This document shows, piece after piece, positions 1-64,000 of a stretch of DNA of 64,000 bases; within the stretch, counting starts at the first letter, position 1; each line of letters starts with the position of its first letter. Below the pieces are notes generated by a model, which saw only the letters and a program-made list of their open reading frames with translations, did not search any database and had not been told where the DNA came from. A program made the translations under genes and the position numbers. This DNA comes from Brumimicrobium oceani (GTDB taxonomy: Bacteria; Bacteroidota; Bacteroidia; Flavobacteriales_D; Crocinitomicaceae): NCBI RefSeq assembly GCF_003143775.1, contig NZ_QFRJ01000010.1, positions 1 through 64,000 on the forward strand. The letters run 5' to 3'.

Positions 1-102
1 GCTGAGTCTTTTAATGCTAAAATCAAATTATTTAGAGCAAATTTAAGAGGCGTGACAGATACATCTTTTTTCCTGTTTAGGTTAGAGAAATTATTTGCTT
101 AA
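1..102 (+). pseudogene. Transposase C-terminus (cut by window edge)
   Basis: Frame 1 reads AESFNAKIKLFRANLRGV, then FFLFRLEKLFA and a TAA ending at 102. This resembles the last residues of the ISL3/ISAon1-type DDE transposases common in Bacteroidota, whose C-terminus has an ESFNxKIKxFR...RGV...FFLFRL pattern. Only 33 codons lie in the window, so it cannot be said whether the gene upstream is intact. No clear terminal inverted repeat was found in the next 80 bases. Confidence 0.6.
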
Positions 103-181
103 TCCCCTTAAATTTAATGTGACCCATTTTTTCACGAATTTAAAGTAAATCTTTGCCTGTATACTTTGAGAAATTTAAAAG

Positions 182-237
182 AGATTCCTCGGCATTTTAA
201 TTCTTTTGCAAGAATTAAAATTTTGTCGGGATGACAG
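182..237 (+). repeat. Variable-stem hairpin element, copy 1
   Basis: Left border AGATTCCTC (182-190), then a perfect 12-bp stem (194-205 with 210-221, loop ttgc), then right border GGGATGACAG (228-237). The borders recur elsewhere in the window around entirely different stem sequences. Confidence 0.6.
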
Positions 238-273
238 GTCTATATTATAAGGCTTCGAGAGAAACCAAATTCA

Positions 274-307
274 TGTCATCCCTACAGAGCTAAGCGACGA
301 GGGATCT
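274..307 (-). repeat. Variable-stem hairpin element, copy 2
   Basis: Read on the minus strand it runs AGATCCCTCG ... AGGGATGACA, the same border pair as copy 1, with a short CCCT/AGGG stem. It faces copy 1. Confidence 0.5.
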
Positions 308-464
308 ATTCTTTTTCCTTCCTCTTCATAAATTCAAAGGATTGAGTAATGCGCCTTGTTGTTTTATGCCGAGCTTATGAAAGGAAATTTAATTTAAGTC
401 TAACATTCTAAAATAAGTTTTATCTGTTTTAACCCCCAAGCCCTAACTATTAAATACACTTTCG

Positions 465-472
465 TAAATTTG
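465..472 (+). promoter_or_regulatory. Putative -7 box, nearly leaderless DUF4286 start
   Basis: TAAATTTG matches the Bacteroidota -7 consensus TAnnTTTG. Only four bases separate it from the ATG at 477, so the transcript would have almost no 5' leader. No good -33 TTTG is visible. Confidence 0.4.
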
Positions 473-476
473 CAAC

Positions 477-788
477 ATGGTAGTATATAATGTAACAATT
501 AGTCTGGATGTGAGCGTTGCCGAAGATTGGCTCACATGGATGCGTGAAACACACATTCCAGACGTAATGGCAACGGGTCATTTTAGAGATAGCAAAATTT
601 GTCGTGTTCACGGTGAGGAAGAAGGTGGTGTAACTTATGCAATAATGTATACCGCTATTTCTCAAGAGGATTTGGATACTTATCAGGAAAAACACTCTCC
701 GCGATTACAACAAGAACACACAGAAAAATTCCAAGGGAAATTCGCTTCATTCAGAACATTGCTTTCTGTACTTCAAGAATTTAAATAG
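477..788 (+). CDS. DUF4286 family protein
   Basis: A 103-residue cytoplasmic protein of the DUF4286 family; its function is not established. It starts VVYNVTISLDVSV, keeps the central W-x-x-W-M-R-x-x-H-I-P-x-V-M block and has a charged C-terminal half with HSPRLQQEH, all typical of the family. The size is usual. It ends two bases before rsmA and is almost certainly co-transcribed with it; in my recollection of Flavobacteriales genomes this pair is conserved. A TAnnTTTG box sits directly before the ATG and supports this start. The family assignment is firm, the biochemical role is unknown. Confidence 0.85.
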   Translation: MVVYNVTISLDVSVAEDWLTWMRETHIPDVMATGHFRDSKICRVHGEEEGGVTYAIMYTAISQEDLDTYQEKHSPRLQQEHTEKFQGKFASFRTLLSVLQEFK

Positions 789-789
789 G

Positions 790-1575
790 ATGAGCGTACA
801 ACCAAAAAAACATTTAGGTCAGCACTTTTTGACGGATATCAATACATGCAAGAAGATTGTAGACCAATACGTAAACTTTCAGAACGCCAACAATATTTTA
901 GAAATTGGCCCAGGAATGGGTGCAATTACGAAATACCTCTTGGATATAGAAGGAACAGATTTGCACGTAATGGAAATCGATAGAGACTCTGTTGCCTATC
1001 TAAAAGACGCTTACCCTCAACTTGAAGGTAAAATTCACTCCGATGATTTCTTGAAAACAGTTCTTTCACAATTTTTTGACGGAAAGCCTTATGCTGTTGT
1101 AGGAAATTTCCCTTACAATATTTCATCGCAAATTCTTTTTCATTGTATTGAATACAGAAACCAAATTCCAGAAATTATGGGAATGTTTCAGAAAGAAGTT
1201 GCAGAACGAATCGCAGAGCCTCCAGGATCGAAGCAATATGGTATTCTAAGCGTTCTAATGCAAACCTATTACGATATTAAATATTGTTTTACGGTGAATG
1301 AAAATGTTTTCAACCCTCCACCAAAGGTGAAATCTGGGGTAATTAGTTGTTTAAGAAATAAGCGAACTCACCTCCCTGTGGATGAAGATTTGTACAAGAG
1401 GGTGATTAAATCTACTTTTAACCAACGCAGAAAAACGGTTAGAAATGGATTAAAAGTTATTCTTGATGTTTCTTTGCTCCCAGAACATCCATTTTTAAAA
1501 CAACGCGCTGAAACATTGAGTGTGGATGATTTTATTGAATTAACGCAAATTGTAGAGCAAGCGATGGGCAAATAG
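790..1575 (+). CDS. rsmA: 16S rRNA (adenine1518/1519-N6)-dimethyltransferase RsmA
   Basis: RsmA (KsgA) dimethylates two adjacent adenines in helix 45 of 16S rRNA during late assembly of the small ribosomal subunit, using S-adenosylmethionine. The 261-residue protein has the expected KKHLGQHFL start, SAM motif I EIGPGMG (residues 38-44), and the catalytic NFPYNIS motif (106-112), followed by a PPPKVKSGV block and a helical C-terminal domain with FNQRRKTVRN. Length is normal. It begins one base after the DUF4286 stop, so translation is probably coupled. Confidence 0.96.
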   Translation: MSVQPKKHLGQHFLTDINTCKKIVDQYVNFQNANNILEIGPGMGAITKYLLDIEGTDLHVMEIDRDSVAYLKDAYPQLEGKIHSDDFLKTVLSQFFDGKPYAVVGNFPYNISSQILFHCIEYRNQIPEIMGMFQKEVAERIAEPPGSKQYGILSVLMQTYYDIKYCFTVNENVFNPPPKVKSGVISCLRNKRTHLPVDEDLYKRVIKSTFNQRRKTVRNGLKVILDVSLLPEHPFLKQRAETLSVDDFIELTQIVEQAMGK

Positions 1576-1738
1576 CGCAAAAAACAGTTCGCCACGCTGT
1601 GACTAATCAACCCATTCAAGAATTAAAGCCATGAATCTTTCGTTGCGCAGTGTTGATGAGCTTTCATTCAAATTATAAAATCAATCAAAAAACTCAAGGT
1701 TTTATGTACTTGCAGAAAATTCCTAGTTTTTTCTTTTG

Positions 1739-1746
1739 TAAATTTG
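1739..1746 (+). promoter_or_regulatory. Putative -7 box for mgtE
   Basis: TAAATTTG fits TAnnTTTG and lies 16 bases before the mgtE ATG, in the 187-base gap after rsmA. It suggests mgtE has its own promoter. Confidence 0.35.
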
Positions 1747-1762
1747 TGCAAATCTTTTTTAT

Positions 1763-3112
1763 ATGCAGTTCGAATTAACTAGAGAGTATTTAGATGAAAT
1801 CAGAGATTGGATTGCCGAAAATCAAAGCAATTTCATTAATGATACCATCATCCATCTGCACCCCGCAGATATTGCTGAGATTCTAGACGAACTAAATACA
1901 GAAGAAGCGAAATTTGTTTACGCCCACTTAGATCACGACTTGCAGGGTGACGTTTTAATGGAATTGGAAGACGATGTACGTCAAAAATTCGTAGAAACCT
2001 TCAATTCCGATCAACTTGCACTGCAATTAGAAAACTTAGATTCTGATGATGCTGTGGATATTTTGGGTGAGATGTCCATCGACAAGCAATTGGAGGTCAT
2101 CTCTAAAATGGACAGCGAAAATGCGTCAGAATTAGTAGACCTTCTAAATTACGATGAAAATACGGCCGGGGGTTTAATGCAAACGGAGTTTATTCGTGCA
2201 AAACTCGAGTGGCCCATAAACCGTTGTGTTATCGAACTGCGCAGACAAGCGGAAGAGGTAGATAAAGTGCATACCATTTACGTGGTGGATAATGATGATG
2301 TTTTAGTCGGTACTTTATCTCTAAAATCTTTATTGGTTGCCAACTCAAAAGCCATTGTGAGAGATGTTTATGAAAATAAAAATATGGCTTACGTGTTTAC
2401 CAACGAAGATTCTGAAGAGGTAGCAAGGGTGATGGATAAATACGATTTGGTCTCTGTTCCTGTTTTAAATTTGCAAAAGAAATTAGTGGGAAGAATTACC
2501 ATTGATGATATCGTAGATGTTATTCGTGAGGAGGCAGACAAAGATTTCCAAATGGCGTCTGGGATCTCAGAAAATGTAGAGCATGATGCCGGAATTTTGA
2601 AAATGTCTCGCGCCCGACTTCCATGGTTAATGATTGGTTTGTTGGGAGGGGTTCTGGGTTCTCAAGTGATTGGAAATTTTGAAATGCAAATCGGAGCCAT
2701 TCCTTCCTTAGCTTTTTTTATTCCGCTGGTAGCCGCAATGGGAGGAAATGTTGGAGTGCAGTCCAGTGCAATCGTTGTGCAATCCATCGCAAACGGAACA
2801 AGTCAATTCAGTAGTATTTTGTCTAGGGTAAGAAGAGAGGCGCTTCTTGGTTTACTCAACGGACTGATCTGCGGAACTTTTATCTTTGGAATTACCTGGC
2901 TTTTACAAGACATAAAACTGGGTATATCAGTAAGTATCGCCTTGTTTATTGTGATCTTTTTTGCCGCTATTTTTGGAACATTAATCCCTTTGATTCTTCA
3001 CAAATACAAGATAGACCCAGCGGTGGCAACAGGCCCGTTTATTACCACTTTAAATGATGTTGTAGGGCTATTTATTTACTTTGGTGTAGGAATGATGGTT
3101 TTTGGATTGTAA
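1763..3112 (+). CDS. mgtE: Magnesium transporter MgtE
   Basis: Inner-membrane Mg2+ channel of the MgtE family, gated by cytoplasmic Mg2+. The 449 residues divide as usual: an N-terminal superhelical MgtE_N domain (about 20-125, with LHPADIAEILDEL), a pair of CBS domains (about 130-255, with AGGLMQTEF and YDLVSVPVL), a connecting helix, and five C-terminal membrane segments from about residue 280 (LPWLMIGLLGG, MGGNVGVQSSAIVVQ, DPAVATGPFITTLNDVVG). The last carries the pore-lining acidic residue of the family. The stop codon lies inside the first unit of a tandem repeat. Same strand as rsmA. Confidence 0.95.
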   Translation: MQFELTREYLDEIRDWIAENQSNFINDTIIHLHPADIAEILDELNTEEAKFVYAHLDHDLQGDVLMELEDDVRQKFVETFNSDQLALQLENLDSDDAVDILGEMSIDKQLEVISKMDSENASELVDLLNYDENTAGGLMQTEFIRAKLEWPINRCVIELRRQAEEVDKVHTIYVVDNDDVLVGTLSLKSLLVANSKAIVRDVYENKNMAYVFTNEDSEEVARVMDKYDLVSVPVLNLQKKLVGRITIDDIVDVIREEADKDFQMASGISENVEHDAGILKMSRARLPWLMIGLLGGVLGSQVIGNFEMQIGAIPSLAFFIPLVAAMGGNVGVQSSAIVVQSIANGTSQFSSILSRVRREALLGLLNGLICGTFIFGITWLLQDIKLGISVSIALFIVIFFAAIFGTLIPLILHKYKIDPAVATGPFITTLNDVVGLFIYFGVGMMVFGL

Positions 3113-3230
3113 ACATGTAATGGTGTTGATTTGTAAACATGGCAATGGTATTTTGATTGGTGTTGACATGAAATGTTTTTGATTTGTGTTGACATGCAAT
3201 GTTTTTGATTTGTGTTGACATGCAATGTTT
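3109..3230. repeat. Tandem repeat of 23-29 bp, five units
   Basis: Five degenerate copies of a unit containing TGTTGACATGCAATG start at 3109, 3132, 3161, 3187 and 3213. The last two are nearly identical (26-bp period). The first unit overlaps the mgtE stop codon. The array runs directly into the palindrome at 3231. Confidence 0.75.
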
Positions 3231-3272
3231 TTTTATTGTGGAGACGCAATGCATTGCGTCTCTACAATAAAA
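3231..3272. repeat. 42-bp palindrome with GAGACGCAATG/CATTGCGTCTC core
   Basis: The core (3241-3262) is a perfect 22-bp palindrome, extended on both sides by TTTTATTGT and ACAATAAAA. It lies between the convergent mgtE and MORN genes and could act as a bidirectional terminator. The same core plus three flanking bases (GTG) recurs at 62064-62088. Confidence 0.75.
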
Positions 3273-3285
3273 AACAAATCAAACA

Positions 3286-5004
3286 TTAGCGTATGGGTGC
3301 AAACGATGAACCTGATTTCGTTCCTTCGATGATTTGCATTCCGTTTTTAAAATTTTGTTCCTTCACCACTTTGCCTTCTGCATTGTAGATTTTTACCTTT
3401 CCGTGTTTTAGTCCATCCTTATATTCTGCTTCCGAAATGATTCTATTTCCTCTGAACTCGTAGGTTTTAACTTTACCATGGAGCTCGCCCATTTTATAGT
3501 TTGAAATTACTGCGGGTAAAAGGCCTCCTGGGTGGTATACTGTCCAAGTTCCGTGCTTTTCTCCATTCTTATATTTTCCCTCTTGTGTTTTAGCAAAATC
3601 TTTCTGAGAATACTCTACGGATGGGCCATGTTTCACAGATACGCGAACCACTCTGTCTTTGGTGGGGCCATACTTAACCTTCGATTTCTTTTCTACCACC
3701 TTGAAGTTCTCTATGTCTTTGGGCATTCCGTTACTAAAATAGCTAGTCCATTCGCCCGTTTTTTGTCCCTGATCGTAAAACCCTTTAGAAAGTGGTTTTC
3801 CATCATTATAAAATGACAACCATTCTCCGTTTAACTTTCCTTTTGTGAAATCAGATTGGTTTTTTAATTGACCGTTTTCCCAATAATTTTTCCATGTCCC
3901 TTCTTCGAGGTCGTTCTTGTAATCGCCTTCCATTAAAAGTGTACCGTCTTCATACCAAGTGGTCCATTTTCCATTTTTTAAATCCTCTTCAAAATGACCC
4001 ACTTTAAATTTCTTTCCATTTCTGTAGTTATAGGTCCATTTTCCAGACTTTTCACCTGCTTTGTATCTCGCGCGATAAGACAATTCACCAGAAGGAAAAT
4101 TATAGATCCAAGTTCCATGTTGGAGCCCATTTTTAAAATCGCCTTTCATATCAATTACGCCAGAATTCGTGTACCAAATCCATTCCCCTGTTTTTTCACC
4201 TTCTTTAAACTTCCCCTCAACATTTACCTGTCCATTGTCGAAATAGTAGGTATAATCGCCATTCAGTTTTCCATTTTCATAATAAGCTATTTTCTCCAAA
4301 TCTCCTGTATAGTAATAGTATTCCCATTTTCCTTCGGGTTTATTCTCAATAAAAGCGCCTTTCATTAAGTAATAGCCGTTTACAGAAGCTTCCTCAAATT
4401 TTCCGTGGCGCAATCCATCTTTATAATTGTACCAAGATTCCAATCGACCATTCCCAAAATAAGTTGCCATTTCACCATCTCCATCAATAATTGTTTGTGT
4501 ATGTGCTGAATCAGCTCCATAAAACTGCCAAACATAGGAGGTGTCGTTAATTATTTCTTCTACCATTTTCAATGCTCCATCAACATAGAAATAACGCCAT
4601 TTTCCGGATGGTTCGCCCAAATTAAAATAGCCCACCTGCGTAGTATCTCCAGTTAGCGCAAAGTCTATAAAAATACTATCTTGCTGGTCTTGATGAAAAT
4701 ATCCAATACTTCTAATTTTATCCTTTCCGTAGTATTTTACTACTTCGCCATGTAGTTTATTTCTATCGTAATGGCGCTCTTCCACTAAAACGCCTTCCCT
4801 ATTAAAAAAGGACCATTTCCCATGTCTTTCAGTAGTTTCTCCTAAATCATCGGAGTAGTAATATCCATGACTCTCTATTTGTGTTCTTGTGGCCGGATCA
4901 TAGTAAAATGACTGGCGTTTAGAAAGATTTCTCTCTTTTCTTGACTGACTATTTCCATCAAAAAGAAGGAGAACAAATATTGAAAGTAAAATTGTTTTGT
5001 ACAT
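3286..5004 (-). CDS. Secreted MORN/YwqK-like repeat protein
   Basis: A 572-residue protein with an N-terminal signal peptide (MYKTILLSIFVLLLF) followed by roughly twenty repeats of about 23 residues of the form G-x-W-x-x-Y-x-x-G-x-x-x-x-x-G-x-Y/F, matching MORN-repeat-variant (YwqK-like) proteins. Databases often call these 'YwqK family antitoxin', but no toxin partner is adjacent and the signal peptide argues against an antitoxin role. The repeats probably form an elongated beta structure outside the inner membrane. I chose the Met at 5004 because it directly begins the signal peptide; an upstream Met at 5037 adds eleven polar residues. Function unknown. Confidence 0.8.
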   Translation of the reverse strand: MYKTILLSIFVLLLFDGNSQSRKERNLSKRQSFYYDPATRTQIESHGYYYSDDLGETTERHGKWSFFNREGVLVEERHYDRNKLHGEVVKYYGKDKIRSIGYFHQDQQDSIFIDFALTGDTTQVGYFNLGEPSGKWRYFYVDGALKMVEEIINDTSYVWQFYGADSAHTQTIIDGDGEMATYFGNGRLESWYNYKDGLRHGKFEEASVNGYYLMKGAFIENKPEGKWEYYYYTGDLEKIAYYENGKLNGDYTYYFDNGQVNVEGKFKEGEKTGEWIWYTNSGVIDMKGDFKNGLQHGTWIYNFPSGELSYRARYKAGEKSGKWTYNYRNGKKFKVGHFEEDLKNGKWTTWYEDGTLLMEGDYKNDLEEGTWKNYWENGQLKNQSDFTKGKLNGEWLSFYNDGKPLSKGFYDQGQKTGEWTSYFSNGMPKDIENFKVVEKKSKVKYGPTKDRVVRVSVKHGPSVEYSQKDFAKTQEGKYKNGEKHGTWTVYHPGGLLPAVISNYKMGELHGKVKTYEFRGNRIISEAEYKDGLKHGKVKIYNAEGKVVKEQNFKNGMQIIEGTKSGSSFAPIR

Positions 5005-5058
5005 AATAGAAACTAAATTATCGTATTCATATAACACGAAATTGAGAAAAGTTACACT

Positions 5059-5709
5059 TTATCTTAACCACATCACAATACTGTTGATTACCAAAAACGC
5101 GCCAAACACCATCAAAATTGTTCCCGTAATTCTATTCAGCGAACGCAAAAGTGTGATTGTAATGAATGGTCGTAATTTTTTAGCACCTACAATTTTCACG
5201 ACATCTATAGTGAAGAAAGTTAACAACACGATGAATAAATAAAAGAAGGTTTCGCCACCCGAAAGAGCAGACTTAGCGCCTGAATGCCCTAGCGCCATTA
5301 CAGAAAACCAATAAAAAACCACCAAAGGATTAGCTAAATTAAGCAGCAAACCTTTGATGAATAAAATCCAGTAATCTTTTGGGTCGGCGTTCACTTTTTT
5401 GGTCTTTTTTACTTCAACTGTATCTACTTTTTTGTTGAATGTAAGATAGCCATAAACCATAAATAACAATCCGCCCAGCGCCCTAATCAGTGCATTGTCT
5501 CCTCCCCTAGAAAGCTCCTCTACTTGCTGAATAAAAACATAGGCAATAATGATATAAATGATGTCACTAATTAAAACACCCGCATCAAAAGCCAAGGCGG
5601 CACGAATTCCTTTTTTTATACTGGTTTCTAAAAGCACAAAAAATGCAGGTCCAAGCATAACGCTTAAGATTAATCCTGTAACAATCGCTTTTAGTAGTAA
5701 CTCGCTCAA
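5059..5709 (-). CDS. LysE/RhtB family exporter
   Basis: A 216-residue inner-membrane protein of the LysE/RhtB amino-acid exporter superfamily. It begins with a hydrophobic segment containing the family signature around GLILSVMLGPAFFVLLETSIKKG (residues about 12-34) and has about six membrane segments, with a charged loop at about 95-110 and an ANPLVVFYW segment at about 120. The substrate cannot be read from sequence. It follows lepA on the same strand by 16 bases, so co-transcription is likely. Confidence 0.85.
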   Translation of the reverse strand: MSELLLKAIVTGLILSVMLGPAFFVLLETSIKKGIRAALAFDAGVLISDIIYIIIAYVFIQQVEELSRGGDNALIRALGGLLFMVYGYLTFNKKVDTVEVKKTKKVNADPKDYWILFIKGLLLNLANPLVVFYWFSVMALGHSGAKSALSGGETFFYLFIVLLTFFTIDVVKIVGAKKLRPFITITLLRSLNRITGTILMVFGAFLVINSIVMWLR

Positions 5710-5725
5710 TGTCCTTTTATTCTAA

Positions 5726-7522
5726 TTAGTCGTTTAGTTTTAAAACAGCCAAGAATGCTTCTTGCGGAACTTCTACTCGACCCACTTGACGCATACGTTT
5801 CTTACCTTGCTTTTGTTTTTCTAATAATTTCCTTTTTCGAGAAATATCTCCCCCGTAACATTTCGCGGTTACATCTTTACGAAGTGCTTTCACGGTTTCT
5901 CTGGCAATAATTTTAGCTCCAATACTTGCCTGGATAGGAATTTCGAACTGTTGTCTCGGAATCAATTCTTTCAACTTCAAGCAGATTTTCTTCCCTAATT
6001 CGAAAGCGTTACTGCGGTGAACCAAAGCAGAAAGCGCATCTACTTGTTCATGATTCAATAAAACATCCAATTTTACTAAGTCCGAAACTTGGTAGCCAAT
6101 CGGGTGATAATCAAAAGAAGCATATCCTCTTGAAACAGACTTTAAACGGTCATAAAAGTCAAATACAATCTCTGCCATTGGCATTTTGAAAGTAATTTCT
6201 ACCCTATCTTGTGTCAAATAGACTTGATTCTGTAGTTCTCCACGTTTCTCAACACACAGCGTCATTACTTGCCCTACATATTCAGATTTTGTAATTACTT
6301 GTGCTTTTATATAAGGCTCTTCAATTGTTTCAATGGTTGAAGGATCCGGTAAATCGGATGGGTTATTTACAATTTGTTTTACGTCTGGATGTTTTCTGGT
6401 ATAACAGAAGTAGGAAACGTTTGGAACAGTGGTAATCACTGTCATATTGAACTCACGCTCTAAACGTTCTTGTATGATTTCCATGTGCAACATTCCCAGG
6501 AATCCACAACGGAAACCAAAACCTAATGCAGCGGAAGATTCAGGTTCGAAAACCAATGAGGAATCATTCAGTTGTAATTTTTCCATTGAATAACGCAACT
6601 CTTCAAAATCATCGGTATCAACAGGATAAATTCCGGCAAAAACCATTGGTTTTACATCCTCAAAACCTTTAACCACCTCCTTGCAAGGATGATCAAATGT
6701 AGTTATTGTTTCTCCTACCTTAACTTCCTTTGCTTGTTTAATTCCTGAGATGATGTATCCAACATCTCCTGTCTTTACGACATCTCTGGGCTGGGGAGTC
6801 ATTCTTAAAATCCCTATTTCATCTGCATGGTAAGTTGCACCAGTATTTAAGAATAAAATTTTATCTCCTTTTTTTAGAGCGCCATTCATAATTCTATAAT
6901 AAGCAATAATACCTCTAAATGGGTTAAAAACCGAATCAAAAATCATTGCTTGCAAAGGTCCATTCGGATCTCCTTCAGGAGCTGGAACTCTGCTTAAGAT
7001 GGCTTCAAGAATTTTATCAACACCCAAGCCTGTTTTCCCAGAAGCTGGAATTACATCTGAAGGATCACATCCTATTAATTCTACTATTTGGTCTGTTACC
7101 TCCTCTGGTTCTGCACCCGGTAAATCCATTTTATTTAGAATTGGAATAATCTCTAGATCGTGCTCTAATGCCAAATACAAATTAGATATCGTTTGTGCCT
7201 CTATTCCTTGCGATGCATCAACAATTAGCAATGCTCCCTCACAAGCTGCAATAGATCGAGAAACTTCATAAGAAAAATCTACGTGACCTGGAGTATCAAT
7301 AAGATTTAAGATGTATTTTTCACCATCTTGCTCATAATCCATTTGAATGGCATGACTCTTAATTGTAATTCCACGTTCTCGCTCCAAATCCATACTATCA
7401 AGCGCCTGATTTTGCATATCTCGGTCAGAAATTGTTCCGGTTGCTTGTAATAATCTATCGGCCAAAGTACTTTTCCCGTGGTCAATATGTGCGATGATGC
7501 AGAAATTTCGAATATTTTTCAT
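5726..7522 (-). CDS. lepA: Elongation factor 4 (LepA)
   Basis: A 598-residue translational GTPase that binds ribosomes and affects elongation or initiation under stress. It has G1 AHIDHGKST (residues 11-19), the DTPGH and NKMD nucleotide motifs, EF-G-like domains II, III and V, and the LepA-specific C-terminal domain ending with [18 protein letters not shown] and a basic [15 protein letters not shown] tail. Length matches the family (about 600). It heads a minus-strand pair with the LysE gene. Confidence 0.97.
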
Positions 7523-7745
7523 TTAAATCCTTTTGTTCTTGTGTTTTTTCTAATCCTTTAAAAAGACTATTTTGCTTTTATAATTGGTAAAAGATAAGAA
7601 ATCGTATGCGAATTTAATGGATTTTAGTCGGTTTTCAAGCTATTTAATTGCAAGAATGATAAATGAATGCAGACAAAATTCAATAATTGACAAAAGCGTT
7701 TAATTTTGAACCTGTTTTTTAGTCCAATTTGTGTACAAAAACAAT

Positions 7746-7865
7746 ATGCTTATCGGGAACTTTACCTTCAGTTGAATAAACCGCAGGAGAAAATGGTATT
7801 CTTTTTTAAATTTTTCAAAGCCCTTCGTTTTTAGAATAATATCATTTTTAACAACGAAGAAGAGG
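7746..7865 (+). repeat. Interspersed element with 5' module, decayed copy
   Basis: ATGCTTATCGGGAACTTTAC starts at 7746 and is followed 75 bases later by CCCTTCGTT, a loop and AACGAAG, but no GGATGACA border is left. The start and spacing match the copies at 11218 and 58730 (73 bases each). Confidence 0.45.
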
Positions 7866-7949
7866 CCAAAAACCTCCACTTCTTCCTCAAGAAATCTCCC
7901 TCCGAATTCGGTGCCTTCGACAAGTCATCGAAGAGAATCCCGATGACTG

Positions 7950-8190
7950 AGCCTTTAGAAGCCATTGAAGAAACAAAGGAAAAATCTCAAATTCGGCAAG
8001 CTCCGTGTCCCTCTACATAGGCAGGCTCAGCACAGGTGTGAAAAAACCAAGTGCCGAAGGCGCTCTTTGCGAACCTCCGCACCTCCAAATAACTCCGCGT
8101 CACCTTCTTCTCCGTGTAACTCTGTGAAAAACCTCCTTTGCCTCTGTGTAAAAACCAGTGCCGAAGGCGCTCTTCAAGCCTGACCAATTC
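7950..8190 (-). repeat. ACGCAGAG-type interspersed repeats
   Basis: On the minus strand the stretch reads as runs of short phrases (CACAGAGGCAAAGGAGG, ACACGGAGAAGAAGG, CGCGGAGTTATTTGG). The phrase GCGCCTTCGGCACT occurs twice, about 110 bases apart, and ATTCGGCAAGCTC is present. The same phrases fill the gaps at 10735, 29235, 29565 and 30960. Confidence 0.6.
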
Positions 8191-8194
8191 GTAA

Positions 8195-10402
8195 TTATTT
8201 CACCACCTTAAAAGTCCTCACCGACTTCTCCGACCTCACAATCAATATATAAACTCCACTGTTCAATTCACCAGTATTAAAACTAAAACTCTTCGAAGCC
8301 TTTTTAGAAACCACAACACTTCCCTTTGCATCAATCATCTCAACAGAAAGCAACGCTCCGTTTTCATTGTTGATGTTTAACTCATCTGTAATTGGATTAG
8401 GATAAACTGAAATTCCATTCAACTCATTATCCTCAATTCCTAGCACATCAACAAAAACACAAGCAGAAGTATCCACACAAGGACCTTGGGTGATGATTAC
8501 CGCATAATCTCCATTGGCTGTTGGAGTGAATGTTTCTCCTGTTTCTCCTGTAATTACTGAACTATCTGCACAATTTATCCATTGATAAGCAAGGCCTGTA
8601 TCAACAACCGAAATTGTTTCATTACTTAAAGTCGTTGAAACATCTATATCACAATAAGGATCAACTCCGCATGGATAAATTTGATAACCGCTATCATAAG
8701 GAATTGAAGCATCATCTTGTTTTCCTATTCCTGTTAAATGGAAATAGGTGCCTGGTGTTGGTGTTGCTGATAATGCAGATGCTCCAGTAATGTAAACCGT
8801 AAATGTATCAATTGTGTTGGTGACTTCAATATTTCCATTAGTTGGCCACATCGTTTCACCGTTTACCAGTTCTAAGTTTTCTAATTTTATGAATTGACTT
8901 TCTGTTGTTTCATCTAGAACCATTGTAAGCGTTGAACTCTGAAGCGCAGCGCCTTGTTGAAGAACAGAAATAATATCTGGTTTGATCTGCAATAGTCCAT
9001 TAAATTGTGTGATTTCTCCTTCCACTTCAATTTCATCTCCTTCTGTGGGGATGTAGCCGTTTATATCCGTTGGACTAAAAAGTGTAATTCCATCATTGTT
9101 TGAATCAATTAGTGTAATGTCATAGCCTGAACTGCTGAAGTTTTGGCAATGCACAACACCTGAAATTTTAACGCTATCTCCGACAGATGTTCCTACACCG
9201 CTTGGATCACTTCCAGTAACTGCTCCAATTGTTGAAGGTGTATAGCTTGGCCCGCCACCTGTTGTTGAGGTTACGCAGATACCTTGGGTTTGCGTAGGCG
9301 TCATTATATAAGTTGTTCCATAACTTAAACCGTTACCATATTCACCGTAGTAATTTCTGCCACCCCAGTACCAAACAGTTCCATCTGTTTTGGTAGCCAT
9401 CACTATAAAGGAGTTTCTGGCTTGTACTGAACTCCAATTGGAGTCTGTACCTATTTGAGTAGGCACTAAACGGTCAGTTGTGGTTCCATCTCCTAGCTGA
9501 CCATGAGAATTAAGACCCCAAACCCATAATGTCCCATCATCTTTAATTCCGTATGAAGTATTAATTCCAGTAGTGAAACTTATCCATTTATCTGTAGTAA
9601 TTGGTTGAGGTGTATTAGTCACACTGGGAGTACCTCCCATTCCTAGACCTACCCCCCCCCCCCATGACCACAAGGTACTGTCTTGTTTTTGAGCCAATAT
9701 GTGCTGTGGCCCTAAACTCATAGTTAACCAATCGGAATCTGTCCCAACTTGGGTTGGAGTAGCAACAGTATAAGTACTTGAACCCATGACAATAATTGAT
9801 GAAGGGTTTGAGCCCCACCCCCAAATTGTACCATCAGACTTTATAGCAAAGGAAGTAGAACTGGTACCCGCTGAAATCTCCGCCCAATCAGTATCTGTTC
9901 CCACTTGAATAGGGGATAATTGCTCCGGTGTAGCGGGAGAGTTACCCAATTGGTAATTGTTATTTTGACCCCAAGCCCATATCGTACTATCTGATTTTAA
10001 AGCCAACGTAAAGTAGCTAGATGGAGAGACTTTCACCCAATCATTGGAAGTTGTTATTTGTTGAAATGAAGTAAACAACTGATTCGGTGAATTAACACCC
10101 AGGGAACCAAATTCGTTACCTCCAGCTCCCCAAAGGGTACCGTTATCTTTAATCACAAAAGTATTATGCTGTCCATTAGTCACTTTATTCCAATCCGTTT
10201 GAATTCCTAATTGAATTGGATTGGGTTCTACAATGTTTGTTGTTAACAAGGCTCCCCAAGCTCCCCAACCCCAACCCCAAAGTGTTCCATCAGGTTTTTG
10301 ACCTATAGTATGTGCACCTCCAAAAGTCAAGGTTTCATAGCACTGGGCTGAAATAGTTAAAGTTGATAATAACATGATTTTTAATAGTAGTATTTTTTTC
10401 AT
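8195..10402 (-). CDS. T9SS-secreted RCC1-like propeller protein
   Basis: A 735-residue protein with a signal peptide (residues 1-19), an RCC1/BLIP-II-type beta-propeller (about 25-375, repeats of xDGTLWxWGxNxxGQLG form), an OB-fold-like segment (about 395-475), a linker with two Cys, and a T9SS type-A sorting tail (about 665-735: YPNPITDELNIN ... GVYILIVRSEK ... FKVVK). It should cross the outer membrane through the T9SS and be anchored or released. The coding strand contains twelve consecutive G at 9652-9663, in frame as W-GGG-V. Any gain or loss of one G would truncate the protein before its sorting tail. The binding target is unknown. Confidence 0.85.
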   Translation of the reverse strand: MKKILLLKIMLLSTLTISAQCYETLTFGGAHTIGQKPDGTLWGWGWGAWGALLTTNIVEPNPIQLGIQTDWNKVTNGQHNTFVIKDNGTLWGAGGNEFGSLGVNSPNQLFTSFQQITTSNDWVKVSPSSYFTLALKSDSTIWAWGQNNNYQLGNSPATPEQLSPIQVGTDTDWAEISAGTSSTSFAIKSDGTIWGWGSNPSSIIVMGSSTYTVATPTQVGTDSDWLTMSLGPQHILAQKQDSTLWSWGGGVGLGMGGTPSVTNTPQPITTDKWISFTTGINTSYGIKDDGTLWVWGLNSHGQLGDGTTTDRLVPTQIGTDSNWSSVQARNSFIVMATKTDGTVWYWGGRNYYGEYGNGLSYGTTYIMTPTQTQGICVTSTTGGGPSYTPSTIGAVTGSDPSGVGTSVGDSVKISGVVHCQNFSSSGYDITLIDSNNDGITLFSPTDINGYIPTEGDEIEVEGEITQFNGLLQIKPDIISVLQQGAALQSSTLTMVLDETTESQFIKLENLELVNGETMWPTNGNIEVTNTIDTFTVYITGASALSATPTPGTYFHLTGIGKQDDASIPYDSGYQIYPCGVDPYCDIDVSTTLSNETISVVDTGLAYQWINCADSSVITGETGETFTPTANGDYAVIITQGPCVDTSACVFVDVLGIEDNELNGISVYPNPITDELNINNENGALLSVEMIDAKGSVVVSKKASKSFSFNTGELNSGVYILIVRSEKSVRTFKVVK
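9652..9663 (-). repeat. G12 homopolymer inside coding sequence
   Basis: Twelve C on the plus strand are twelve G in the RCC1-like gene, encoding W-G-G-G-V in the propeller. It is the longest G/C homopolymer I noticed in the window and sits in a surface protein gene. Confidence 0.9.
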
Positions 10403-10417
10403 GGTTTTATATTTTAA

Positions 10418-10444
10418 AACGGGGTAGGTAAACCCTACCCCGTT
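10418..10444 (-). terminator. Hairpin between tail pseudogene and RCC1-like gene
   Basis: A perfect 11-bp stem (AACGGGGTAGG at 10418-10428 with its complement at 10434-10444) with a 5-base loop. On the minus strand it follows the stop of the sorting-tail remnant and is followed by TTTTAAAATATAAAA, so it fits a terminator of the now-broken upstream gene, or a leader hairpin for the RCC1-like gene. Confidence 0.55.
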
Positions 10445-10470
10445 ATGGTTATTAATATTTCAAATTATTT

Positions 10471-10690
10471 TTATTCAATAATCAACTTTTGCTGCATTGT
10501 ATGTCCATTACTTTGTCGAAGGACAACAATATAAACTCCAGCTTGAAATTTACTGGTATTCAACGCAACTTCGTCCTTTGCTGAACGCAAATTGTGCTTA
10601 GCTACGCTTCGTCCAGATAAGTCATAAACTTCTAAGTCTCCTTCTGATGACGACATTTCATAGTAAACGGTTGCCTTTGGTAATTAGCTT
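10471..10690 (-). pseudogene. Remnant of a T9SS sorting tail
   Basis: The minus strand encodes PKATVYYEMSSSEGDLEVYDL..., a textbook T9SS type-A tail with GVYIVVLRQSNG and a final QKLIIE, but an in-frame TAA lies just before it (about 10684) and no signal peptide or passenger is attached. An ATG at 10656 is inside the tail itself. I read this as the end of a secreted-protein gene whose body has been deleted. Upstream DNA still carries a promoter-like box (11061-11068) and a hairpin, consistent with a deletion between promoter and tail. Confidence 0.6.
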
Positions 10691-10997
10691 CGTTGAGGGC
10701 TTCGTCGTTGATAATTACTTCACCACCTCTTTTTTCTCTTTGCCCCTCAAATTCGGCAATGCTCCGTGCAGCTCTGTGAAAACCCTCCTTTATCTCTGTG
10801 TAAAACCTCATAAACACCTCTGCTAATAATATTTGGTAAGCTTTTGGAGTTTCATTGGTTGCCGAAATCCATATCCTATTACAGAACTATAGCTAAGAAC
10901 TTGTGTAGCCTGGCGAAAACAATTTGTTAAGGATAAAAAGATGTGATGTAAAGCAAGGCAAGGCATGCATAGTAACAAAGTGTCCTAAAATAATAAT

Positions 10998-11068
10998 TGG
11001 AGATAAAGGCGGGCGCCCTTATCTCCAATCAAACACTACTACTTATGAAACCTAACACTGCAAAGATA
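10998..11068 (-). promoter_or_regulatory. Orphan promoter and leader hairpin
   Basis: TATCTTTG on the minus strand (11061-11068) fits TAnnTTTG. Downstream on the same strand is a 10-bp stem, TTGGAGATAA/TTATCTCCAA (10998-11029). No intact gene follows within 400 bases; the sorting-tail remnant is next, so this is probably the control region of the deleted gene. Confidence 0.4.
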
Positions 11069-11217
11069 CTAAATTTATTCTCCCGGTATCACTTACCATG
11101 GTATTTATTTTGTAAATAAATGTTAATTAAATATTCCCTATCGACAGAGCCCTCTACAAATCAGTGATAACAACGCTTTTAGTAAATTCTATAAACTGAA
11201 TTATTTTTAATAATAAA

Positions 11218-11337
11218 ATGCTTGTCGGGAACTTTACGAGCCATTTGATAAAATTCAATAGAAAATGCTTCTCTATTTAACTTGACAAGACCCTTCCATC
11301 TTTGAAAATCATAATTTTCAACAGATCAGGATGACAG
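11218..11337 (+). repeat. Interspersed element: 5' module plus variable hairpin
   Basis: ATGCTTGTCGGGAACTTTAC at 11218, then 73 bases to CCCTTCC (11291), an 8-bp stem TTGAAAAT/ATTTTCAA (11302-11321) and the border AGGATGACAG (11328-11337). The phrase GAGAGGGGAAAA follows, as it does after the copy at 58730. Confidence 0.6.
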
Positions 11338-11394
11338 TTGTAGAAATAAGGGAGTAAACGAGAGGGGAAAAACAGTTCTTTGTTATTACTTCGT

Positions 11395-11847
11395 TCAGAA
11401 AAACAATCTCCCATTGATCCACTCAGGATCTAGCGTTGCACCAATTTTCTTATAAAACTGAATTGCAGATTCATTCCAATCCAATACTTGCCAATCCATT
11501 CTTTTCACGCCCATTTCTTTGGCTTCGTCGACCAAAATTTGAAATAATTTTTGACCTATTCCTCCTCTGCGAAATTCAGGTTGGATGTATAAATCTTCAA
11601 GGTAGAGGCATCTTCCTCTCCAAGTGGAATAAGAGACATAGTAGAGTGCCATTCCTCTAATTACACCGTCAATTTCATAAACGAAGCAATCACAAATTTT
11701 ATCATCAAACAAATCGATGGCCAATTGTTCGGGTGTGTTCATAACTTCATCCGGCGCTTTTTCAAAATCTGCCAATTCTTGGACAAGTCCCATGAGCGCT
11801 ATTTCGTCTCCCCTTCTGGCTTTCCTGATATTTGTTTGACCTTTCAT
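11395..11847 (-). CDS. GNAT family N-acetyltransferase (SSAT-like)
   Basis: A 150-residue GCN5-related acetyltransferase. The YYVSYSTWRGRCLYLEDLYI strand pair, acetyl-CoA loop RRGGIGQKLF (about 94-103), and VLDWNESAIQFYKKIGA near the C-terminus resemble the spermidine/spermine (diamine) acetyltransferase subgroup, so a small amine substrate is plausible but unproven. It starts 12 bases after the sprA stop on the same strand and is likely the last gene of the maeB-ruvA-sprA unit. Confidence 0.85.
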   Translation of the reverse strand: MKGQTNIRKARRGDEIALMGLVQELADFEKAPDEVMNTPEQLAIDLFDDKICDCFVYEIDGVIRGMALYYVSYSTWRGRCLYLEDLYIQPEFRRGGIGQKLFQILVDEAKEMGVKRMDWQVLDWNESAIQFYKKIGATLDPEWINGRLFF

Positions 11848-11859
11848 TACATCCGCTTC

Positions 11860-14800
11860 TTAAAGACCACCTAGATTAAACCTCACCCTTAACCCAGCGG
11901 CAATATTTCCAGTTACATAAGAAGTTGCTACCGTTGGATCTGTTAATTGCTGATCGTAGAACAATGAAACCGTTAAGTTTTTCCCTACAAGATAATCTGC
12001 GCTTGAACGAATTGAGAATACACGCTGACCTGCTGTTGCTTGCGTTGTGTTTTCAACCACTTTTCTAATCACAGTAATGTTATCTCTAATGGATAAATCT
12101 ATTCGGATATTCAAGTCTGAAGGTTTTAGTTTGTTTCCTTGGAAAGTTAAAGGAAGTCTAAAATTCGTGAATTTATATCCAGATCCAATCACAATCTCAG
12201 TTCCAATCATTTCTGTTAATTGGTTATTAGCCAAAGACAGAGAGGAAGAACGTTCTTTACTGATTTCGAACTTGGTTAATAGTCCGTTTCCATTGATTTT
12301 CCATGTTGCATCAAATCCTATTAAAGGGGAGAAACGCTCTGAAATAGTAATGTTTTGTACTTGCTGCTCAGAAATAAAATTATCGTTGATATCTCGTGCA
12401 GATAAATAACCGTCATCATCCACCTCGGCATTCAAATTGGTTTGCATTCCTGCTACGGTAACAGAGGAATTATAACCATGGCGCAAAGTAAAGTTTTGAA
12501 CGTATTTCTTAAAGAAATCAAATTTCGTCAATCCATTATAAGAAACTTGCCAGTTTGGAAGTGGTACATTTCTCACTGGTGAAATAGTTTTTCTAGAAGT
12601 TTTCTTTCCTGAGAAAGTATTTAAGAAAGCCCCTATTAACACATCCTGCTGACTTGGTCCGTAACCATCCACATATCCTGCGCTATCCGAAACGCTATAT
12701 GGATTCCCTTCTCCTAACACTTGGGAAACTTCTTCCCTTTTTGCCCTCAGGTTATCAAAGGAAGGTGAACGGAATTCGCTATCCATTACTTCAAATGCCG
12801 AGCGAATAGAAATAGTTGAATAACTCAGTGTAGTAGTTTTAAACTCACTTTGATTCTCGAAATTCTGCAAACTGTCGGAGAATCTATAGTAAGACGAAGT
12901 ATTTTCAGTGAAATTACGTTTCATTGTTAAATCAACTTTCAAGTCTTTAATTGGTTCAATGCTCGCTCTCAAATTATAGTTTTGGGCATGCATGATGGTG
13001 TGTTGTGTATTCAAACCACTGGTGTCTACAACAAATCCATTAGAACCAGCATAAGGTGCAAACTCAAATCCTGTTTCGTTTCCAAAAACATTTCTTTGTT
13101 GCTGCCCTATCGCGAATCCTCTAATTTTGCTGTCACCGAACATTGTGCTGTTCATTCCAAAGAATTGTGCTTCCTCATTGAAACCAGGCAATAACATTCC
13201 GTCGTTTTGTGTATAGGTCCCAGAAATAGTTCTTACACTCATTAATGCCCTAGCCGCAAAACCAGTAATTGGGTGATAAGGTTTACCAAATTTCTCCTGA
13301 TTTTTTTCTTCTCTTTCTTCTTGAGCTGCTATACGCTCCTCTTGATTTTCTAGTCTTGGCTCTTTGTTTTCAAGTTTTCTCTCCACTTTGGCCAACTCTT
13401 TTTGATGTTCAACAAGTTCGTCGGTTTCTAGTTGATCAACTTTAACTTTCTCAAGTTCTTCGAGCTTTTTCTGTAGTTTTCCTACTTTTTTAGCCAAACG
13501 ACTATCGTTTTTAGTATTTCCACCACCTCGGTTGCCTCCCCTATTGTTTAGGTTTCTGTTGCCCATTGCTCCACGCATAGAAGCTCTTCCCCCTCTACCA
13601 TCGTCGATGATTTTCTTTAAGAAATCTGACTTCTTGTATAAAGTCAACATATTCATTTGTGCCGTAGTATTTATAGTTCGGCTATTTTGAATTGTATTTC
13701 CAAAGGCTTCTTGTCCTAGGTTTGGTCTTGTCCATTCGTAAGAACCGCTGTAGCGAATATTAGAATTAATAAAGTCCAATGCTGGGATTTTATTGAACGG
13801 TAGATTGTAAGTTACATTATAGGTTTGATCGTAACGCATGGCTTTACCTAAAGTTCTGATTTGAGTTCTTACAGAATCGCGGAATTCTCTATATAGTTCA
13901 GGACTTTCATTTCTATCTACCTGTCCCGCTGGTTCATCAATAATAGCACTCGTATTAGATGAGAAATCAAACTTCAAATTTCGCGTTAAGTCATATTTGA
14001 AATCGAATCTTCTGTTCCACGTAAAGTTTTTCAGATAGATTGGTTGGAATTCAAAATCAGTATTAGGAATATTATTTCTAATCTGTCTTTCATTATAATT
14101 ACGAATCAAGTTATTCTTAACGCTAATGTTTTTAGCACCTAGATAAAAATTCGTTGATTTTACCAAATCCCACCATTTCGATTTCCCCATAAATTTGGAA
14201 TTCTTGAATGGCTCCCAAAGTGTTGGTGTACCATTATAAACATAGTTCACACCTCCTTTCCAAATTTTCGTTCTATCATAATTCGTTGTAAAATCTCTGT
14301 GCATATCTTCACTGTAAGCGAAATTCAAAGAGAAGTTACTGATGTCCCAAAGATGCGCTTCTGCACCTGGTTTTCTTTGTCGTCGAACATTTGTAAAGTT
14401 AAACGATTTTCTTTCTGTGAAATCTCGTCCGTCTTTTAATCGTTGCTTACGCTCTTCTGCATCATAGGAAGAAAGCTCAACATCTGGATTATAAGGATCA
14501 AAGCGTGGATTAATTGTTCCCACTGAATAAGTGTACAAGAATGGAATATCCATTTTAGCGCCTTCACCTAATAATTGACCCAACTGTGCATTAGCAGAAA
14601 GGTCTAAACTTAAACGTGTGTCTCTCTGACGATCAGAAACTCGACTATCTATGCTTCCCCAGTTTAAACCGCTGTATGCTCCAGCAACTTGTACGGTAGC
14701 AAAATCGGCGATTTGTAAATTAGCTTGTGCCAATGCAGCAGAACCTCCTTCGTTTTGGAATTCTGTTAAACGCAACTCATTCACCCAAACCTGCACACAT

Positions 14801-17800
14801 TTGGAAAGTCCATCATCAGGTTTCCAAGGATTATCTGCATTTTGAGCTGGATTTCGAACTCCAATCATGATGGTTTTCACATCTGTTAAATTCGGGTTTC
14901 CTTTCACCTTCATCATTCTTGGTGGATGATTCACATTATTAATATCAGAACTCCCCGGTTTGTGGCTTACTTGCTTAGCATATTCGATATTAAATGCAGC
15001 GCCAGAACCTGGTTGATCTAAGGCGTTATTTCTTTCTTTTTTCAATGCAATTAAGTCATCAAATACAATTCTCAAATTATTTTCTTCTGGCCAAATTTGT
15101 AAGTCCTGAGTTACTCCCCATTGACTAATTTTCATTGGCACTTCATACTCATAATAGTTCTCCTTAAAGTCTGTTCCTAAACGAATGAAAACCGTAACGT
15201 CTTCATCATTCAGCGGATTGGTGGCTTCCACTTCTTCGGCATGCAGGTACAATTCTAAATTCTTGTACATAATCATGTCCATTCCTACATTCTTGGTGGC
15301 CGCCCGAGCATCACCGTCTTTTAAGTTACACACCTCAATGGTCATCGATTGCTCATTCAACTGTCTTTGGAACTGTTGAGATGGATCAACTTCTCTTAAA
15401 ATTCCTGGTGGAATAACATATTTAATAGGTTCACGCTGATCGTGTTCTTCAACGTTAACAGCTCCAATATTAAAAGCGGTTAAGTCTGGGTCGGTTTGAA
15501 CTCCATCGCCTGGTTGAGTTAAACTTTCTCTGAATTTTCTCCACTCACCTCTTACCAGTTCTAGTTTAGCAAAACGCAAGGTTGTTTCTTCTTCAAAGGC
15601 CTTCATAAACATTCTCATGAAGCGAATTGAACGGAAATCTGAAATACCGTTTACTGCTTTTTCTGGGTTTCTTACAGGAATTCTAAATTGATACCATTTG
15701 TAATCTTTGTCTCCTTTAGCATATTCCCTTGTGTTAATGATGTAGTTCTTTCCAACTTGTAAATCATTCTGACGCAAAGAAACTTTATATTGGAAGTAAC
15801 TTTCGGATTCACTTAAGTTATTGTCGCGGTTAACATCCTCCATGTCTGGAGTGTTGGTTGCTTGCGTAGGATAACCATCATTATTAATTTGTGCAGACAT
15901 CTCTGGAGTTGGTGAGTTTCCTTCATGACCGTTCCAGTATTTATACCTGCGAATAATGCCCTCTTCATTTGAATCATATCGGTCATCACGATAATAATTG
16001 TAGTTATCTTTTGAAACATCGGCTAGAATTTCATTTTTTGCCGCTTGAGAAAGTGTTCCATTTGTTTGCACCCAGTTTACGAAATTCGCAAAAGCTTCAC
16101 GCTCCTTTGCATCATCATAACCATCTAAACCAACATCTTGGGCTGCTCTGGTTTCTGGGTCATTATCAAACGCATTTACCACAACTTGCTGCGTTGAAAC
16201 TCTTGCCCAGTTCGTTTCGTCTGTGTTTTCTGTGTTTGAAAACTCTCTGGGTAAACCATTTTCAAAACTCTTTCTTGAATCTGGTAAAACATCTTCCGAA
16301 AGATTTCCTATGTTGAAATATAAATCTCCTCCTGTATGATTCGTATTTGGATCTTGAAGCTCTTGATCTTCATTAAATGGATCCAACATCCAGAATTGAA
16401 TGTATTCTACGTTGGTTTCTTCGAAATTTGTTGTCGTTAAAGAACGCATAATTCCATTCCATCTCTCCTGAGGGTCTATGAACTCACCATCCGTATTTAC
16501 TGTATTGGTTGTGTCATAGTTATACATTCCTCTTTCCTTTGGATAGAAAGTCATATTAAAAACAGGTAGGTTTAATATATCACCTGTTGCGGGTTGAGTA
16601 TTCGGGAAAATGTCTGTCTTATTTACAATGGAAACATTCATATTTTCCGTCTCCTCTGGATTATCGGCAATATGTTGTGGTGTAATTGCACGATTTTCAT
16701 GGAACATTGGATCAATAGAATACCAAGATAAATGAGAACGCTTAAATCCTGCGGCCAAATTGTTTTTTAAAGCTGCTTCGGGAAACAAGTTAGATTGTCC
16801 TTGTGGAATAGAGGCTAACTTCCAAGAGGAGAAGTTCTTTAAATCTATAGTGGATTGACTTCCTTCGAAATCATCTACATAAGAAATTCCTTCTTTTGAA
16901 ATTGCCCTTGGCGTTCCAGGAATCAAATGTGCTACCTCTGCATTTAAAGTTAAAGTAGACATTTGTTTAGTGGAAATAGTAGGTATAAAGTTGATTAGCT
17001 TCGTTAAGAAAGGAATATCTGTTCTGTAGGAGACGTTTGCTCCAACAATATTGTTTTTGAAAGGCTCGTCTCCAATATCTACTTTTTGGGTAATTGGCCT
17101 TTCGGTCATTCTCATCCATGTTGCTCCAACATTAAAGTCTGGATTAATCATGTAGTTCAGATGCGTTCCCATGAGGGATTTATTTTGGAAACCAAACACC
17201 GAGTTACTTTCTATTGAGATTTTAATATCTGCATTTGATTCTAGAACGGCGCTGTTCAATATTTTAACTCGTCCTAAATTATAATCTACGGTAAAATCAG
17301 TTCCTTCTTGTAAACGAATTCCTCCGGCGGTAACAACTACAGCTCCTTCCGGAACATTTAATGCATTTAAAGGAATTTCGTCACTCACAGAGGACTCATA
17401 CTTCCCTACAAAATAGAACCTATTTTTCTTTGGAACTTGTTGGGCAGCAATTTTAGTAGAGTCGTACAATTCATCAAAAGCTACGCTATTGGCTAACTGA
17501 GGATTTTGAGCCTCAATCATTGCTTGTCTCACCGTTTCTCCAAATGGTTCGATGGTACTGAAATAAATTCGTCCATTTCGGGTATTAATCGTTCCTCCAT
17601 TTGTGGCCTGATTCCCATTAAATGTAATAGGTAAAAAGTCAAACACTCCATCTTGTTGTGCTCGGTTATTCTGATTTAACCTGTCCATCCCCACAACATC
17701 AATTACTTGTTTGTCATCTAAGTTTGGATAAGGAAGGAAATTTACCAATAAACTATTGTTTGGATTATTGTATAAAATGTCTAATCTAAATCCTTCTTGA

Positions 17801-19341
17801 CTCACTTGATATGCTCCAATAGAGTAAACGTTTTTCATCATTAAATCCCAAAGTTTATTTTTAGGATTCACAATTGTTGGCTTCAATAACTTCATTAAAA
17901 GTGCATCAGTTCCAACTACACCGTCTGTTGAAAACTCCCCCACTTGGTAGGTTCTTCCCGCATAAGTGTATTCATAAGAAACGGCTAAAACCTCATCGTT
18001 ATTTAAAGGTAGGTTTACAGAAATGAAACCCAATTGAGCATTATAAGTAAATTCTTGTTCTGTTAATCTTCTTGCATTTTCAACTTTTTCGTAATCGTTG
18101 GCTTGTTGGAAGGGACCTGGCTCGGTAAGTTCAGACTCTAAAGCAACAACTGCATTGTTGAATCCACGGATTGTAGGGTTATTTTTCGCATATTCGTAAA
18201 GACCGTTGGCATTGTTTCTCGGAAATTCGTTACTTGAGGCATTCCCAGGATTTCCAGACCAATTTTCTGGTTTCGCTTCTCCTAAATCGGTAAAGGCAAT
18301 AATATTTCGGGTGTCTTCGACTTTATTGGTTTGGTTTGTAACCCAAACTTCTATACGCGTAATGTTTACCAAAGAACTCACCACGGGCACAGTTTTCATT
18401 GCTTCATCATAGTGTTCTCGGTGATAATAGTTTAAGAAGTAATGGCGGTTTGCCTCGTAGTCGTCTGCTTTTAATTTAAAATCTTGTACTTGCGCGCCCC
18501 CTTTAATATTAATTTCTTGCTTTTGTCCTCTTGAAGTGGAAGCAATTGCATCTACAGTCAATCGTCCAAACCTCATTCTTGTTTTCACCCCAAACAAAGT
18601 TTGAGACCCTTCAATTAAAGAGGTTTCTAATGGCATAGAAACGTTACCTGCTTCAATTTTTTGAAGAATTTGGTCTTCGTTTCCTGTCCATTCTAGTTTC
18701 GTAACATTGTCAAAATTAAACGCTGCTTCAGTATTATAGGAGGCCCCCAATTTTAATTTTGTTCCGATTTGTCCCACCAAGTTCAATTGAATTTGTTGTT
18801 GGAAATCAAATCGAGTAATACGGCGCTGATTTTCTGGTAAACTTGGATTATCATAACGAGAAGAGTTTATTCCTAGAGATAATTCAACACTACCTTCAGG
18901 GCGAATTTGAATTTCATCTGATCCAAAAATATTAGCAAAACCAGGATTCTCAATTTTTATTGGTGGAATTAATCCTTGATCCTCCTCTGTTTGTGCATCG
19001 ATTTTATCCTGCCAGTAACTTTGCATTTTTTGCTGACGTTCATACTCGATGTATTCTTCTAAGGTCATCATGGATGGTCTACGGTAATCTACACCTCCAA
19101 TGACTTCTTTAAAGACATACTTTCCTGTTTTCGGATCGTAAACAATAGATTTTTGAACACTTTTAGGATCTCCAATATCAAAACTTTGTTTTCCGTTTCC
19201 AGTAGGATCGTACGGATTATTGATTGGATATTTTAAATTTGTCGAATCAGGATTATTTTGCCCATAAACCGTTGTTAGGGCTGAAATAATAAGGGTTATC
19301 AAAAACCCATTCCATATTGTATATAGTGTATTTTTACTCAC
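11860..19341 (-). CDS. sprA: SprA, outer-membrane translocon of the type IX secretion system
   Basis: At 2,493 residues this is the size class of SprA/Sov (about 2,400), the giant single-chain beta-barrel through which T9SS cargo crosses the outer membrane. It has a signal peptide (residues 1-27), then a long Tyr/Asn/Asp-rich sequence of alternating strands, with VDDFEGSQSTIDL, a LRFAKLELVRGEWRKF segment and QVWVNELRLTEFQ that are characteristic of the family, and a C-terminal strand ending RVRFNLGGL. A Gly/Arg-rich run and a highly charged helix of about 70 residues (about 1930-2015, LEELEKVKVDQLETDEL) form an unusual insertion. Order maeB-ruvA-sprA is, to my knowledge, conserved in Flavobacteriia. 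Several T9SS cargo genes lie in this window. Confidence 0.95.
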   Translation of the reverse strand: MSKNTLYTIWNGFLITLIISALTTVYGQNNPDSTNLKYPINNPYDPTGNGKQSFDIGDPKSVQKSIVYDPKTGKYVFKEVIGGVDYRRPSMMTLEEYIEYERQQKMQSYWQDKIDAQTEEDQGLIPPIKIENPGFANIFGSDEIQIRPEGSVELSLGINSSRYDNPSLPENQRRITRFDFQQQIQLNLVGQIGTKLKLGASYNTEAAFNFDNVTKLEWTGNEDQILQKIEAGNVSMPLETSLIEGSQTLFGVKTRMRFGRLTVDAIASTSRGQKQEINIKGGAQVQDFKLKADDYEANRHYFLNYYHREHYDEAMKTVPVVSSLVNITRIEVWVTNQTNKVEDTRNIIAFTDLGEAKPENWSGNPGNASSNEFPRNNANGLYEYAKNNPTIRGFNNAVVALESELTEPGPFQQANDYEKVENARRLTEQEFTYNAQLGFISVNLPLNNDEVLAVSYEYTYAGRTYQVGEFSTDGVVGTDALLMKLLKPTIVNPKNKLWDLMMKNVYSIGAYQVSQEGFRLDILYNNPNNSLLVNFLPYPNLDDKQVIDVVGMDRLNQNNRAQQDGVFDFLPITFNGNQATNGGTINTRNGRIYFSTIEPFGETVRQAMIEAQNPQLANSVAFDELYDSTKIAAQQVPKKNRFYFVGKYESSVSDEIPLNALNVPEGAVVVTAGGIRLQEGTDFTVDYNLGRVKILNSAVLESNADIKISIESNSVFGFQNKSLMGTHLNYMINPDFNVGATWMRMTERPITQKVDIGDEPFKNNIVGANVSYRTDIPFLTKLINFIPTISTKQMSTLTLNAEVAHLIPGTPRAISKEGISYVDDFEGSQSTIDLKNFSSWKLASIPQGQSNLFPEAALKNNLAAGFKRSHLSWYSIDPMFHENRAITPQHIADNPEETENMNVSIVNKTDIFPNTQPATGDILNLPVFNMTFYPKERGMYNYDTTNTVNTDGEFIDPQERWNGIMRSLTTTNFEETNVEYIQFWMLDPFNEDQELQDPNTNHTGGDLYFNIGNLSEDVLPDSRKSFENGLPREFSNTENTDETNWARVSTQQVVVNAFDNDPETRAAQDVGLDGYDDAKEREAFANFVNWVQTNGTLSQAAKNEILADVSKDNYNYYRDDRYDSNEEGIIRRYKYWNGHEGNSPTPEMSAQINNDGYPTQATNTPDMEDVNRDNNLSESESYFQYKVSLRQNDLQVGKNYIINTREYAKGDKDYKWYQFRIPVRNPEKAVNGISDFRSIRFMRMFMKAFEEETTLRFAKLELVRGEWRKFRESLTQPGDGVQTDPDLTAFNIGAVNVEEHDQREPIKYVIPPGILREVDPSQQFQRQLNEQSMTIEVCNLKDGDARAATKNVGMDMIMYKNLELYLHAEEVEATNPLNDEDVTVFIRLGTDFKENYYEYEVPMKISQWGVTQDLQIWPEENNLRIVFDDLIALKKERNNALDQPGSGAAFNIEYAKQVSHKPGSSDINNVNHPPRMMKVKGNPNLTDVKTIMIGVRNPAQNADNPWKPDDGLSKCVQVWVNELRLTEFQNEGGSAALAQANLQIADFATVQVAGAYSGLNWGSIDSRVSDRQRDTRLSLDLSANAQLGQLLGEGAKMDIPFLYTYSVGTINPRFDPYNPDVELSSYDAEERKQRLKDGRDFTERKSFNFTNVRRQRKPGAEAHLWDISNFSLNFAYSEDMHRDFTTNYDRTKIWKGGVNYVYNGTPTLWEPFKNSKFMGKSKWWDLVKSTNFYLGAKNISVKNNLIRNYNERQIRNNIPNTDFEFQPIYLKNFTWNRRFDFKYDLTRNLKFDFSSNTSAIIDEPAGQVDRNESPELYREFRDSVRTQIRTLGKAMRYDQTYNVTYNLPFNKIPALDFINSNIRYSGSYEWTRPNLGQEAFGNTIQNSRTINTTAQMNMLTLYKKSDFLKKIIDDGRGGRASMRGAMGNRNLNNRGGNRGGGNTKNDSRLAKKVGKLQKKLEELEKVKVDQLETDELVEHQKELAKVERKLENKEPRLENQEERIAAQEEREEKNQEKFGKPYHPITGFAARALMSVRTISGTYTQNDGMLLPGFNEEAQFFGMNSTMFGDSKIRGFAIGQQQRNVFGNETGFEFAPYAGSNGFVVDTSGLNTQHTIMHAQNYNLRASIEPIKDLKVDLTMKRNFTENTSSYYRFSDSLQNFENQSEFKTTTLSYSTISIRSAFEVMDSEFRSPSFDNLRAKREEVSQVLGEGNPYSVSDSAGYVDGYGPSQQDVLIGAFLNTFSGKKTSRKTISPVRNVPLPNWQVSYNGLTKFDFFKKYVQNFTLRHGYNSSVTVAGMQTNLNAEVDDDGYLSARDINDNFISEQQVQNITISERFSPLIGFDATWKINGNGLLTKFEISKERSSSLSLANNQLTEMIGTEIVIGSGYKFTNFRLPLTFQGNKLKPSDLNIRIDLSIRDNITVIRKVVENTTQATAGQRVFSIRSSADYLVGKNLTVSLFYDQQLTDPTVATSYVTGNIAAGLRVRFNLGGL

Positions 19342-19356
19342 AGTTGAATTTTCCCT

Positions 19357-19932
19357 TTAGAGCACTTTTAAAGCGTCTTTAATTAAAAGTTCTACAGAAT
19401 CTTGCTCATTCGATACTTTGTTAATGGCTTTCTCCGCTGATTTTTTATCAAAACCAAGTGAAACCAATGCAGTTAACGCATCAAATCGAAGTGTATTGTT
19501 TGAAGAGCTGATATTCTCCCCTGAAACCTCGAATTTTAACATTTTATCTTTCAAATCAACGATAACACGTTGTGCAGTTTTATTCCCTATTCCCTTGACA
19601 CCCTTTATTGTATCAACGTCTTCTGAGGTAATTGCGTGTGCTATTTCTGAAGGAGAAAGTCCAGAAAGCATCAAAATAGCAGTATTTGGACCAATACCTG
19701 AAACAGAGATTAAGTAATTAAACATTTCTCTTTCCTCCGTAGTGGCAAAACCATATAAAATTTGAGCATCTTCTCTCACTATAAATTGAGTAAAGATTTT
19801 GATGGATTCTTCTTGCCCTATTGTGGAAAAGGTGTTTAAAGATACCTTTACTTCATAACCAATTCCACCGCATTCAATAATCAATGCGGTGGGCGTTTTC
19901 TCAACAAGTCTTCCATTTAGGTATGTAATCAT
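19357..19932 (-). CDS. ruvA: Holliday junction branch migration protein RuvA
   Basis: A 191-residue RuvA, which tetramerises on four-way DNA junctions and loads the RuvB motor. It has the N-terminal OB fold (MITYLNGRLVEKTPTALIIE, 1-62), two helix-hairpin-helix motifs (VSGIGPNTAILMLS near 75-90 and IKGVKGIGNKTAQRVIVDL near 110-128), and the small C-terminal domain III (about 145-191) that contacts RuvB. It lies two bases after maeB and 15 bases before sprA, so the three are probably one transcript although functionally unrelated. Confidence 0.95.
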   Translation of the reverse strand: MITYLNGRLVEKTPTALIIECGGIGYEVKVSLNTFSTIGQEESIKIFTQFIVREDAQILYGFATTEEREMFNYLISVSGIGPNTAILMLSGLSPSEIAHAITSEDVDTIKGVKGIGNKTAQRVIVDLKDKMLKFEVSGENISSSNNTLRFDALTALVSLGFDKKSAEKAINKVSNEQDSVELLIKDALKVL

Positions 19933-19934
19933 AT

Positions 19935-22199
19935 CTATTTGTTTTGGGCGTCTACTACAGCAACTTTTACCATGTTTACTATTTCACGAACAGACGCGCC
20001 TAATTGTAATACATGAATTGATTTTCTTAACCCAACCAACACCGGTCCGATTGCTTCTGCATCTGTCATTTCTTGCAATAGTTTGTAGGCTATATTTCCA
20101 GAAGATAAATTCGGGAAAATAAATGTATTTACTTCTTTATTTGCCAATTCAGAGAAGGGGAATTTTTCATTCATTAAATCATTGCTCAATGCGAAATTTG
20201 CTTGAACTTCACCATCCACAGTTAAAGTTGGGTATTTCTCATGAATAATCTTTACCGCTTTGGCCATCTTTTTCGCATCTTTCCCTTCTGCAGAACCATA
20301 GTTTGAATAAGAAAGCAATGCAATTTTTGGGTTCACCTTAAATTTACGGATCGTTTTGGCCACATGATAAGTCATATCAGCAATTTCTTCTGCTGTTGGA
20401 TCAAAATTCACAGTAGTATCTGCCAAGAAGATTGGACCACGTTTAGTAATTAAAACATACATTCCAGCTACACGGTCTACATCTTTTTGAGTTCCCACAA
20501 CCTGTAAAGCCGGACGCAACACATCACTGTATTTTCTAGTTGCTCCAGAAATCATAGCGTCAGCATCACCAGACTGAACCATCATTGCACCAAAATAATT
20601 ACGTTCTCGCATTATTTTATTTGCCTCATACTCTGTAAACCCTTTTCTTTTTCTCAATTCAAAGAATTCTTTAGCATAACGTTCTAATCTTTCTTGCTCA
20701 TCATCGCCTTTAGGATCGAGGATTTCTACATCAGGAAACTCCATTTTGTATTCCTTCATCATGGCTAAAACTTTCTCTTTTCTTCCCAAAAGAATTGGAA
20801 TGACTACTCCTTCCTCGTATGCTGTTTGTGCAGCTTTTAGAATTTTATAGTTATCTGCCTCAGCAAAAACAACACGCTTAGGATTGCGCTCTGCTTTTTC
20901 TGTAATAGTACGTACCAATTTATTGTCTATTCCCAAACGGCGTTTTAAATTCGCATCATAAGCATCCCAATCTTTTATTGGGGTTCTTGCTACTCCAGAA
21001 TCCATTGCCGCTCTGGCCACTGCTGGTGCAACATGATAAATTAAACGTGGATCTAATGGTTTAGGTATAAAATTATCACGACCAAAAGAAATACTTCTTT
21101 CTCCGTATGCCTCACTCACCTCTTCAGGAACAGTTTCTTTGGCCAAATTAGCAATGGCATAAACAGCAGCTAATTTCATTTCTTCATTAATGGATTTTGC
21201 ACGAACATCCAAAGCTCCTCTAAAAATGAAAGGGAAACCCAATACATTGTTCACCTGATTAGGATGATCTGAACGACCTGTAGCCATAATTAAATCCTTA
21301 CGAACAGCCATTGCATCTTTGTACGCTATTTCTGGATCTGGATTTGCCAATGCAAAAACAATAGGGTTATCTGCCATCGATTTCACCATTGCTTTCGAAA
21401 CTACTCCACCTCTTGAAAGTCCAACCAATACATCAGCACCTTTCAATTCGGTTGCCATATCAGATGTTTTCTTGTGGTGTTCCCCAAAGAACTTTTTATT
21501 TCCGTCTAGATCTCTATCGCTGCTCAACAATCCTTTACTGTCAAACATGAAGATATTCTCCATTTTTGCGCCTAAAGAATTGTATAACTTAGCACAGCTC
21601 ATTGCAGAAGCTCCTGCTCCCGAAACAACGATCTTTACATCTTCAATTTTCTTGTCCGCCAATTCTAAAGCATTCAACAAACCTGCTGAAGAAATAATTG
21701 CGGTTCCGTGTTGGTCATCGTGCATTACTGGAATATCCAATTCTGCCTTTAATCTTTCTTCTATTTCAAAAGCCTCAGGCGCTTTAATATCCTCTAAATT
21801 TATACCTCCAAAAGTGGGAGCAATTGCTTTTACTGTCTGAATAAACAACTCAGGGTCATTGGCATCTACTTCGATATCGAAAACATCAATATCTGCAAAT
21901 ATTTTAAACAACAATCCTTTACCTTCCATTACCGGCTTTGAGGCTGCTGGACCAATATCACCAAGACCTAAAACAGCTGTACCATTAGAAATAACAGCAA
22001 CTAAATTAGATTTTGCTGTGTACTTATATACATCATCTGGATTTTCTGCAATTTTTAAACAAGGCTCTGCCACACCCGGAGAATAAGCCAATGACAAATC
22101 ACGTTGTGAACTGTAAGGCTTTGTTGGTATCACCTCTATTTTCCCTGGTTTACCTTGTGAATGGTAGTCTAGTGCGTCTTGTTTTCTTATCTTAGCCAT
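19935..22199 (-). CDS. maeB: NADP-dependent malic enzyme with phosphotransacetylase-like domain
   Basis: A 754-residue MaeB-type malic enzyme that decarboxylates malate to pyruvate and makes NADPH. The N-terminal malic domain (about 1-430) has [12 protein letters not shown], the divalent-metal region [10 protein letters not shown] and the nucleotide-binding [13 protein letters not shown]. The C-terminal half (about 430-754) is a phosphate acetyltransferase-like domain ([21 protein letters not shown]), usually catalytically silent and regulatory in this family. Length matches E. coli MaeB (759). Divergent from the sirtuin gene, with an 82-base shared promoter region. Confidence 0.95.
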
Positions 22200-22281
22200 A
22201 TTATTGCGTTTTTGTAAATCTTGTGCAAGGGTGTAAATTTAACAAAAACCAACACATCAAAAGAATTAAAGAGTTCAAAGT

Positions 22282-22971
22282 ATGGGAAAACAGAAAATAA
22301 TTGTCTTTTCGGGTGCTGGAGTAAGTGCAGAATCTGGCTTAGGCACTTTTAGAGACAGCGGAGGATTATGGGAAAAATACAACATTGAAGAAGTTGCAAC
22401 TCCTGAAGCTTGGAATAAGAACCCAGAAATGGTAACAGAGTTTTACAATATGCGCCGTAAACAATGTTATGAATCAAAGCCTAATGCTGCTCACTTTGCT
22501 ATTGCTAAATTGGAAGAGAAATTTAATGTCGAAGTCATAACTCAAAACATTGATGATCTTCACGAAAGAGGCGGAAGCAGTAAAGTTATTCATCTTCATG
22601 GAGAAATAAGTAAAGTTAAAAGCTCTGGACCGAATGCAGAAAAGAAATACTTCCATCAAAAAAACTGGGAAGTTAAAATAGGTGATAAATGCGAAGAAGG
22701 CTACCAAATGCGACCACACGTAGTTTGGTTTGGCGAAGCGGTTCCCATGATAGACGAAGCAATTTCAAGAATAAACAGTGCAGATATTGTAATTGTCGTG
22801 GGAACGTCTTTAAATGTCTATCCGGCCGCTGGGATTCTAAATTATGCTCCACACAACGCGAAGTATTATTTAATTGACCCAAGTGAAGTTTCAGTTCCAA
22901 GTTATTTTAATGTGATTCGTGATTCAGCTTCGAAGGGAGTTCCTGAGTTAGTGGAGAAGCTGCTGAAGTAG
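22282..22971 (+). CDS. cobB: NAD-dependent protein deacylase (sirtuin), zinc-site-less type
   Basis: A 229-residue SIR2 enzyme that removes acyl groups from lysine using NAD. It has GAGVSAESGLGTFRDSGGLW (residues 10-29), TQNIDDLHERGG and the catalytic HLHGE. YNMRRKQ carries the Tyr and Arg that mark class III sirtuins able to remove succinyl and malonyl groups. The usual zinc-binding CxxC...CxxC is missing: between HGE and RPHVVWFGEAVP there is a single Cys (DKCEEGYQ). I recall the same loss in other Bacteroidota sirtuins, so this is probably a clade form rather than damage. Confidence 0.92.
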   Translation: MGKQKIIVFSGAGVSAESGLGTFRDSGGLWEKYNIEEVATPEAWNKNPEMVTEFYNMRRKQCYESKPNAAHFAIAKLEEKFNVEVITQNIDDLHERGGSSKVIHLHGEISKVKSSGPNAEKKYFHQKNWEVKIGDKCEEGYQMRPHVVWFGEAVPMIDEAISRINSADIVIVVGTSLNVYPAAGILNYAPHNAKYYLIDPSEVSVPSYFNVIRDSASKGVPELVEKLLK

Positions 22972-23002
22972 AAAAAAGAATAATTTGAACTTAATACAAA
23001 CA

Positions 23003-23036
23003 AAAAGCCCTGATCATTTAAGACCAGGGCTTCAAT
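23003..23036 (-). terminator. Rho-independent terminator
   Basis: AAGCCCTG (23005-23012) pairs with CAGGGCTT (23025-23032). On the minus strand the stem is followed by TTTTTGTTTG, so it best terminates the T9SS-tail gene ending at 23059; it may also serve the convergent sirtuin gene. Confidence 0.75.
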
Positions 23037-23058
23037 TTCTATAATGAATTCGAAGTGC

Positions 23059-23787
23059 TTATTGGATAATCAAGCGCTGAACGTTACTTTTCGATCCGTT
23101 ATTCCCTCGGATATTTACAAAGTAAACTCCTCTTTTTAAATCACTAACAGATAATTTGGCGTTTTCACTCTTTATTTCTGCACGTTTAACCTCTTTTCCT
23201 AACGCATCTAAGAACACAACTGTTCCTCCATCCTTAAGTCCATCTCCTTTAATCGTTACAAAGTCTTGCGCTGGATTAGGGAAGATGTTTAGTGGGGTTT
23301 CTTTCACGTTTTTCTCTACGCTTAAATTACAGTCTGCATTTGTTGTTTTAAAAATGACAGTAATTGAATCATAGATTGTTCCAAATTCAGAAACCACGAA
23401 ATATTTGTGAACCGCACAACTTTCATTCCCTCCAGGGATAATTTGAGGCTTAAATATAGAAGCTTCTCCGTTAGCAATTGGATTTAAAACAGGAGACGTG
23501 TAATTATAAAGATCTTCTGCGTCATAACAAAGCGAGTTATCACAAATTTGATCTACTCTTCCGCTATTTACAGTTCTTAATCTGTTGTATTTAACACTAA
23601 TGTCCTGACCTTCACTAATCACCCTAAAGTCATAATAGATGGTTGCATCGTCTTTATCACCAACAACCTCTACAGCTGTTCCGCTTAGGTCTGTGGTCAT
23701 ATCATTTGCTGCAACGATTTTTATACCTTGCCCAAACAGTTGAGTTATTGATAATAAAATGGTTGTCGCGAGTATAGTTATTTTCAT
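23059..23787 (-). CDS. Small T9SS-secreted protein of unknown function
   Basis: A 242-residue protein with a signal peptide (MKITILATTILLSITQLFG), a central domain of about 140 residues with three Cys close to each other (DQICDNSLCYDAE) plus two more (GNESCAVHKYF, NADCNLS), and a T9SS type-A tail (FPNPAQDFVTIKG ... GVYFVNIRGNNG ... QRLIIQ). The middle reads like a beta-sandwich that may bear disulfides. I do not recognise a catalytic family. It has its own terminator at 23003-23036 and stands alone, converging with the sirtuin gene. Confidence 0.8.
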   Translation of the reverse strand: MKITILATTILLSITQLFGQGIKIVAANDMTTDLSGTAVEVVGDKDDATIYYDFRVISEGQDISVKYNRLRTVNSGRVDQICDNSLCYDAEDLYNYTSPVLNPIANGEASIFKPQIIPGGNESCAVHKYFVVSEFGTIYDSITVIFKTTNADCNLSVEKNVKETPLNIFPNPAQDFVTIKGDGLKDGGTVVFLDALGKEVKRAEIKSENAKLSVSDLKRGVYFVNIRGNNGSKSNVQRLIIQ

Positions 23788-23939
23788 ATAATACGTTTTT
23801 AATAAAATCGAAAGTAAAGATAGGAAAAAACATTAGGGAATCAATAAAATTTAAGATTTATTAAAAAATCAATAAAATAGCTTTACAATAGTAAAACAAT
23901 CTTTTAATATTTTTTTTCTAAAAATTTCACAAAATAGTT

Positions 23940-23947
23940 TACTTTTG
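23940..23947 (+). promoter_or_regulatory. Putative -7 box for the T9SS thioredoxin-like gene
   Basis: TACTTTTG fits TAnnTTTG, 30 bases before the ATG at 23978, leaving room for a short leader. The region between here and 23787 is very AT-rich. Confidence 0.4.
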
Positions 23948-23977
23948 AATTCATAAACCAAATAAAAACTAATAATT

Positions 23978-25492
23978 ATGAAAACATTTTTACGTTCTGT
24001 AGCTGTATTTATAGCAGCTTCATTTACAATGAATGCTTCAGCACAAATTCCTGACAATGGAATATGGCCAGCTGGAGTTACATTTACAGATATCAATGGA
24101 ACTACCCATGACATGGACGCACTTTTAGATGCAGGTAAAACTGTAATCATCGATGCATTCGCAGATTGGTGTGCACCATGTTGGAACTACCACCAAGGAC
24201 ATGCATTAGAAAACCTTTACACGCAGTATGGACCAAATGGTACAGATGAGTTGATGGTTTTAGGTATTGAAGCAGATCCGGGAGAGGCTGAAAGTAACAT
24301 TTCTGATCCTAATACAGGTATGGGAGATTGGACAGTAGGTATTTCTTACCCACAAGCAAATGATGATGCTATTGCAGGAATCATCAATTTAGCATATTAC
24401 CCAACAGTAATTATGGTTTGTCCAGACAGATCAGTTACTGAAGTAGGACAAGAGTCTACAGCTAATCTTTATGCTGGAATAAGCACTTGTGGTGCACCAG
24501 CATCAAACTCAAATGACCCAAGATTAATCGCTAACGCATCAGACAACCTATTCTGTGCTGGTTCTTCTGCTAATATGTCTGTAGTTTTACAAAACTTTAG
24601 TACTGCTCCTTTAACTTCAGCTACGATTGAAGTAATGGATGGGGCTACTTCTGTTGCTACTGAAAACTGGACAGGTAACCTTGCGCCTTATGATGTTACT
24701 ACAATAGCTCTAGGTTCAGTATCTCCATCTGGATCAACAAACTACACAATCAAAATCACATCTGCAAACGACGACACTTCAAACGATCAAATTACAGCTT
24801 CTGTAGCCCCAGCTCCAGTTTTAAGAGTTGGTGACCAAACGAAAGCAGTAAATGTTGTTCTTGCAGGAGATGCTTACAAAGATGAAACTGGAATTATTTT
24901 TGACGAAGGCCCACTTCCAAATGAGTCTTTTGTAACTATTCACAACGATGCGGCGGGAGGAATTACAACTCCATTAGGTTTTGCACAGGTTGGTACACTT
25001 CCTCAGGGAGCTGCTCCTTTAACTGTTACCTACAACGCAGTTAACGAAGGATGTCACTACGTGGTTATTGTTGACTCATACGGAGATGGAATCAATTACC
25101 AAATGCCTACAGCAGAACTTAGAATTCAAGGTGATGGTACTTCTAAAATTGACGTAAACCCAGACTTCGGTGATGGTATTGCGGTTCTTTTTGATGTTCA
25201 ATTCCAAACGGAAGTAAGTGTAAACACTGAAGAATTTGCTTCTTCTTTCAAAGTATTCCCTAACCCAACAAACAGCGTTGTAAACGTTGAATTTGAATTA
25301 CAAAATCAAGAAGACGTAACAGTTTCTATCATGAACACTGTTGGTCAGACTGTAGCTGTAAACAACTTGGGAACTGTATCAGGAGTTCAAGCAACACAAA
25401 TGGATGTTTCTTCTCTTGAGTCAGGAATGTACATTGTAAAAGTTAAAACTGCGAATGGTGAGCAGACAAAACGTATCTCAGTAATCAAGTAA
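23978..25492 (+). CDS. T9SS-secreted thioredoxin-fold protein
   Basis: A 504-residue protein with a signal peptide (residues 1-22), a thioredoxin-like domain with the redox motif CAPC at 65-68 (FADWCAPCWNYHQ) and a downstream cis-Pro-like YYPTVIMV, then a beta-rich middle (about 180-400) and a T9SS type-A tail (FPNPTNSVVNVEF ... GMYIVKVKTANGEQ ... ISVIK). It is predicted to carry dithiol/disulfide activity to the cell surface or medium. Combining a redox domain with a T9SS tail is less common than TlpA-type periplasmic versions. A terminator follows. The next operon also encodes thioredoxin-fold proteins. Confidence 0.85.
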   Translation: MKTFLRSVAVFIAASFTMNASAQIPDNGIWPAGVTFTDINGTTHDMDALLDAGKTVIIDAFADWCAPCWNYHQGHALENLYTQYGPNGTDELMVLGIEADPGEAESNISDPNTGMGDWTVGISYPQANDDAIAGIINLAYYPTVIMVCPDRSVTEVGQESTANLYAGISTCGAPASNSNDPRLIANASDNLFCAGSSANMSVVLQNFSTAPLTSATIEVMDGATSVATENWTGNLAPYDVTTIALGSVSPSGSTNYTIKITSANDDTSNDQITASVAPAPVLRVGDQTKAVNVVLAGDAYKDETGIIFDEGPLPNESFVTIHNDAAGGITTPLGFAQVGTLPQGAAPLTVTYNAVNEGCHYVVIVDSYGDGINYQMPTAELRIQGDGTSKIDVNPDFGDGIAVLFDVQFQTEVSVNTEEFASSFKVFPNPTNSVVNVEFELQNQEDVTVSIMNTVGQTVAVNNLGTVSGVQATQMDVSSLESGMYIVKVKTANGEQTKRISVIK

Positions 25493-25526
25493 TTTTGATT
25501 CTAAAGCTTGCTACTTGCGTTGCAAG

Positions 25527-25773
25527 ATTAAGATTTACAAGAATAAAACTTAAAGAATTGGGAGGCTGAAAAGTCTCCCTTTTTTTATGCTGTATTTTTC
25601 AACTTACCATCGTGAATCATTTTAAAACAGTTCCTTCTAAAGGCTCTGGACATCGCATTGACTTGATGTCAACTCCTTGGACTTAAAACAACCGTGTCTT
25701 GTTACCAAACTTTACAATTCCAAATTAAGATTTACAAGAATAAAACTTAAAGAATTGGGAGGCTGAAAAGTCT
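25527..25773. repeat. 50-bp exact direct repeat, 197 bp apart
   Basis: The 50 bases at 25527-25576 (starting ATTAAGATTTACAAG, ending GGCTGAAAAGTCT) recur without change at 25724-25773. The first copy contains most of a terminator; the second has lost the closing CTCCC. Confidence 0.9.
25560..25586 (+). terminator. Rho-independent terminator
   Basis: GGGAG (25560-25564) pairs with CTCCC (25575-25579), followed by seven T. It closes the T9SS thioredoxin-like gene. Confidence 0.75.
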
Positions 25774-26003
25774 TACTTTTATTTCGATCTACTTTAGTAC
25801 TCCTTATTATTATGGAAAATGTTTTCAACACAGTTGATCAAATAGAAAAGACATCTCACTAAAAGAACTACCAAAAAGAGATTACACTATTTGATTTTTA
25901 CATTACTCATTTTTCAGTTGCAGCCTCAACAAAAAAGCCTTTTTCTCCTTTTTGGATTCCAATAGTGCATCATCATTTTTTATATTTTTTTCACTTTTAT
26001 ACC
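25590..26003. other. Intergenic between two thiol genes
   Basis: Beyond the second repeat copy (25724-25773) I see no gene, only AT-rich DNA up to the tlpA-like promoter. No ribosome-binding site plus open frame of useful size is visible. Confidence 0.5.
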
Positions 26004-26011
26004 TATATTTG
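26004..26011 (+). promoter_or_regulatory. Putative -7 box for the tlpA-DUF6029-omp28 operon
   Basis: TATATTTG fits TAnnTTTG. It is 64 bases upstream of the ATG at 26076, giving a leader of about 55 bases. Confidence 0.4.
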
Positions 26012-26075
26012 AAAATTAGGCGTAATATGGTACGAAGTGTGCATATACGTTGCTGAACATAAAACTAAATAAACA

Positions 26076-26603
26076 ATGAAAAAATTATCTTTATTAATCG
26101 CCTCTGCTTTTCTATTCTTTTCCGCTAACTCTTTCGCACAGGAGGATGCCAAAGGGCTTATGGAAAAGACCATTCCTGAAATGTTACTTAAAAACACGGT
26201 TGGGGAGACAATTAATACAGCTCAACTAGAAAACGATGGGAAACCAATGATTATTTCCTTTTGGGCTACCTGGTGTACACCATGTAAAAAAGAATTAAAT
26301 GCCATTCACGATATGTACATTGATTGGCAAGATGAAACAGGCGTTCGATTGGTAGCTGTTTCTATTGATGATCAGCGTACGGCAAGTCGTGTAGTTCCCT
26401 ATGTAGACTCTAAAGCTTGGGAATACCAAATTTTATTAGATCCAAACGGAGACTTTAAACGCGCAATGGGTGTAAACAATGTTCCTCACACCTTCTTAGT
26501 AGATGGAAATGGAAAAATTGTATATTCTCACAACAATTATGCACCAGGTGATGAATACGAATTGTATGACCATGTACTAGAACTTGTTGAGAACAAAGAC
26601 TAA
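26076..26603 (+). CDS. TlpA-like periplasmic thioredoxin
   Basis: A 175-residue TlpA/ResA-type protein: signal peptide (residues 1-21), thioredoxin fold with CTPC at 67-70 in FWATWCTPCKKEL, and cis-Pro loop NNVPHTFLVDGNG. Such proteins reduce disulfides outside the inner membrane, for example in cytochrome maturation or lipoprotein partners. First gene of a three-gene operon: 30 bases to the DUF6029 gene, then 11 to an Omp28-type protein that also has CxxC, so a redox pair is likely. Confidence 0.9.
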   Translation: MKKLSLLIASAFLFFSANSFAQEDAKGLMEKTIPEMLLKNTVGETINTAQLENDGKPMIISFWATWCTPCKKELNAIHDMYIDWQDETGVRLVAVSIDDQRTASRVVPYVDSKAWEYQILLDPNGDFKRAMGVNNVPHTFLVDGNGKIVYSHNNYAPGDEYELYDHVLELVENKD

Positions 26604-26633
26604 TTTTAAATTTACACTCTTTACAATTACTTT

Positions 26634-28289
26634 ATGAAATTGATAAAATTACTTGCTGGATCTGCTTTCCTATTCGTGAGTTTTAATGCCTTATCTCAAG
26701 GAACCATTTCGGGAAATATGGAAAGTACTTTTCAATACCTGAATGATGATGATAAAATAAATGCAGAGCAACCAGACGAAAAAGCGCTACTGAATTCTTA
26801 CATCAACGTAAACTATAGGAATAGTGGATTTAAAGCAGGAATGAGATTGGAAGCTTATCTTCCGGCAATTCTAGGGTATCCAGATCGTTTCGATGGAGCA
26901 GGATTAGGATACAGATATGTAGGTTACGAAAATGATCTTATTGATGTTACTGTTGGAAATTTCTACGATCAATTTGGATCGGGGTTAATTTTTCGTTCTT
27001 ACGAAGACCGCGCCATTGGAATTGACAACATGATGAATGGTATTAGCCTCAAGTTAAGACCATACAAGGGGGTAACCATCAAAACTGTTTACGGTAGACA
27101 ACGTTTTTCTTTCATGGATGGAAAAAACCAATACAGCGCTGGGATAGTTAGAGGAGCAGATGCTGAAGTCAACCTTAATCAATGGTTTCCAAAATTAGAA
27201 AACAGTGATTTCAGAATCAATGCAGGAGCTTCCTTTGTTTCAAGATACCAAGAGGATGACAACACGCAATTAATACTCCCAGAAAACACTGGTGCTTATG
27301 GCGGTCGATTGGAATTAGCGTACAAAAAATTCTTTATTAATGGTGAATACACCATAAAAGAACAAGATCCTTCGCAGGACAATGGTTACATTTACAACTA
27401 TGGTAAAGGAATGATTATCAACGCTGGATATTCTCAAAAAGGTTTGGGTATCATTCTTTCAGCAAAATCTATTGATAACATGAGTTTTAGAAGTGATAGA
27501 AACGCCTCTTTAACCGATGTTACGATTGGATTTATTCCACCACTTACAAAAACACATACCTACAATTTGGTGGCTACTTTATATCCGTATGCCTCACAAC
27601 CCAATGGAGAGGTTGCATTTCAGGCAGATGTAATTTACAAGATTAAGCGTGGTTCATGGTTAGGCGGGAAATACGGAACAGATGTTTCTTTAAATTTCTC
27701 CACCGCTTATGAACCATTGAAAAAAACCTCGGGGATTGATGCAATGGATTCTACTCGGGTGACTTATGAATCAAAGTTATTTGACAAAAGTGACTTGTTG
27801 TACTGGAGAGATATGAACGTAAACATCAAACGTAAATTAAACAGAAAATGGACAGTTGAAGCCAGTTATTTTAACATTTCAATGAACAATGATGTCCTAA
27901 AACTAACTGATGCCAAAGGAATAATTCAATCGCACATAGGTGTTTTAGATGTTGAGTACAAAATCAATAGAAAGCACACCTTAAGAGCAGAAGTTCAAGG
28001 ATTATGGACAAAAAACAACAAAGACAGAGGTTCTTGGGCTACTGGATTAATAGAATATACCATCTCTCCGGATTGGTTCTTTAGTGCAATTCTACAATCA
28101 AATTATGGAAATCCTGTAGAGGAAGACCGCATAAACTATCCTATGGTATTTGTTGGAAAGATTTGGGGTGCAACCAGACTTCAAGTAGGATACGGACGCC
28201 AAAACGAAGGATTGTTTTGTGTCGGTGGAATATGTAGAGAGGTTCCCGCTTCAAACGGTTTAACCATGTCATTTACTCACAGTTTCTAA
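26634..28289 (+). CDS. DUF6029 family outer-membrane protein
   Basis: A 551-residue protein with a signal peptide (residues 1-21, ending FNALSQG) and then alternating aromatic/polar strands through to a C-terminal SNGLTMSFTHSF, ending in Phe as many outer-membrane barrels do. The start GTISGNMESTFQYLNDDD and the FYDQFGSGLIFRSYEDRAIGIDN region match the DUF6029 family of Bacteroidota. Function not established. Its position between a TlpA-like thioredoxin and an Omp28-like CxxC lipoprotein suggests it works with envelope thiol exchange, which is inference only. Confidence 0.85.
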   Translation: MKLIKLLAGSAFLFVSFNALSQGTISGNMESTFQYLNDDDKINAEQPDEKALLNSYINVNYRNSGFKAGMRLEAYLPAILGYPDRFDGAGLGYRYVGYENDLIDVTVGNFYDQFGSGLIFRSYEDRAIGIDNMMNGISLKLRPYKGVTIKTVYGRQRFSFMDGKNQYSAGIVRGADAEVNLNQWFPKLENSDFRINAGASFVSRYQEDDNTQLILPENTGAYGGRLELAYKKFFINGEYTIKEQDPSQDNGYIYNYGKGMIINAGYSQKGLGIILSAKSIDNMSFRSDRNASLTDVTIGFIPPLTKTHTYNLVATLYPYASQPNGEVAFQADVIYKIKRGSWLGGKYGTDVSLNFSTAYEPLKKTSGIDAMDSTRVTYESKLFDKSDLLYWRDMNVNIKRKLNRKWTVEASYFNISMNNDVLKLTDAKGIIQSHIGVLDVEYKINRKHTLRAEVQGLWTKNNKDRGSWATGLIEYTISPDWFFSAILQSNYGNPVEEDRINYPMVFVGKIWGATRLQVGYGRQNEGLFCVGGICREVPASNGLTMSFTHSF

Positions 28290-28300
28290 ACATTAAAACA

Positions 28301-29233
28301 ATGAAAAAGTTACATCAATACATTTTCTTTATCGTTGGAGCCTCTTTTATCTTTGCGAGTTGTGATAAAGTAGAAAATCCTTACGAAAAAGTCGCTACAA
28401 TTAACGTAGACACCAACCTATACCAAGGTTTGTGGAGCGATTATTTAGCCAATGAATATCCTGTGTTTACTCAAAACAGTAACACCGGTGTGAATGTTCT
28501 CATAGAAGATTATACCGGGCACACTTGTATCACTTGTCCAAATGCGGCAGACATTGCGCACGACATTCATACAAATAATCCAGAAAGGGTATTTATCGCA
28601 TCTATTCACACAGGTCCAGGGACACTTTCGTTTCAAGCGGCAGATGCAAACGCTTCAAAATACTACACAGATCACACCAATCCAGAAGGAATCGCCTATG
28701 GTGATGAATTCAAATCAGGGTTTGGATTTTTTGGTAATCCGCAAGGAACGGTGAATAGAAAAAAGGGCAATGCTGAAATGTTTTCTCAATCAGGTGTTTG
28801 GCAAAGCAGGGCAGATAATATTCTTAGCGCCAATGTGTTAAAAGTAAATCTACAATCTGTTTTTAATTACTACCCAACTGCCAACGGTGGATATTTACAC
28901 GTTGAAGTAGAAAAGAAAACTTCGGAAGCCATAGATATGAATACTGTAGTTTATGTAATTCAAGACAGTTTGGTTGACTGGCAAAAAATGCCTGATAATA
29001 GCGATAATGAATTTTATGTTCACAGAGATAAGCATTTGGGAAGTATAGACAATAATCCATTTGGTATTCCAACTTTTAATGCAGGGGATGCAGCAGGAAC
29101 TAAAAAGATTATCGATTATTCATATGTTTTACCACAAGACTTAGATATCGCAAATATGCACTTCTTGATTTATGTCTACGACAAAGAAACTTATGAAATT
29201 TTGCATGTAATTAAGCAGAAAATTGAAGATTAA
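28301..29233 (+). CDS. Omp28-related lipoprotein with CxxC
   Basis: A 310-residue lipoprotein: signal peptide with lipobox ending FASC (Cys21), then an Omp28-type thioredoxin-fold domain with VLIEDYTGHTCITCPNAA, redox cysteines 76 and 79. FGFFGNPQGTVNRK gives the following loop of the fold. Omp28 of Porphyromonas gingivalis is a surface antigen of the same family. Last gene of the tlpA-DUF6029-omp28 operon, 11 bases after the previous stop. Repeats begin directly after the stop codon. Confidence 0.88.
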   Translation: MKKLHQYIFFIVGASFIFASCDKVENPYEKVATINVDTNLYQGLWSDYLANEYPVFTQNSNTGVNVLIEDYTGHTCITCPNAADIAHDIHTNNPERVFIASIHTGPGTLSFQAADANASKYYTDHTNPEGIAYGDEFKSGFGFFGNPQGTVNRKKGNAEMFSQSGVWQSRADNILSANVLKVNLQSVFNYYPTANGGYLHVEVEKKTSEAIDMNTVVYVIQDSLVDWQKMPDNSDNEFYVHRDKHLGSIDNNPFGIPTFNAGDAAGTKKIIDYSYVLPQDLDIANMHFLIYVYDKETYEILHVIKQKIED

Positions 29234-29739
29234 GAATTACGCTGGTGACTTATTAAGAATTACGCGGAGGTTCGCGGAGAGGCAGAGATAAGCGGAGAAA
29301 AAAAATAAAGAAGAATTACGCAAAGTTTCGCGGAGAGGCAGAGATACGCGGAGAAAAAAATAAAGAAGAATTACGCGGAGCGAAAATAATGATTAATTAT
29401 TAAGGTTTAATTATTAACGCGATAGGGTTTTTAGAATGACTAATTGTTAATGTTTAATTATTAATGCGGTAGGGTTTTGTAATGATTAATGTTTATGGAT
29501 TAATTATTAATGCAGTAGTGACAGGTTGAGATTTGGACTTGATATTTTTACACAACTCTTAACCTTTCTTCTTTTTCCTTTGAGGAACATTTCGTAACCT
29601 CTGCGAATCACATTCGGCAAGCTCGGCGTAAATCTTTCCTTTGCGAAACTTTGCGTAACCTCTGCGAATCACGGCGTCAATCTTCCCTTTTCTTTGCGAA
29701 CCTTTGTGAGAACTTTGCGTATCTCTTCGTAATTATTTC
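29234..29739. repeat. Intergenic filled by two repeat families
   Basis: Bases 29238-29385 are tandem phrases of ACGCGGAGGTTCGCGGAGAGGC with a period near 68. Bases 29386-29520 are two and a half units (about 57-64 bp) of TTAATGTTTAATTATTAATGCGGTAGGG. Bases 29565-29735 return to ACGCAGAG-type DNA in the opposite orientation, with ATTCGGCAAGCTC. The two ACGCAGAG blocks are therefore inverted around the AT-rich block. No gene seen. Confidence 0.7.
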
Positions 29740-29747
29740 TATTTTTG
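29714..29747 (+). promoter_or_regulatory. Putative promoter of the NtrC-like gene
   Basis: TTTG at 29714-29717 and TATTTTTG at 29740-29747 resemble -33 and -7 boxes with a 22-base spacer (consensus about 19). The -7 box is 24 bases from the ATG chosen at 29772. Confidence 0.4.
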
Positions 29748-29771
29748 ATAAATAACTCAAATAATTCCTCC

Positions 29772-30941
29772 ATGGGCAAGATATTAGTCATAGACGACGA
29801 GAAAAGTATACGCAGGGCATTAAAAGAAATTTTAGAATTTGAAGATTTTGAAGTGGATGAAGCCGAAGATGGAAAACAAGGTTTAGACAAGGCTACGTCT
29901 CAATATTATGACCTCATATTTTGCGATATTAAAATGCCTAAAATGGATGGAATGGAAGTTCTTGCTGCGCTTCAAACAGAAAAAGTCGATAGTCCTGTAA
30001 TTATGATTTCTGGACACGGAAATATTGAAACTGCAGTAGAAGCCATTAAACTTGGTGCATTTGATTTCATTGAAAAACCTTTGGATTTAAACCGAATTTT
30101 GGTCACCATTCGCAATGCGAGTGACAAAAGCAATTTAGTTGAAGAGAAAAAAGCACTGAAGAAAACAGTTCAACGTTTTAAGGGTTCATCCATTATTGGT
30201 GAAACGGATGGCATTATCAAGATCAAAGAAATGATTGAGAAAGTGGGTCCAAGTGAAGCCCGAGTATTGGTCACAGGAGAAAATGGAACCGGAAAAGAAT
30301 TAGTTGCTCGATCTTTACACGATAATAGCCCACGAAAAGATGAAGCATTTATCGAAGTCAACTGTGCGGCCATTCCAGCAGAGCTTATTGAGAGTGAGTT
30401 ATTTGGTCACGAAAAAGGTGCATTTACTTCTGCTGTTAAACAGAAAAAAGGAAAGTTTGAATTGGCGAAAAACGGAACCTTATTTTTGGATGAAATTGGT
30501 GATATGAGTGCATCGGCGCAGGCAAAAGTATTGCGTGCTTTACAAGAAAACGTGATTCAAAGAGTAGGTGGTGAAAAAAATATTAAAGTTAATCCAAGAA
30601 TTGTAGCAGCAACGAATAAAAACTTGCGTAAAGAAATTGATGAAGGAAATTTCAGAGAGGATTTATACCACCGATTAAGTGTTATTCTCATTCATGTTCC
30701 CACGCTAAACGAAAGAGAGGAGGATATTCCTTTATTGGCAGAGCACTTTTTAACCATGACTTGCGCCGAGCATGGAATACCACGTAAGAAATTTACAGAA
30801 GATGCACTGGAAGCGCTTAAAAACACCAATTGGAGCGGAAATATTCGTGAATTGAGAAACATCATCGAAAGAATGGTGATTTTATGTGATCATGAAATTA
30901 CAGGGTTTGATGTAAATACTTTTTCGAACCCACGTGCTTAA
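29772..30941 (+). CDS. NtrC-like sigma-54 regulator without DNA-binding domain
   Basis: A 389-residue response regulator. The receiver domain (1-120) has DDE and the phosphoacceptor Asp52 in FCDIKMPKMDG; the AAA+ domain (about 140-380) has Walker A GENGTGKE, the sigma-54 contact loop GAFTSA (about residue 217), Walker B LFLDEIGDM and the R-finger region ending in NWSGNIRELRNIIERM. It stops 20 residues later, with no Fis-type helix-turn-helix. It may activate sigma-54 from solution or need a partner. I chose MGKILVIDDE because an upstream Met at 29745 overlaps the putative -7 box. No kinase is adjacent; the HisKA_2 kinases begin 1 kb on. Confidence 0.88.
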   Translation: MGKILVIDDEKSIRRALKEILEFEDFEVDEAEDGKQGLDKATSQYYDLIFCDIKMPKMDGMEVLAALQTEKVDSPVIMISGHGNIETAVEAIKLGAFDFIEKPLDLNRILVTIRNASDKSNLVEEKKALKKTVQRFKGSSIIGETDGIIKIKEMIEKVGPSEARVLVTGENGTGKELVARSLHDNSPRKDEAFIEVNCAAIPAELIESELFGHEKGAFTSAVKQKKGKFELAKNGTLFLDEIGDMSASAQAKVLRALQENVIQRVGGEKNIKVNPRIVAATNKNLRKEIDEGNFREDLYHRLSVILIHVPTLNEREEDIPLLAEHFLTMTCAEHGIPRKKFTEDALEALKNTNWSGNIRELRNIIERMVILCDHEITGFDVNTFSNPRA

Positions 30942-30944
30942 GGT

Positions 30945-31290
30945 AAATTTTAACTCCAGAGATGTTGAAGTTGGCAGAGTAAAGCAAGAATGACGCAGAG
31001 CGTTGAACTGAGCTTGCCGAATGTGGTTCGTAGAGGTGCAGAGGTTCGCAGAGAAAAAAAGAATTACGCAAAGATTCGCAGAGGGGCAGAGATTCGCAGA
31101 GAGGAAGAAAAATTACGCAGAGCGCTGCACTGAGCTTGCCGAATGTGGTGCGCAAAGTAAAGAAAAAATGACGCTCTGTTTCGCAGAGGGGCAGAGATTC
31201 GCAGAGAGGAAGAAAAATTACACAGAGCGCTGCACTGAGCTTGCCGAATGTGTTACGCAGAGGAGAAGAAAAGGGAGTTGAGAGTGAAAA
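30945..31290 (+). repeat. ACGCAGAG-type array with 105-bp tandem unit
   Basis: Three copies of GAGCGnTGnACTGAGCTTGCC followed by GAATGTG start at 30998, 31120 and 31225. The last two sit in a near-identical 75-base block (31076 and 31181, period 105). The short phrases CGCAGAG and TTCGCAGAG recur throughout. It fills the gap between the NtrC-like gene and pth and reads open in one frame by chance. Confidence 0.8.
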
Positions 31291-31301
31291 TTAGTAAATA
31301 G

Positions 31302-31925
31302 ATGTTTTTTAGATCATTATTTGGTAGAAAAAAGGAAGAAGAACAAAATATTCCAATAGAAATGAAGTATTTGATTGTAGGATTGGGAAATCCTGGTGCA
31401 AAATATGAAAACACGCGACACAACATAGGTTTTAAGGTGGTGGAAGCATTTGCAGAAGAGCGTAAGGCCGTTTTTGAAACGATAAAACTAGGTGATGTTG
31501 CAAAAGCAAAATGGAAAGGACGACAGGTGATATTACTGAAACCTTCGACTTTTATGAATTTGAGTGGAAAAGCGGTTAATTATTACCTTCAAAAAGAGAA
31601 AATTCTTCCAGAGAATCTATTGGTGATTACTGATGATTTGGCTTTGCCTTTTGGTAAATTACGAATGAAAGGAAAAGGAAGCGATGGTGGCCACAATGGC
31701 TTAAAAGATATACAAGCCGTTTTAAATACCACCCAGTATGCACGATTACGATTTGGCGTGGGAAGTGAATTTAAAACAGGTCAACAAGTAGATTATGTGC
31801 TGGGTGAATGGAGCGCAGATGAAGCTAAACAAATGGAAGAGAGGATAAAGACAGCTACTGAGTTTATTAAAGGTTTTACAACGATTGGACTAAATCAAAC
31901 GATGTCGAATTGGAATAACAAATAG
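31302..31925 (+). CDS. pth: Peptidyl-tRNA hydrolase
   Basis: Frees tRNA from prematurely released peptidyl-tRNA. The 207-residue protein has the classic KYLIVGLGNPGAKYENTRHNIGF (from residue 21) with catalytic His, the KPSTFMNLSG motif, and GSDGGHNGLKD near residue 130. The first 20 residues (FFRSLFGRKKEEEQ) are an extension; similar short hydrophobic-basic extensions occur in flavobacterial Pth as I recall, so I keep the start at 31302, though the Met at 31362 is possible. Confidence 0.93.
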   Translation: MFFRSLFGRKKEEEQNIPIEMKYLIVGLGNPGAKYENTRHNIGFKVVEAFAEERKAVFETIKLGDVAKAKWKGRQVILLKPSTFMNLSGKAVNYYLQKEKILPENLLVITDDLALPFGKLRMKGKGSDGGHNGLKDIQAVLNTTQYARLRFGVGSEFKTGQQVDYVLGEWSADEAKQMEERIKTATEFIKGFTTIGLNQTMSNWNNK

Positions 31926-32004
31926 CTGAACTTTAGCGCATTTTCATGAAGAGGAATAATTGAGTTCTATCCTTACTAAACCATGGCACATACGGTTATT
32001 TAAA

Positions 32005-33933
32005 CTACTCCTCTTTAAAAGTAAAACTAATCACAGTGTTCCAATCTTTTTCTGAATTATGTTTCAGAATGCCATCGTAATTTGAAATTATGGTTTCAAT
32101 CAGCTCCATTCCGAAACTCGTTTCATAGTATTCTTTTATAAAGCCAACACCGTTATCTCTGTACACGAGCTCAAAAAAGTTCTGCTCTACCCTATGTAAA
32201 GAAATCTTAATTTTTGGATCAGTAATATCTTCGGTAAATGCGTGTTTAAAAGAGTTGGTAATTAATTCATTTAATGCAATTCCTAAATTAATTAATGTTT
32301 CAACTTTAAAAGGAATTTTTTCAGAGTCTATGGCTATTTTAATCGGAGTCGTTCCAGTTTTATTCAGGTTTTCGACAAGCCTTTCCAGATAGTTTTTAGC
32401 ATCTATGTCCTTAAACTTTTCTTGTCGGTAAATCACATCATGCACAATTGCCATAGCATTAATTCTATTGACCGCTTCTTCGAAATTTTGGCGTAAAACT
32501 TCATTTTCAAAACCATGAGATTGAAGTCGAAGCATGCTGGATACAATTTGGAAATTATTCTTGACCCTATGATGTACTTCTTGAAGAAGTAATTTTCTTT
32601 CCTCACTTTGCTTGGTAATGATTTTATTATGTTTTCTAACTGTCCTTAGCCTGAAAACGATAATCAAGGCAAAGATTAGCAAAAGAATAAATAAGCCTGC
32701 GAGCAACATATAAATGTAGCTTCTTCTCTCGCCTTCCTCAGCAGTTTTTAACTCCAGCTTAATCTGCTCATTTTCTGCAATTAAACTCTGTTTATCCAGC
32801 TTATACCTTACTGTCTCTAATTCGTTGAGCTGATCGTTTAATTGTTCTTTGTGCTCATTAAGAAAATCTATTACTTTTTCCTGATGAAATGCCAAGTTTT
32901 CTGTATCATTGATTTCTTCGTAGACCTTCAATAAAATATTTAATGTAACATATTCGGCACGTCTATTTTTAATTTTTCTGCTCAAATCCAGCGCCTTTTG
33001 ACCATACGCTATTGATGTCTGATATTCCCCCTTCAAAAAATAATAGTCTGTTAGATTTAACCATAGATAAGACCTATCGTAATCAGAATCGGTCTTTTCT
33101 ATCATTTCCGCAGTTCTATCAAAATAAACCTTGGCTTTGTCCAGCTCTCCTGTATTCTTGTAAAACTGTGCCAAATTGCTGTAAACATTAATTCGAGTTA
33201 AGTCATCGTGGGTAAATTCAGATAAACTAAGGGCTTCCAAAAACAACTCTAATGCCTCATCTAATTTACCTTGTCGTTTGTTCATTGTCGCGATAGAAAC
33301 AAGTAAGTACACCGTAGCATCTACATTATCACTATCTCTACTTAGGGCTAAGGCCTTCATTAAGTACTCATTCGCCCGTTCATAGTCCTTTTGTCTATTG
33401 TACAAAATGCCGATACTTCTGTACCCCGACGTTAGACCTGCTGAATCTTTAAAATCTACATATAATGATGTAGCATCATGTAATAACTGCATGGAAAGCG
33501 GTTCTTTTCCTACTCTTGAATACGCCACCGCTAGGTCGAGGATAGCATCCGCATACTTATGCATTTCATTCTCCGCCTTATAAATAGCGGAGGACTTTTC
33601 GAAAGCCTTTACGGACTTAATCGGGTCATTTCCGTGGAGAGTGGAGTTCCCATAATAATACAATATTCCCGCTACAGCTAGGCGGACTTCTCTTGACTGA
33701 ATGGTATCGCTATTTATACGATGATAAAAAGAATGTCCAATTTCTGCATAATGATTTATACTATCAATGCCTTCTATTGAATCAAAATAGAGTAGCTTTT
33801 CATAAACATCACGGAATTGTTGATTGTCTACCTCTAAACTAGGAAGAACATCATCATTAGCGGCTAAAGAAAATGAGTTGAGAATCATAATCCATAGAAA
33901 CCAGTATTTAACTTTTCCAGTGATTCTTTGCAT
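32005..33933 (-). CDS. TPR sensor histidine kinase, paralog 1
   Basis: A 642-residue membrane sensor kinase: signal peptide-like start (MQRITGKVKYWFLWIM), about six TPR repeats outside the membrane (about 90-350), a coiled coil, one membrane segment (about 400-425), a HisKA_2 domain with EVHHRVKNNFQ (His454/455) and a HATPase domain with NELITNSFKHAF, DNGVGF and SFGMELIE. It should autophosphorylate in response to something sensed by the TPRs. No response regulator is next to it. Last of four same-strand paralogs; a TACTTTTG box lies 29 bases upstream. Confidence 0.92.
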   Translation of the reverse strand: MQRITGKVKYWFLWIMILNSFSLAANDDVLPSLEVDNQQFRDVYEKLLYFDSIEGIDSINHYAEIGHSFYHRINSDTIQSREVRLAVAGILYYYGNSTLHGNDPIKSVKAFEKSSAIYKAENEMHKYADAILDLAVAYSRVGKEPLSMQLLHDATSLYVDFKDSAGLTSGYRSIGILYNRQKDYERANEYLMKALALSRDSDNVDATVYLLVSIATMNKRQGKLDEALELFLEALSLSEFTHDDLTRINVYSNLAQFYKNTGELDKAKVYFDRTAEMIEKTDSDYDRSYLWLNLTDYYFLKGEYQTSIAYGQKALDLSRKIKNRRAEYVTLNILLKVYEEINDTENLAFHQEKVIDFLNEHKEQLNDQLNELETVRYKLDKQSLIAENEQIKLELKTAEEGERRSYIYMLLAGLFILLLIFALIIVFRLRTVRKHNKIITKQSEERKLLLQEVHHRVKNNFQIVSSMLRLQSHGFENEVLRQNFEEAVNRINAMAIVHDVIYRQEKFKDIDAKNYLERLVENLNKTGTTPIKIAIDSEKIPFKVETLINLGIALNELITNSFKHAFTEDITDPKIKISLHRVEQNFFELVYRDNGVGFIKEYYETSFGMELIETIISNYDGILKHNSEKDWNTVISFTFKEE

Positions 33934-33962
33934 AAAAGTTGTTGTTTAGGTGGTACCCACTT

Positions 33963-33970
33963 CAAAAGTA
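33963..33970 (-). promoter_or_regulatory. Putative -7 box for kinase paralog 1
   Basis: TACTTTTG on the minus strand, 29 bases before the ATG, followed by AAGTG. The same CTTTTGAAGT string occurs before paralog 2 (36180-36189), suggesting each kinase has its own related promoter. Confidence 0.4.
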
Positions 33971-34226
33971 TTTTGTAAGAAGAACGACTCACTTCATTTT
34001 ATTTCTTTGTACTGCCTTAACTTTCAAAAGTAGATAAACGGTAGTTTTTAAATCGGCACAATGAAATAATTATTTCCTTCGCTTCAGTTAATGCTTGAAA
34101 ATTTTTACTTAATCTAACCGACAGCATAAATATAATAAAATCTATAAGTCTTTTACCATAAATCTCAATTCATGGTTTGTGAGCTATGTTTTATTTGGTT
34201 TACAGCACCACCTTGGATTAGTGCAG

Positions 34227-36152
34227 CTACTCAGAAAAAGCAATCTTGATTACTGTATTCCACTCCTCCTCAGCCAGATAAGAGACTTCCCCATCAAAAT
34301 TAGTGATTATGGTTTCTATTAGTTCCATTCCAAAATTCGATTTAAATTCCTCTTGATTATAACCTATTCCGTTATCTCTATAAATCAACTCAAAGCTTTT
34401 CTCTCCCACTTTCCTTAAAGAGATTTTTATTTTAGGATCCGTAATCTCCTCGTTGAATGCGTGCTTGAATGAATTGGTAATTAACTCATTCAGTGCAATT
34501 CCTAGGTTAATTAAAGTTTCTATTTTAAAAGGAATCTCCTCTGAATCTATGGTGATGTCAATTTTGTTGTTGCCTGATTTATGTATGCTTTCTACCAGTT
34601 TTTCAAGATAGTTTTTAGCATCTATTTCACTAAATTTTTCTTGCCGATAAATAACGTTATGAACGATGGCCATGGCGTTTATTCTGGTAACCGCCTCGTC
34701 AAAATTCTGACGTAGAATTTCATTTTCAAAACCATATGACTGTAATCTTAACATACTAGATACAATTTGGAAATTATTCTTCACCCTGTGGTGAACCTCC
34801 TGTAGCAGCATTTTTCTTTCTTCACTTTGTTGAAGAATCTTTTTATTGTACACCCTAGTTGTTCTTAACCTGAGGTAAACAATAAAAGAAAAAGTGAGTA
34901 AAAGCGCAAACATACTAGATGCAAAAATGTAAATGTAGTTGCGTCTTTGATTCTCTTTCTCTAATTGAAGTTGCATTTTTCCTTGCTCATTTTCTGCAAG
35001 AATAGTCTGCTTATCTAGTTTAAAACGAACTGTTTCCAGTTCATTAATTTGTTTATTTAACTGGTCCTTATGTTCAAACAAATGCGCAATTATTCTTTTT
35101 TGATATTCTGCAATTTTATCGGTGTCTCCCAGTTCGTTATAAATCTTTACGAGAATATTAAGGGTAATATATTCTGCACGTGAATTTTTAATTTGTTCAC
35201 TCAATTCCAATGCCTTTTCACCATATAAAATAGCCTGTTCATAGTCTTTTTTAAGGAAATAGTAATCCGAATAGTTTAACCACAAATAGGACTTTTTATA
35301 ATCTGAGTCGTTCCTTTCGATGATCACTCTGGCTTTATCGATGTAGAATTTGGCACTGTCTAACTCTCCCGTATTCTTATAGAATTCACCCAAATTACTG
35401 TAAACGGATGCCTCCGTCATTTCATCATTATTTGTTTTAGATAAACTTAAAGCCTCTAAATAAAACGATAACGCTTTGTCGTATTCTCCATTTTGCTTGT
35501 GTATAAATGCAATGGGCAAAAGCAAGTGTATTGTGCCATCCAAATCTTTAGAACCCTTACTTACGCTTAGTGCTTTATTGAAATACTCGTGTGCCCTAAC
35601 AAAGTCTTTTTGTCGTTTATAAAGCAATCCTATGCTCCTATACCCCGTCATCATCCCCACAGAATCTTTAAGATCTATATAAATTGATGTGGCTTCATTC
35701 ATTAATTTTAAAGATTCGGGTTCGCTCCCAACTTTTGAGTAGTTTGTGGCATTAGCAGTAAGACAGTCTGCATATTTGCCTTGGATATTGTATTTTTTGA
35801 AAATTTCGGCCGCTTTCTCGTAACCGACTATAGACTCAAAGGTTTCGTTGGTATCGAAATTTATTTCTCCGTATTCATAAAAAATTTTTGCCAGCTCTAG
35901 TTGAGTTGATTTTGATTCAATTTCATTTAAGTTGAAGTGTTTAAATTTATGGAAACCCATATTAACGTAATGGTCCAAACTGTCTTCAATAGCCAGTGAA
36001 TCAAAATATATAATTTTGGAATGAATTTCCTTAATTTGATTAACACTCCCCCTAGTAATTGGTTGAACATCACTGTTAGCAGCTATGGTGTAGGAACTCA
36101 ATGCCATAATCCATAGAAACCAGTAAGCCGTAATTCCACTGATTTTTTGCAT
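34227..36152 (-). CDS. TPR sensor histidine kinase, paralog 2
   Basis: A 641-residue kinase with the same plan as its neighbour: MQKISGITAYWFLWIM signal-like start, TPR array, coiled coil, one membrane span, HisKA_2 (EVHHRVKNNFQ near residue 454) and HATPase. I start at 36152 because the first residues align with paralog 1; an upstream Met at 36209 would add 19 residues that overlap the CTTTTGAAGT promoter string. It is closest to paralog 1 in the leader and TPRs. No partner regulator adjacent. Confidence 0.92.
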   Translation of the reverse strand: MQKISGITAYWFLWIMALSSYTIAANSDVQPITRGSVNQIKEIHSKIIYFDSLAIEDSLDHYVNMGFHKFKHFNLNEIESKSTQLELAKIFYEYGEINFDTNETFESIVGYEKAAEIFKKYNIQGKYADCLTANATNYSKVGSEPESLKLMNEATSIYIDLKDSVGMMTGYRSIGLLYKRQKDFVRAHEYFNKALSVSKGSKDLDGTIHLLLPIAFIHKQNGEYDKALSFYLEALSLSKTNNDEMTEASVYSNLGEFYKNTGELDSAKFYIDKARVIIERNDSDYKKSYLWLNYSDYYFLKKDYEQAILYGEKALELSEQIKNSRAEYITLNILVKIYNELGDTDKIAEYQKRIIAHLFEHKDQLNKQINELETVRFKLDKQTILAENEQGKMQLQLEKENQRRNYIYIFASSMFALLLTFSFIVYLRLRTTRVYNKKILQQSEERKMLLQEVHHRVKNNFQIVSSMLRLQSYGFENEILRQNFDEAVTRINAMAIVHNVIYRQEKFSEIDAKNYLEKLVESIHKSGNNKIDITIDSEEIPFKIETLINLGIALNELITNSFKHAFNEEITDPKIKISLRKVGEKSFELIYRDNGIGYNQEEFKSNFGMELIETIITNFDGEVSYLAEEEWNTVIKIAFSE

Positions 36153-36352
36153 AAAAATAATTTTTGTTAACAAGTGAACTTCAAAAGACTTTTCCAATGT
36201 AAAAATCACTTGTATTCATAAATTGTAGCGCTCTTAGTCTCCTGTAAAAAAGAGCAATTCTTAAAAAAATAAACGTTCGATCCTTCACATGCAAAGCAAA
36301 AAAATCGCTTTTGCGTATAAATGATAAAGATAAGAAAATCTTTTTATCCCAC

Positions 36353-38278
36353 TCAATCCTCCTTAAATGTGATTTTAATTAATGTACTCCAATTGTCTTC
36401 TGGAGCAAAAGTGACCTCACCATCAAAGTTAGAAATAATTGTTTCGATTAATTCCATTCCAAAACTTGATTCATAAGCACCCTTACTGATCCCTATACCA
36501 TTGTCTTTATAAATCAACTCAAAATTCTTCTCCTCTATCCTTCGCAAGGATATTTTAATCTTTGGCTGTGCTATCTCATGATTAAAAGCATGCTTAAAAG
36601 AGTTTGTAATCAATTCATTTAGCGCAATTCCTAAGTTGATTAAGGTTTCAATTTTAAATGGAATTTCTTCAGAATCAATGGTAATTAAAATACGGCTATC
36701 TCCAGATCTGCGGAGGCTTTTTATCAGTTTTTCCAAATAAGTTTTTGAATCAATATCCTTAAATTTTTCTTGTCGGTAAATAACATCATGAACTATGGCC
36801 ATGGCATTAATGCGGTTGACTGCCTCTTCGAAATTTTGGCGTAAAACTTCATTGTCTAAATTGTAGGACTGCAAACGAAGCATACTCGAAACAATTTGAA
36901 AGTTGTTCTTTACTCTATGGTGCACCTCCTGCAACAAAAGCTTACGCTCTTCACTTTGCTTTGAAATATTTTTATTGACTTCTTTGGAATCTCTCAACTG
37001 CGCATAAATCACTAAAGAAGAGGTGATTAAAACAACAAAAACAATTCCCAATAGAATATAGTAAAAGTTTAACCTTTGCAGTTCTTTCTCCCGAAGCAGC
37101 AAAGCCTGCGCCTCTTTGTTTTTCGCTATTATTTGTTCTTTTTCTACCTTATACCTTATGGTTTCTTGATAGGAGATTTGTTCAATGATTTGTTTCTCCC
37201 TCATGTCGTTGTAACGAATCAATTTCTTTTGGTAAAAAGCGGTTTTCTCCCAGTCTTCTTGAAATTCAAAAAGTTTAATCAACATTTTCACAGACTTTAA
37301 TTTGCCCTCGTTATTGATTGTTCGCTCACTGAGCTGGTAGGCATCGTTTGCAAGTGTAAAAGCCTTATCGTAGTTCTGTGATAAAAAATAGTAGTCCGCC
37401 AAATTGACCAAAGTAAAAACCTCCCCAAAGTCGGATTCGTTATCGACGGCGATTTGATATGCGCGTTCAAAATAATGCTTGGCCTCACTCAATTCTCCCA
37501 TATCTTTATGAATAACTCCAAGGTTATTAAGAATCAGCGCCGCTTTCATTTCACTTTTCGCGTTGTTAGAAAACGACAAGGCCTCACGATACAATGATAA
37601 AGCCTCCTCAAGATCTCCCATTTCCTTTTTTAAACCGGCTGTTGAGTTAAGCACACTTGCCAAAACATCAGGATTGCTTATCTTTCTTACTATTTTTAGC
37701 GCTTTGTCTAAATACTCTTTTGTACGCTCCAAATCACCTTGGTCTCGGTAAATCTTGGCCAAACTATTATAGCCTAAAGCAGCCGAACTAGAATCTTTAA
37801 TGTCCAGAAAGATGGCTGTGGCCTCGTGTAAAGAACGCAATGAATTGGTCTGATTACCAATTTTAATATAAATAATTGCCATGTTATTTAAGGCCCTGGC
37901 ATACTCAAACTTTACATTATTGGATTTAAAAATTTCCGCTGCTTTATTAAAGTAATAAACTGACTGTGCCAAATCATTCTTACCATAATAACCTGCTCCC
38001 AAGAAGGTATAAACCCTGGCCATTGTGACTTGTTGCTCTTTGGAGTGTGACACATTAAAAGGAGTATTCTTTAAAACTTCTACTCCTATTTCTTGATAGA
38101 AACTTACACTATCGCTTACTTTCAAAGAATCAAAATACATTAATTTTTCAAGAATATGTTCTAGTGATTTCTGCCTTGATTCTTTGGATAGAGCGTTATC
38201 ATTAGGCTGCGCAATACTTCTCCATGTCAGAATACACAGAAGGAACAACAAATAATATTGGAGTTTTTTTTGTGTCAT
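36353..38278 (-). CDS. TPR sensor histidine kinase, paralog 3
   Basis: A 641-residue kinase: signal-like start (MTQKKLQYYLLFLLCIL), TPR repeats, coiled coil, one membrane segment near 405-425, HisKA_2 with EVHHRVKNNFQ (near residue 452) and HATPase. The catalytic half is nearly the same as in paralog 4, including 69 identical bases (36639-36707 versus 38982-39050), while the TPR halves differ widely. A terminator-like GATAAAAAGATTTTCTTATC hairpin follows its stop. I prefer the start at 38278 over 38290 because it begins the hydrophobic leader. Confidence 0.92.
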   Translation of the reverse strand: MTQKKLQYYLLFLLCILTWRSIAQPNDNALSKESRQKSLEHILEKLMYFDSLKVSDSVSFYQEIGVEVLKNTPFNVSHSKEQQVTMARVYTFLGAGYYGKNDLAQSVYYFNKAAEIFKSNNVKFEYARALNNMAIIYIKIGNQTNSLRSLHEATAIFLDIKDSSSAALGYNSLAKIYRDQGDLERTKEYLDKALKIVRKISNPDVLASVLNSTAGLKKEMGDLEEALSLYREALSFSNNAKSEMKAALILNNLGVIHKDMGELSEAKHYFERAYQIAVDNESDFGEVFTLVNLADYYFLSQNYDKAFTLANDAYQLSERTINNEGKLKSVKMLIKLFEFQEDWEKTAFYQKKLIRYNDMREKQIIEQISYQETIRYKVEKEQIIAKNKEAQALLLREKELQRLNFYYILLGIVFVVLITSSLVIYAQLRDSKEVNKNISKQSEERKLLLQEVHHRVKNNFQIVSSMLRLQSYNLDNEVLRQNFEEAVNRINAMAIVHDVIYRQEKFKDIDSKTYLEKLIKSLRRSGDSRILITIDSEEIPFKIETLINLGIALNELITNSFKHAFNHEIAQPKIKISLRRIEEKNFELIYKDNGIGISKGAYESSFGMELIETIISNFDGEVTFAPEDNWSTLIKITFKED

Positions 38279-38670
38279 AAGTAGTTGCAATCTAATAAAT
38301 TTATAACTGATAACTGGTTTTTCATACCCTAAATTAAAAAATAGTGTGACTTAAATCTTAATTTCAAAACAAGCACCCAACATCAGGACAAACTGAATGC
38401 GAACTAAGAAATCATCACTTTTTATCACCCCTGATCGCTAATGCTATATTTTAGTCCTTTAAAAATTTTGCTTTTCTCATTTTCAAAGCTATAGATCTTT
38501 CATCATAAAATTCACTTATAGATTAAAGCTTTAAAAATCAGCGAAATATAAATAGTTCTTGCTTAGAAACACATCAAAATTTTACGTATTTCTATTTCCG
38601 GACATTGGCTAGATAAAAATGTAATTTCTTATTAAGGTGTACAAAGAAATCAGCTTTTGTCCGGCAATAA
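38279..38670. other. Intergenic between kinase paralogs 3 and 4
   Basis: About 390 AT-rich bases with no gene. A 7-bp inverted pair, CCGGACA and TGTCCGG, spans about 38597-38664. Confidence 0.45.
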
Positions 38671-38695
38671 AGATAAAAAATTCCTTTTATCCTAA
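38670..38695 (-). terminator. Possible terminator after kinase paralog 4
   Basis: On the minus strand, GATAAAA-GGAA-TTTTTTATC follows the stop codon directly and ends in a T run. A weaker version follows paralog 3. Confidence 0.4.
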
Positions 38696-40627
38696 TCAAT
38701 CCTCTTTAAATGTGATTTTAAATAGTGTACTCCAATTATTTATAGGGGCATAGGTCACTTCTCCTTCAAAATTAGAAATAATGGTTTCAATTAATTCCAT
38801 TCCAAAACTTGATTCGTAAGCTCCCTTACTGATTCCTACACCATTATCTTTATAAACTAACTCATAGGTCTTATCACCTATTTCTCGTAAAGATATTTCA
38901 ATTTTTGGCTGGGCAATCTCATGATTAAAGGCATGCTTAAAAGAATTTGTAATTAATTCATTTAAAGCAATTCCTATGTTAATTAAGGTTTCAATTTTAA
39001 ATGGAATTTCTTCAGAATCAATGGTAATTAAAATACGGCTATCTCCAGATTTTCGGAGACTTTTTATCAGTTTTTCCAAATACCTTTTTGAATCAATATC
39101 CTTAAATTTTTCTTGACGGTAAATAACGTCATGCACTATGGCCATAGCATTAATGCGGTTGACTGCCTCCTCAAAGTTTTGACGTAAAGTTTCATTATCA
39201 AAATTATACGATTGCAAACGCAGCATACTCGAAACAATTTGAAAATTATTCTTTACTCGGTGATGAACCTCTTGTAACAGCAACTTACGCTCTTCACTTT
39301 GTTTGGTGATGATCTTGTTTTTCTTATTGCTAGAATTAAGCCGAACAATTATAAACAGTAGAAAAGCTACCAATAGAATGATAAAAATAATTGCTGTGGT
39401 GTAATAAATTGAAAGAATGTCGCGCTCCTTCTCAATTTCGAGTTGTCTTCTAAAAACTTTATATTCGTTTTTATACTTCTCCTTTTCTAATTTGTATTTT
39501 ACCGTTGTATTTCTATTTAATTGGTCACGTAAGTTCTTATTTAATAATTTGTAATAATCAAGCTGTTTGTTCAGTACCTCTGCGATTTTAGCCTGATCTT
39601 GCGTTTGCTCATATATTTTTAGTTGCACCTTCAAAGCATTAAATTCACCTTCTGGATTATCCGTCTTAATCGCTAATTTTATGGCCTCATCTAATTTTTC
39701 CTGAGCTAATTTATTTTCTGATCTCAGGATATAATACTTCGCCATATTGGTTAAAACATAAGTTTTTCCAAATTCAAAATTTGATTCATTCAAAATATTT
39801 AGCGCGCGGCGGAGGTAGTCAATTCCTTCTTCAGGCCTATCGTTTTCCACGTAAATCGAACCCAAGTTATTTAAAATCAGCGAAACATTAACTTCATTAT
39901 CAATTAGCTTGGCGTATGAAAGTGATTTTTGATAGCTTTTGATCGCTTCCTTGTAATCTCCTGACTCTCTTTCAATTCTAGCTTTAGTATTCTGAAGGAT
40001 TGATAACACATAGTGGTTCTCCAATACTTCACCAATTTCTAAACCTCTAGAAACAAAGTTTTGTGCTTCACTAAAATTATTTTGACGACTATAGAACTCG
40101 CCCATGCTATTAAAACCAAGTGCCATCCCTACAGAGTCCTTTAAATCAATATAAATTTCAATAGATTGACTTAAATAATGAATGCACTTAGCCTCATCGC
40201 CAATGTTAGAAAATAAAATACCCAACACAGACCAAGCATCTGCCAATTTGCTTTTTTCACCCAATTCTTCATACAACTCGGCTGCTTTCTTGTAGCCAAT
40301 GATTGCTTTGAATGTTTCGGATGTTTCGTAGTATTCCTCTCCGTAATAGAAATATATATCTGCAAATTGCGTCAAAACTTCATTGGATTGTTTCGCAACA
40401 AAATTATAACGCTCGACATAGTCATATCCTCTCTTTACGTAATATTGTAGACTGTCTTTGTTCTCTTCAGAAGTAAAAAATTGAATTTTACGAATGGTCT
40501 CAGATAAAGTGTCTTCTGAGAATTCGGAAAGGTTCTCAAGTTTATTTTTTTGAGCTGCTGAACTTGATACGAAAAGGAATAACCCTATTGTAATAGCTAT
40601 AAAATACTGACTTTTTTTACGGATCAT
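38696..40627 (-). CDS. TPR sensor histidine kinase, paralog 4
   Basis: A 643-residue kinase of the same plan: signal-like start (MIRKKSQYFIAITIGLFLF), TPR repeats (about 95-370), coiled coil, one membrane segment (about 405-430), HisKA_2 (EVHHRVKNNFQ near residue 453) and HATPase (NELITNSFKHAF, DNGVGIS, SFGMELIE). I start at 40627 because an upstream Met at 40702 would add 25 residues that do not fit the leader pattern of the paralogs. It is the first of the four in transcription order, 80 bases after the Ig-like lipoprotein gene. Confidence 0.92.
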   Translation of the reverse strand: MIRKKSQYFIAITIGLFLFVSSSAAQKNKLENLSEFSEDTLSETIRKIQFFTSEENKDSLQYYVKRGYDYVERYNFVAKQSNEVLTQFADIYFYYGEEYYETSETFKAIIGYKKAAELYEELGEKSKLADAWSVLGILFSNIGDEAKCIHYLSQSIEIYIDLKDSVGMALGFNSMGEFYSRQNNFSEAQNFVSRGLEIGEVLENHYVLSILQNTKARIERESGDYKEAIKSYQKSLSYAKLIDNEVNVSLILNNLGSIYVENDRPEEGIDYLRRALNILNESNFEFGKTYVLTNMAKYYILRSENKLAQEKLDEAIKLAIKTDNPEGEFNALKVQLKIYEQTQDQAKIAEVLNKQLDYYKLLNKNLRDQLNRNTTVKYKLEKEKYKNEYKVFRRQLEIEKERDILSIYYTTAIIFIILLVAFLLFIIVRLNSSNKKNKIITKQSEERKLLLQEVHHRVKNNFQIVSSMLRLQSYNFDNETLRQNFEEAVNRINAMAIVHDVIYRQEKFKDIDSKRYLEKLIKSLRKSGDSRILITIDSEEIPFKIETLINIGIALNELITNSFKHAFNHEIAQPKIEISLREIGDKTYELVYKDNGVGISKGAYESSFGMELIETIISNFEGEVTYAPINNWSTLFKITFKED

Positions 40628-40707
40628 AAGTGTTTGTAATGCAAAAAAATAAACATGACTTAAATAAAAAAAGAGGTATACTCTTAAAGCTTTTTTATAC
40701 AATTGTC

Positions 40708-42342
40708 TTACTCCTCCTCATCAGGTATAGCTTTTTCAATTTTAATTGGTAGTGTTGTTTTTACTTCCCAATTTGCTCTAATAGTAGATTTGGCACTAAA
40801 CCATTTAATTTTTTCTGCCTCTTGATCTGTAAAGATAGAACCTGTTGTCCATTTCCCATCTTTATTTGTATCATAAATGTAATAAAAATCATACTTACCT
40901 GGTTGTAAAAATTCAATTCTGTGCTTCTTTTTTTCGAAACCATCAAAAACAACACGGTTTTCATAATTCATAGATTTATTTTGAATTACCAACACACCAT
41001 ATTCTGGAACAGTATCAAACTCAACAATCAGCACTCCTGTTTCCTTTTCTTTTTGAACAGCAAAATCCATTTTAATGCTATCGGAAAGTGCATAGTTTAA
41101 ACCTTGAACTGCTACAGGAGGAATATTTATAAACACCTTTTCTAAATTTGTTTTATCGAAAAAGATGTGCCTTTCCAAAGGACTAAAATTAATTACCTCA
41201 AAATCTATTCTACTTTTAACGGTGTCTTTTTCCTTAAGGACTTCGAAAGAAATCGGATCTTTTTCAAAAAAAGAAAATGCTTCGTTGGCCTTTAGCTTTA
41301 AGGTGTCATTGGCTAGTAACTTACTGTTCACTAAATTATTAGTTACTTTAAAAGTTAATTCTTTTTTGTCCTTGAAAAAATACTTTTTTGATATTGTATC
41401 CTTGTTTTCAGGAGTATTCAAAACGGCCAACAAATTACCTGAAGATTCGTTTGATTCGTAGAAAGCACTGAGCGAATCTCTTGCATTATTCCACTCCACA
41501 TACATTGGTTTTGGACTTACAAACGAGAAGTCTTCATTTTTATTTAACGGCCTTGAAAAACCTAAACACCAAGTTGTTGTAGGAATCACTTCATTGCTCA
41601 CAATACTTAATTCTTTTAGTTCTGGAGCCATCAAGCGAATGATAGGAGTTACATCAAAAGCGGTGTCTAAAACTGCAGGATTTCTTAAAATCGCTCGTCT
41701 TTCTGTGGGATCGATCCGATTATTTAGGTTATCATCTTCAAACGCATAAATAAAAAAAGTAGTGTCTTTAATATATTGAAAAAGAGCTATTCCTTCATCA
41801 TTTGTTGAGGCATAATATTGAGGTTCCACTTTGCTTGTATCGTCTTGAATTCTTTCGGAAAACAGACCAACTGTAACTCCCGAAATGGTTTTCCCAGTAT
41901 AGGCGTTTTCAACTTGTACAGCTGTTTTCAGAGAGTCTAAAAAGTCTCCCGTTGAAAAAACATAAGCGATTATTGAATCATTGGCCTCATTAATATCCTT
42001 AACCGCCCGATTCAAGTAAATGGTATACGTAGTGTTTTTTTTCCATTCGCCAGATTTAACATTCAGTACTACAGATTTCTGTTTAATTTTGAAATCGAGT
42101 TTCACATCGTTGGGTGTGACTAAAATATTTTCTGCTGCTTTATTAAATTCTATAAATTCATCAAAAGGGATGACTATTTCTTGCGGACTGATATTGGTAC
42201 TTTCCATTGGCGGATCTACCCTATCTTCAATAATTCTTGGTGCAGTTTTATCTACTTCTCCACCGGTAATTGTTCCCACTTGTCCGCAGGAAAAGAGAAG
42301 AATAGACGCAATTGCCAAAATTATAAGATGGACGCGAGCCAT
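40708..42342 (-). CDS. Lipoprotein with Big_5/SbsA Ig-like domain
   Basis: A 544-residue lipoprotein: MARVHLIILAIASILLFSC with a lipobox Cys at residue 19, then TAPRIIEDRVDPPMESTNISPQEIVIPFDEFIE, the hallmark of the bacterial Ig-like (SbsA/Big_5) domain at about 35-130, and several further beta domains ending in a GKYDFYYIYDTNKDGKWTTG segment. Probably a surface-exposed lipoprotein; such proteins are widespread in Bacteroidota and of unknown role. The start lies inside the end of the upstream methionine sulfoxide reductase gene (22-base overlap), implying translational coupling. Confidence 0.85.
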   Translation of the reverse strand: MARVHLIILAIASILLFSCGQVGTITGGEVDKTAPRIIEDRVDPPMESTNISPQEIVIPFDEFIEFNKAAENILVTPNDVKLDFKIKQKSVVLNVKSGEWKKNTTYTIYLNRAVKDINEANDSIIAYVFSTGDFLDSLKTAVQVENAYTGKTISGVTVGLFSERIQDDTSKVEPQYYASTNDEGIALFQYIKDTTFFIYAFEDDNLNNRIDPTERRAILRNPAVLDTAFDVTPIIRLMAPELKELSIVSNEVIPTTTWCLGFSRPLNKNEDFSFVSPKPMYVEWNNARDSLSAFYESNESSGNLLAVLNTPENKDTISKKYFFKDKKELTFKVTNNLVNSKLLANDTLKLKANEAFSFFEKDPISFEVLKEKDTVKSRIDFEVINFSPLERHIFFDKTNLEKVFINIPPVAVQGLNYALSDSIKMDFAVQKEKETGVLIVEFDTVPEYGVLVIQNKSMNYENRVVFDGFEKKKHRIEFLQPGKYDFYYIYDTNKDGKWTTGSIFTDQEAEKIKWFSAKSTIRANWEVKTTLPIKIEKAIPDEEE

Positions 42343-42809
42343 GAGCAAATTTCGTTTAAATATTTATGATCCACCTCATCAAATGCACTTATTTCATCGT
42401 GGTCAAGATCAAACACTCCAATTACCTGGTTGTTTTTGATTAAGGGCACAACAATTTCCGATTTTGATTGACTACTACAAGCAATATGACCAGGAAACTC
42501 ATCTACATTATCCACGACAATGGTTTCAGATTTCTCCCAAGCAGATCCGCAAACACCTTTTCCTTTTTTTATCCGGGTGCAGGCTATTGGACCTTGAAAT
42601 GGCGCCAAAACCAACTCTGAATCATTTTCATCATCAACCAAGTAAAACCCGACCCAAAAATATTTGAAAGTCTCTTTGATGGCTGCCGCAACGTTAGCCA
42701 GATTAGCAATTTTATTCGATTCTCCCTCGCATAAGGCTTTCAATTGAGGAATAAGTCGAATGTATTTTTCCTCTTTTGAACCCACAACTATGTCAAGATC
42801 ATCCGCCAT
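42321..42809 (-). CDS. Free methionine-(R)-sulfoxide reductase (GAF domain)
   Basis: A 162-residue single GAF domain of the fRMsr family, which reduces free methionine-R-sulfoxide in the cytoplasm. The three family cysteines are present at 77, 87 and 111 (GPIACTR, GVCGSAW, HIACSSQSKSEIVVP); their spacing (10 and 24) is the same as in E. coli YebR as I recall it. GVFDLDHD completes the pocket. It overlaps the lipoprotein start and lies three bases after the TPR membrane protein gene. Confidence 0.92.
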   Translation of the reverse strand: MADDLDIVVGSKEEKYIRLIPQLKALCEGESNKIANLANVAAAIKETFKYFWVGFYLVDDENDSELVLAPFQGPIACTRIKKGKGVCGSAWEKSETIVVDNVDEFPGHIACSSQSKSEIVVPLIKNNQVIGVFDLDHDEISAFDEVDHKYLNEICSWLASIL

Positions 42810-42811
42810 AC

Positions 42812-43396
42812 TTATCTTTTTCGTGGTGTTTTCTTTCTTCCTCTGTGCATTTGTGCTTGACGCATTTGATTTGCAGAGGCTACCATTCCCATTTGTTTTT
42901 TCATGGTTGAAAGTTGTTCTTTCAACATGTTTTTGGTGTCTAGTTTTTTAGATTCAGCCAAGAGCATTTTAGCTTCATTTTTACGCCCTGTTTGCATACA
43001 AATTCCAGCAAGTTGCATATTGGCTACTGCTTGGTCTTGTTTTGTTCTCAATCCCATGCTCAGTCCTTTTCGAATTAACTGTTCACATTGAGCGTAACCT
43101 AAATCGTTTTGCAATCCCAGCATTCCCTTTAAATACAAAACATAGGCGTGTTGAGATTTCGGTAAAAACTGTGGTGCTTTAATTCTATTTAATGCTTTCC
43201 ATGCTTTATCAACTTTACCTAAACGCATTTGGTATAGCGCAATAATCACATTTTCGTTTCTCCAAAAGGTCATCCAAATAATTGCTAGAGGAAGAATCAT
43301 TGTAATTCCCCAGCCCCAAGAACCGATGTAAAATAAGTAAACATTAAAAGCCAATGCCGATACGGCAATGATAACTCTAAGAATAAATCCAATCAT
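42812..43396 (-). CDS. Small membrane protein with TPR-like repeats
   Basis: A 194-residue protein with two N-terminal membrane segments (about 4-23 and 30-45), then three or four TPR-like helical pairs (about 50-150) and a very basic tail (RGRKKTPRKR). No catalytic motif is seen. It may be an assembly or scaffold factor at the inner membrane, but that is a guess. It heads the run to fRMsr and the Ig-like lipoprotein, eight bases after the RidA stop, so all four may be one transcript. Confidence 0.75.
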   Translation of the reverse strand: MIGFILRVIIAVSALAFNVYLFYIGSWGWGITMILPLAIIWMTFWRNENVIIALYQMRLGKVDKAWKALNRIKAPQFLPKSQHAYVLYLKGMLGLQNDLGYAQCEQLIRKGLSMGLRTKQDQAVANMQLAGICMQTGRKNEAKMLLAESKKLDTKNMLKEQLSTMKKQMGMVASANQMRQAQMHRGRKKTPRKR

Positions 43397-43404
43397 AATT
43401 TTAA

Positions 43405-43836
43405 TTAATCAATTGTTGCAATACATTTTAATTCAATAGCAATAGGCGTAGGTAAAGAAGAAATTTCCACTGTTGTTCTGCATGGCTGATTCTCTTTGAA
43501 GTACTCCGCATAGATTTTATTGTAAGTATGAAAATCTCTTTTCATGTTTACCAAGAATACTTGCACATCTATTAGCTCGTTCCAGCTTGAACCTGATGCT
43601 TCTAAAATGGCGCGAACGTTATCAAATACTTGGCGACATTGTGCTTCGAAATCAAACTTTATAAAGTTTCCATTTTTGTCTAATTCCAAACCGGGAACGT
43701 GAGAGTCTGTAGCGTCTGAACCAGCTGTTCTTGGTCCTACACCAGATAAAAAAAGTAAATTTCCAGCTCTTCTTGCATGTGGGTACAATCCAACAGGTTT
43801 TGGAGCATTATTCGTACTGAATTTTTCTTGATTTGA
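43405..43836 (-). CDS. RidA/YjgF family enamine deaminase
   Basis: A 143-residue RidA-family protein, a trimeric enzyme that hydrolyses reactive enamines/imines made by PLP enzymes. VGLYPHARRAGNLLFLSGVGPR near the start and the C-terminal block CRTTVEISSLPTPIAIELKC hold the catalytic Arg and Glu. I start at 43836 (MSNQEKFSTNNAPKPVG); a Met at 43860 is ruled out because a TATATTTG -7 box overlaps it. The protein is slightly longer than the typical 125-130 residues, with an insertion around DATDSHVPGLELDKNG. Confidence 0.88.
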   Translation of the reverse strand, partial: SNQEKFSTNNAPKPVGLYPHARRAGNLLFLSGVGPRTAGSDATDSHVPGLELDKNGNFIKFDFEAQCRQVFDNVRAILEASGSSWNELIDVQVFLVNMKRDFHTYNKIYAEYFKENQPCRTTVEISSLPTPIAIELKCIATID

Positions 43837-43859
43837 CATTTCCAATTTCTTTAAGTGCA

Positions 43860-43867
43860 CAAATATA
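43860..43867 (-). promoter_or_regulatory. Putative -7 box for the RidA gene
   Basis: TATATTTG on the minus strand, 23 bases before the ATG at 43836. It decides the start of the RidA gene. Confidence 0.5.
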
Positions 43868-43942
43868 CGGAATTGTAGTGGGTTGAATGAAATTAATGAA
43901 AAGGAAAGTGTTATTCCTTTTTGAATTCACTTTATCTTCTTT

Positions 43943-44518
43943 CTACCCCTGTTTACGAATGTAGTTCTCTACTTCCTTGGAGAAATTTTTATGCTCTATT
44001 TCCAACACCTTTTTCTGAATTGTTTCTGCACTATCTTTCGATGATAAATTTACTTTATGTTGCGCTAGAATTTCTCCTTCATCATAGATTTCGTTTACTA
44101 AATGAATTGTAATACCTGATTCGGTTTCTTTATTTGCTAAAACGGCTTGGTGTACCTTCATTCCATACATTCCTTTTCCTCCGTATTTTGGTAGTAAAGA
44201 AGGATGAATGTTGATGATTTGCCTTGGAAAGGCTTTGATTAATTCGTTTGGGATTTTCCTTAGATATCCCGCCAAAACTATATAATCAATGCGCTCTTCG
44301 TGCATGAGTTCTGTTAGAAAAGAACCGTCATTGGCTCCGTCGTTATTGATAACGGCATGATCTATTAAATCCTCTGTTTTCTCTAAAACTCCTGCGTTTT
44401 CATTGTTTGTTAACAGTAAAACTGCGTTAATTTCAGGTACTTTATCAAAGTGTTCAATGAGTTTAATTGCGTTGCTCCCTGATCCAGAAGCGAAAATGGC
44501 GATGCGTTTTGTGTTCAT
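43943..44518 (-). CDS. purN: Phosphoribosylglycinamide formyltransferase (GAR transformylase)
   Basis: A 191-residue PurN, which formylates GAR in purine synthesis using 10-formyl-tetrahydrofolate. The start is RIAIFASGSGSNAIKLIEHF; the active-site Asn and His are in IINIHPSLLPKYGGKGMYG, and the Asp loop in ESGITIHLVNEIYDEGEIL. I start at 44518: the open frame continues 114 codons upstream, but that part translates repeat DNA (KICAICENLREPQ and similar) and carries no family similarity. Confidence 0.94.
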   Translation of the reverse strand: MNTKRIAIFASGSGSNAIKLIEHFDKVPEINAVLLLTNNENAGVLEKTEDLIDHAVINNDGANDGSFLTELMHEERIDYIVLAGYLRKIPNELIKAFPRQIINIHPSLLPKYGGKGMYGMKVHQAVLANKETESGITIHLVNEIYDEGEILAQHKVNLSSKDSAETIQKKVLEIEHKNFSKEVENYIRKQG

Positions 44519-44924
44519 AGGGGTAAAAATAAGGTTAATTCTGTGGTTTTCTCGCAGATATTTTGGGTATCGTGGATTTTTTTGGTGGGGGCGCTGCGCT
44601 CTTTTTGGGGTTCCCGCAGATTTTCGCGAATTGCGCAGATCTTTTTTATGGGCGCTTCGCTTGTTTTTTTCGCAGATTTTTTTGGTGGGGATCGCTGCGC
44701 TCTTTTGGGGTTCTCGCAGATTTTCGCAGATTGCGCAGATCTTTTTAGGGGCGCTGCGCTTGTTTTTTTGGATAGGGTACTGCGCTCTTTTTTGTATAGT
44801 GTTCGTGAGGTTATTCTTATAGAGTACAGACATACTTTTGAACGAGATACATCTAATCACATGAAGATCAATATCTTAATAAAATCTGTCAATCGACTAG
44901 ATTTTTAAGAACAACTCACCTGCG
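44519..44924 (-). repeat. CGCAGATTTTCGCAGATT array, upstream of purN
   Basis: Bases 44540-44785 are two to three units of a repeat with CGCAGATTTTCGCAGATTGC, GCGCAGATCTTTTTT, GGGCGCTTCGCTTGTTTTTT and GGTGGGG phrases. It has the same orientation as the array at 45590-45835. The remaining bases up to 44924 show nothing recognisable. Confidence 0.75.
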
Positions 44925-45078
44925 AAACCTTCTGCTGAAATCTGCGAGATCTGCGGGAAACTTCCACCCTACAAACATCAAACCTTCTGCGAAAATCTGC
45001 GAGATCTGCGGGAAAACCCCACCCAACAAACACCAAACCCTCTGCGGAAATCTGCGAGATCTGCGGGGAACTTCCTCC
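44925..45078 (+). repeat. Three 55-bp tandem repeats abutting the GxxExxY gene
   Basis: TCTGCGAGATCTGCGGG recurs at 44940, 44995 and 45050 (exact period 55). The last unit ends at the GxxExxY stop codon. The core phrase TCTGCGAAAATCTGCG is the inverse of the phrase in the arrays at 44540 and 45590, so this array and the 45590 array form inverted repeats around the gene. Confidence 0.85.
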
Positions 45079-45456
45079 CTACAATCCATTCACTTTCCTA
45101 AAGATCCCTGAGTTTATTTCTTCTACATTAAAGTTAATTAGCATCGCTAATTTTAGATTGGTGATTTTTAAATAGGTGAGTACCTGTTTGTGGTGCACTT
45201 TTGCTAATTGCTCTACCGATTTAACTTCAATTATTACTTTTTCCTCTACCAACAAATCCAGTCTGAAACCTAATTCTAATTTAGCTTCTTCGTAATAAAC
45301 AGGTACAGATACTTCTTTCCGTACACTTAATCCTGCTTTTTTCAGTTCGTAGACTAATGCCGCTGAATAGACCGATTCCAATAGTCCTGGGCCGAGGTTG
45401 TTGTATATACTGAATATTGCTCCTCGAATTTTATAAGAGATTTCATTTTCTGTCAT
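45079..45456 (-). CDS. GxxExxY protein (PD-(D/E)XK nuclease-like)
   Basis: A 125-residue protein of the GxxExxY family: signature G24-LL-E27-SV-Y30, then a restriction-endonuclease-like core with Asp67 (GFRLDLL), Glu77-Val-Lys79 (VIIEVKS) and Gln91xxxTyr95 (QVLTYL), the arrangement of PD-(D/E)XK nucleases with a RecB-type QxxxY motif. Families of this type can be multicopy and their function is not established. The gene is set between inverted repeat arrays (44925-45078 and 45590-45835). A good ribosome-binding site (AAAGGAAG) precedes the ATG. The active-site residues are intact, so the protein may be functional. Confidence 0.88.
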   Translation of the reverse strand: MTENEISYKIRGAIFSIYNNLGPGLLESVYSAALVYELKKAGLSVRKEVSVPVYYEEAKLELGFRLDLLVEEKVIIEVKSVEQLAKVHHKQVLTYLKITNLKLAMLINFNVEEINSGIFRKVNGL

Positions 45457-45867
45457 GGTGCTTCCTTTATTAGATTGATTTTTGAATTTAAGTGATGGTA
45501 TGCTCTAAACAGTAATTTTGTGATTTTGCGGTTTTTAGTTTTCTAGATTAAGATAAGTAGAATATTTTAGTAAATGGCTTTTGTTAGGTGTTTTTTTGGT
45601 GGGGGCGCTGAGCTCTTTTGGGGTTCCCGCAGATTTTCGCAGATTGCGCAGATCATTTTAGTGGTGCTTCGCTTGTTTTTTCGCAGATTTTCAAGGATTG
45701 CGCAGATCTTTTTTGGGTGGAAATCGAAACGCTCTTTTGGGGTTCCCGCAGATTTTCGCAGATTGCGCAGATCTTTTTTATGGGCGCTTCGCTTGTTTTT
45801 TTTAGATGAGGCGCTGCGCTTTTTTTTGGGTTAATGGGTGCTTGGTGGGAGTTTGTCTTGGACAATG
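45457..45867 (-). repeat. CGCAGATTTTCGCAGATT array, upstream of the GxxExxY gene
   Basis: Bases 45590-45835 hold three units with CGCAGATTTTCGCAGATTGC at 45628 and 45747 (a degenerate one between), GCGCAGATC, GGGGTTCCCGC and GCGCTTCGCTTG phrases. Nearly the same phrases, in the same orientation, occur at 44540-44785. Bases 45457-45589 are AT-rich with no gene and should hold the GxxExxY promoter. Confidence 0.8.
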
Positions 45868-46257
45868 CTAAACAACGGCGATAGGTTTTTTATTGTCATC
45901 CATCGCTACCATAGTGAAGGTTCCTCTAACGGCTTGTTCACGTTTTTGGGAGTACATTTCTTCAACAAAAATTTCCACTGAGACAACAATACTTGTTCTA
46001 CCGACTTTTTCAACATTTGCTATTAATTCAACCAAGGTTCCACTGGGAATAGGCTTTTTAAAATCTACTCTGTCTGAGCTTACTGTAACTACTTTTTGTC
46101 GACTAAACCTTGTGGCACAAATGAAAGCTACTTCATCCATTAACTGAAGCGCTGCTCCCCCAAATAAGGTGTCGTAGTGATTGGTGGTGTTTGGAAATAC
46201 TGCCTTAAAAACTTTTGTTTCCGCTGCTGCAATTCTTTCTTCAATTGATTTATTCAT
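45868..46257 (-). CDS. Acyl-CoA thioesterase (hotdog fold)
   Basis: A 129-residue hotdog-fold thioesterase of the YciA/ACOT type, hydrolysing acyl-CoA esters. NHYDTLFGGAALQLMDEVAFICA gives the family's catalytic Asp and substrate-tunnel helix, and VTVSSDRVDFKKPIPSGTLVEL the following strands. It overlaps the end of the upstream MATE exporter gene by eight bases, so the two are co-transcribed; the functional link, if any, is not clear. Confidence 0.88.
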   Translation of the reverse strand: MNKSIEERIAAAETKVFKAVFPNTTNHYDTLFGGAALQLMDEVAFICATRFSRQKVVTVSSDRVDFKKPIPSGTLVELIANVEKVGRTSIVVSVEIFVEEMYSQKREQAVRGTFTMVAMDDNKKPIAVV

Positions 46258-47632
46258 GACTTAAAATTTCTGATGTAGAAGGACTTTCCGCCTCCACTGT
46301 TTTAGGATATTTTGTTTTGCTCGTTTTGTAATAAACAAAGCTTACCAAAGCCGCTCCTATATCCGCTAATGGAAAAGCCATCCAAATTCCGTTTAATCCA
46401 AAGTACAATGGCAAAAGCAAAACCAAAGGAATTAAGAATATTCCTTGCTTTGTTAGGGCGAGAAATAAGGCTGGACCTGCTTTTCCAATGGCTTGAAAGT
46501 AGGCACTAATAATTAAACTCACCGCCAATAAAGGTGTGGCAAGAAAAACGGTTCGAATGACAGGAGTGGTTTCCGCAATAAGTTCCAGATCTGAGGTAAA
46601 TAATTCTGAAATATTTGCTGCAAAGGTCATGAGAATGATAAACAATAAAACAGAAATCCCTGATGCCCAAGCAATCGATATTTTTACGATTTGTTGAACC
46701 CTATTCTTTAGTCGTGCTCCAAAATTATATCCAACAATAGGGACAAAGCCTTGTGTAATTCCTAGCACTGGGAAATTTGCAAACATTAAAACTCTGTTGA
46801 TAATTCCGTAAACGGACAGCCCTTGTTCTCCGCCATAAAAGAACAAAGAGTTATTCAATACAACAGCCAGAACACTTATTACACCTTGTCGGGCCAATGT
46901 TACTGAGCCTAATGAGGCTATTTCTTTAATGATTGGAAAAGAAGGTTTACAGTTTTCTAGTGAAATTTTTAACACCGACTTACCAGAAAGAAAATGTCTT
47001 AAAGTAAAGGCAGCACTTCCAATATAAGAAATCGTTGTTGCCCAAGCTGCTCCCTTAATTCCCATATCAAGTGCTACAATAAATATTGGATCAAGAATTA
47101 AATTAATAATCGCCGGAACAATCATAGCAAACATAGCTACTCTCGGGTATCCCTCCGCACGAATAACATTGATACTCATCATTGCCCAAGCCAAGAAAGG
47201 CACACCAATTAAAAGAATGGTAAAATATTCAATGGCGGGTTGCTCAATATCCCCCATTCCACCGAAAACGTGGATAATATCATCGGTAAGAAAAGCACCC
47301 AAAAGAACAAAGAAAACGGCCAACACCATGGTCATTCCGACCTGATTTCCAAATGTTTTAAAAGCTTTCTTCATTTTGTTATTTCCCAAAGCGCGGGAAA
47401 GTACAGAAGACCCTCCTACCCCAATCGCCATTCCAATACTCGATATCAAAAATGTGATGGGTAAAACAACAGTGATTGCTCCAATTCCCTCTGGACCTAC
47501 AAAATGTCCTACGTAAATCGTATCAATTATCGCATATATAGACATGGTTAGAATTCCAACAGAAGCAGGAATAGCTTGCTCTGCTAGCAATTTCCCCAGT
47601 GGTGCGGTACCAAACTTTTCTGTTGACTTCAT
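46250..47632 (-). CDS. MATE family efflux transporter
   Basis: A 460-residue inner-membrane multidrug/toxin extruder with about twelve membrane segments in two homologous halves. The first repeat begins LLAEQAIPASVGILTMSIYAIIDTIYVGHFVG and the second LGSVTLARQGVISVLAVVLNNSLFFYGGEQG, and GVGGSSVLSRALG fits the family. Driven by Na+ or H+; substrate unknown. It is closest to the NorM/DinF-like branch common in Bacteroidota. Overlaps the thioesterase gene at its 3' end. Confidence 0.92.
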   Translation of the reverse strand: MKSTEKFGTAPLGKLLAEQAIPASVGILTMSIYAIIDTIYVGHFVGPEGIGAITVVLPITFLISSIGMAIGVGGSSVLSRALGNNKMKKAFKTFGNQVGMTMVLAVFFVLLGAFLTDDIIHVFGGMGDIEQPAIEYFTILLIGVPFLAWAMMSINVIRAEGYPRVAMFAMIVPAIINLILDPIFIVALDMGIKGAAWATTISYIGSAAFTLRHFLSGKSVLKISLENCKPSFPIIKEIASLGSVTLARQGVISVLAVVLNNSLFFYGGEQGLSVYGIINRVLMFANFPVLGITQGFVPIVGYNFGARLKNRVQQIVKISIAWASGISVLLFIILMTFAANISELFTSDLELIAETTPVIRTVFLATPLLAVSLIISAYFQAIGKAGPALFLALTKQGIFLIPLVLLLPLYFGLNGIWMAFPLADIGAALVSFVYYKTSKTKYPKTVEAESPSTSEILSHE

Positions 47633-47976
47633 TCTAGATTGCTAACACTTAGATTTTAAAAATGTTGACGAAGGTAATTTTTTTTAGAATCGAAAAGCAA
47701 TGAAAACACACTAATTCTGCCAATATTTGGTAATTGAACGGTTAATTTAAGGTCAGCTAGGAAATTTATCCTTACTCCAATCAATATTTGAAACTTAGTT
47801 AGTTAAAAATGAAGAACTTATACCAACGTAAAAGGATAAAACATTGATTATCAAAACACAACCCATTGCTTCAATTTATCTTCAAACAATAAACACAAAG
47901 AGGGTGCCGGTTTAGCGTGTCAAACAATTACACCAATTAAATGAATAATAACCCTTTTAAAGCTCAATGAAGTCTT
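47633..47976. other. Intergenic, nothing recognised
   Basis: About 344 AT-rich bases between the MATE gene and the fifth kinase. I see no gene, repeat copy or clear terminator. Confidence 0.5.
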
Positions 47977-49191
47977 TTACTCAGTATCATCTTCGCTTAA
48001 AACAAAATGATAGTGCGTTCCAGAATCATTAATTTCCCTTTTAAAACTTCCGTCTAACTGATCTGTAAAAACTTCAATCAATTGTGTTCCAAAGGTTTTT
48101 TTAGGATTCTCTTTCCAAACTCCGTCATCAGAATAAGTCATCATAAATTCTCCTTGCTTTCCTGAAACCAAAGAAAGGTCTATTCTACCTGATTTCTCAA
48201 AGGCATGCTTAACTGTATTGATAACTAGTTCGTTTATAATTAAACCCAGCGGAACAATATTCTTAGCACTAACACTTTCAAGGCTCGAATTCACCTCAAA
48301 ATCAATCTGCTTGTTTAATGCACTGCTGTCGATAAGATTCTGAATTAAAGTACTAATGTAGTCCTTTATGTCAATGTTCATTAATGACTCTTTTTCGTAT
48401 AGCTTTTGATGAATCAGTGACATGGCTAGAATTCGAGTAATTGCTTCTTCGAAACTTACTTTAGCTTCTTCCGACTGAATATCTCTAGATTGTAAGCGCA
48501 GCAAGCTCACAATGACTTGTAAATTGTTTTTTACCCTGTGGTGAATTTCTTGCAATAAAACAGTTTTCTCTTTGTTTTGGTGGTCTACAATTTTCTTTTC
48601 ATTATTTAGTTTTTCATAAGCTTCGGAGGCATGTTTGAAAGCATATTTGTTGATTAAGCCATATTGGTACATAACATAACCTATCATAAACATAGCAACA
48701 GCAAATTCAACAGATAATAAAAACAAGGCGTCTGGTCTTATCGTAAGACTTAAATAGGCCGTTCCTGCAAATTGAAAGTTATAGTAAACCCCATAAAACA
48801 AAGCATTCACAGCAAGATAAAAGAAGCCCCAAACATTCCCTAAGGTAAAGAAAGCTGAAAGAATTAACACCACCATCCATAAGGCTTCTTGCAGGTGTAG
48901 AGATTCTGGAACAGTAAATATTGCAATTCCTATAACTAAAGTTACTACCAGGTAAAGTACTCTCGCTATTTGATGATAAGCTCCATACCTTTTTAATAAG
49001 AATAGACTTGTGGAGGTAGTAAGAACAAAAATGAGATAGTAAATAAAAAAGCGATCTTCAACCAAAAGTGTAAAAATTGACATTGCAAATCCTACAATAG
49101 TGAAAACTATGTTGATACGCCAAACAAAATTAAACTTTGCTTTTTCCTGAAAACGATATAGAATGCTGTCTGGAGTTTTTAAATTACTCAT
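47977..49191 (-). CDS. HisKA_2 sensor histidine kinase with multi-span membrane sensor
   Basis: A 404-residue kinase: six or seven N-terminal membrane segments (about 25-185), a short coiled coil, then a HisKA_2 domain (EIHHRVKNNLQVIVSLL near residue 216) and a HATPase domain (VPLGLIINELVINTVKHAF, YSDDGVW, FGTQLIE). The catalytic part is related to the four TPR kinases at 32-40 kb but clearly divergent, and the sensor is membrane-embedded rather than TPR-based. No response regulator is adjacent. It is likely an independent gene, divergent from the trans-sulfuration gene. Confidence 0.9.
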   Translation of the reverse strand: MSNLKTPDSILYRFQEKAKFNFVWRINIVFTIVGFAMSIFTLLVEDRFFIYYLIFVLTTSTSLFLLKRYGAYHQIARVLYLVVTLVIGIAIFTVPESLHLQEALWMVVLILSAFFTLGNVWGFFYLAVNALFYGVYYNFQFAGTAYLSLTIRPDALFLLSVEFAVAMFMIGYVMYQYGLINKYAFKHASEAYEKLNNEKKIVDHQNKEKTVLLQEIHHRVKNNLQVIVSLLRLQSRDIQSEEAKVSFEEAITRILAMSLIHQKLYEKESLMNIDIKDYISTLIQNLIDSSALNKQIDFEVNSSLESVSAKNIVPLGLIINELVINTVKHAFEKSGRIDLSLVSGKQGEFMMTYSDDGVWKENPKKTFGTQLIEVFTDQLDGSFKREINDSGTHYHFVLSEDDTE

Positions 49192-49434
49192 CTGGTAGAA
49201 TATATTTTAAGTAGTTATGTCTTCAACAAGTGCTCGTTTCAACTCGAAAAAAGCTTCAAAATTGTTTATATGAATCGTAAAGATATAATTTTTCAAATAA
49301 CACTTTTTGTACAAATCAAATTCCTCTAAGGTGATGACAAAATTAAATAGACATATCACACCAAAAGAGTACCTTCTTACTTAATGAAATCCTTGTTGGT
49401 GTCATTCTAAATCGCCTTTCTCTTTGAATTTTCT

Positions 49435-49442
49435 TACATTTG
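49435..49442 (+). promoter_or_regulatory. Putative -7 box for the trans-sulfuration gene
   Basis: TACATTTG fits TAnnTTTG, 17 bases before the chosen ATG at 49460. It overlaps the reading frame upstream, supporting the shorter start. Confidence 0.4.
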
Positions 49443-49459
49443 TGTGTATTAAAAATTAC

Positions 49460-50614
49460 ATGCAAGAAAACAATTACAAGTTCGGAACAAAAGCAATTCA
49501 TGCTGGGGTTGAGCCGGATTCCGCAACTGGAGCGATCATGACTCCTATTTACCAAACCAGCACCTATGTTCAAGAAAAAGTGGGTCAGCATAAAGGCTAT
49601 GCCTATTCTAGAACAGCAAATCCTACACGAAATGCCCTAGAAAATGCTTTGGCTGAGTTAGAAAATGCCAAATATGGCGCTTGTTTTGGAAGTGGAATAG
49701 CAGCCATTGATGCTGTTTTGAAAATGCTAAATCCGGGTGATGAAGTAATTACCACTGATGATCTTTATGGTGGATCTTACAGATTATTTACTACTGTTTT
49801 TGCAAAGTATGGAATAAAATTTCACTTCATTAAAATGGATGATTTATCTATTTTAAAACAGACGATGAATGAAAACACAAAACTAATTTGGATTGAGACA
49901 CCCAGCAATCCAATGATGAATATAATTGACATTAAAGGTGTTGCTGAACTCATCAAGAATAAAAAGATAATCTTAGGAGTAGACAATACTTTCGCTACAC
50001 CTTACCTTCAAAATCCTATTGATTTGGGTGCAGATTTAGTAATGCACAGTGCAACAAAATATCTTGGAGGTCATTCAGATGTGGTAATGGGCGCAGTTGT
50101 TACAGACAATAAACAAATTGCAGACGAAATTTATCGCATTCAAAATAGCTCCGGAGCAATTGCTGGTCCAATGGATTGCTTTTTGGTTTTACGCGGATTA
50201 AAAACACTTCATTTACGCATGCAAAGACATTGTGAAAACGGTGAAAATCTGGCTTATTTCTTAAAAGACCATCCAAAAGTGGACAAGGTGTATTGGCCAG
50301 GTTTCAAAGATCACCCGAATCATGAAATTGCGACAGAACAAATGCGAAATTTTGGTGGAATGATTTCTTTTTCTTTGAAAAGTGATAAAGCAGAAGATGC
50401 TTTTTCTGTTATGGAGAAATTTAAAATTTTTGCTCTTGCTGAATCGCTAGGTGGTGTAGAATCCTTAACTTGTCACCCTGCAACAATGACCCATGCCGCT
50501 TTACCCGCAAAAGACCGACAAGCAACAGGAATTGTAGATTCTTTAATCAGACTTAGCGTGGGCGTGGAAGATGCAGAAGATTTAATAAATGACTTAAAAC
50601 AAGCTTTGGCTTAA
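49460..50614 (+). CDS. Cystathionine gamma-synthase/lyase family PLP enzyme
   Basis: A 384-residue trans-sulfuration enzyme of the Cys/Met metabolism PLP family. It has FGTKAIHAGVEPD, the phosphate-binding FGSGIAAI, and the PLP lysine (Lys200) in HSATKYLGGHSD. From sequence alone cystathionine gamma-synthase, gamma-lyase or beta-lyase activity cannot be separated; GYAYSRTANPTRNALE fits gamma-synthase/lyase. I start at 49460 (MQENNYKFG) because 12 additional upstream codons do not align and contain the -7 box. It is followed 9 bases later by a TrkA gene. Confidence 0.9.
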   Translation: MQENNYKFGTKAIHAGVEPDSATGAIMTPIYQTSTYVQEKVGQHKGYAYSRTANPTRNALENALAELENAKYGACFGSGIAAIDAVLKMLNPGDEVITTDDLYGGSYRLFTTVFAKYGIKFHFIKMDDLSILKQTMNENTKLIWIETPSNPMMNIIDIKGVAELIKNKKIILGVDNTFATPYLQNPIDLGADLVMHSATKYLGGHSDVVMGAVVTDNKQIADEIYRIQNSSGAIAGPMDCFLVLRGLKTLHLRMQRHCENGENLAYFLKDHPKVDKVYWPGFKDHPNHEIATEQMRNFGGMISFSLKSDKAEDAFSVMEKFKIFALAESLGGVESLTCHPATMTHAALPAKDRQATGIVDSLIRLSVGVEDAEDLINDLKQALA

Positions 50615-50623
50615 AATATAAAA

Positions 50624-51322
50624 ATGGGATTTAACAAATTTGCAGTAATCGGTGTTGGGAAATACGGTTCAAACATCGCCAGAAGATTGGCAGAGAAAGG
50701 AGCGCAGGTTTTCGCTTTTGACAATAACGAAGAGAAAATTGAGAACATTAAAGACGATGTTGCATTTGCTGTGACATTGAACAGTACTGATTTCAAGATT
50801 TTGTCTTCCCAAAAACTGGAGGAAATGGATGCCGCTGTGGTAGCAATCGGTGAAAATTTTGAAGCTACTGTTCTTACGGCTGTGCATTTGATGGATTTAG
50901 GTGTCAAAAGAATTATTGCTCGTGCAAATGGAGCTGACCAAAGGCTGATTCTCGAGAAAATTGGAATTAAAGAAATTTTAACACCAGAAGACGAGGTCGC
51001 TTTCGTTATTCGAGAAAAATTACTAAATCCCTCAATTTTATCTTTCCTTCAATTGTCGGAAGAATACGAAATTGCCGAAATAAAACCTCCGAAAGGAACC
51101 TTGAACAGAACAATAGAAGACATTGATTTTAGAAATAAATATCAATTGACATTAGTAACCATGAGGCGCGAATATGACATTAAAAAGAAAGGTCAGTACG
51201 AAGTAGAACAGCATGTAATCGGTGTTCCCAAGGGAGATACCGTAATTGAATCGCGTGATACTTTGGTGGTTTTTGGAACAGCCAAACACGTACAGCGCTT
51301 TATTGACGTAAACGAATCATGA
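50624..51322 (+). CDS. TrkA/KtrA-type potassium uptake regulator
   Basis: A 232-residue peripheral membrane subunit of a K+ uptake system: an RCK_N Rossmann domain (VIGVGKYGSNIARRLAEKG, nucleotide-binding GxGxxG near residues 9-14, and the acidic end of strand two) and an RCK_C ligand-binding domain (about 145-225). No ion-channel subunit (TrkH/KtrB) is adjacent, so it must partner with one elsewhere. It overlaps the SDR gene by four bases (ATGA). Confidence 0.9.
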   Translation: MGFNKFAVIGVGKYGSNIARRLAEKGAQVFAFDNNEEKIENIKDDVAFAVTLNSTDFKILSSQKLEEMDAAVVAIGENFEATVLTAVHLMDLGVKRIIARANGADQRLILEKIGIKEILTPEDEVAFVIREKLLNPSILSFLQLSEEYEIAEIKPPKGTLNRTIEDIDFRNKYQLTLVTMRREYDIKKKGQYEVEQHVIGVPKGDTVIESRDTLVVFGTAKHVQRFIDVNES

Positions 51323-52026
51323 TTTATATAATAACAGGTACATCATCAGGTATTGGTAAAGCCTTAGCTCAATTTTACCTAAACAAAGGAGAAAAAGTGA
51401 TTGGAATTTCTAGAAATAATTCCATTACAGACGATAACTTCACACATGTAGCTTGTGATTTATCGGATAAAAATCAATTGTATGATATCGCACTTTTGGA
51501 CCATGTTTCTAAAGAAGATTTTCCTGTGCGTTTAATTAACAATGCAGGAATAATTGGAGAAATTAAAAGAACGCACGAATTAACTCTCACGCATTATGTG
51601 GATATGGCAATGGTGAATCTTGTTGCCCCTCAATACCTTTGCAGCTATGTTTTATCAACCTTTGGTTTTGAAAATGTAGATACCATCGTGAACATTTCTT
51701 CTGGTGCAGCTCAACGCCCAGTTCCCTCTTGGGGATCTTATTGTGCCACCAAAGCAGCAATGGACATTTTTGCAGAAACTTTAAACGAAGAAATTAAAGA
51801 ACTCGGGAAATCCACAAAGGTTTTCAATATAGCACCCGGTGTTGTAGATACAGAAATGCAAGTGACCATTAGAAATAGTGGAGCAAAAAACTTTTCTAGT
51901 CACCAAAATTTCGTAGACCTAAAAGAAAACAATGAGCTCAGAACTCCACAAGAAGTTGCTGTTTTATTGGATGCTTTTATCAACGAGGAACACCATGATA
52001 ATGAAGGGGTGGTTTTTAGGATATGA
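51319..52026 (+). CDS. Short-chain dehydrogenase/reductase
   Basis: A 235-residue SDR with the NAD(P)-binding TGTSSGIGKAL (residues 6-16), LINNAG, the active-site Ser (NISSGAAQ) and YxxxK (YCATKAA). The small size and FNIAPGVVDTEM segment resemble sepiapterin-reductase-like and related SDRs; the substrate is unknown. Last gene of the trans-sulfuration-TrkA-SDR run. A TTAAGGTTTAATTATT repeat begins four bases after its stop codon. Confidence 0.88.
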   Translation: MIYIITGTSSGIGKALAQFYLNKGEKVIGISRNNSITDDNFTHVACDLSDKNQLYDIALLDHVSKEDFPVRLINNAGIIGEIKRTHELTLTHYVDMAMVNLVAPQYLCSYVLSTFGFENVDTIVNISSGAAQRPVPSWGSYCATKAAMDIFAETLNEEIKELGKSTKVFNIAPGVVDTEMQVTIRNSGAKNFSSHQNFVDLKENNELRTPQEVAVLLDAFINEEHHDNEGVVFRI

Positions 52027-52179
52027 TTTTTTTAATGATTAATGTTTAAGGTTTAATTATTGACGGGGTTTTTTATTGAAAATCAGATGGTTAAATGTTT
52101 ATTTAAAACGAATTTTGTCAAATCATTTTCTTGGTTTTGACCTATTTTTAACACAAAAGAGATCTTCTATCAACTAACT

Positions 52180-52240
52180 AGATCCTCCAAATATTTTATT
52201 TACCAACAAGTTGATTTATAAAATATTCAGAGGATGACAG
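52180..52240 (+). repeat. Variable-stem hairpin element, facing copy
   Basis: Border AGATCCTCC (52180-52188), stem AATATTTTAT (52190-52199) with ATAAAATATT (52218-52227), border AGGATGACAG (52231-52240). The stem sequence is unrelated to the other copies. Confidence 0.65.
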
Positions 52241-52257
52241 TCGGAGGCGGAGTATTT

Positions 52258-52314
52258 TGAAAAAGGGGGAGAAAAAGTTGATGCTCTGCATCAACTTTTT
52301 CTCCCCCTTTTTCA
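52258..52314. repeat. Perfect 27-bp stem, 3-base loop hairpin
   Basis: Bases 52258-52284 pair perfectly with 52288-52314 (loop tct); the arms include GGGGGAGAAAAAGTTGATGC. It is the centre of the composite. Confidence 0.9.
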
Positions 52315-52330
52315 CTCCAAAACTACTATA

Positions 52331-52385
52331 GACTGTCATCCTACCCATTTGTAAAATCGTTGATTTTATAAATGGGTAGGATCTT
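52331..52385 (-). repeat. Variable-stem hairpin element, inverse copy
   Basis: On the minus strand: AAGATCCT, an 18-bp stem with one G-T pair (ACCCATTTATAAAATC and its partner), a 3-base loop, then AGGATGACAGTC. It faces the copy at 52180-52240 across the central hairpin. Confidence 0.7.
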
Positions 52386-52666
52386 GTTGGAGAACGAAGC
52401 CTAATGCTATTATTGAAACTTTTCAATTTAAAAACCCTCAAGCAATGGTTGAGTTCCGGTCTCCCTCTTTTGGAGAACTTGTCCCGAAAAAATCGGAAGG
52501 GATCAAGGGAGAGGGCAACTACAAGTGAATTACGAATTTGAAAATTACAAATTACGAATTAAAAACCATAAGAAATAATTGACCCTAATTAGTGTTTGCC
52601 TTATTGAAAATTGAAAACAATAAATTTCTGAGATAGTAATTTCAAAAATTCGTAATTCGTAATTCC

Positions 52667-53668
52667 TTATTTCGTAATTGAATATTCAAAGCCTATTCTC
52701 TTAATCGGTGTTTTCCTCAAAGTATCTTCTGCCGAATAAAAATTAATTTCTTTAGGCAAGTTTTCTTGGTATTTTATTATTCCAATATCGCTGTGTAGGA
52801 ATTCATCACTGGCAGAGATCAAACTGTCATTAAACCCTGTTAAAACACCGTCTAAATCATAGTTAAACCAGCGTTTTGTAATAAAATCGTTGGTGTGAAA
52901 TTCTTGTCTTTTTAAAACTTTCGAAGGGTAATATTCGCGGGTTTCTTTCTTTGATTTTTCCACCAAGTTCTCTAGTGAAAAAGATGAGGTGTAATCTTTG
53001 GGTGAGCCATAATAAAACACGTGTTTTCCTTCTGGTTTAAATTGAAAATCTATATAGGAAACATTCCAATTGGCGCTGTCCAGAATGAAGTAATGATTAA
53101 TCCCCTTTTTACTGCTCTTGTCTACAAATTTAAGCAGTTTTTCATCGGATTCTTCTAAAACTAATCTTTGATATTGTTGCAATTCTTGAATAGTATTTAA
53201 GAAAGAAGCCATACTTTTCTGTCGGTATTTTACATTACTGGAAACCGCTGGAGCAGAATATCCTAATGAATCAGTTGTTGATTGATAACTAAAAATGTGC
53301 TGTGCCAATTGAATTCCGTCAATAAACTCCACCATCGTCACTTTTATAACGCTTCCTTTTTGGTCAAAATTAATCTCAATTGTTCTGTTGGGCATTGTGT
53401 CGGTGATGCTGATAATGCTGTCTGTAAAATTGAAATTGGTAAAACCTATCCTTATGTTTTCAATATTATTTGAATCAATTAAAGCCTTAGAAAACCAAGT
53501 GGGGAAACTCATGTTTTTCCATCCATCCTTATTCATTACGCTCCAATTAACCAATTGCGAAGTAAGCGGTGGGTCTACCTGTACTTTCTCCAAAATCACC
53601 TCCTCTTCACTACATGAAAAGAGTAATGCAAGGGAAAAAATCAAAAGATATTTTGCATAAAGTTTCAT
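52667..53668 (-). CDS. Lipoprotein of unknown function
   Basis: A 333-residue lipoprotein (MKLYAKYLLIFSLALLFSC, lipobox Cys19) followed by about 310 residues of mixed alpha/beta sequence with no motif I recognise. The spacing of paired strands (WNVSYIDFQFKPEGKHVFYYG; RWFNYDLDGVLTGFND) suggests repeated beta-hairpins, perhaps of a MORN-like or YD-like kind, but this is weak. The ATG overlaps the stop of the upstream MBL gene by four bases, so the two are translationally coupled. Confidence 0.7.
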   Translation of the reverse strand: MKLYAKYLLIFSLALLFSCSEEEVILEKVQVDPPLTSQLVNWSVMNKDGWKNMSFPTWFSKALIDSNNIENIRIGFTNFNFTDSIISITDTMPNRTIEINFDQKGSVIKVTMVEFIDGIQLAQHIFSYQSTTDSLGYSAPAVSSNVKYRQKSMASFLNTIQELQQYQRLVLEESDEKLLKFVDKSSKKGINHYFILDSANWNVSYIDFQFKPEGKHVFYYGSPKDYTSSFSLENLVEKSKKETREYYPSKVLKRQEFHTNDFITKRWFNYDLDGVLTGFNDSLISASDEFLHSDIGIIKYQENLPKEINFYSAEDTLRKTPIKRIGFEYSITK

Positions 53669-55068
53669 GAAGTAAAGGTCATATTTTTATCAGGAATATG
53701 CACATTATGATAGCCATTTTCTTTTAAGTGTTTTTTAAAATGTTCGGCCACCTCTTCTTCGCCATGCACCAAAAACAAGCGTTTCACTTTTCCTGAATTA
53801 TTTCCTTCAAGGTAACGAAGCATTTCGCTGTAATCGGCATGGGCACTTAAAGATTTAATGTATTTTATTTCGGCATTTACTTTTCTTTCGTCTCCATAAA
53901 TAGTAACTATTTTATCACCTCGTTGTAATCTTCCCGCCAAGGAACTTGGTTCTGCATATCCTACAAAAAGAATAGTGTTTTTGGCTTTCTCGATACCATG
54001 ATAAATATGGTGTTTTACTCTTCCAGCATCAGCCATTCCTGAAGCAGAAATTATAATACAAGGCTCGTCTAAATCATTTATTCTGCGCGAGTATTTCTGT
54101 TCTTTTACGTAAATCAATTTTTTAAAACCAAAAGGATCATGGCGCGTTCCCTTCTTAAAACGTGAAACTTCACGGTTTAAAAGGTGAGAATATCGGCGCA
54201 TGATATCTGTAGCATCAATGGCCAACGGACTATCAACAAAGATTTTCACATCAGGCAGTAGGCCATGCAAATCTAGTTTATTCAAAGCAAAAACCAATTC
54301 TTGTGTTCTTCCCAAACTAAAAGCAGGAATGATTAGTTTTCCTTTCTTTTCTCCTAAAGTATGCAAAACGGCATTCAATAATTCTTGTTCTGCATCTATG
54401 GTATGGTCGTGCAAACGGTCGCCATAAGTGGATTCACAAATCACATAATCTGCCTGTGGTGGTCGCTCCGGATTTCGCATTAAAGTAGCGTCATATCTTC
54501 CAATATCTGCAGTGTAAAGTAATGTATGTTTTTCGCTGATTTCGTCGATGTCTAAATAAATCGCAGCACTTCCTAAAATATGTCCGTTGGGAATAAAAGT
54601 CGCTTTAATTCCATTTGTTATTGCTGTTTTCTCATTTTCCTTCACAATTACGAATTGATTTAGTGCTTGCTCCACATCTAAAAATCCATATAGTGGTTCA
54701 TAAGCTGCATCGCCTTCTCTTTGGTGTCGTTTATTTGAATAATTAACATCAGCTTCTTGAATATAAGCGCTATCCCGCAACATAATTTCACACAAAGCAT
54801 GTGTGGCCTCGGTGCAAAAAATTGGTCCTGTAAATCCATCTTTCACAAACTTAGGAATGAGTCCAGAGTGATCGATATGTGCATGAGAAAGTAAAATAGC
54901 GGAAACAGAAAGTGGATCTGCGAAATCTTCGGAATTTAAAGCATGTGTATCCTTCCCCATTCCTTGATACATTCCGCAATCCAACAAGATTTTTGTATTG
55001 TCCCACAACTGAACAATATGTCTACTTCCTGTAACTGTTTTGGCCGCTCCCGCAAATGTTATTTTCAT
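53665..55068 (-). CDS. MBL-fold beta-CASP RNA metallo-hydrolase-like protein
   Basis: A 467-residue metallo-beta-lactamase-fold hydrolase with the metal-binding SHAHIDHSG (His62, His64, Asp66, His67), a downstream HILGSAAIYLD, and a beta-CASP domain (about 190-330) followed by an RMMBL segment (KYIKSLSAHADYSEML) near the end. This is the CPSF73/YSH1-like or RNase J-related class, usually processing or degrading RNA. It precedes the lipoprotein gene with a four-base overlap; why these are coupled is unknown. Confidence 0.9.
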   Translation of the reverse strand: MKITFAGAAKTVTGSRHIVQLWDNTKILLDCGMYQGMGKDTHALNSEDFADPLSVSAILLSHAHIDHSGLIPKFVKDGFTGPIFCTEATHALCEIMLRDSAYIQEADVNYSNKRHQREGDAAYEPLYGFLDVEQALNQFVIVKENEKTAITNGIKATFIPNGHILGSAAIYLDIDEISEKHTLLYTADIGRYDATLMRNPERPPQADYVICESTYGDRLHDHTIDAEQELLNAVLHTLGEKKGKLIIPAFSLGRTQELVFALNKLDLHGLLPDVKIFVDSPLAIDATDIMRRYSHLLNREVSRFKKGTRHDPFGFKKLIYVKEQKYSRRINDLDEPCIIISASGMADAGRVKHHIYHGIEKAKNTILFVGYAEPSSLAGRLQRGDKIVTIYGDERKVNAEIKYIKSLSAHADYSEMLRYLEGNNSGKVKRLFLVHGEEEVAEHFKKHLKENGYHNVHIPDKNMTFTS

Positions 55069-55190
55069 TTGTTTTGTTGTTTAGTAGTTTTCTCTAAAGT
55101 AATACAAATGGATAAGTAAAGGAAGAATAATAAAGGAATAAAAAAAGTGCAGCTCTCTCAAACCACACTTCCTTCAAATTAAAACTACAA

Positions 55191-55928
55191 TTACTTCATC
55201 GCTTCAGCACTTCTTTTCAATTTCGCTGCACGCCATAAATCATAATAACTTTTGGTTTCTATGATGATTACGCCGCCTGTTGTGTCTCCATATTTTGCAG
55301 GAATGGCACTTGAGTATATTGTAATTGCTCCGATTGCTGAACTGGGAACAGATTTTACTTCATTCATTTTCACTCCATCAATGTAAGAAACAAGGTTATT
55401 CCCTCTAGATCCGCGAATCATCATTTGTCCGTTATCATCGACTTTTATGTCGGAATTTCGGCTCATAATTAGGGCTTTTATATCGTTTTTAACCGCACTT
55501 TGAGCGATATCTAGACTGTTAATTCTTTCTTGTCCGAAATCAATACTGATTAAAGGTTCTGTATAAGAAATCACATCAATTCCTTCCAATTCTTTTACTT
55601 CCTCGTAGAAGTTTATTCGACCTAAATCTTCTGTTCCATCTGCCATTACCTTTGCCAGAACAGTTCTTGGAATAGAATCAGAAAGATAGTTTACATTTAA
55701 AACATACATTCCTGTGGGAATTGAGCTGATTAGAAATCTTCCGTTTTCATCTGTATCTGCACCAAATTTTGTAGCACCTCTTTCCACCCAAACTTTAGCA
55801 AACATGGCTGGTTTCTCTGTATCTGGATCTTCAAAAATTTGACCTCTTATATCTCCTACTGCTCCTTGAGCCATTGCAAAATTCACAAAGAAAATTGCTG
55901 CGATTAATTTAATTATTGTTTTCATCAT
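55191..55928 (-). CDS. Plug-only TonB-receptor-like protein
   Basis: A 245-residue exported protein: signal peptide (about residues 1-20, ending NFAMAQ), a carboxypeptidase-D-like regulatory domain (about 25-110, TDENGRFLISSIPTGMYVLNVNY) and then a TonB-dependent receptor plug domain (about 125-235, SRNSDIKVDDNGQMMIRGSRGNNLVSYIDG and YGDTTGGVIIIETKS). The beta-barrel of about 600 residues is missing: the chain ends soon after the plug with RSAEAMK and a normal stop. Either a natural plug-only protein or a truncated receptor. No decayed barrel sequence is visible downstream. A second Met at 55925 is an equally good start. Confidence 0.82.
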   Translation of the reverse strand: MMKTIIKLIAAIFFVNFAMAQGAVGDIRGQIFEDPDTEKPAMFAKVWVERGATKFGADTDENGRFLISSIPTGMYVLNVNYLSDSIPRTVLAKVMADGTEDLGRINFYEEVKELEGIDVISYTEPLISIDFGQERINSLDIAQSAVKNDIKALIMSRNSDIKVDDNGQMMIRGSRGNNLVSYIDGVKMNEVKSVPSSAIGAITIYSSAIPAKYGDTTGGVIIIETKSYYDLWRAAKLKRSAEAMK

Positions 55929-56143
55929 TTCTATGTATTGGTTCAGTGTTGAGATGCGGGAAGAAATGATATTCCATAAATTATTTTACTAAATCATAAA
56001 ATCACATTTTCTTTTATTCACTAATAATTACTACCTTGTATTTTGTGTTTTTATATTTAAATTATCAATGTGTTTGCTTTTTAAGTAATTAGATTTAAAA
56101 ACAATAATGGAGTCTTCATAAATAGAACCCTCAAACTTTAAAA

Positions 56144-58630
56144 ATGACAAACTCAAATACTAAAATTATATTCCCACGTATCACATTTTTCTTAACAGCG
56201 ATAGTTCTAAGTTATATCGTATTTGCTAGCACGTCCTACAGTTTTTCACAAATTGAAATCCATCAAGAAAGCTACATAAAAACAGATACTTTGGATAAGG
56301 ATTTTTCGACAAGCAATCCAAACCTACCCAAAAACGCTGTTCAAGAATTTAAACTTACCCGTTCCAATCAAGAATAAATTGTTCCTGACTGTGTTACAAA
56401 GGTGAAGGTATACATGTGGGGTGCTGGCGGTGCTGGAGGAGATGTTTCTAACCAAAATGCAAAAACACATGGTGGGGGTGGTGGTTTTGTAGAGGGTGAA
56501 CTTGATGTTACTCCCGGAGAAAAACTATTAATCATTGTTGGTGAAGGTGGAAAGTACGGAAATTCTAATCAAAATCTTGTAATTTATGGAGGTGGTGGAT
56601 TAGGTGGTTACCAAGGTGGATACACTGGAACTGGTGGCGGAAGGTCTGAAATTAGAAGAGGAAATACGGTTATTGCAACTGCTGGTGCAGGTGGTGGCGG
56701 TGGAGAATCTAGGGGGAATTCAGGTCAGGACAGTTTAAAACTAGGTGGTGTTGGCGGCGCTGGTGGAGGAATTAAAGGAAGACATGGATCTCGTGGTCAA
56801 GGCTACTTAACCAAACCTGTCACACAGGGAGGAAAAGGAGGAACCCAAAACACAGGTGGTGCTGGAGGTATAGGAAACAATCCTAACAACAGTCAACACC
56901 ATGGTTTTCCTGGAGCACAATTTCAAGGAGGATTAGGAAGTAATGGATCTAATATTGAAGGTGGCGGAGGTGGCGGAGGCTACTTTGGCGGCGGAGGTGG
57001 TGCTGGTAAAAGTCATACTTTCAGTCTTGGTGCTGGAGGCGGTGGTGGTGGATCTTCTTATATTGGAGGATTAACCAACGCATCAACTATTGCTGGTGGA
57101 GATGGTGATTTACCTGGTAATTCCCAACAAAAAGCAGCACAGGAAAATCATCAATACAACCAAAAGAACTACGGTAGAGGAGGTGATGTTAGCTCAGATG
57201 GACAAAACGGATTCATTGTGATCAAAGTCATAGAAAAAGAATATCCAAGTGGAAATATTACAACTGCAGATTTTACTGCTTGTCATGGTTCTACAGTAGA
57301 GGTTTCGGGAAATGTAGATGTTGATGGACCATGGACTCTAACTTTGAGCGATAATTCTGTTATTAATGGAAATGGCCCAGGAACATGGTCAAAGAATGTT
57401 TCTCCAAGTTCAACAGAAGTGTTTAGTATTTTTGAGTTAACTAATAATGTTACAGGTTCTTGCCCATCCGCACTTTCTGGTTCAACAAAAGTTACTTTAC
57501 CAGCAACGAATAATGAGATAGCCGATAATGGAAAGTTTGCTGAATGCTATGTAAAAGGAAACAATTACATTCATTTCTATCACTCTTCGGGCAGTTTAAT
57601 AGGTTCAATAAATCCAGAAGGACAAGATTTGGGCTTAGTGAAAATGATTATGTATGAAGAACCAGCACCTTTGTTTGTTCCAGCTTGTGTGTCTCCTAAT
57701 CCTACTTGGGGAAATACTGTAATGAACAGACATTGGGTAGTTGTTGAATCAAATCCATCTCAAAACAATGTGAATGTACGTTTACCTTTTTATGATGTGG
57801 ATTTTAATAAACTTACGGATGAAGCAAATAACAATTTAAACACGAATGACGATATTACAAATGTTTCTGATGTTAGATTAAGTAAATATAACGGATTAAA
57901 CGAAAATGATGATGCTGCAGACAATTGTGGAAACGGTACAACAGTGGTTTATACTCAAACCTCAAATGGTGATATTACTTTATCAAATTCATTTGTAAAA
58001 GAGGTCAATAACGGGAAGTATGTTCAATTTACCATTCCTGGTTTTTCAGAATTGTGGCTACATGGTTCCACTGACTCTCCTTTACCTGTGGAGTTAATAA
58101 ACTTTTCTGCAAGCTGTGAGGAGCAAGTAGAAATCAATTGGACGACAGCATCAGAAAGTAATTCAGATCAGTTTATAGTTGAAAAAAGTAGGGATGGAAT
58201 TAATTGGAATTTTGTAGAAAGTTTATCCGCTGCTGGAAATTCTGTAAATGAAATAGATTACAAATTAACAGATAGAAATATCTCAAATGGCATTCATTAT
58301 TATCGTTTAAGACAAATAGATTTTGATGGAAAGGAAGAAGTTTTTGGTCCGATCAGTGTTTCTTGTTCTCCAAAAAGTAACAGTATGATTGTTTATCCGA
58401 ATCCTACAGAGGGTAAAATAACAGTGAAAATTCAAAGTCAACAAGCGATTTCAAATGCTGAAATTATACTTTTAGATTTCAATGGAAGAATAATCGCAAA
58501 ACAAGTGTTGGATATTCTTAAAGGTGAAAATGAAGTTTACTTTAATGAAACGGGGTTGAGCAAAGGTGTGTATTTAGTACAATCAATAGGAATCAACGGT
58601 GTTACTCCAGTGAAAGTAATTAAAAAGTAG
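56144..58630 (+). pseudogene. Glycine-rich T9SS adhesin-like gene interrupted by in-frame TAA
   Basis: One reading frame runs from the ATG at 56144 to 58630, broken only by TAA at 56375-56377. The first 77 codons give a signal peptide (a long hydrophobic stretch, FFLTAIVLSYIVFA) and a linker. After the stop the frame continues IVPDCVTKVKVYMWGAGGAGG, the usual entry of a Gly-rich domain, then about 270 residues of GGG-rich sequence, beta domains, a fibronectin-like segment (PVELINFSASCEE ... HYYRLRQIDFDG) and a T9SS type-A tail (YPNPTEGKITVK ... GVYLVQS ... VKVIKK). A GTG or ATG after the stop could start a 742-residue product with no signal peptide, which T9SS could not export. I read this as a nonsense mutation. 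Confidence 0.75.
56375..56377 (+). other. In-frame stop separating signal peptide from passenger
   Basis: TAA sits between GAA and ATT GTT CCT GAC (E-stop-IVPD), exactly where homologous Gly-rich proteins have x-F/I-VPxGVT. A single base change from GAA, CAA or AAA would restore one 828-codon gene. Confidence 0.8.
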
Positions 58631-59007
58631 CGATGGAAATTGAACAATAAAAGAAAAAGAATTTTGAACTTTGATTTGTCCTGAAAAAGAGAATTTATAG
58701 AAACCTCTTTTTCAGGAAAATTCATTTTAATGCCTATCCGATACTTTACCAGTAAATATATCTAACCCTACCATAATGTGATTCAGCGGTGAACTGACAA
58801 GATCCTTCGCAAATTTCCATTTCCAACCAGTTGAAAAAAGAAATTCGCTTCAGGATGACATTAAGCTAGGTTCATATTTCAAGTGAGAGGGGAAAAGCAT
58901 TTTTATTGAAACACTTTTTTCTTTCAACAATAATTGAACAAGCAATCAAAATAAGCTCAAAAATGGAGAATTCTTATGAGTAAGGTAAAGACTTATTTAC
59001 CATCCTA
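58631..59007. other. Intergenic with one interspersed element
   Basis: This 377-base gap has no gene. An inverted CTGAAAAAGAG/CTCTTTTTCAG pair (58681-58716) just after the adhesin-like gene may be its terminator. The hairpin element at 58730-58860 follows, then nothing recognisable. Confidence 0.5.
58730..58860 (+). repeat. Interspersed element: 5' module plus variable hairpin
   Basis: ATGCCTATCCGATACTTTAC at 58730, 73 bases to TCCTTCGC (58803), stem GCAAATTTC/GAAATTCGC with one mismatch (58809-58848), border AGGATGACA (58852-58860), then GAGAGGGGAAAA further on as at 11218. Confidence 0.6.
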
Positions 59008-59955
59008 TTATTCTTCATCTTTCTTCTTTTTCTTCTTCTTTTCCGCTTCTTTCATCGCTTCACCAATTTGATTTGAAGCTGTAAATGAGGCAATCATGTT
59101 ATTGAGCATGTCACTACCCGCTTGTGGCGAATTCGGCAAAAGAATTAGATTCGTATTTGTTTCTTCACCTATCGATTGTAAAGTGTCGTAGTGTTGCGTT
59201 ACCACAATCAATGCGGAAGCTTCTTGAGAATTAATCCCTACTTTGTTTAGCACATCAACACTTTCCTCCAGTCCGCGTGCAATTTCTCTTCTTTGATCTG
59301 CTATACCTTGTCCTTGCAGTCTTTTACTTTCTGCTTCGGCTCTTGCTTTAGCTACAATCTTAATACGTTCCGCTTCTGCTTCAAATTCGGCAGCTACTTT
59401 TTCACGCTCAGAAGCGTTAATTCTGTTCATTGAAATTTTTACTTGCTCGTCTGGATCTATATCGGTAACTAAAGTTTTAATAATATCGTATCCATACTCT
59501 TGCATTGCCTCATTCAGTTCTGATTTTACAGCGTTCGCAACATCATCTTTACGCTCAAAAACATCATCTAAAACCATTTTTGGAACTTCAGCACGCACCA
59601 CATCAAATACATAAGAAGTAATTTGTTGCTGTGGATTTTCGAGTTTGTAAAAAGCATCGTAAACCTTGTCTTTCATTACTTGGAATTGAACAGATACTTT
59701 CAAACGAACAAAAACATCGTCCTTTGTTTTGGTTTCAACTATAACATCCAATTGTTGGATTTTAAGGTTTATTCTTCCTGCAACTCTATCCACCAAAGGA
59801 ATTTTAAGTTGTAATCCGGAGTTTCTAACCGACTGAAACCTACCAAAGCGTTCCATTATGGCGGAAGTTTGCTGTTTTACAAGGAAGAATATGCCGTAAA
59901 TCAAGAAAATGACAATAGCCAATGTTATAATATTGGAAAGAGGAAATTCATTCAT
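59008..59955 (-). CDS. SPFH/stomatin-like membrane protein
   Basis: A 315-residue band-7 (SPFH) protein: one N-terminal membrane segment (about 8-27), the SPFH domain (about 30-185) with YDIIKTLVTDIDPDEQV, a long charged coiled coil (about 185-260, EAEAERIKIVAKARAEAESKRLQGQG), and a Lys-rich end (EKKKKKKKDEE). Such proteins form membrane-associated rings and organise microdomains or regulate proteases. The stomatin/QmcA branch fits best. No NfeD-type partner is adjacent. Confidence 0.88.
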   Translation of the reverse strand: MNEFPLSNIITLAIVIFLIYGIFFLVKQQTSAIMERFGRFQSVRNSGLQLKIPLVDRVAGRINLKIQQLDVIVETKTKDDVFVRLKVSVQFQVMKDKVYDAFYKLENPQQQITSYVFDVVRAEVPKMVLDDVFERKDDVANAVKSELNEAMQEYGYDIIKTLVTDIDPDEQVKISMNRINASEREKVAAEFEAEAERIKIVAKARAEAESKRLQGQGIADQRREIARGLEESVDVLNKVGINSQEASALIVVTQHYDTLQSIGEETNTNLILLPNSPQAGSDMLNNMIASFTASNQIGEAMKEAEKKKKKKKDEE

Positions 59956-60165
59956 AGTTATTAGTTTTGAAGTAAATTTACAATAAAGATGTTGAAAAAC
60001 CTATGCGAATAAATCTCTTTGACAACAGAATGACTCAAATAGAATTTCACTGTGTTCTTTTCTATTGAACATTAAAAGCCAGTTTCCAGCTTTGACAAAG
60101 AATGACGTCATATAAATATTGAATGAATCTCCATCGACCTCAAAGGGCAACAAGTGTTTGAGTAC

Positions 60166-62001
60166 CTACAATCCTTGCATCGTACTCAACTTATGGTACA
60201 ATCCTTTTTTGGCAAATAACTCCTCGTGGGTTCCTCGTTCAGCGATTTCTCCTTTGCGTAAAACCAAGATTAAATCCGCATTTTTAATTGTACTTAGGCG
60301 GTGTGCAATGACCAATGAAGTTCTGTTTTTCATTAAGTTATTTAAGGCATCTTGAACCAATTTTTCACTTTCGGTATCTAAGGCAGAAGTGGCCTCGTCT
60401 AAAATCATAATTGGTGGATTTTTCAATACTGCTCTGGCAATACTTACCCGCTGTTTTTGTCCACCAGAAAGTTTATTCCCCCTTTCACCAATATTGGTAT
60501 GGTAGCCTTCATCCATGCCTAAGATAAATTCGTGAGCATTGGCAATTTTTGCTGCTTGAATCACTTCTTCCTCTGTTACTCCTTTCATTCCAAAGGCGAT
60601 GTTGTTGAAAACGGTATCGTTGAAGAGAATGGATTCTTGATTTACAATTCCTATTTGTTCACGCAAATCATTCAGCGAAAACAAATTAATGTTGGTTCCG
60701 TCATAAGCGATTTCTCCAGCAGTTACATCATAAAAACGCGGCAATAAATCGGCAATTGTAGATTTTCCACTTCCTGATTCTCCGACCAACGCAACAGTTT
60801 TACCTTTTAGTAATTCAAAGTTCAATTCCTTGAGTACTAATTCGGATTGATAAGCAAAAGAAACATTGGTAAAAGAAATACTTTTTTCTAGTGGTTGAAT
60901 TGCACGAGGACTTTTAGGATCTAAAATCTTTTCATCAGCATTTAAAATTTCCTCTATTCTTTCTTGACTGGCTTTGGCTTTACTCAAGTTTGCACTGTTT
61001 TTTGCGATATTTTGGACAGGAACTAAAAGTTGAGAAAAAACAACTATAAACCCGATAAACTCCTCACCTGAAAACCCGTTTCCTGTTCCATCGAGAATCA
61101 TTGAACCCCCAAACCAAACGATGGAAATCATCACAACTGCACCCAAAAACTCATTTAAAGGAGAGGAAACATCTCGTTTTCGGAAAGCTCTTGTAGTTAA
61201 TTTCTGGTGATGTAAATTGATGTTTGCGAACTTTTTTACCGACTCTTCTGTTGCATTGAAAGCTTTCACAATTCTAATTCCTCCGAGGTATTCATCTAAG
61301 AAAGAAAATAAAACGCCCAATTGCTTCTGACCTTTGCTGGCTGTTCGTTTCAAGCTTTTACCAATTCTAGAAATAATTAACGCTGAAATTGGCAATAAAA
61401 TAAGCGAGAATAAAGTAAGCGATGGACTCCAATAAACTAAAACACTCAAGGTAATAATTACAGAAAGTGGATCTCTGAAGATTAACTCAAGCACCGCCAC
61501 AACGGCAATTTCAATTTCATTTACATCGCTATTCATTCTCGACATTAGATCTCCTTTTTTTTCTTCTGTAAAGAAAGAAACAGGCAAATTCATAGATTTT
61601 GAAAACATTTTATCGCGATAATCCCTCACCACCGCCATTCTTAGCTGCGATTGATGATAAATGGCCAAATAGCGGAATAAACTTTTGAAGAAGAATGCAA
61701 TTACCACGGTAACACAAACAAATAGCAATGCATTTTTCGGATCTTCCTGCGCCATTGAAACCATGAAATAATTATAATAATCACTCACATATTCGAAATA
61801 TGCAGTTACACCACCTCCGCTAAATGAGGGTTTATTCACAATTTCAATATCTTCTGAAGGGAAAATAACCTGTAAAAATGGTACAAAAAGCACCAAAGAA
61901 ATAAGGTTAAACAAAACGTAAAAAAGGTTGAAAAGAATGGTTGCAATTGCCCTCCATTTATATACAAACGTTGCGTTAAAAATTGTAGATAATTGTTTCA
62001 T
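60166..62001 (-). CDS. MsbA-like ABC exporter (fused permease and ATPase)
   Basis: A 611-residue half-transporter: six membrane segments (about 20-330) followed by an ATPase domain (about 355-605) with Walker A GESGSGKST, Q-loop NQESILF, signature LSGGQKQR and Walker B ILDEATSALD. It is closest to the lipid A flippase MsbA-type of Bacteroidota, acting as a homodimer in the inner membrane; the substrate is inferred. I start at 62001 because a TATATTTG box (62008-62015) directly precedes it, so a TTG start at 62010 is unlikely. Confidence 0.92.
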   Translation of the reverse strand: MKQLSTIFNATFVYKWRAIATILFNLFYVLFNLISLVLFVPFLQVIFPSEDIEIVNKPSFSGGGVTAYFEYVSDYYNYFMVSMAQEDPKNALLFVCVTVVIAFFFKSLFRYLAIYHQSQLRMAVVRDYRDKMFSKSMNLPVSFFTEEKKGDLMSRMNSDVNEIEIAVVAVLELIFRDPLSVIITLSVLVYWSPSLTLFSLILLPISALIISRIGKSLKRTASKGQKQLGVLFSFLDEYLGGIRIVKAFNATEESVKKFANINLHHQKLTTRAFRKRDVSSPLNEFLGAVVMISIVWFGGSMILDGTGNGFSGEEFIGFIVVFSQLLVPVQNIAKNSANLSKAKASQERIEEILNADEKILDPKSPRAIQPLEKSISFTNVSFAYQSELVLKELNFELLKGKTVALVGESGSGKSTIADLLPRFYDVTAGEIAYDGTNINLFSLNDLREQIGIVNQESILFNDTVFNNIAFGMKGVTEEEVIQAAKIANAHEFILGMDEGYHTNIGERGNKLSGGQKQRVSIARAVLKNPPIMILDEATSALDTESEKLVQDALNNLMKNRTSLVIAHRLSTIKNADLILVLRKGEIAERGTHEELFAKKGLYHKLSTMQGL

Positions 62002-62007
62002 ACATGG

Positions 62008-62015
62008 CAAATATA
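62008..62015 (-). promoter_or_regulatory. Putative -7 box, nearly leaderless ABC exporter start
   Basis: TATATTTG on the minus strand, six bases before the ATG at 62001. Like the DUF4286 and rbfA genes, this implies an almost leaderless mRNA. Confidence 0.4.
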
Positions 62016-62063
62016 GGATTATTTCAAGTTTAAATAGTGGACAGAAAAATTTTAATCACAAAC

Positions 62064-62195
62064 GTGGAGACGCAATGCATTGCGTCTCCTATGTTTATCA
62101 TTTTGCGTCTCTAGGTTTTATCATTGTGCCACTCTAAGTTTTTCCATTTTGCATCTCTTGGTTTTATCATTTCTCGTCTCCACGTTTATCATTGA
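62064..62195. repeat. Second GAGACGCAATG/CATTGCGTCTC palindrome with 23-bp tandem repeat
   Basis: The palindrome core lies at 62067-62088, identical to 3241-3262 and again preceded by GTG. It is followed by five degenerate 23-bp units with TTTATCATT and GTCTC words, starting at 62093, 62116, 62139, 62162 and 62185. Confidence 0.8.
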
Positions 62196-62224
62196 ATGCC
62201 TTTACTCAATATCTAAATTATGAC

Positions 62225-62232
62225 TACTTTTG
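62225..62232 (+). promoter_or_regulatory. Putative -7 box, nearly leaderless rbfA start
   Basis: TACTTTTG ends four bases before the ATG at 62237. It argues for the shorter rbfA start. Confidence 0.4.
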
Positions 62233-62236
62233 CGGT

Positions 62237-62572
62237 ATGGGTTCAATAAGACAAAATAAGATTGAGAAAGTCATTCAGGAGGAAGTTTCTAAAGTTTTCC
62301 AACAGAATGCGCGTGAATTGTGTTTGGGAGCAATGGTAACCGCAACTGTAGTTCGTGTTACCCCTGACTTAAGCATGGCGCGTGTGTATTTGAGTATTTT
62401 TGCTGGGCCACCTAAAGAGGAGGTTCTTCAAAACATTCAAATCAATAAAGGAAAAATTCGTGGTGATGTTGGCCGCAGATTAAAAGACATGCGCCATATT
62501 CCAGATTTAGAGTTTTTTATTGACGATTCTTTAGATTACGCTGAAAAAATCGATGAATTGTTAAAAAAGTAA
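62237..62572 (+). CDS. rbfA: Ribosome-binding factor A
   Basis: A 111-residue KH-domain factor that matures the 30S subunit by acting on the 5' end of 16S rRNA. SIRQNKIEKVIQEEVSKVFQ is the N-terminal helix and VTPDLSMARVYLSIFAGPP the family core; the C-terminus has RHIPDLEFFIDDSLDYAEKIDELL. I start at 62237; 15 upstream codons (MNAFTQYLNYDYFCG) overlap the -7 box and do not belong. It lies three bases before the permease gene. Confidence 0.94.
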   Translation: MGSIRQNKIEKVIQEEVSKVFQQNARELCLGAMVTATVVRVTPDLSMARVYLSIFAGPPKEEVLQNIQINKGKIRGDVGRRLKDMRHIPDLEFFIDDSLDYAEKIDELLKK

Positions 62573-62575
62573 GCC

Positions 62576-63787
62576 ATGAACGTTGCTCGATTCATAGCGC
62601 GAAGGTATTTTAAATCTAAAAAGTCTCGAAATGTAATCAACCTCATTACTATGATTAGTGTTGTGGGGATTGCTATTTCTACAGCGGCTTTGGTGATTTT
62701 ACTTTCAGCATTTAATGGAATTGAGCAAATGGTAATTAAGTTATACAGCGATTTTGATCCTTCAATCAGTATTCGTTCTGCTAAAGCAAAAACTTTTAAC
62801 CAAGGTTTTATAGATTTAGAGAAAATCAAAGCTGTTGAAGGAGTTCAAAATACATCTCGTGCCATAGAAGAAGTCATCATTCTCAAACATGAAGACAAAT
62901 GGGTTCATGCGCAAATGGTAGGTGTAGACACTAGTTTTTTAACGATGTCTAAAATGAAGAATCACCTTGTAGATGGCGTTCCTGAATTGTATATCAACAA
63001 TAAGCCTCAAGCCATTTTTGGCGCTTATTTATTGGATAAATTGGGTGGATATATTCCAATGTCAGACCACATTCAAGAGCAAATCACTTTTAATGTTCCC
63101 TTACGAGAAGGAAAATTGAGACCCGGTAAAAACCCTTTAAATGTTCGTGTGGTCAGCGTTTCCTCTCGCATGAATTTCAATAGAGAAGTGAATGCAGATA
63201 AAGCGGTTATACCTTATGATTTGGCCAATGAATTATTGGAGTACGGAGAAGATATTACTGCACTATATGTAGATGTAAATGATGACTACAATCTGAATTC
63301 TGTTAAAAAGAGCATTCAAGAAGTGGTAGGGGAAGATTTTGAAGTTAAAACCAATTTTGAAAAAAATGAATTGATTTTTAAAACCAGTCAATCTGAACGT
63401 TTAATCGTTTACTTCATTTTGGTGTTCATTTTCATTTTGGCCTCATTCAATCTAATCGCATCAATCGCCATGCTTTACGTAGAAAAGAAAGCGGATATAA
63501 AAACTTTATTTGGACTTGGTGCGACCAAGAATACCGTTTTCAACATCTTCTTTTTTGAAGGATTAATGATTGTGGGAAGAGGAGTAATTTTCGGCTTAGC
63601 GCTTGGTTATTTAGTAGTTTTCGCTCAAATCAGCCTCGGACTTATAGCTATGCCTAGCGCACCTGGAGACAATTTCCCAATGCTGGCCACATGGTCTGAT
63701 GCATTTATGATTATCGCCTCTGTAACTGTTCTGGGGTTAATTGTTTCCTATTTCCCTACTAAAATTTTGATGAGAAGACATGAGTAA
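62576..63787 (+). CDS. FtsX-like ABC permease (LolC/LolE type)
   Basis: A 403-residue inner-membrane permease: an N-terminal membrane helix (about 20-47) after a basic RYFKSKKSRN stretch, a large periplasmic MacB/LolE-like domain (about 50-270), then three C-terminal membrane segments (about 275-400, FILVFIFILASFNLIASIAM and GRGVIFGLALGYLVVF). This is the LolC/LolE family, which takes lipoproteins from the inner membrane together with a LolD ATPase, absent here. It follows rbfA by three bases; this pairing is familiar from Bacteroidota. Confidence 0.88.
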   Translation: MNVARFIARRYFKSKKSRNVINLITMISVVGIAISTAALVILLSAFNGIEQMVIKLYSDFDPSISIRSAKAKTFNQGFIDLEKIKAVEGVQNTSRAIEEVIILKHEDKWVHAQMVGVDTSFLTMSKMKNHLVDGVPELYINNKPQAIFGAYLLDKLGGYIPMSDHIQEQITFNVPLREGKLRPGKNPLNVRVVSVSSRMNFNREVNADKAVIPYDLANELLEYGEDITALYVDVNDDYNLNSVKKSIQEVVGEDFEVKTNFEKNELIFKTSQSERLIVYFILVFIFILASFNLIASIAMLYVEKKADIKTLFGLGATKNTVFNIFFFEGLMIVGRGVIFGLALGYLVVFAQISLGLIAMPSAPGDNFPMLATWSDAFMIIASVTVLGLIVSYFPTKILMRRHE

Positions 63788-64000
63788 TGTTTAAGGTTTA
63801 ATTATTAATGTTTAACGCCCAGTGCAACCCACGTTAAACACTAAACCTTAATAATTAAAATATTGTGTTCGGATAATCAACCAGAATAAATCATAACAGA
63901 TCCTTTTGTTATCAAAGTTATTTACAAGCAAAGGCATATAGAGTTAAGCGATAATGTTTAAGGTTTAATTATTAATGTTTAACGTCCAGTGCCACCCACG
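63782..64000. repeat. TTAAGGTTTAATTATTAA element cluster
   Basis: A 49-52-base unit (AATGTTTAAGGTTTAATTATTAATG... CCCACG) occurs at 63782-63832, overlapping the permease stop codon, and again at 63950-64000, with three differences. A partial inverse copy (CGTTAAACACTAAACCTTAATAATT) follows the first, so the pair can fold into a long hairpin. Confidence 0.8.

Follow-up and report, generated by a model that had tools for sequence, protein, structure and literature searches.

GxxExxY nuclease-like genes and their flanking repeat arrays appear to form a single DNA element, so far undescribed and probably mobile

Closest described systems and the GxxExxY locus

REP and REPIN sequences and their RAYT proteins (Y1/HUH) constitute 'REPtrons', in which short intergenic palindromes occur in many gene-less copies and a repeat-flanked gene is rarer; the repeat words are 20-40-mers tagged with GTAG/CGTC (PMC3733652, PMC3116915). 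The GxxExxY genes analyzed here resemble these systems in that one repeat is common to the gene flanks and to many gene-less copies, and in that the gene copies are repeat-specific. In contrast, the enzyme is of the PD-(D/E)XK type and matches PF13366, not the HUH/Y1 profile PF01797, and the words (CRCDRAG or CRCDRAT) are spaced 9-11 bp apart, with several units per arm and no GTAG/CGTC tags. The analogy with REP elements drawn in an earlier note on this DNA could be retained in the sense of 'works like', since most array loci in the genome of the window (the whole stretch of 64,000 nucleotides analyzed) lack the gene, but the protein is not a RAYT, its fold and its repeat words being different.

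Three other systems are relevant. As with MITEs and their autonomous insertion sequences, gene-less elements share the inverted ends of the gene-bearing element; however, no DDE, Ser, Tyr or HUH domain is present in the GxxExxY element, no target-site duplication was found at the diverged sites compared, and each end is an array of units instead of a single fixed sequence. I-Ssp6803I and I-Bth0305I are PD-(D/E)XK homing endonucleases. GxxExxY proteins belong to the same broad nuclease superfamily and a break-and-copy spread is possible for them as well, whereas their genes lie outside introns and inteins and are flanked by repeated sites, and the structural similarity is weak. Finally, Cas4/RecB-like QxxxY nucleases offer the closest fold (SSO0001) and share the QxxxY motif. 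Unlike Cas4, which has four cysteines for an Fe-S cluster, the window protein has no cysteine and therefore no such cluster, and no cas genes are adjacent.

The GxxExxY family occurs in many phyla beyond Bacteroidota, and no paper on its function or on a repeat partner was found in the literature searched, which left out most subscription journals; nor did that literature yield a paper with the repeat sequences in the context of these genes. The flanking words CACAGAG, CGCAGAG, CGCAGAT and CACGGAT are common intergenic repeats, so far unexplained. A link between the two would give both the gene family and the repeats a testable role.

The features of the window are listed in Table 1. Its GxxExxY protein is a full member of TIGR04256 GxxExxY (142.5 bits, cut-off 35) and PF13366 PDDEXK_3 (140.3 bits, cut-off 22), and five residues (D67, E77, K79, Q91 and Y95, the last two forming Q91xxxY95) were invariant in an alignment of 35 sequences, which agrees with the earlier reading of a 125-residue protein carrying the full PD-(D/E)XK set. 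In the AlphaFold2 model (pLDDT 95.2), the best PDB match was Cas4 SSO0001 (Z 9.5, rmsd 3.2 over 99 residues), with lower Z for restriction enzymes and Hjc; Foldseek returned PD-(D/E)XK matches, all of them weak, and no sequence relative with known structure was found. On the basis of the catalytic set and the modelled alpha-beta core, the protein could be placed in the PD-(D/E)XK superfamily, its nuclease activity being inferred.

Table 1 Features of the window
Feature	Positions	Strand	Description
GxxExxY gene (TIGR04256/PF13366)	45079..45456	-	125 aa, predicted minimal PD-(D/E)XK nuclease fold; profile matches, alignment, AlphaFold2 model
Array 5' of GxxExxY gene	45591..45832	+	CGCAGAT units 9-10 bp apart
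Array 3' of GxxExxY gene	44925..45084	-	Three 55-bp units, CGCAGAT word in opposite orientation to 5' array
Outer array	44553..44769	+	Repeats the 45591-45832 array in direct orientation; period about 100
purN-thioesterase interval with inserted block	44519..45867	.	70-73 bp in G001 and G009, without gene or array
purN-like gene, insertion-site flank	43943..44518	-	
Acyl-CoA thioesterase gene, insertion-site flank	45868..46257	-	
Gene-less AG-class element	29263..29719	.	CGCGGAG/CGCAAAG array at 29263-29380 (forward), reverse array at 29599-29719; no GxxExxY gene
Gene-less AG-class array	30994..31262	+	CGCAGAG units
Gene-less AG-class array, weaker	8001..8148	-	6 units

The gene is enclosed both by an inverted pair of arrays and by a direct pair, as the earlier note had described, and both the TRF array and the copies of a ~91-nt family (D1; two at 44578-44768 and two at 45591-45800, all in the same orientation) agree with this layout. 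Nearly all CRCDRAK units of the three gene-side arrays are CGCAGAT; in the 5' array they occur in twos or threes, nested in longer units of 54-119 bp. The three repeats on the 3' side had been called exact-period repeats of 55 bp: the period is indeed exactly 55 bp, but their sequences (44925-45089) are only 85-87% identical. Genome-wide, the pattern CGCAGATTTTCGCAGATT (at most two mismatches) gave 49 matches, compared with 0 for the reversed control. Besides purN and the thioesterase gene, the neighbours in the window include a MATE transporter and RidA, with no cas1 or cas2. The gene-less AG-class element has a further tandem repeat, of period 47 (AATGATTAATTATTAAGGTTTAATTATTAACGCGATAGGGTTTTAG), between its two arms, at 29388-29510; because of this position, repeat families in the window genome can be said to nest.

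Arrays at GxxExxY genes in the genus, across phyla and in Bacteroidota

The window genome contains seven GxxExxY genes, one of them cut by a contig end, and on inspection by eye nearly every copy was flanked by repeats on both sides, each with its own version of the word. Within the genus, at least two CRCDRAK units were present within 400 bp on both sides of 24 of the 29 GxxExxY genes; the corresponding figures were 1/30 for Y1-transposase genes and 1/16 for housekeeping loci. Three genus copies outside these 24 carry CATTAAG (L015), CACATAG (L026) or ATCATAG (L029) arrays; another (L005) has distant units only, and L022 has at most a one-sided array of the ATCATAC type.

For a comparison across phyla, one genome per species was scanned, which yielded 80 GxxExxY loci from at least 10 phyla. 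In an unbiased test of 7-mers, in which no motif was presumed, CTCTGTG was observed 194 times within 300 bp of the gene (6.6 expected), at 50 of the 80 loci; CTCCGTG, CTCTGCG, CTTTGTG, CTTTGCG and CTTCGTG were also enriched there. Within 50 bp of the gene, on either side, unit density was 25-30 per kb, about 40 times the background of ~0.6 per kb far away; it fell to background by 400-1000 bp. Units were forward upstream and reverse downstream of the gene, so that they pointed inward on both sides. Their spacing peaked at 9-11 bp and then at 19-23 bp, near whole helical turns, as expected for several protein subunits on one face of the DNA, although such binding is an inference.

At least two units on both sides were found at 59 of 74 loci, compared with 2.6% of 2,690 control positions on the same contigs. 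Thus, GxxExxY genes elsewhere are tied to the repeat superfamily, and the arrays are not equally common beside random genes, two points on which the earlier proposal could have failed. When open-frame boundaries were used, both-sided arrays were present in the majority of phyla sampled: 28/41 loci in Bacteroidota, 6/7 in Pseudomonadota, 5/5 in Planctomycetota, 4/4 in Chloroflexota and 3/5 in Verrucomicrobiota, with smaller numbers elsewhere, including 0/1 in Cyanobacteriota. Several loci without words of the AG (CRCDRAG) or AT (CRCDRAT) type bear another word (CACATAG, CATTAAG or CGCAGTG). In divergent GxxExxY clades (L015, L022, L026, L028 and L029), CATTAAG, CACATAG and ATCATAC/ATCATAG appear in a similar layout, which suggests that the words in use go beyond the AG and AT classes. 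It should be noted that, when no motif was named, the similarity between left and right flanks exceeded the 99th percentile of controls at only about half of the loci.

The gene was found in 152 of 296 Bacteroidota genomes, with up to 12 copies. Against this baseline, carriers made up 62 of the 71 genomes rich in AT pairs (Fisher P about 6e-13) and 45 of the 48 rich in AG pairs (P about 8e-12), and AT-pair richness was more frequent in genomes with an AT-clade protein than in other carriers (37/65 versus 25/87; P about 8e-4). Some cautions apply to these figures: the richness threshold (at least 6 matches) was chosen after the counts were known, the counts came from manual tallies of tables, the genomes are phylogenetically non-independent, and the AG test left out G204 and G240, which had high control counts. 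The reversed-pattern control was close to zero in most genomes and exceeded the AG-word pattern in a few. Among the 144 genomes without a detected GxxExxY gene, nine were nevertheless rich in AT arrays. Two of these nine are strongly rich in AT-class pairs (G158, 68 matches; G167, 39); the partner may have been lost, or another enzyme may use the words.

Repeat words, gene-less copies and orthologous sites

Flanks were labelled AG or AT. On a protein tree of 173 loci with a label, 7 label changes are seen, compared with a mean of 45.7 and a minimum of 38 in 1,000 shuffles. Pairs of loci with 60-70% protein identity agreed in label in 96% of cases, and those with 70-80% identity in 99% (57% by chance), even though most of the loci come from different species and occupy different sites. 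At a finer level, window-like proteins go with CGCAGAT, L006-like proteins with CACGGAT/CGCGGAT (CRCGGAT) and a large AG group with CACAGAG/CGCAGAG/CACGGAG. Because both classes occur within one genome, host base composition does not explain the class of the word. The profile of flank k-mers followed protein identity less closely than the class label did (Mantel r 0.17, versus 0.04 for distal flanks). Alignment columns 14, 15, 18, 19, 29, 33, 90 and 113 differ between AG and AT proteins, but no single determining residue could be named because the class has changed only about 7 times. L042 (AT) and L085 (AG) form a natural switch pair, their proteins being 69% identical; L003, with CACAGAG, is another protein of the AG class.

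A word-protein signal of such depth would not be expected in neutral non-coding DNA. We infer either continued movement of the pair as one unit or upkeep or renewal of its own sites by the protein; the possibility that gene and repeat merely travel together could not be excluded. Protein-site pairs that have diversified naturally would be a source for reading a DNA-recognition code.

The gene-less copies are of two forms. Of the 21 sites inspected in G258 and G301, most are hairpins of ~100 bp with unrelated loop sequences; their arms usually comprise three units each (AACCACAGAG GCACAGAG AACACAGAG) and co-vary, the own partner being the best match in 16 of 17. The copies inspected in G000 and G282 are mainly tandem arrays. 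At gene-bearing loci, arms likewise resemble their own partner more than same-class arms of other loci, with 47% of arm pairs above the 95th percentile of mismatched pairs.

Comparison of orthologous sites, including the purN-thioesterase synteny that the earlier note proposed to compare, revealed differences in presence. At the thioesterase-purN interval, gene and arrays are present in the window (1,349 bp) and in G002 (about 1,150 bp), whereas in two relatives (G001 and G009) the interval measures 70-73 bp and the whole block is cleanly absent. Between trhO and lgt, gene and arrays are present in G000, G001 and G003, while G002 has both arms with other sequence between them and no gene. At this site the upstream array counts about 30 units in G000, whereas G001 and G003 have fewer than 10; it follows that arrays expand quickly. 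In G002 (L238), the unrelated sequence between the arms repeats the phrase CCATCCCTCTGGGATT, apparently another dispersed repeat. At the csaA-lipoprotein site, the gene is present in G000 and G002; G009 lacks it and has two stray units left. Neither a target-site duplication nor exact ends could be found, the empty and filled sites coming from different species that are too diverged for the ends to be defined.

Interpretation and alternative explanations

We consider it probable that GxxExxY genes represent the gene-bearing members of a repeat-element family, in a REP/RAYT-like pairing with a dedicated PD-(D/E)XK nuclease. Its architecture, generality, clade-specific units, gene-less derivatives and presence or absence at orthologous sites are direct observations. 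Recognition of the repeat units by the protein is likely; it is inferred from the co-variation of repeat and protein, without binding data. That the protein cuts or nicks the units, and so drives their spread, is inferred with about even confidence and without data on cutting or movement, and mobilization of the element is inferred more weakly than recognition. A broader claim would be that of a new class of bacterial transposable elements, in which one PD-(D/E)XK nuclease, whose DNA-recognition code diversifies, mobilizes helically phased arrays or hairpins of ~7-bp units, its own gene and gene-less derivatives across most phyla sampled; this remains tentative, and we would be slightly quicker to doubt than to assert it. 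If the pairing is real, it would offer a second way to the REP/RAYT lifestyle, based on unrelated chemistry.

In the working mechanism, the element consists of an array of ~7-bp units 9-11 bp apart, the nuclease gene and an inverted copy of the array, with gene-less copies (hairpins or tandem arrays) dispersed between genes. The PD-(D/E)XK protein would most likely bind phased units of its own class; once bound, it may nick or cut the DNA, or an extruded hairpin, at the units, and repair could then copy, spread or expand the repeats and occasionally the gene. A homing-like break-and-copy process carried out by host recombination would be the simplest route, and is preferred because no strand-transfer domain is present: the 125-aa protein is the sole coding sequence of the block between purN and the thioesterase gene, without a strand-transfer recombinase, and we know of no strand joining by a lone PD-(D/E)XK domain. 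Several GxxExxY copies are broken by stops, in which they may be likened to mobile families.

Other explanations have to be weighed. One, which we regard as unlikely but worth keeping, is that the arrays pre-existed and the nuclease cut gene-less arrays, into which its gene was copied by recombination, the repeats never being moved by the protein. Such a history is in keeping with the known PD-(D/E)XK homing endonucleases, with the occurrence of both arms-only and gene-bearing alleles at trhO-lgt and with the lack of a strand-transfer domain. However, both gene and array are missing from the purN-thioesterase site of G001 and G009, and so repeats and gene appear to have been gained jointly or lost jointly; moreover, the arms mostly form inverted pairs, where an interrupted tandem array would have direct ones. 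Less probable again is that the arrays were mobilized by some other enzyme (RAYT/Y1 or an IS transposase), with GxxExxY as cargo or landing by chance in repeat-rich intergenic DNA. The Y1 genes of the genus are practically unflanked by units (1/30 versus 24/29), the units lie within 50 bp of the GxxExxY gene and point inward, and the word tracks the GxxExxY clade at 60-70% protein identity; these observations weigh against it, even though Y1 transposases scored over the cut-off in 9 of 10 genus genomes and some array-rich genomes have no detected GxxExxY gene. Y1/RAYT as the partner of the arrays was rejected, the arrays being missing from Y1 flanks in the genus.

A regulatory or protective device, either autoregulation through the flanking sites or a defence nuclease with self-marking arrays, mobility being incidental, seems to us quite improbable. 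Helically spaced units on both sides of the gene and a fold near Cas4 would suit it, but downstream units are as dense as upstream ones, many gene-less copies occupy other intergenic spaces, and the window has no defence neighbours; a defence system was rejected, with weak Cas4 matches only in PADLOC. The units are short and degenerate, which leaves room for a sequence artefact, that is, low-complexity or terminator-like intergenic DNA gathering by any laterally acquired gene. We give this almost no credence and reject it: units are missing at control positions, transposase genes and housekeeping loci, and the reversed-pattern counts are near zero in most genomes (higher in a few for AG words).

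Further candidates were also tried and rejected. A phage origin was not supported: no match turned up among 50,697 phage records, and 2.9 million viral contigs gave a single relative; for spread by plasmids, only 8 of 72,556 plasmid records matched; and no known RNA family was found in the window block. Elsewhere in the window, three related sensor-kinase-like proteins (38696-40702, 32005-33933 and 47977-49191) share the motif LLQE(V/I)HHRVKNN.
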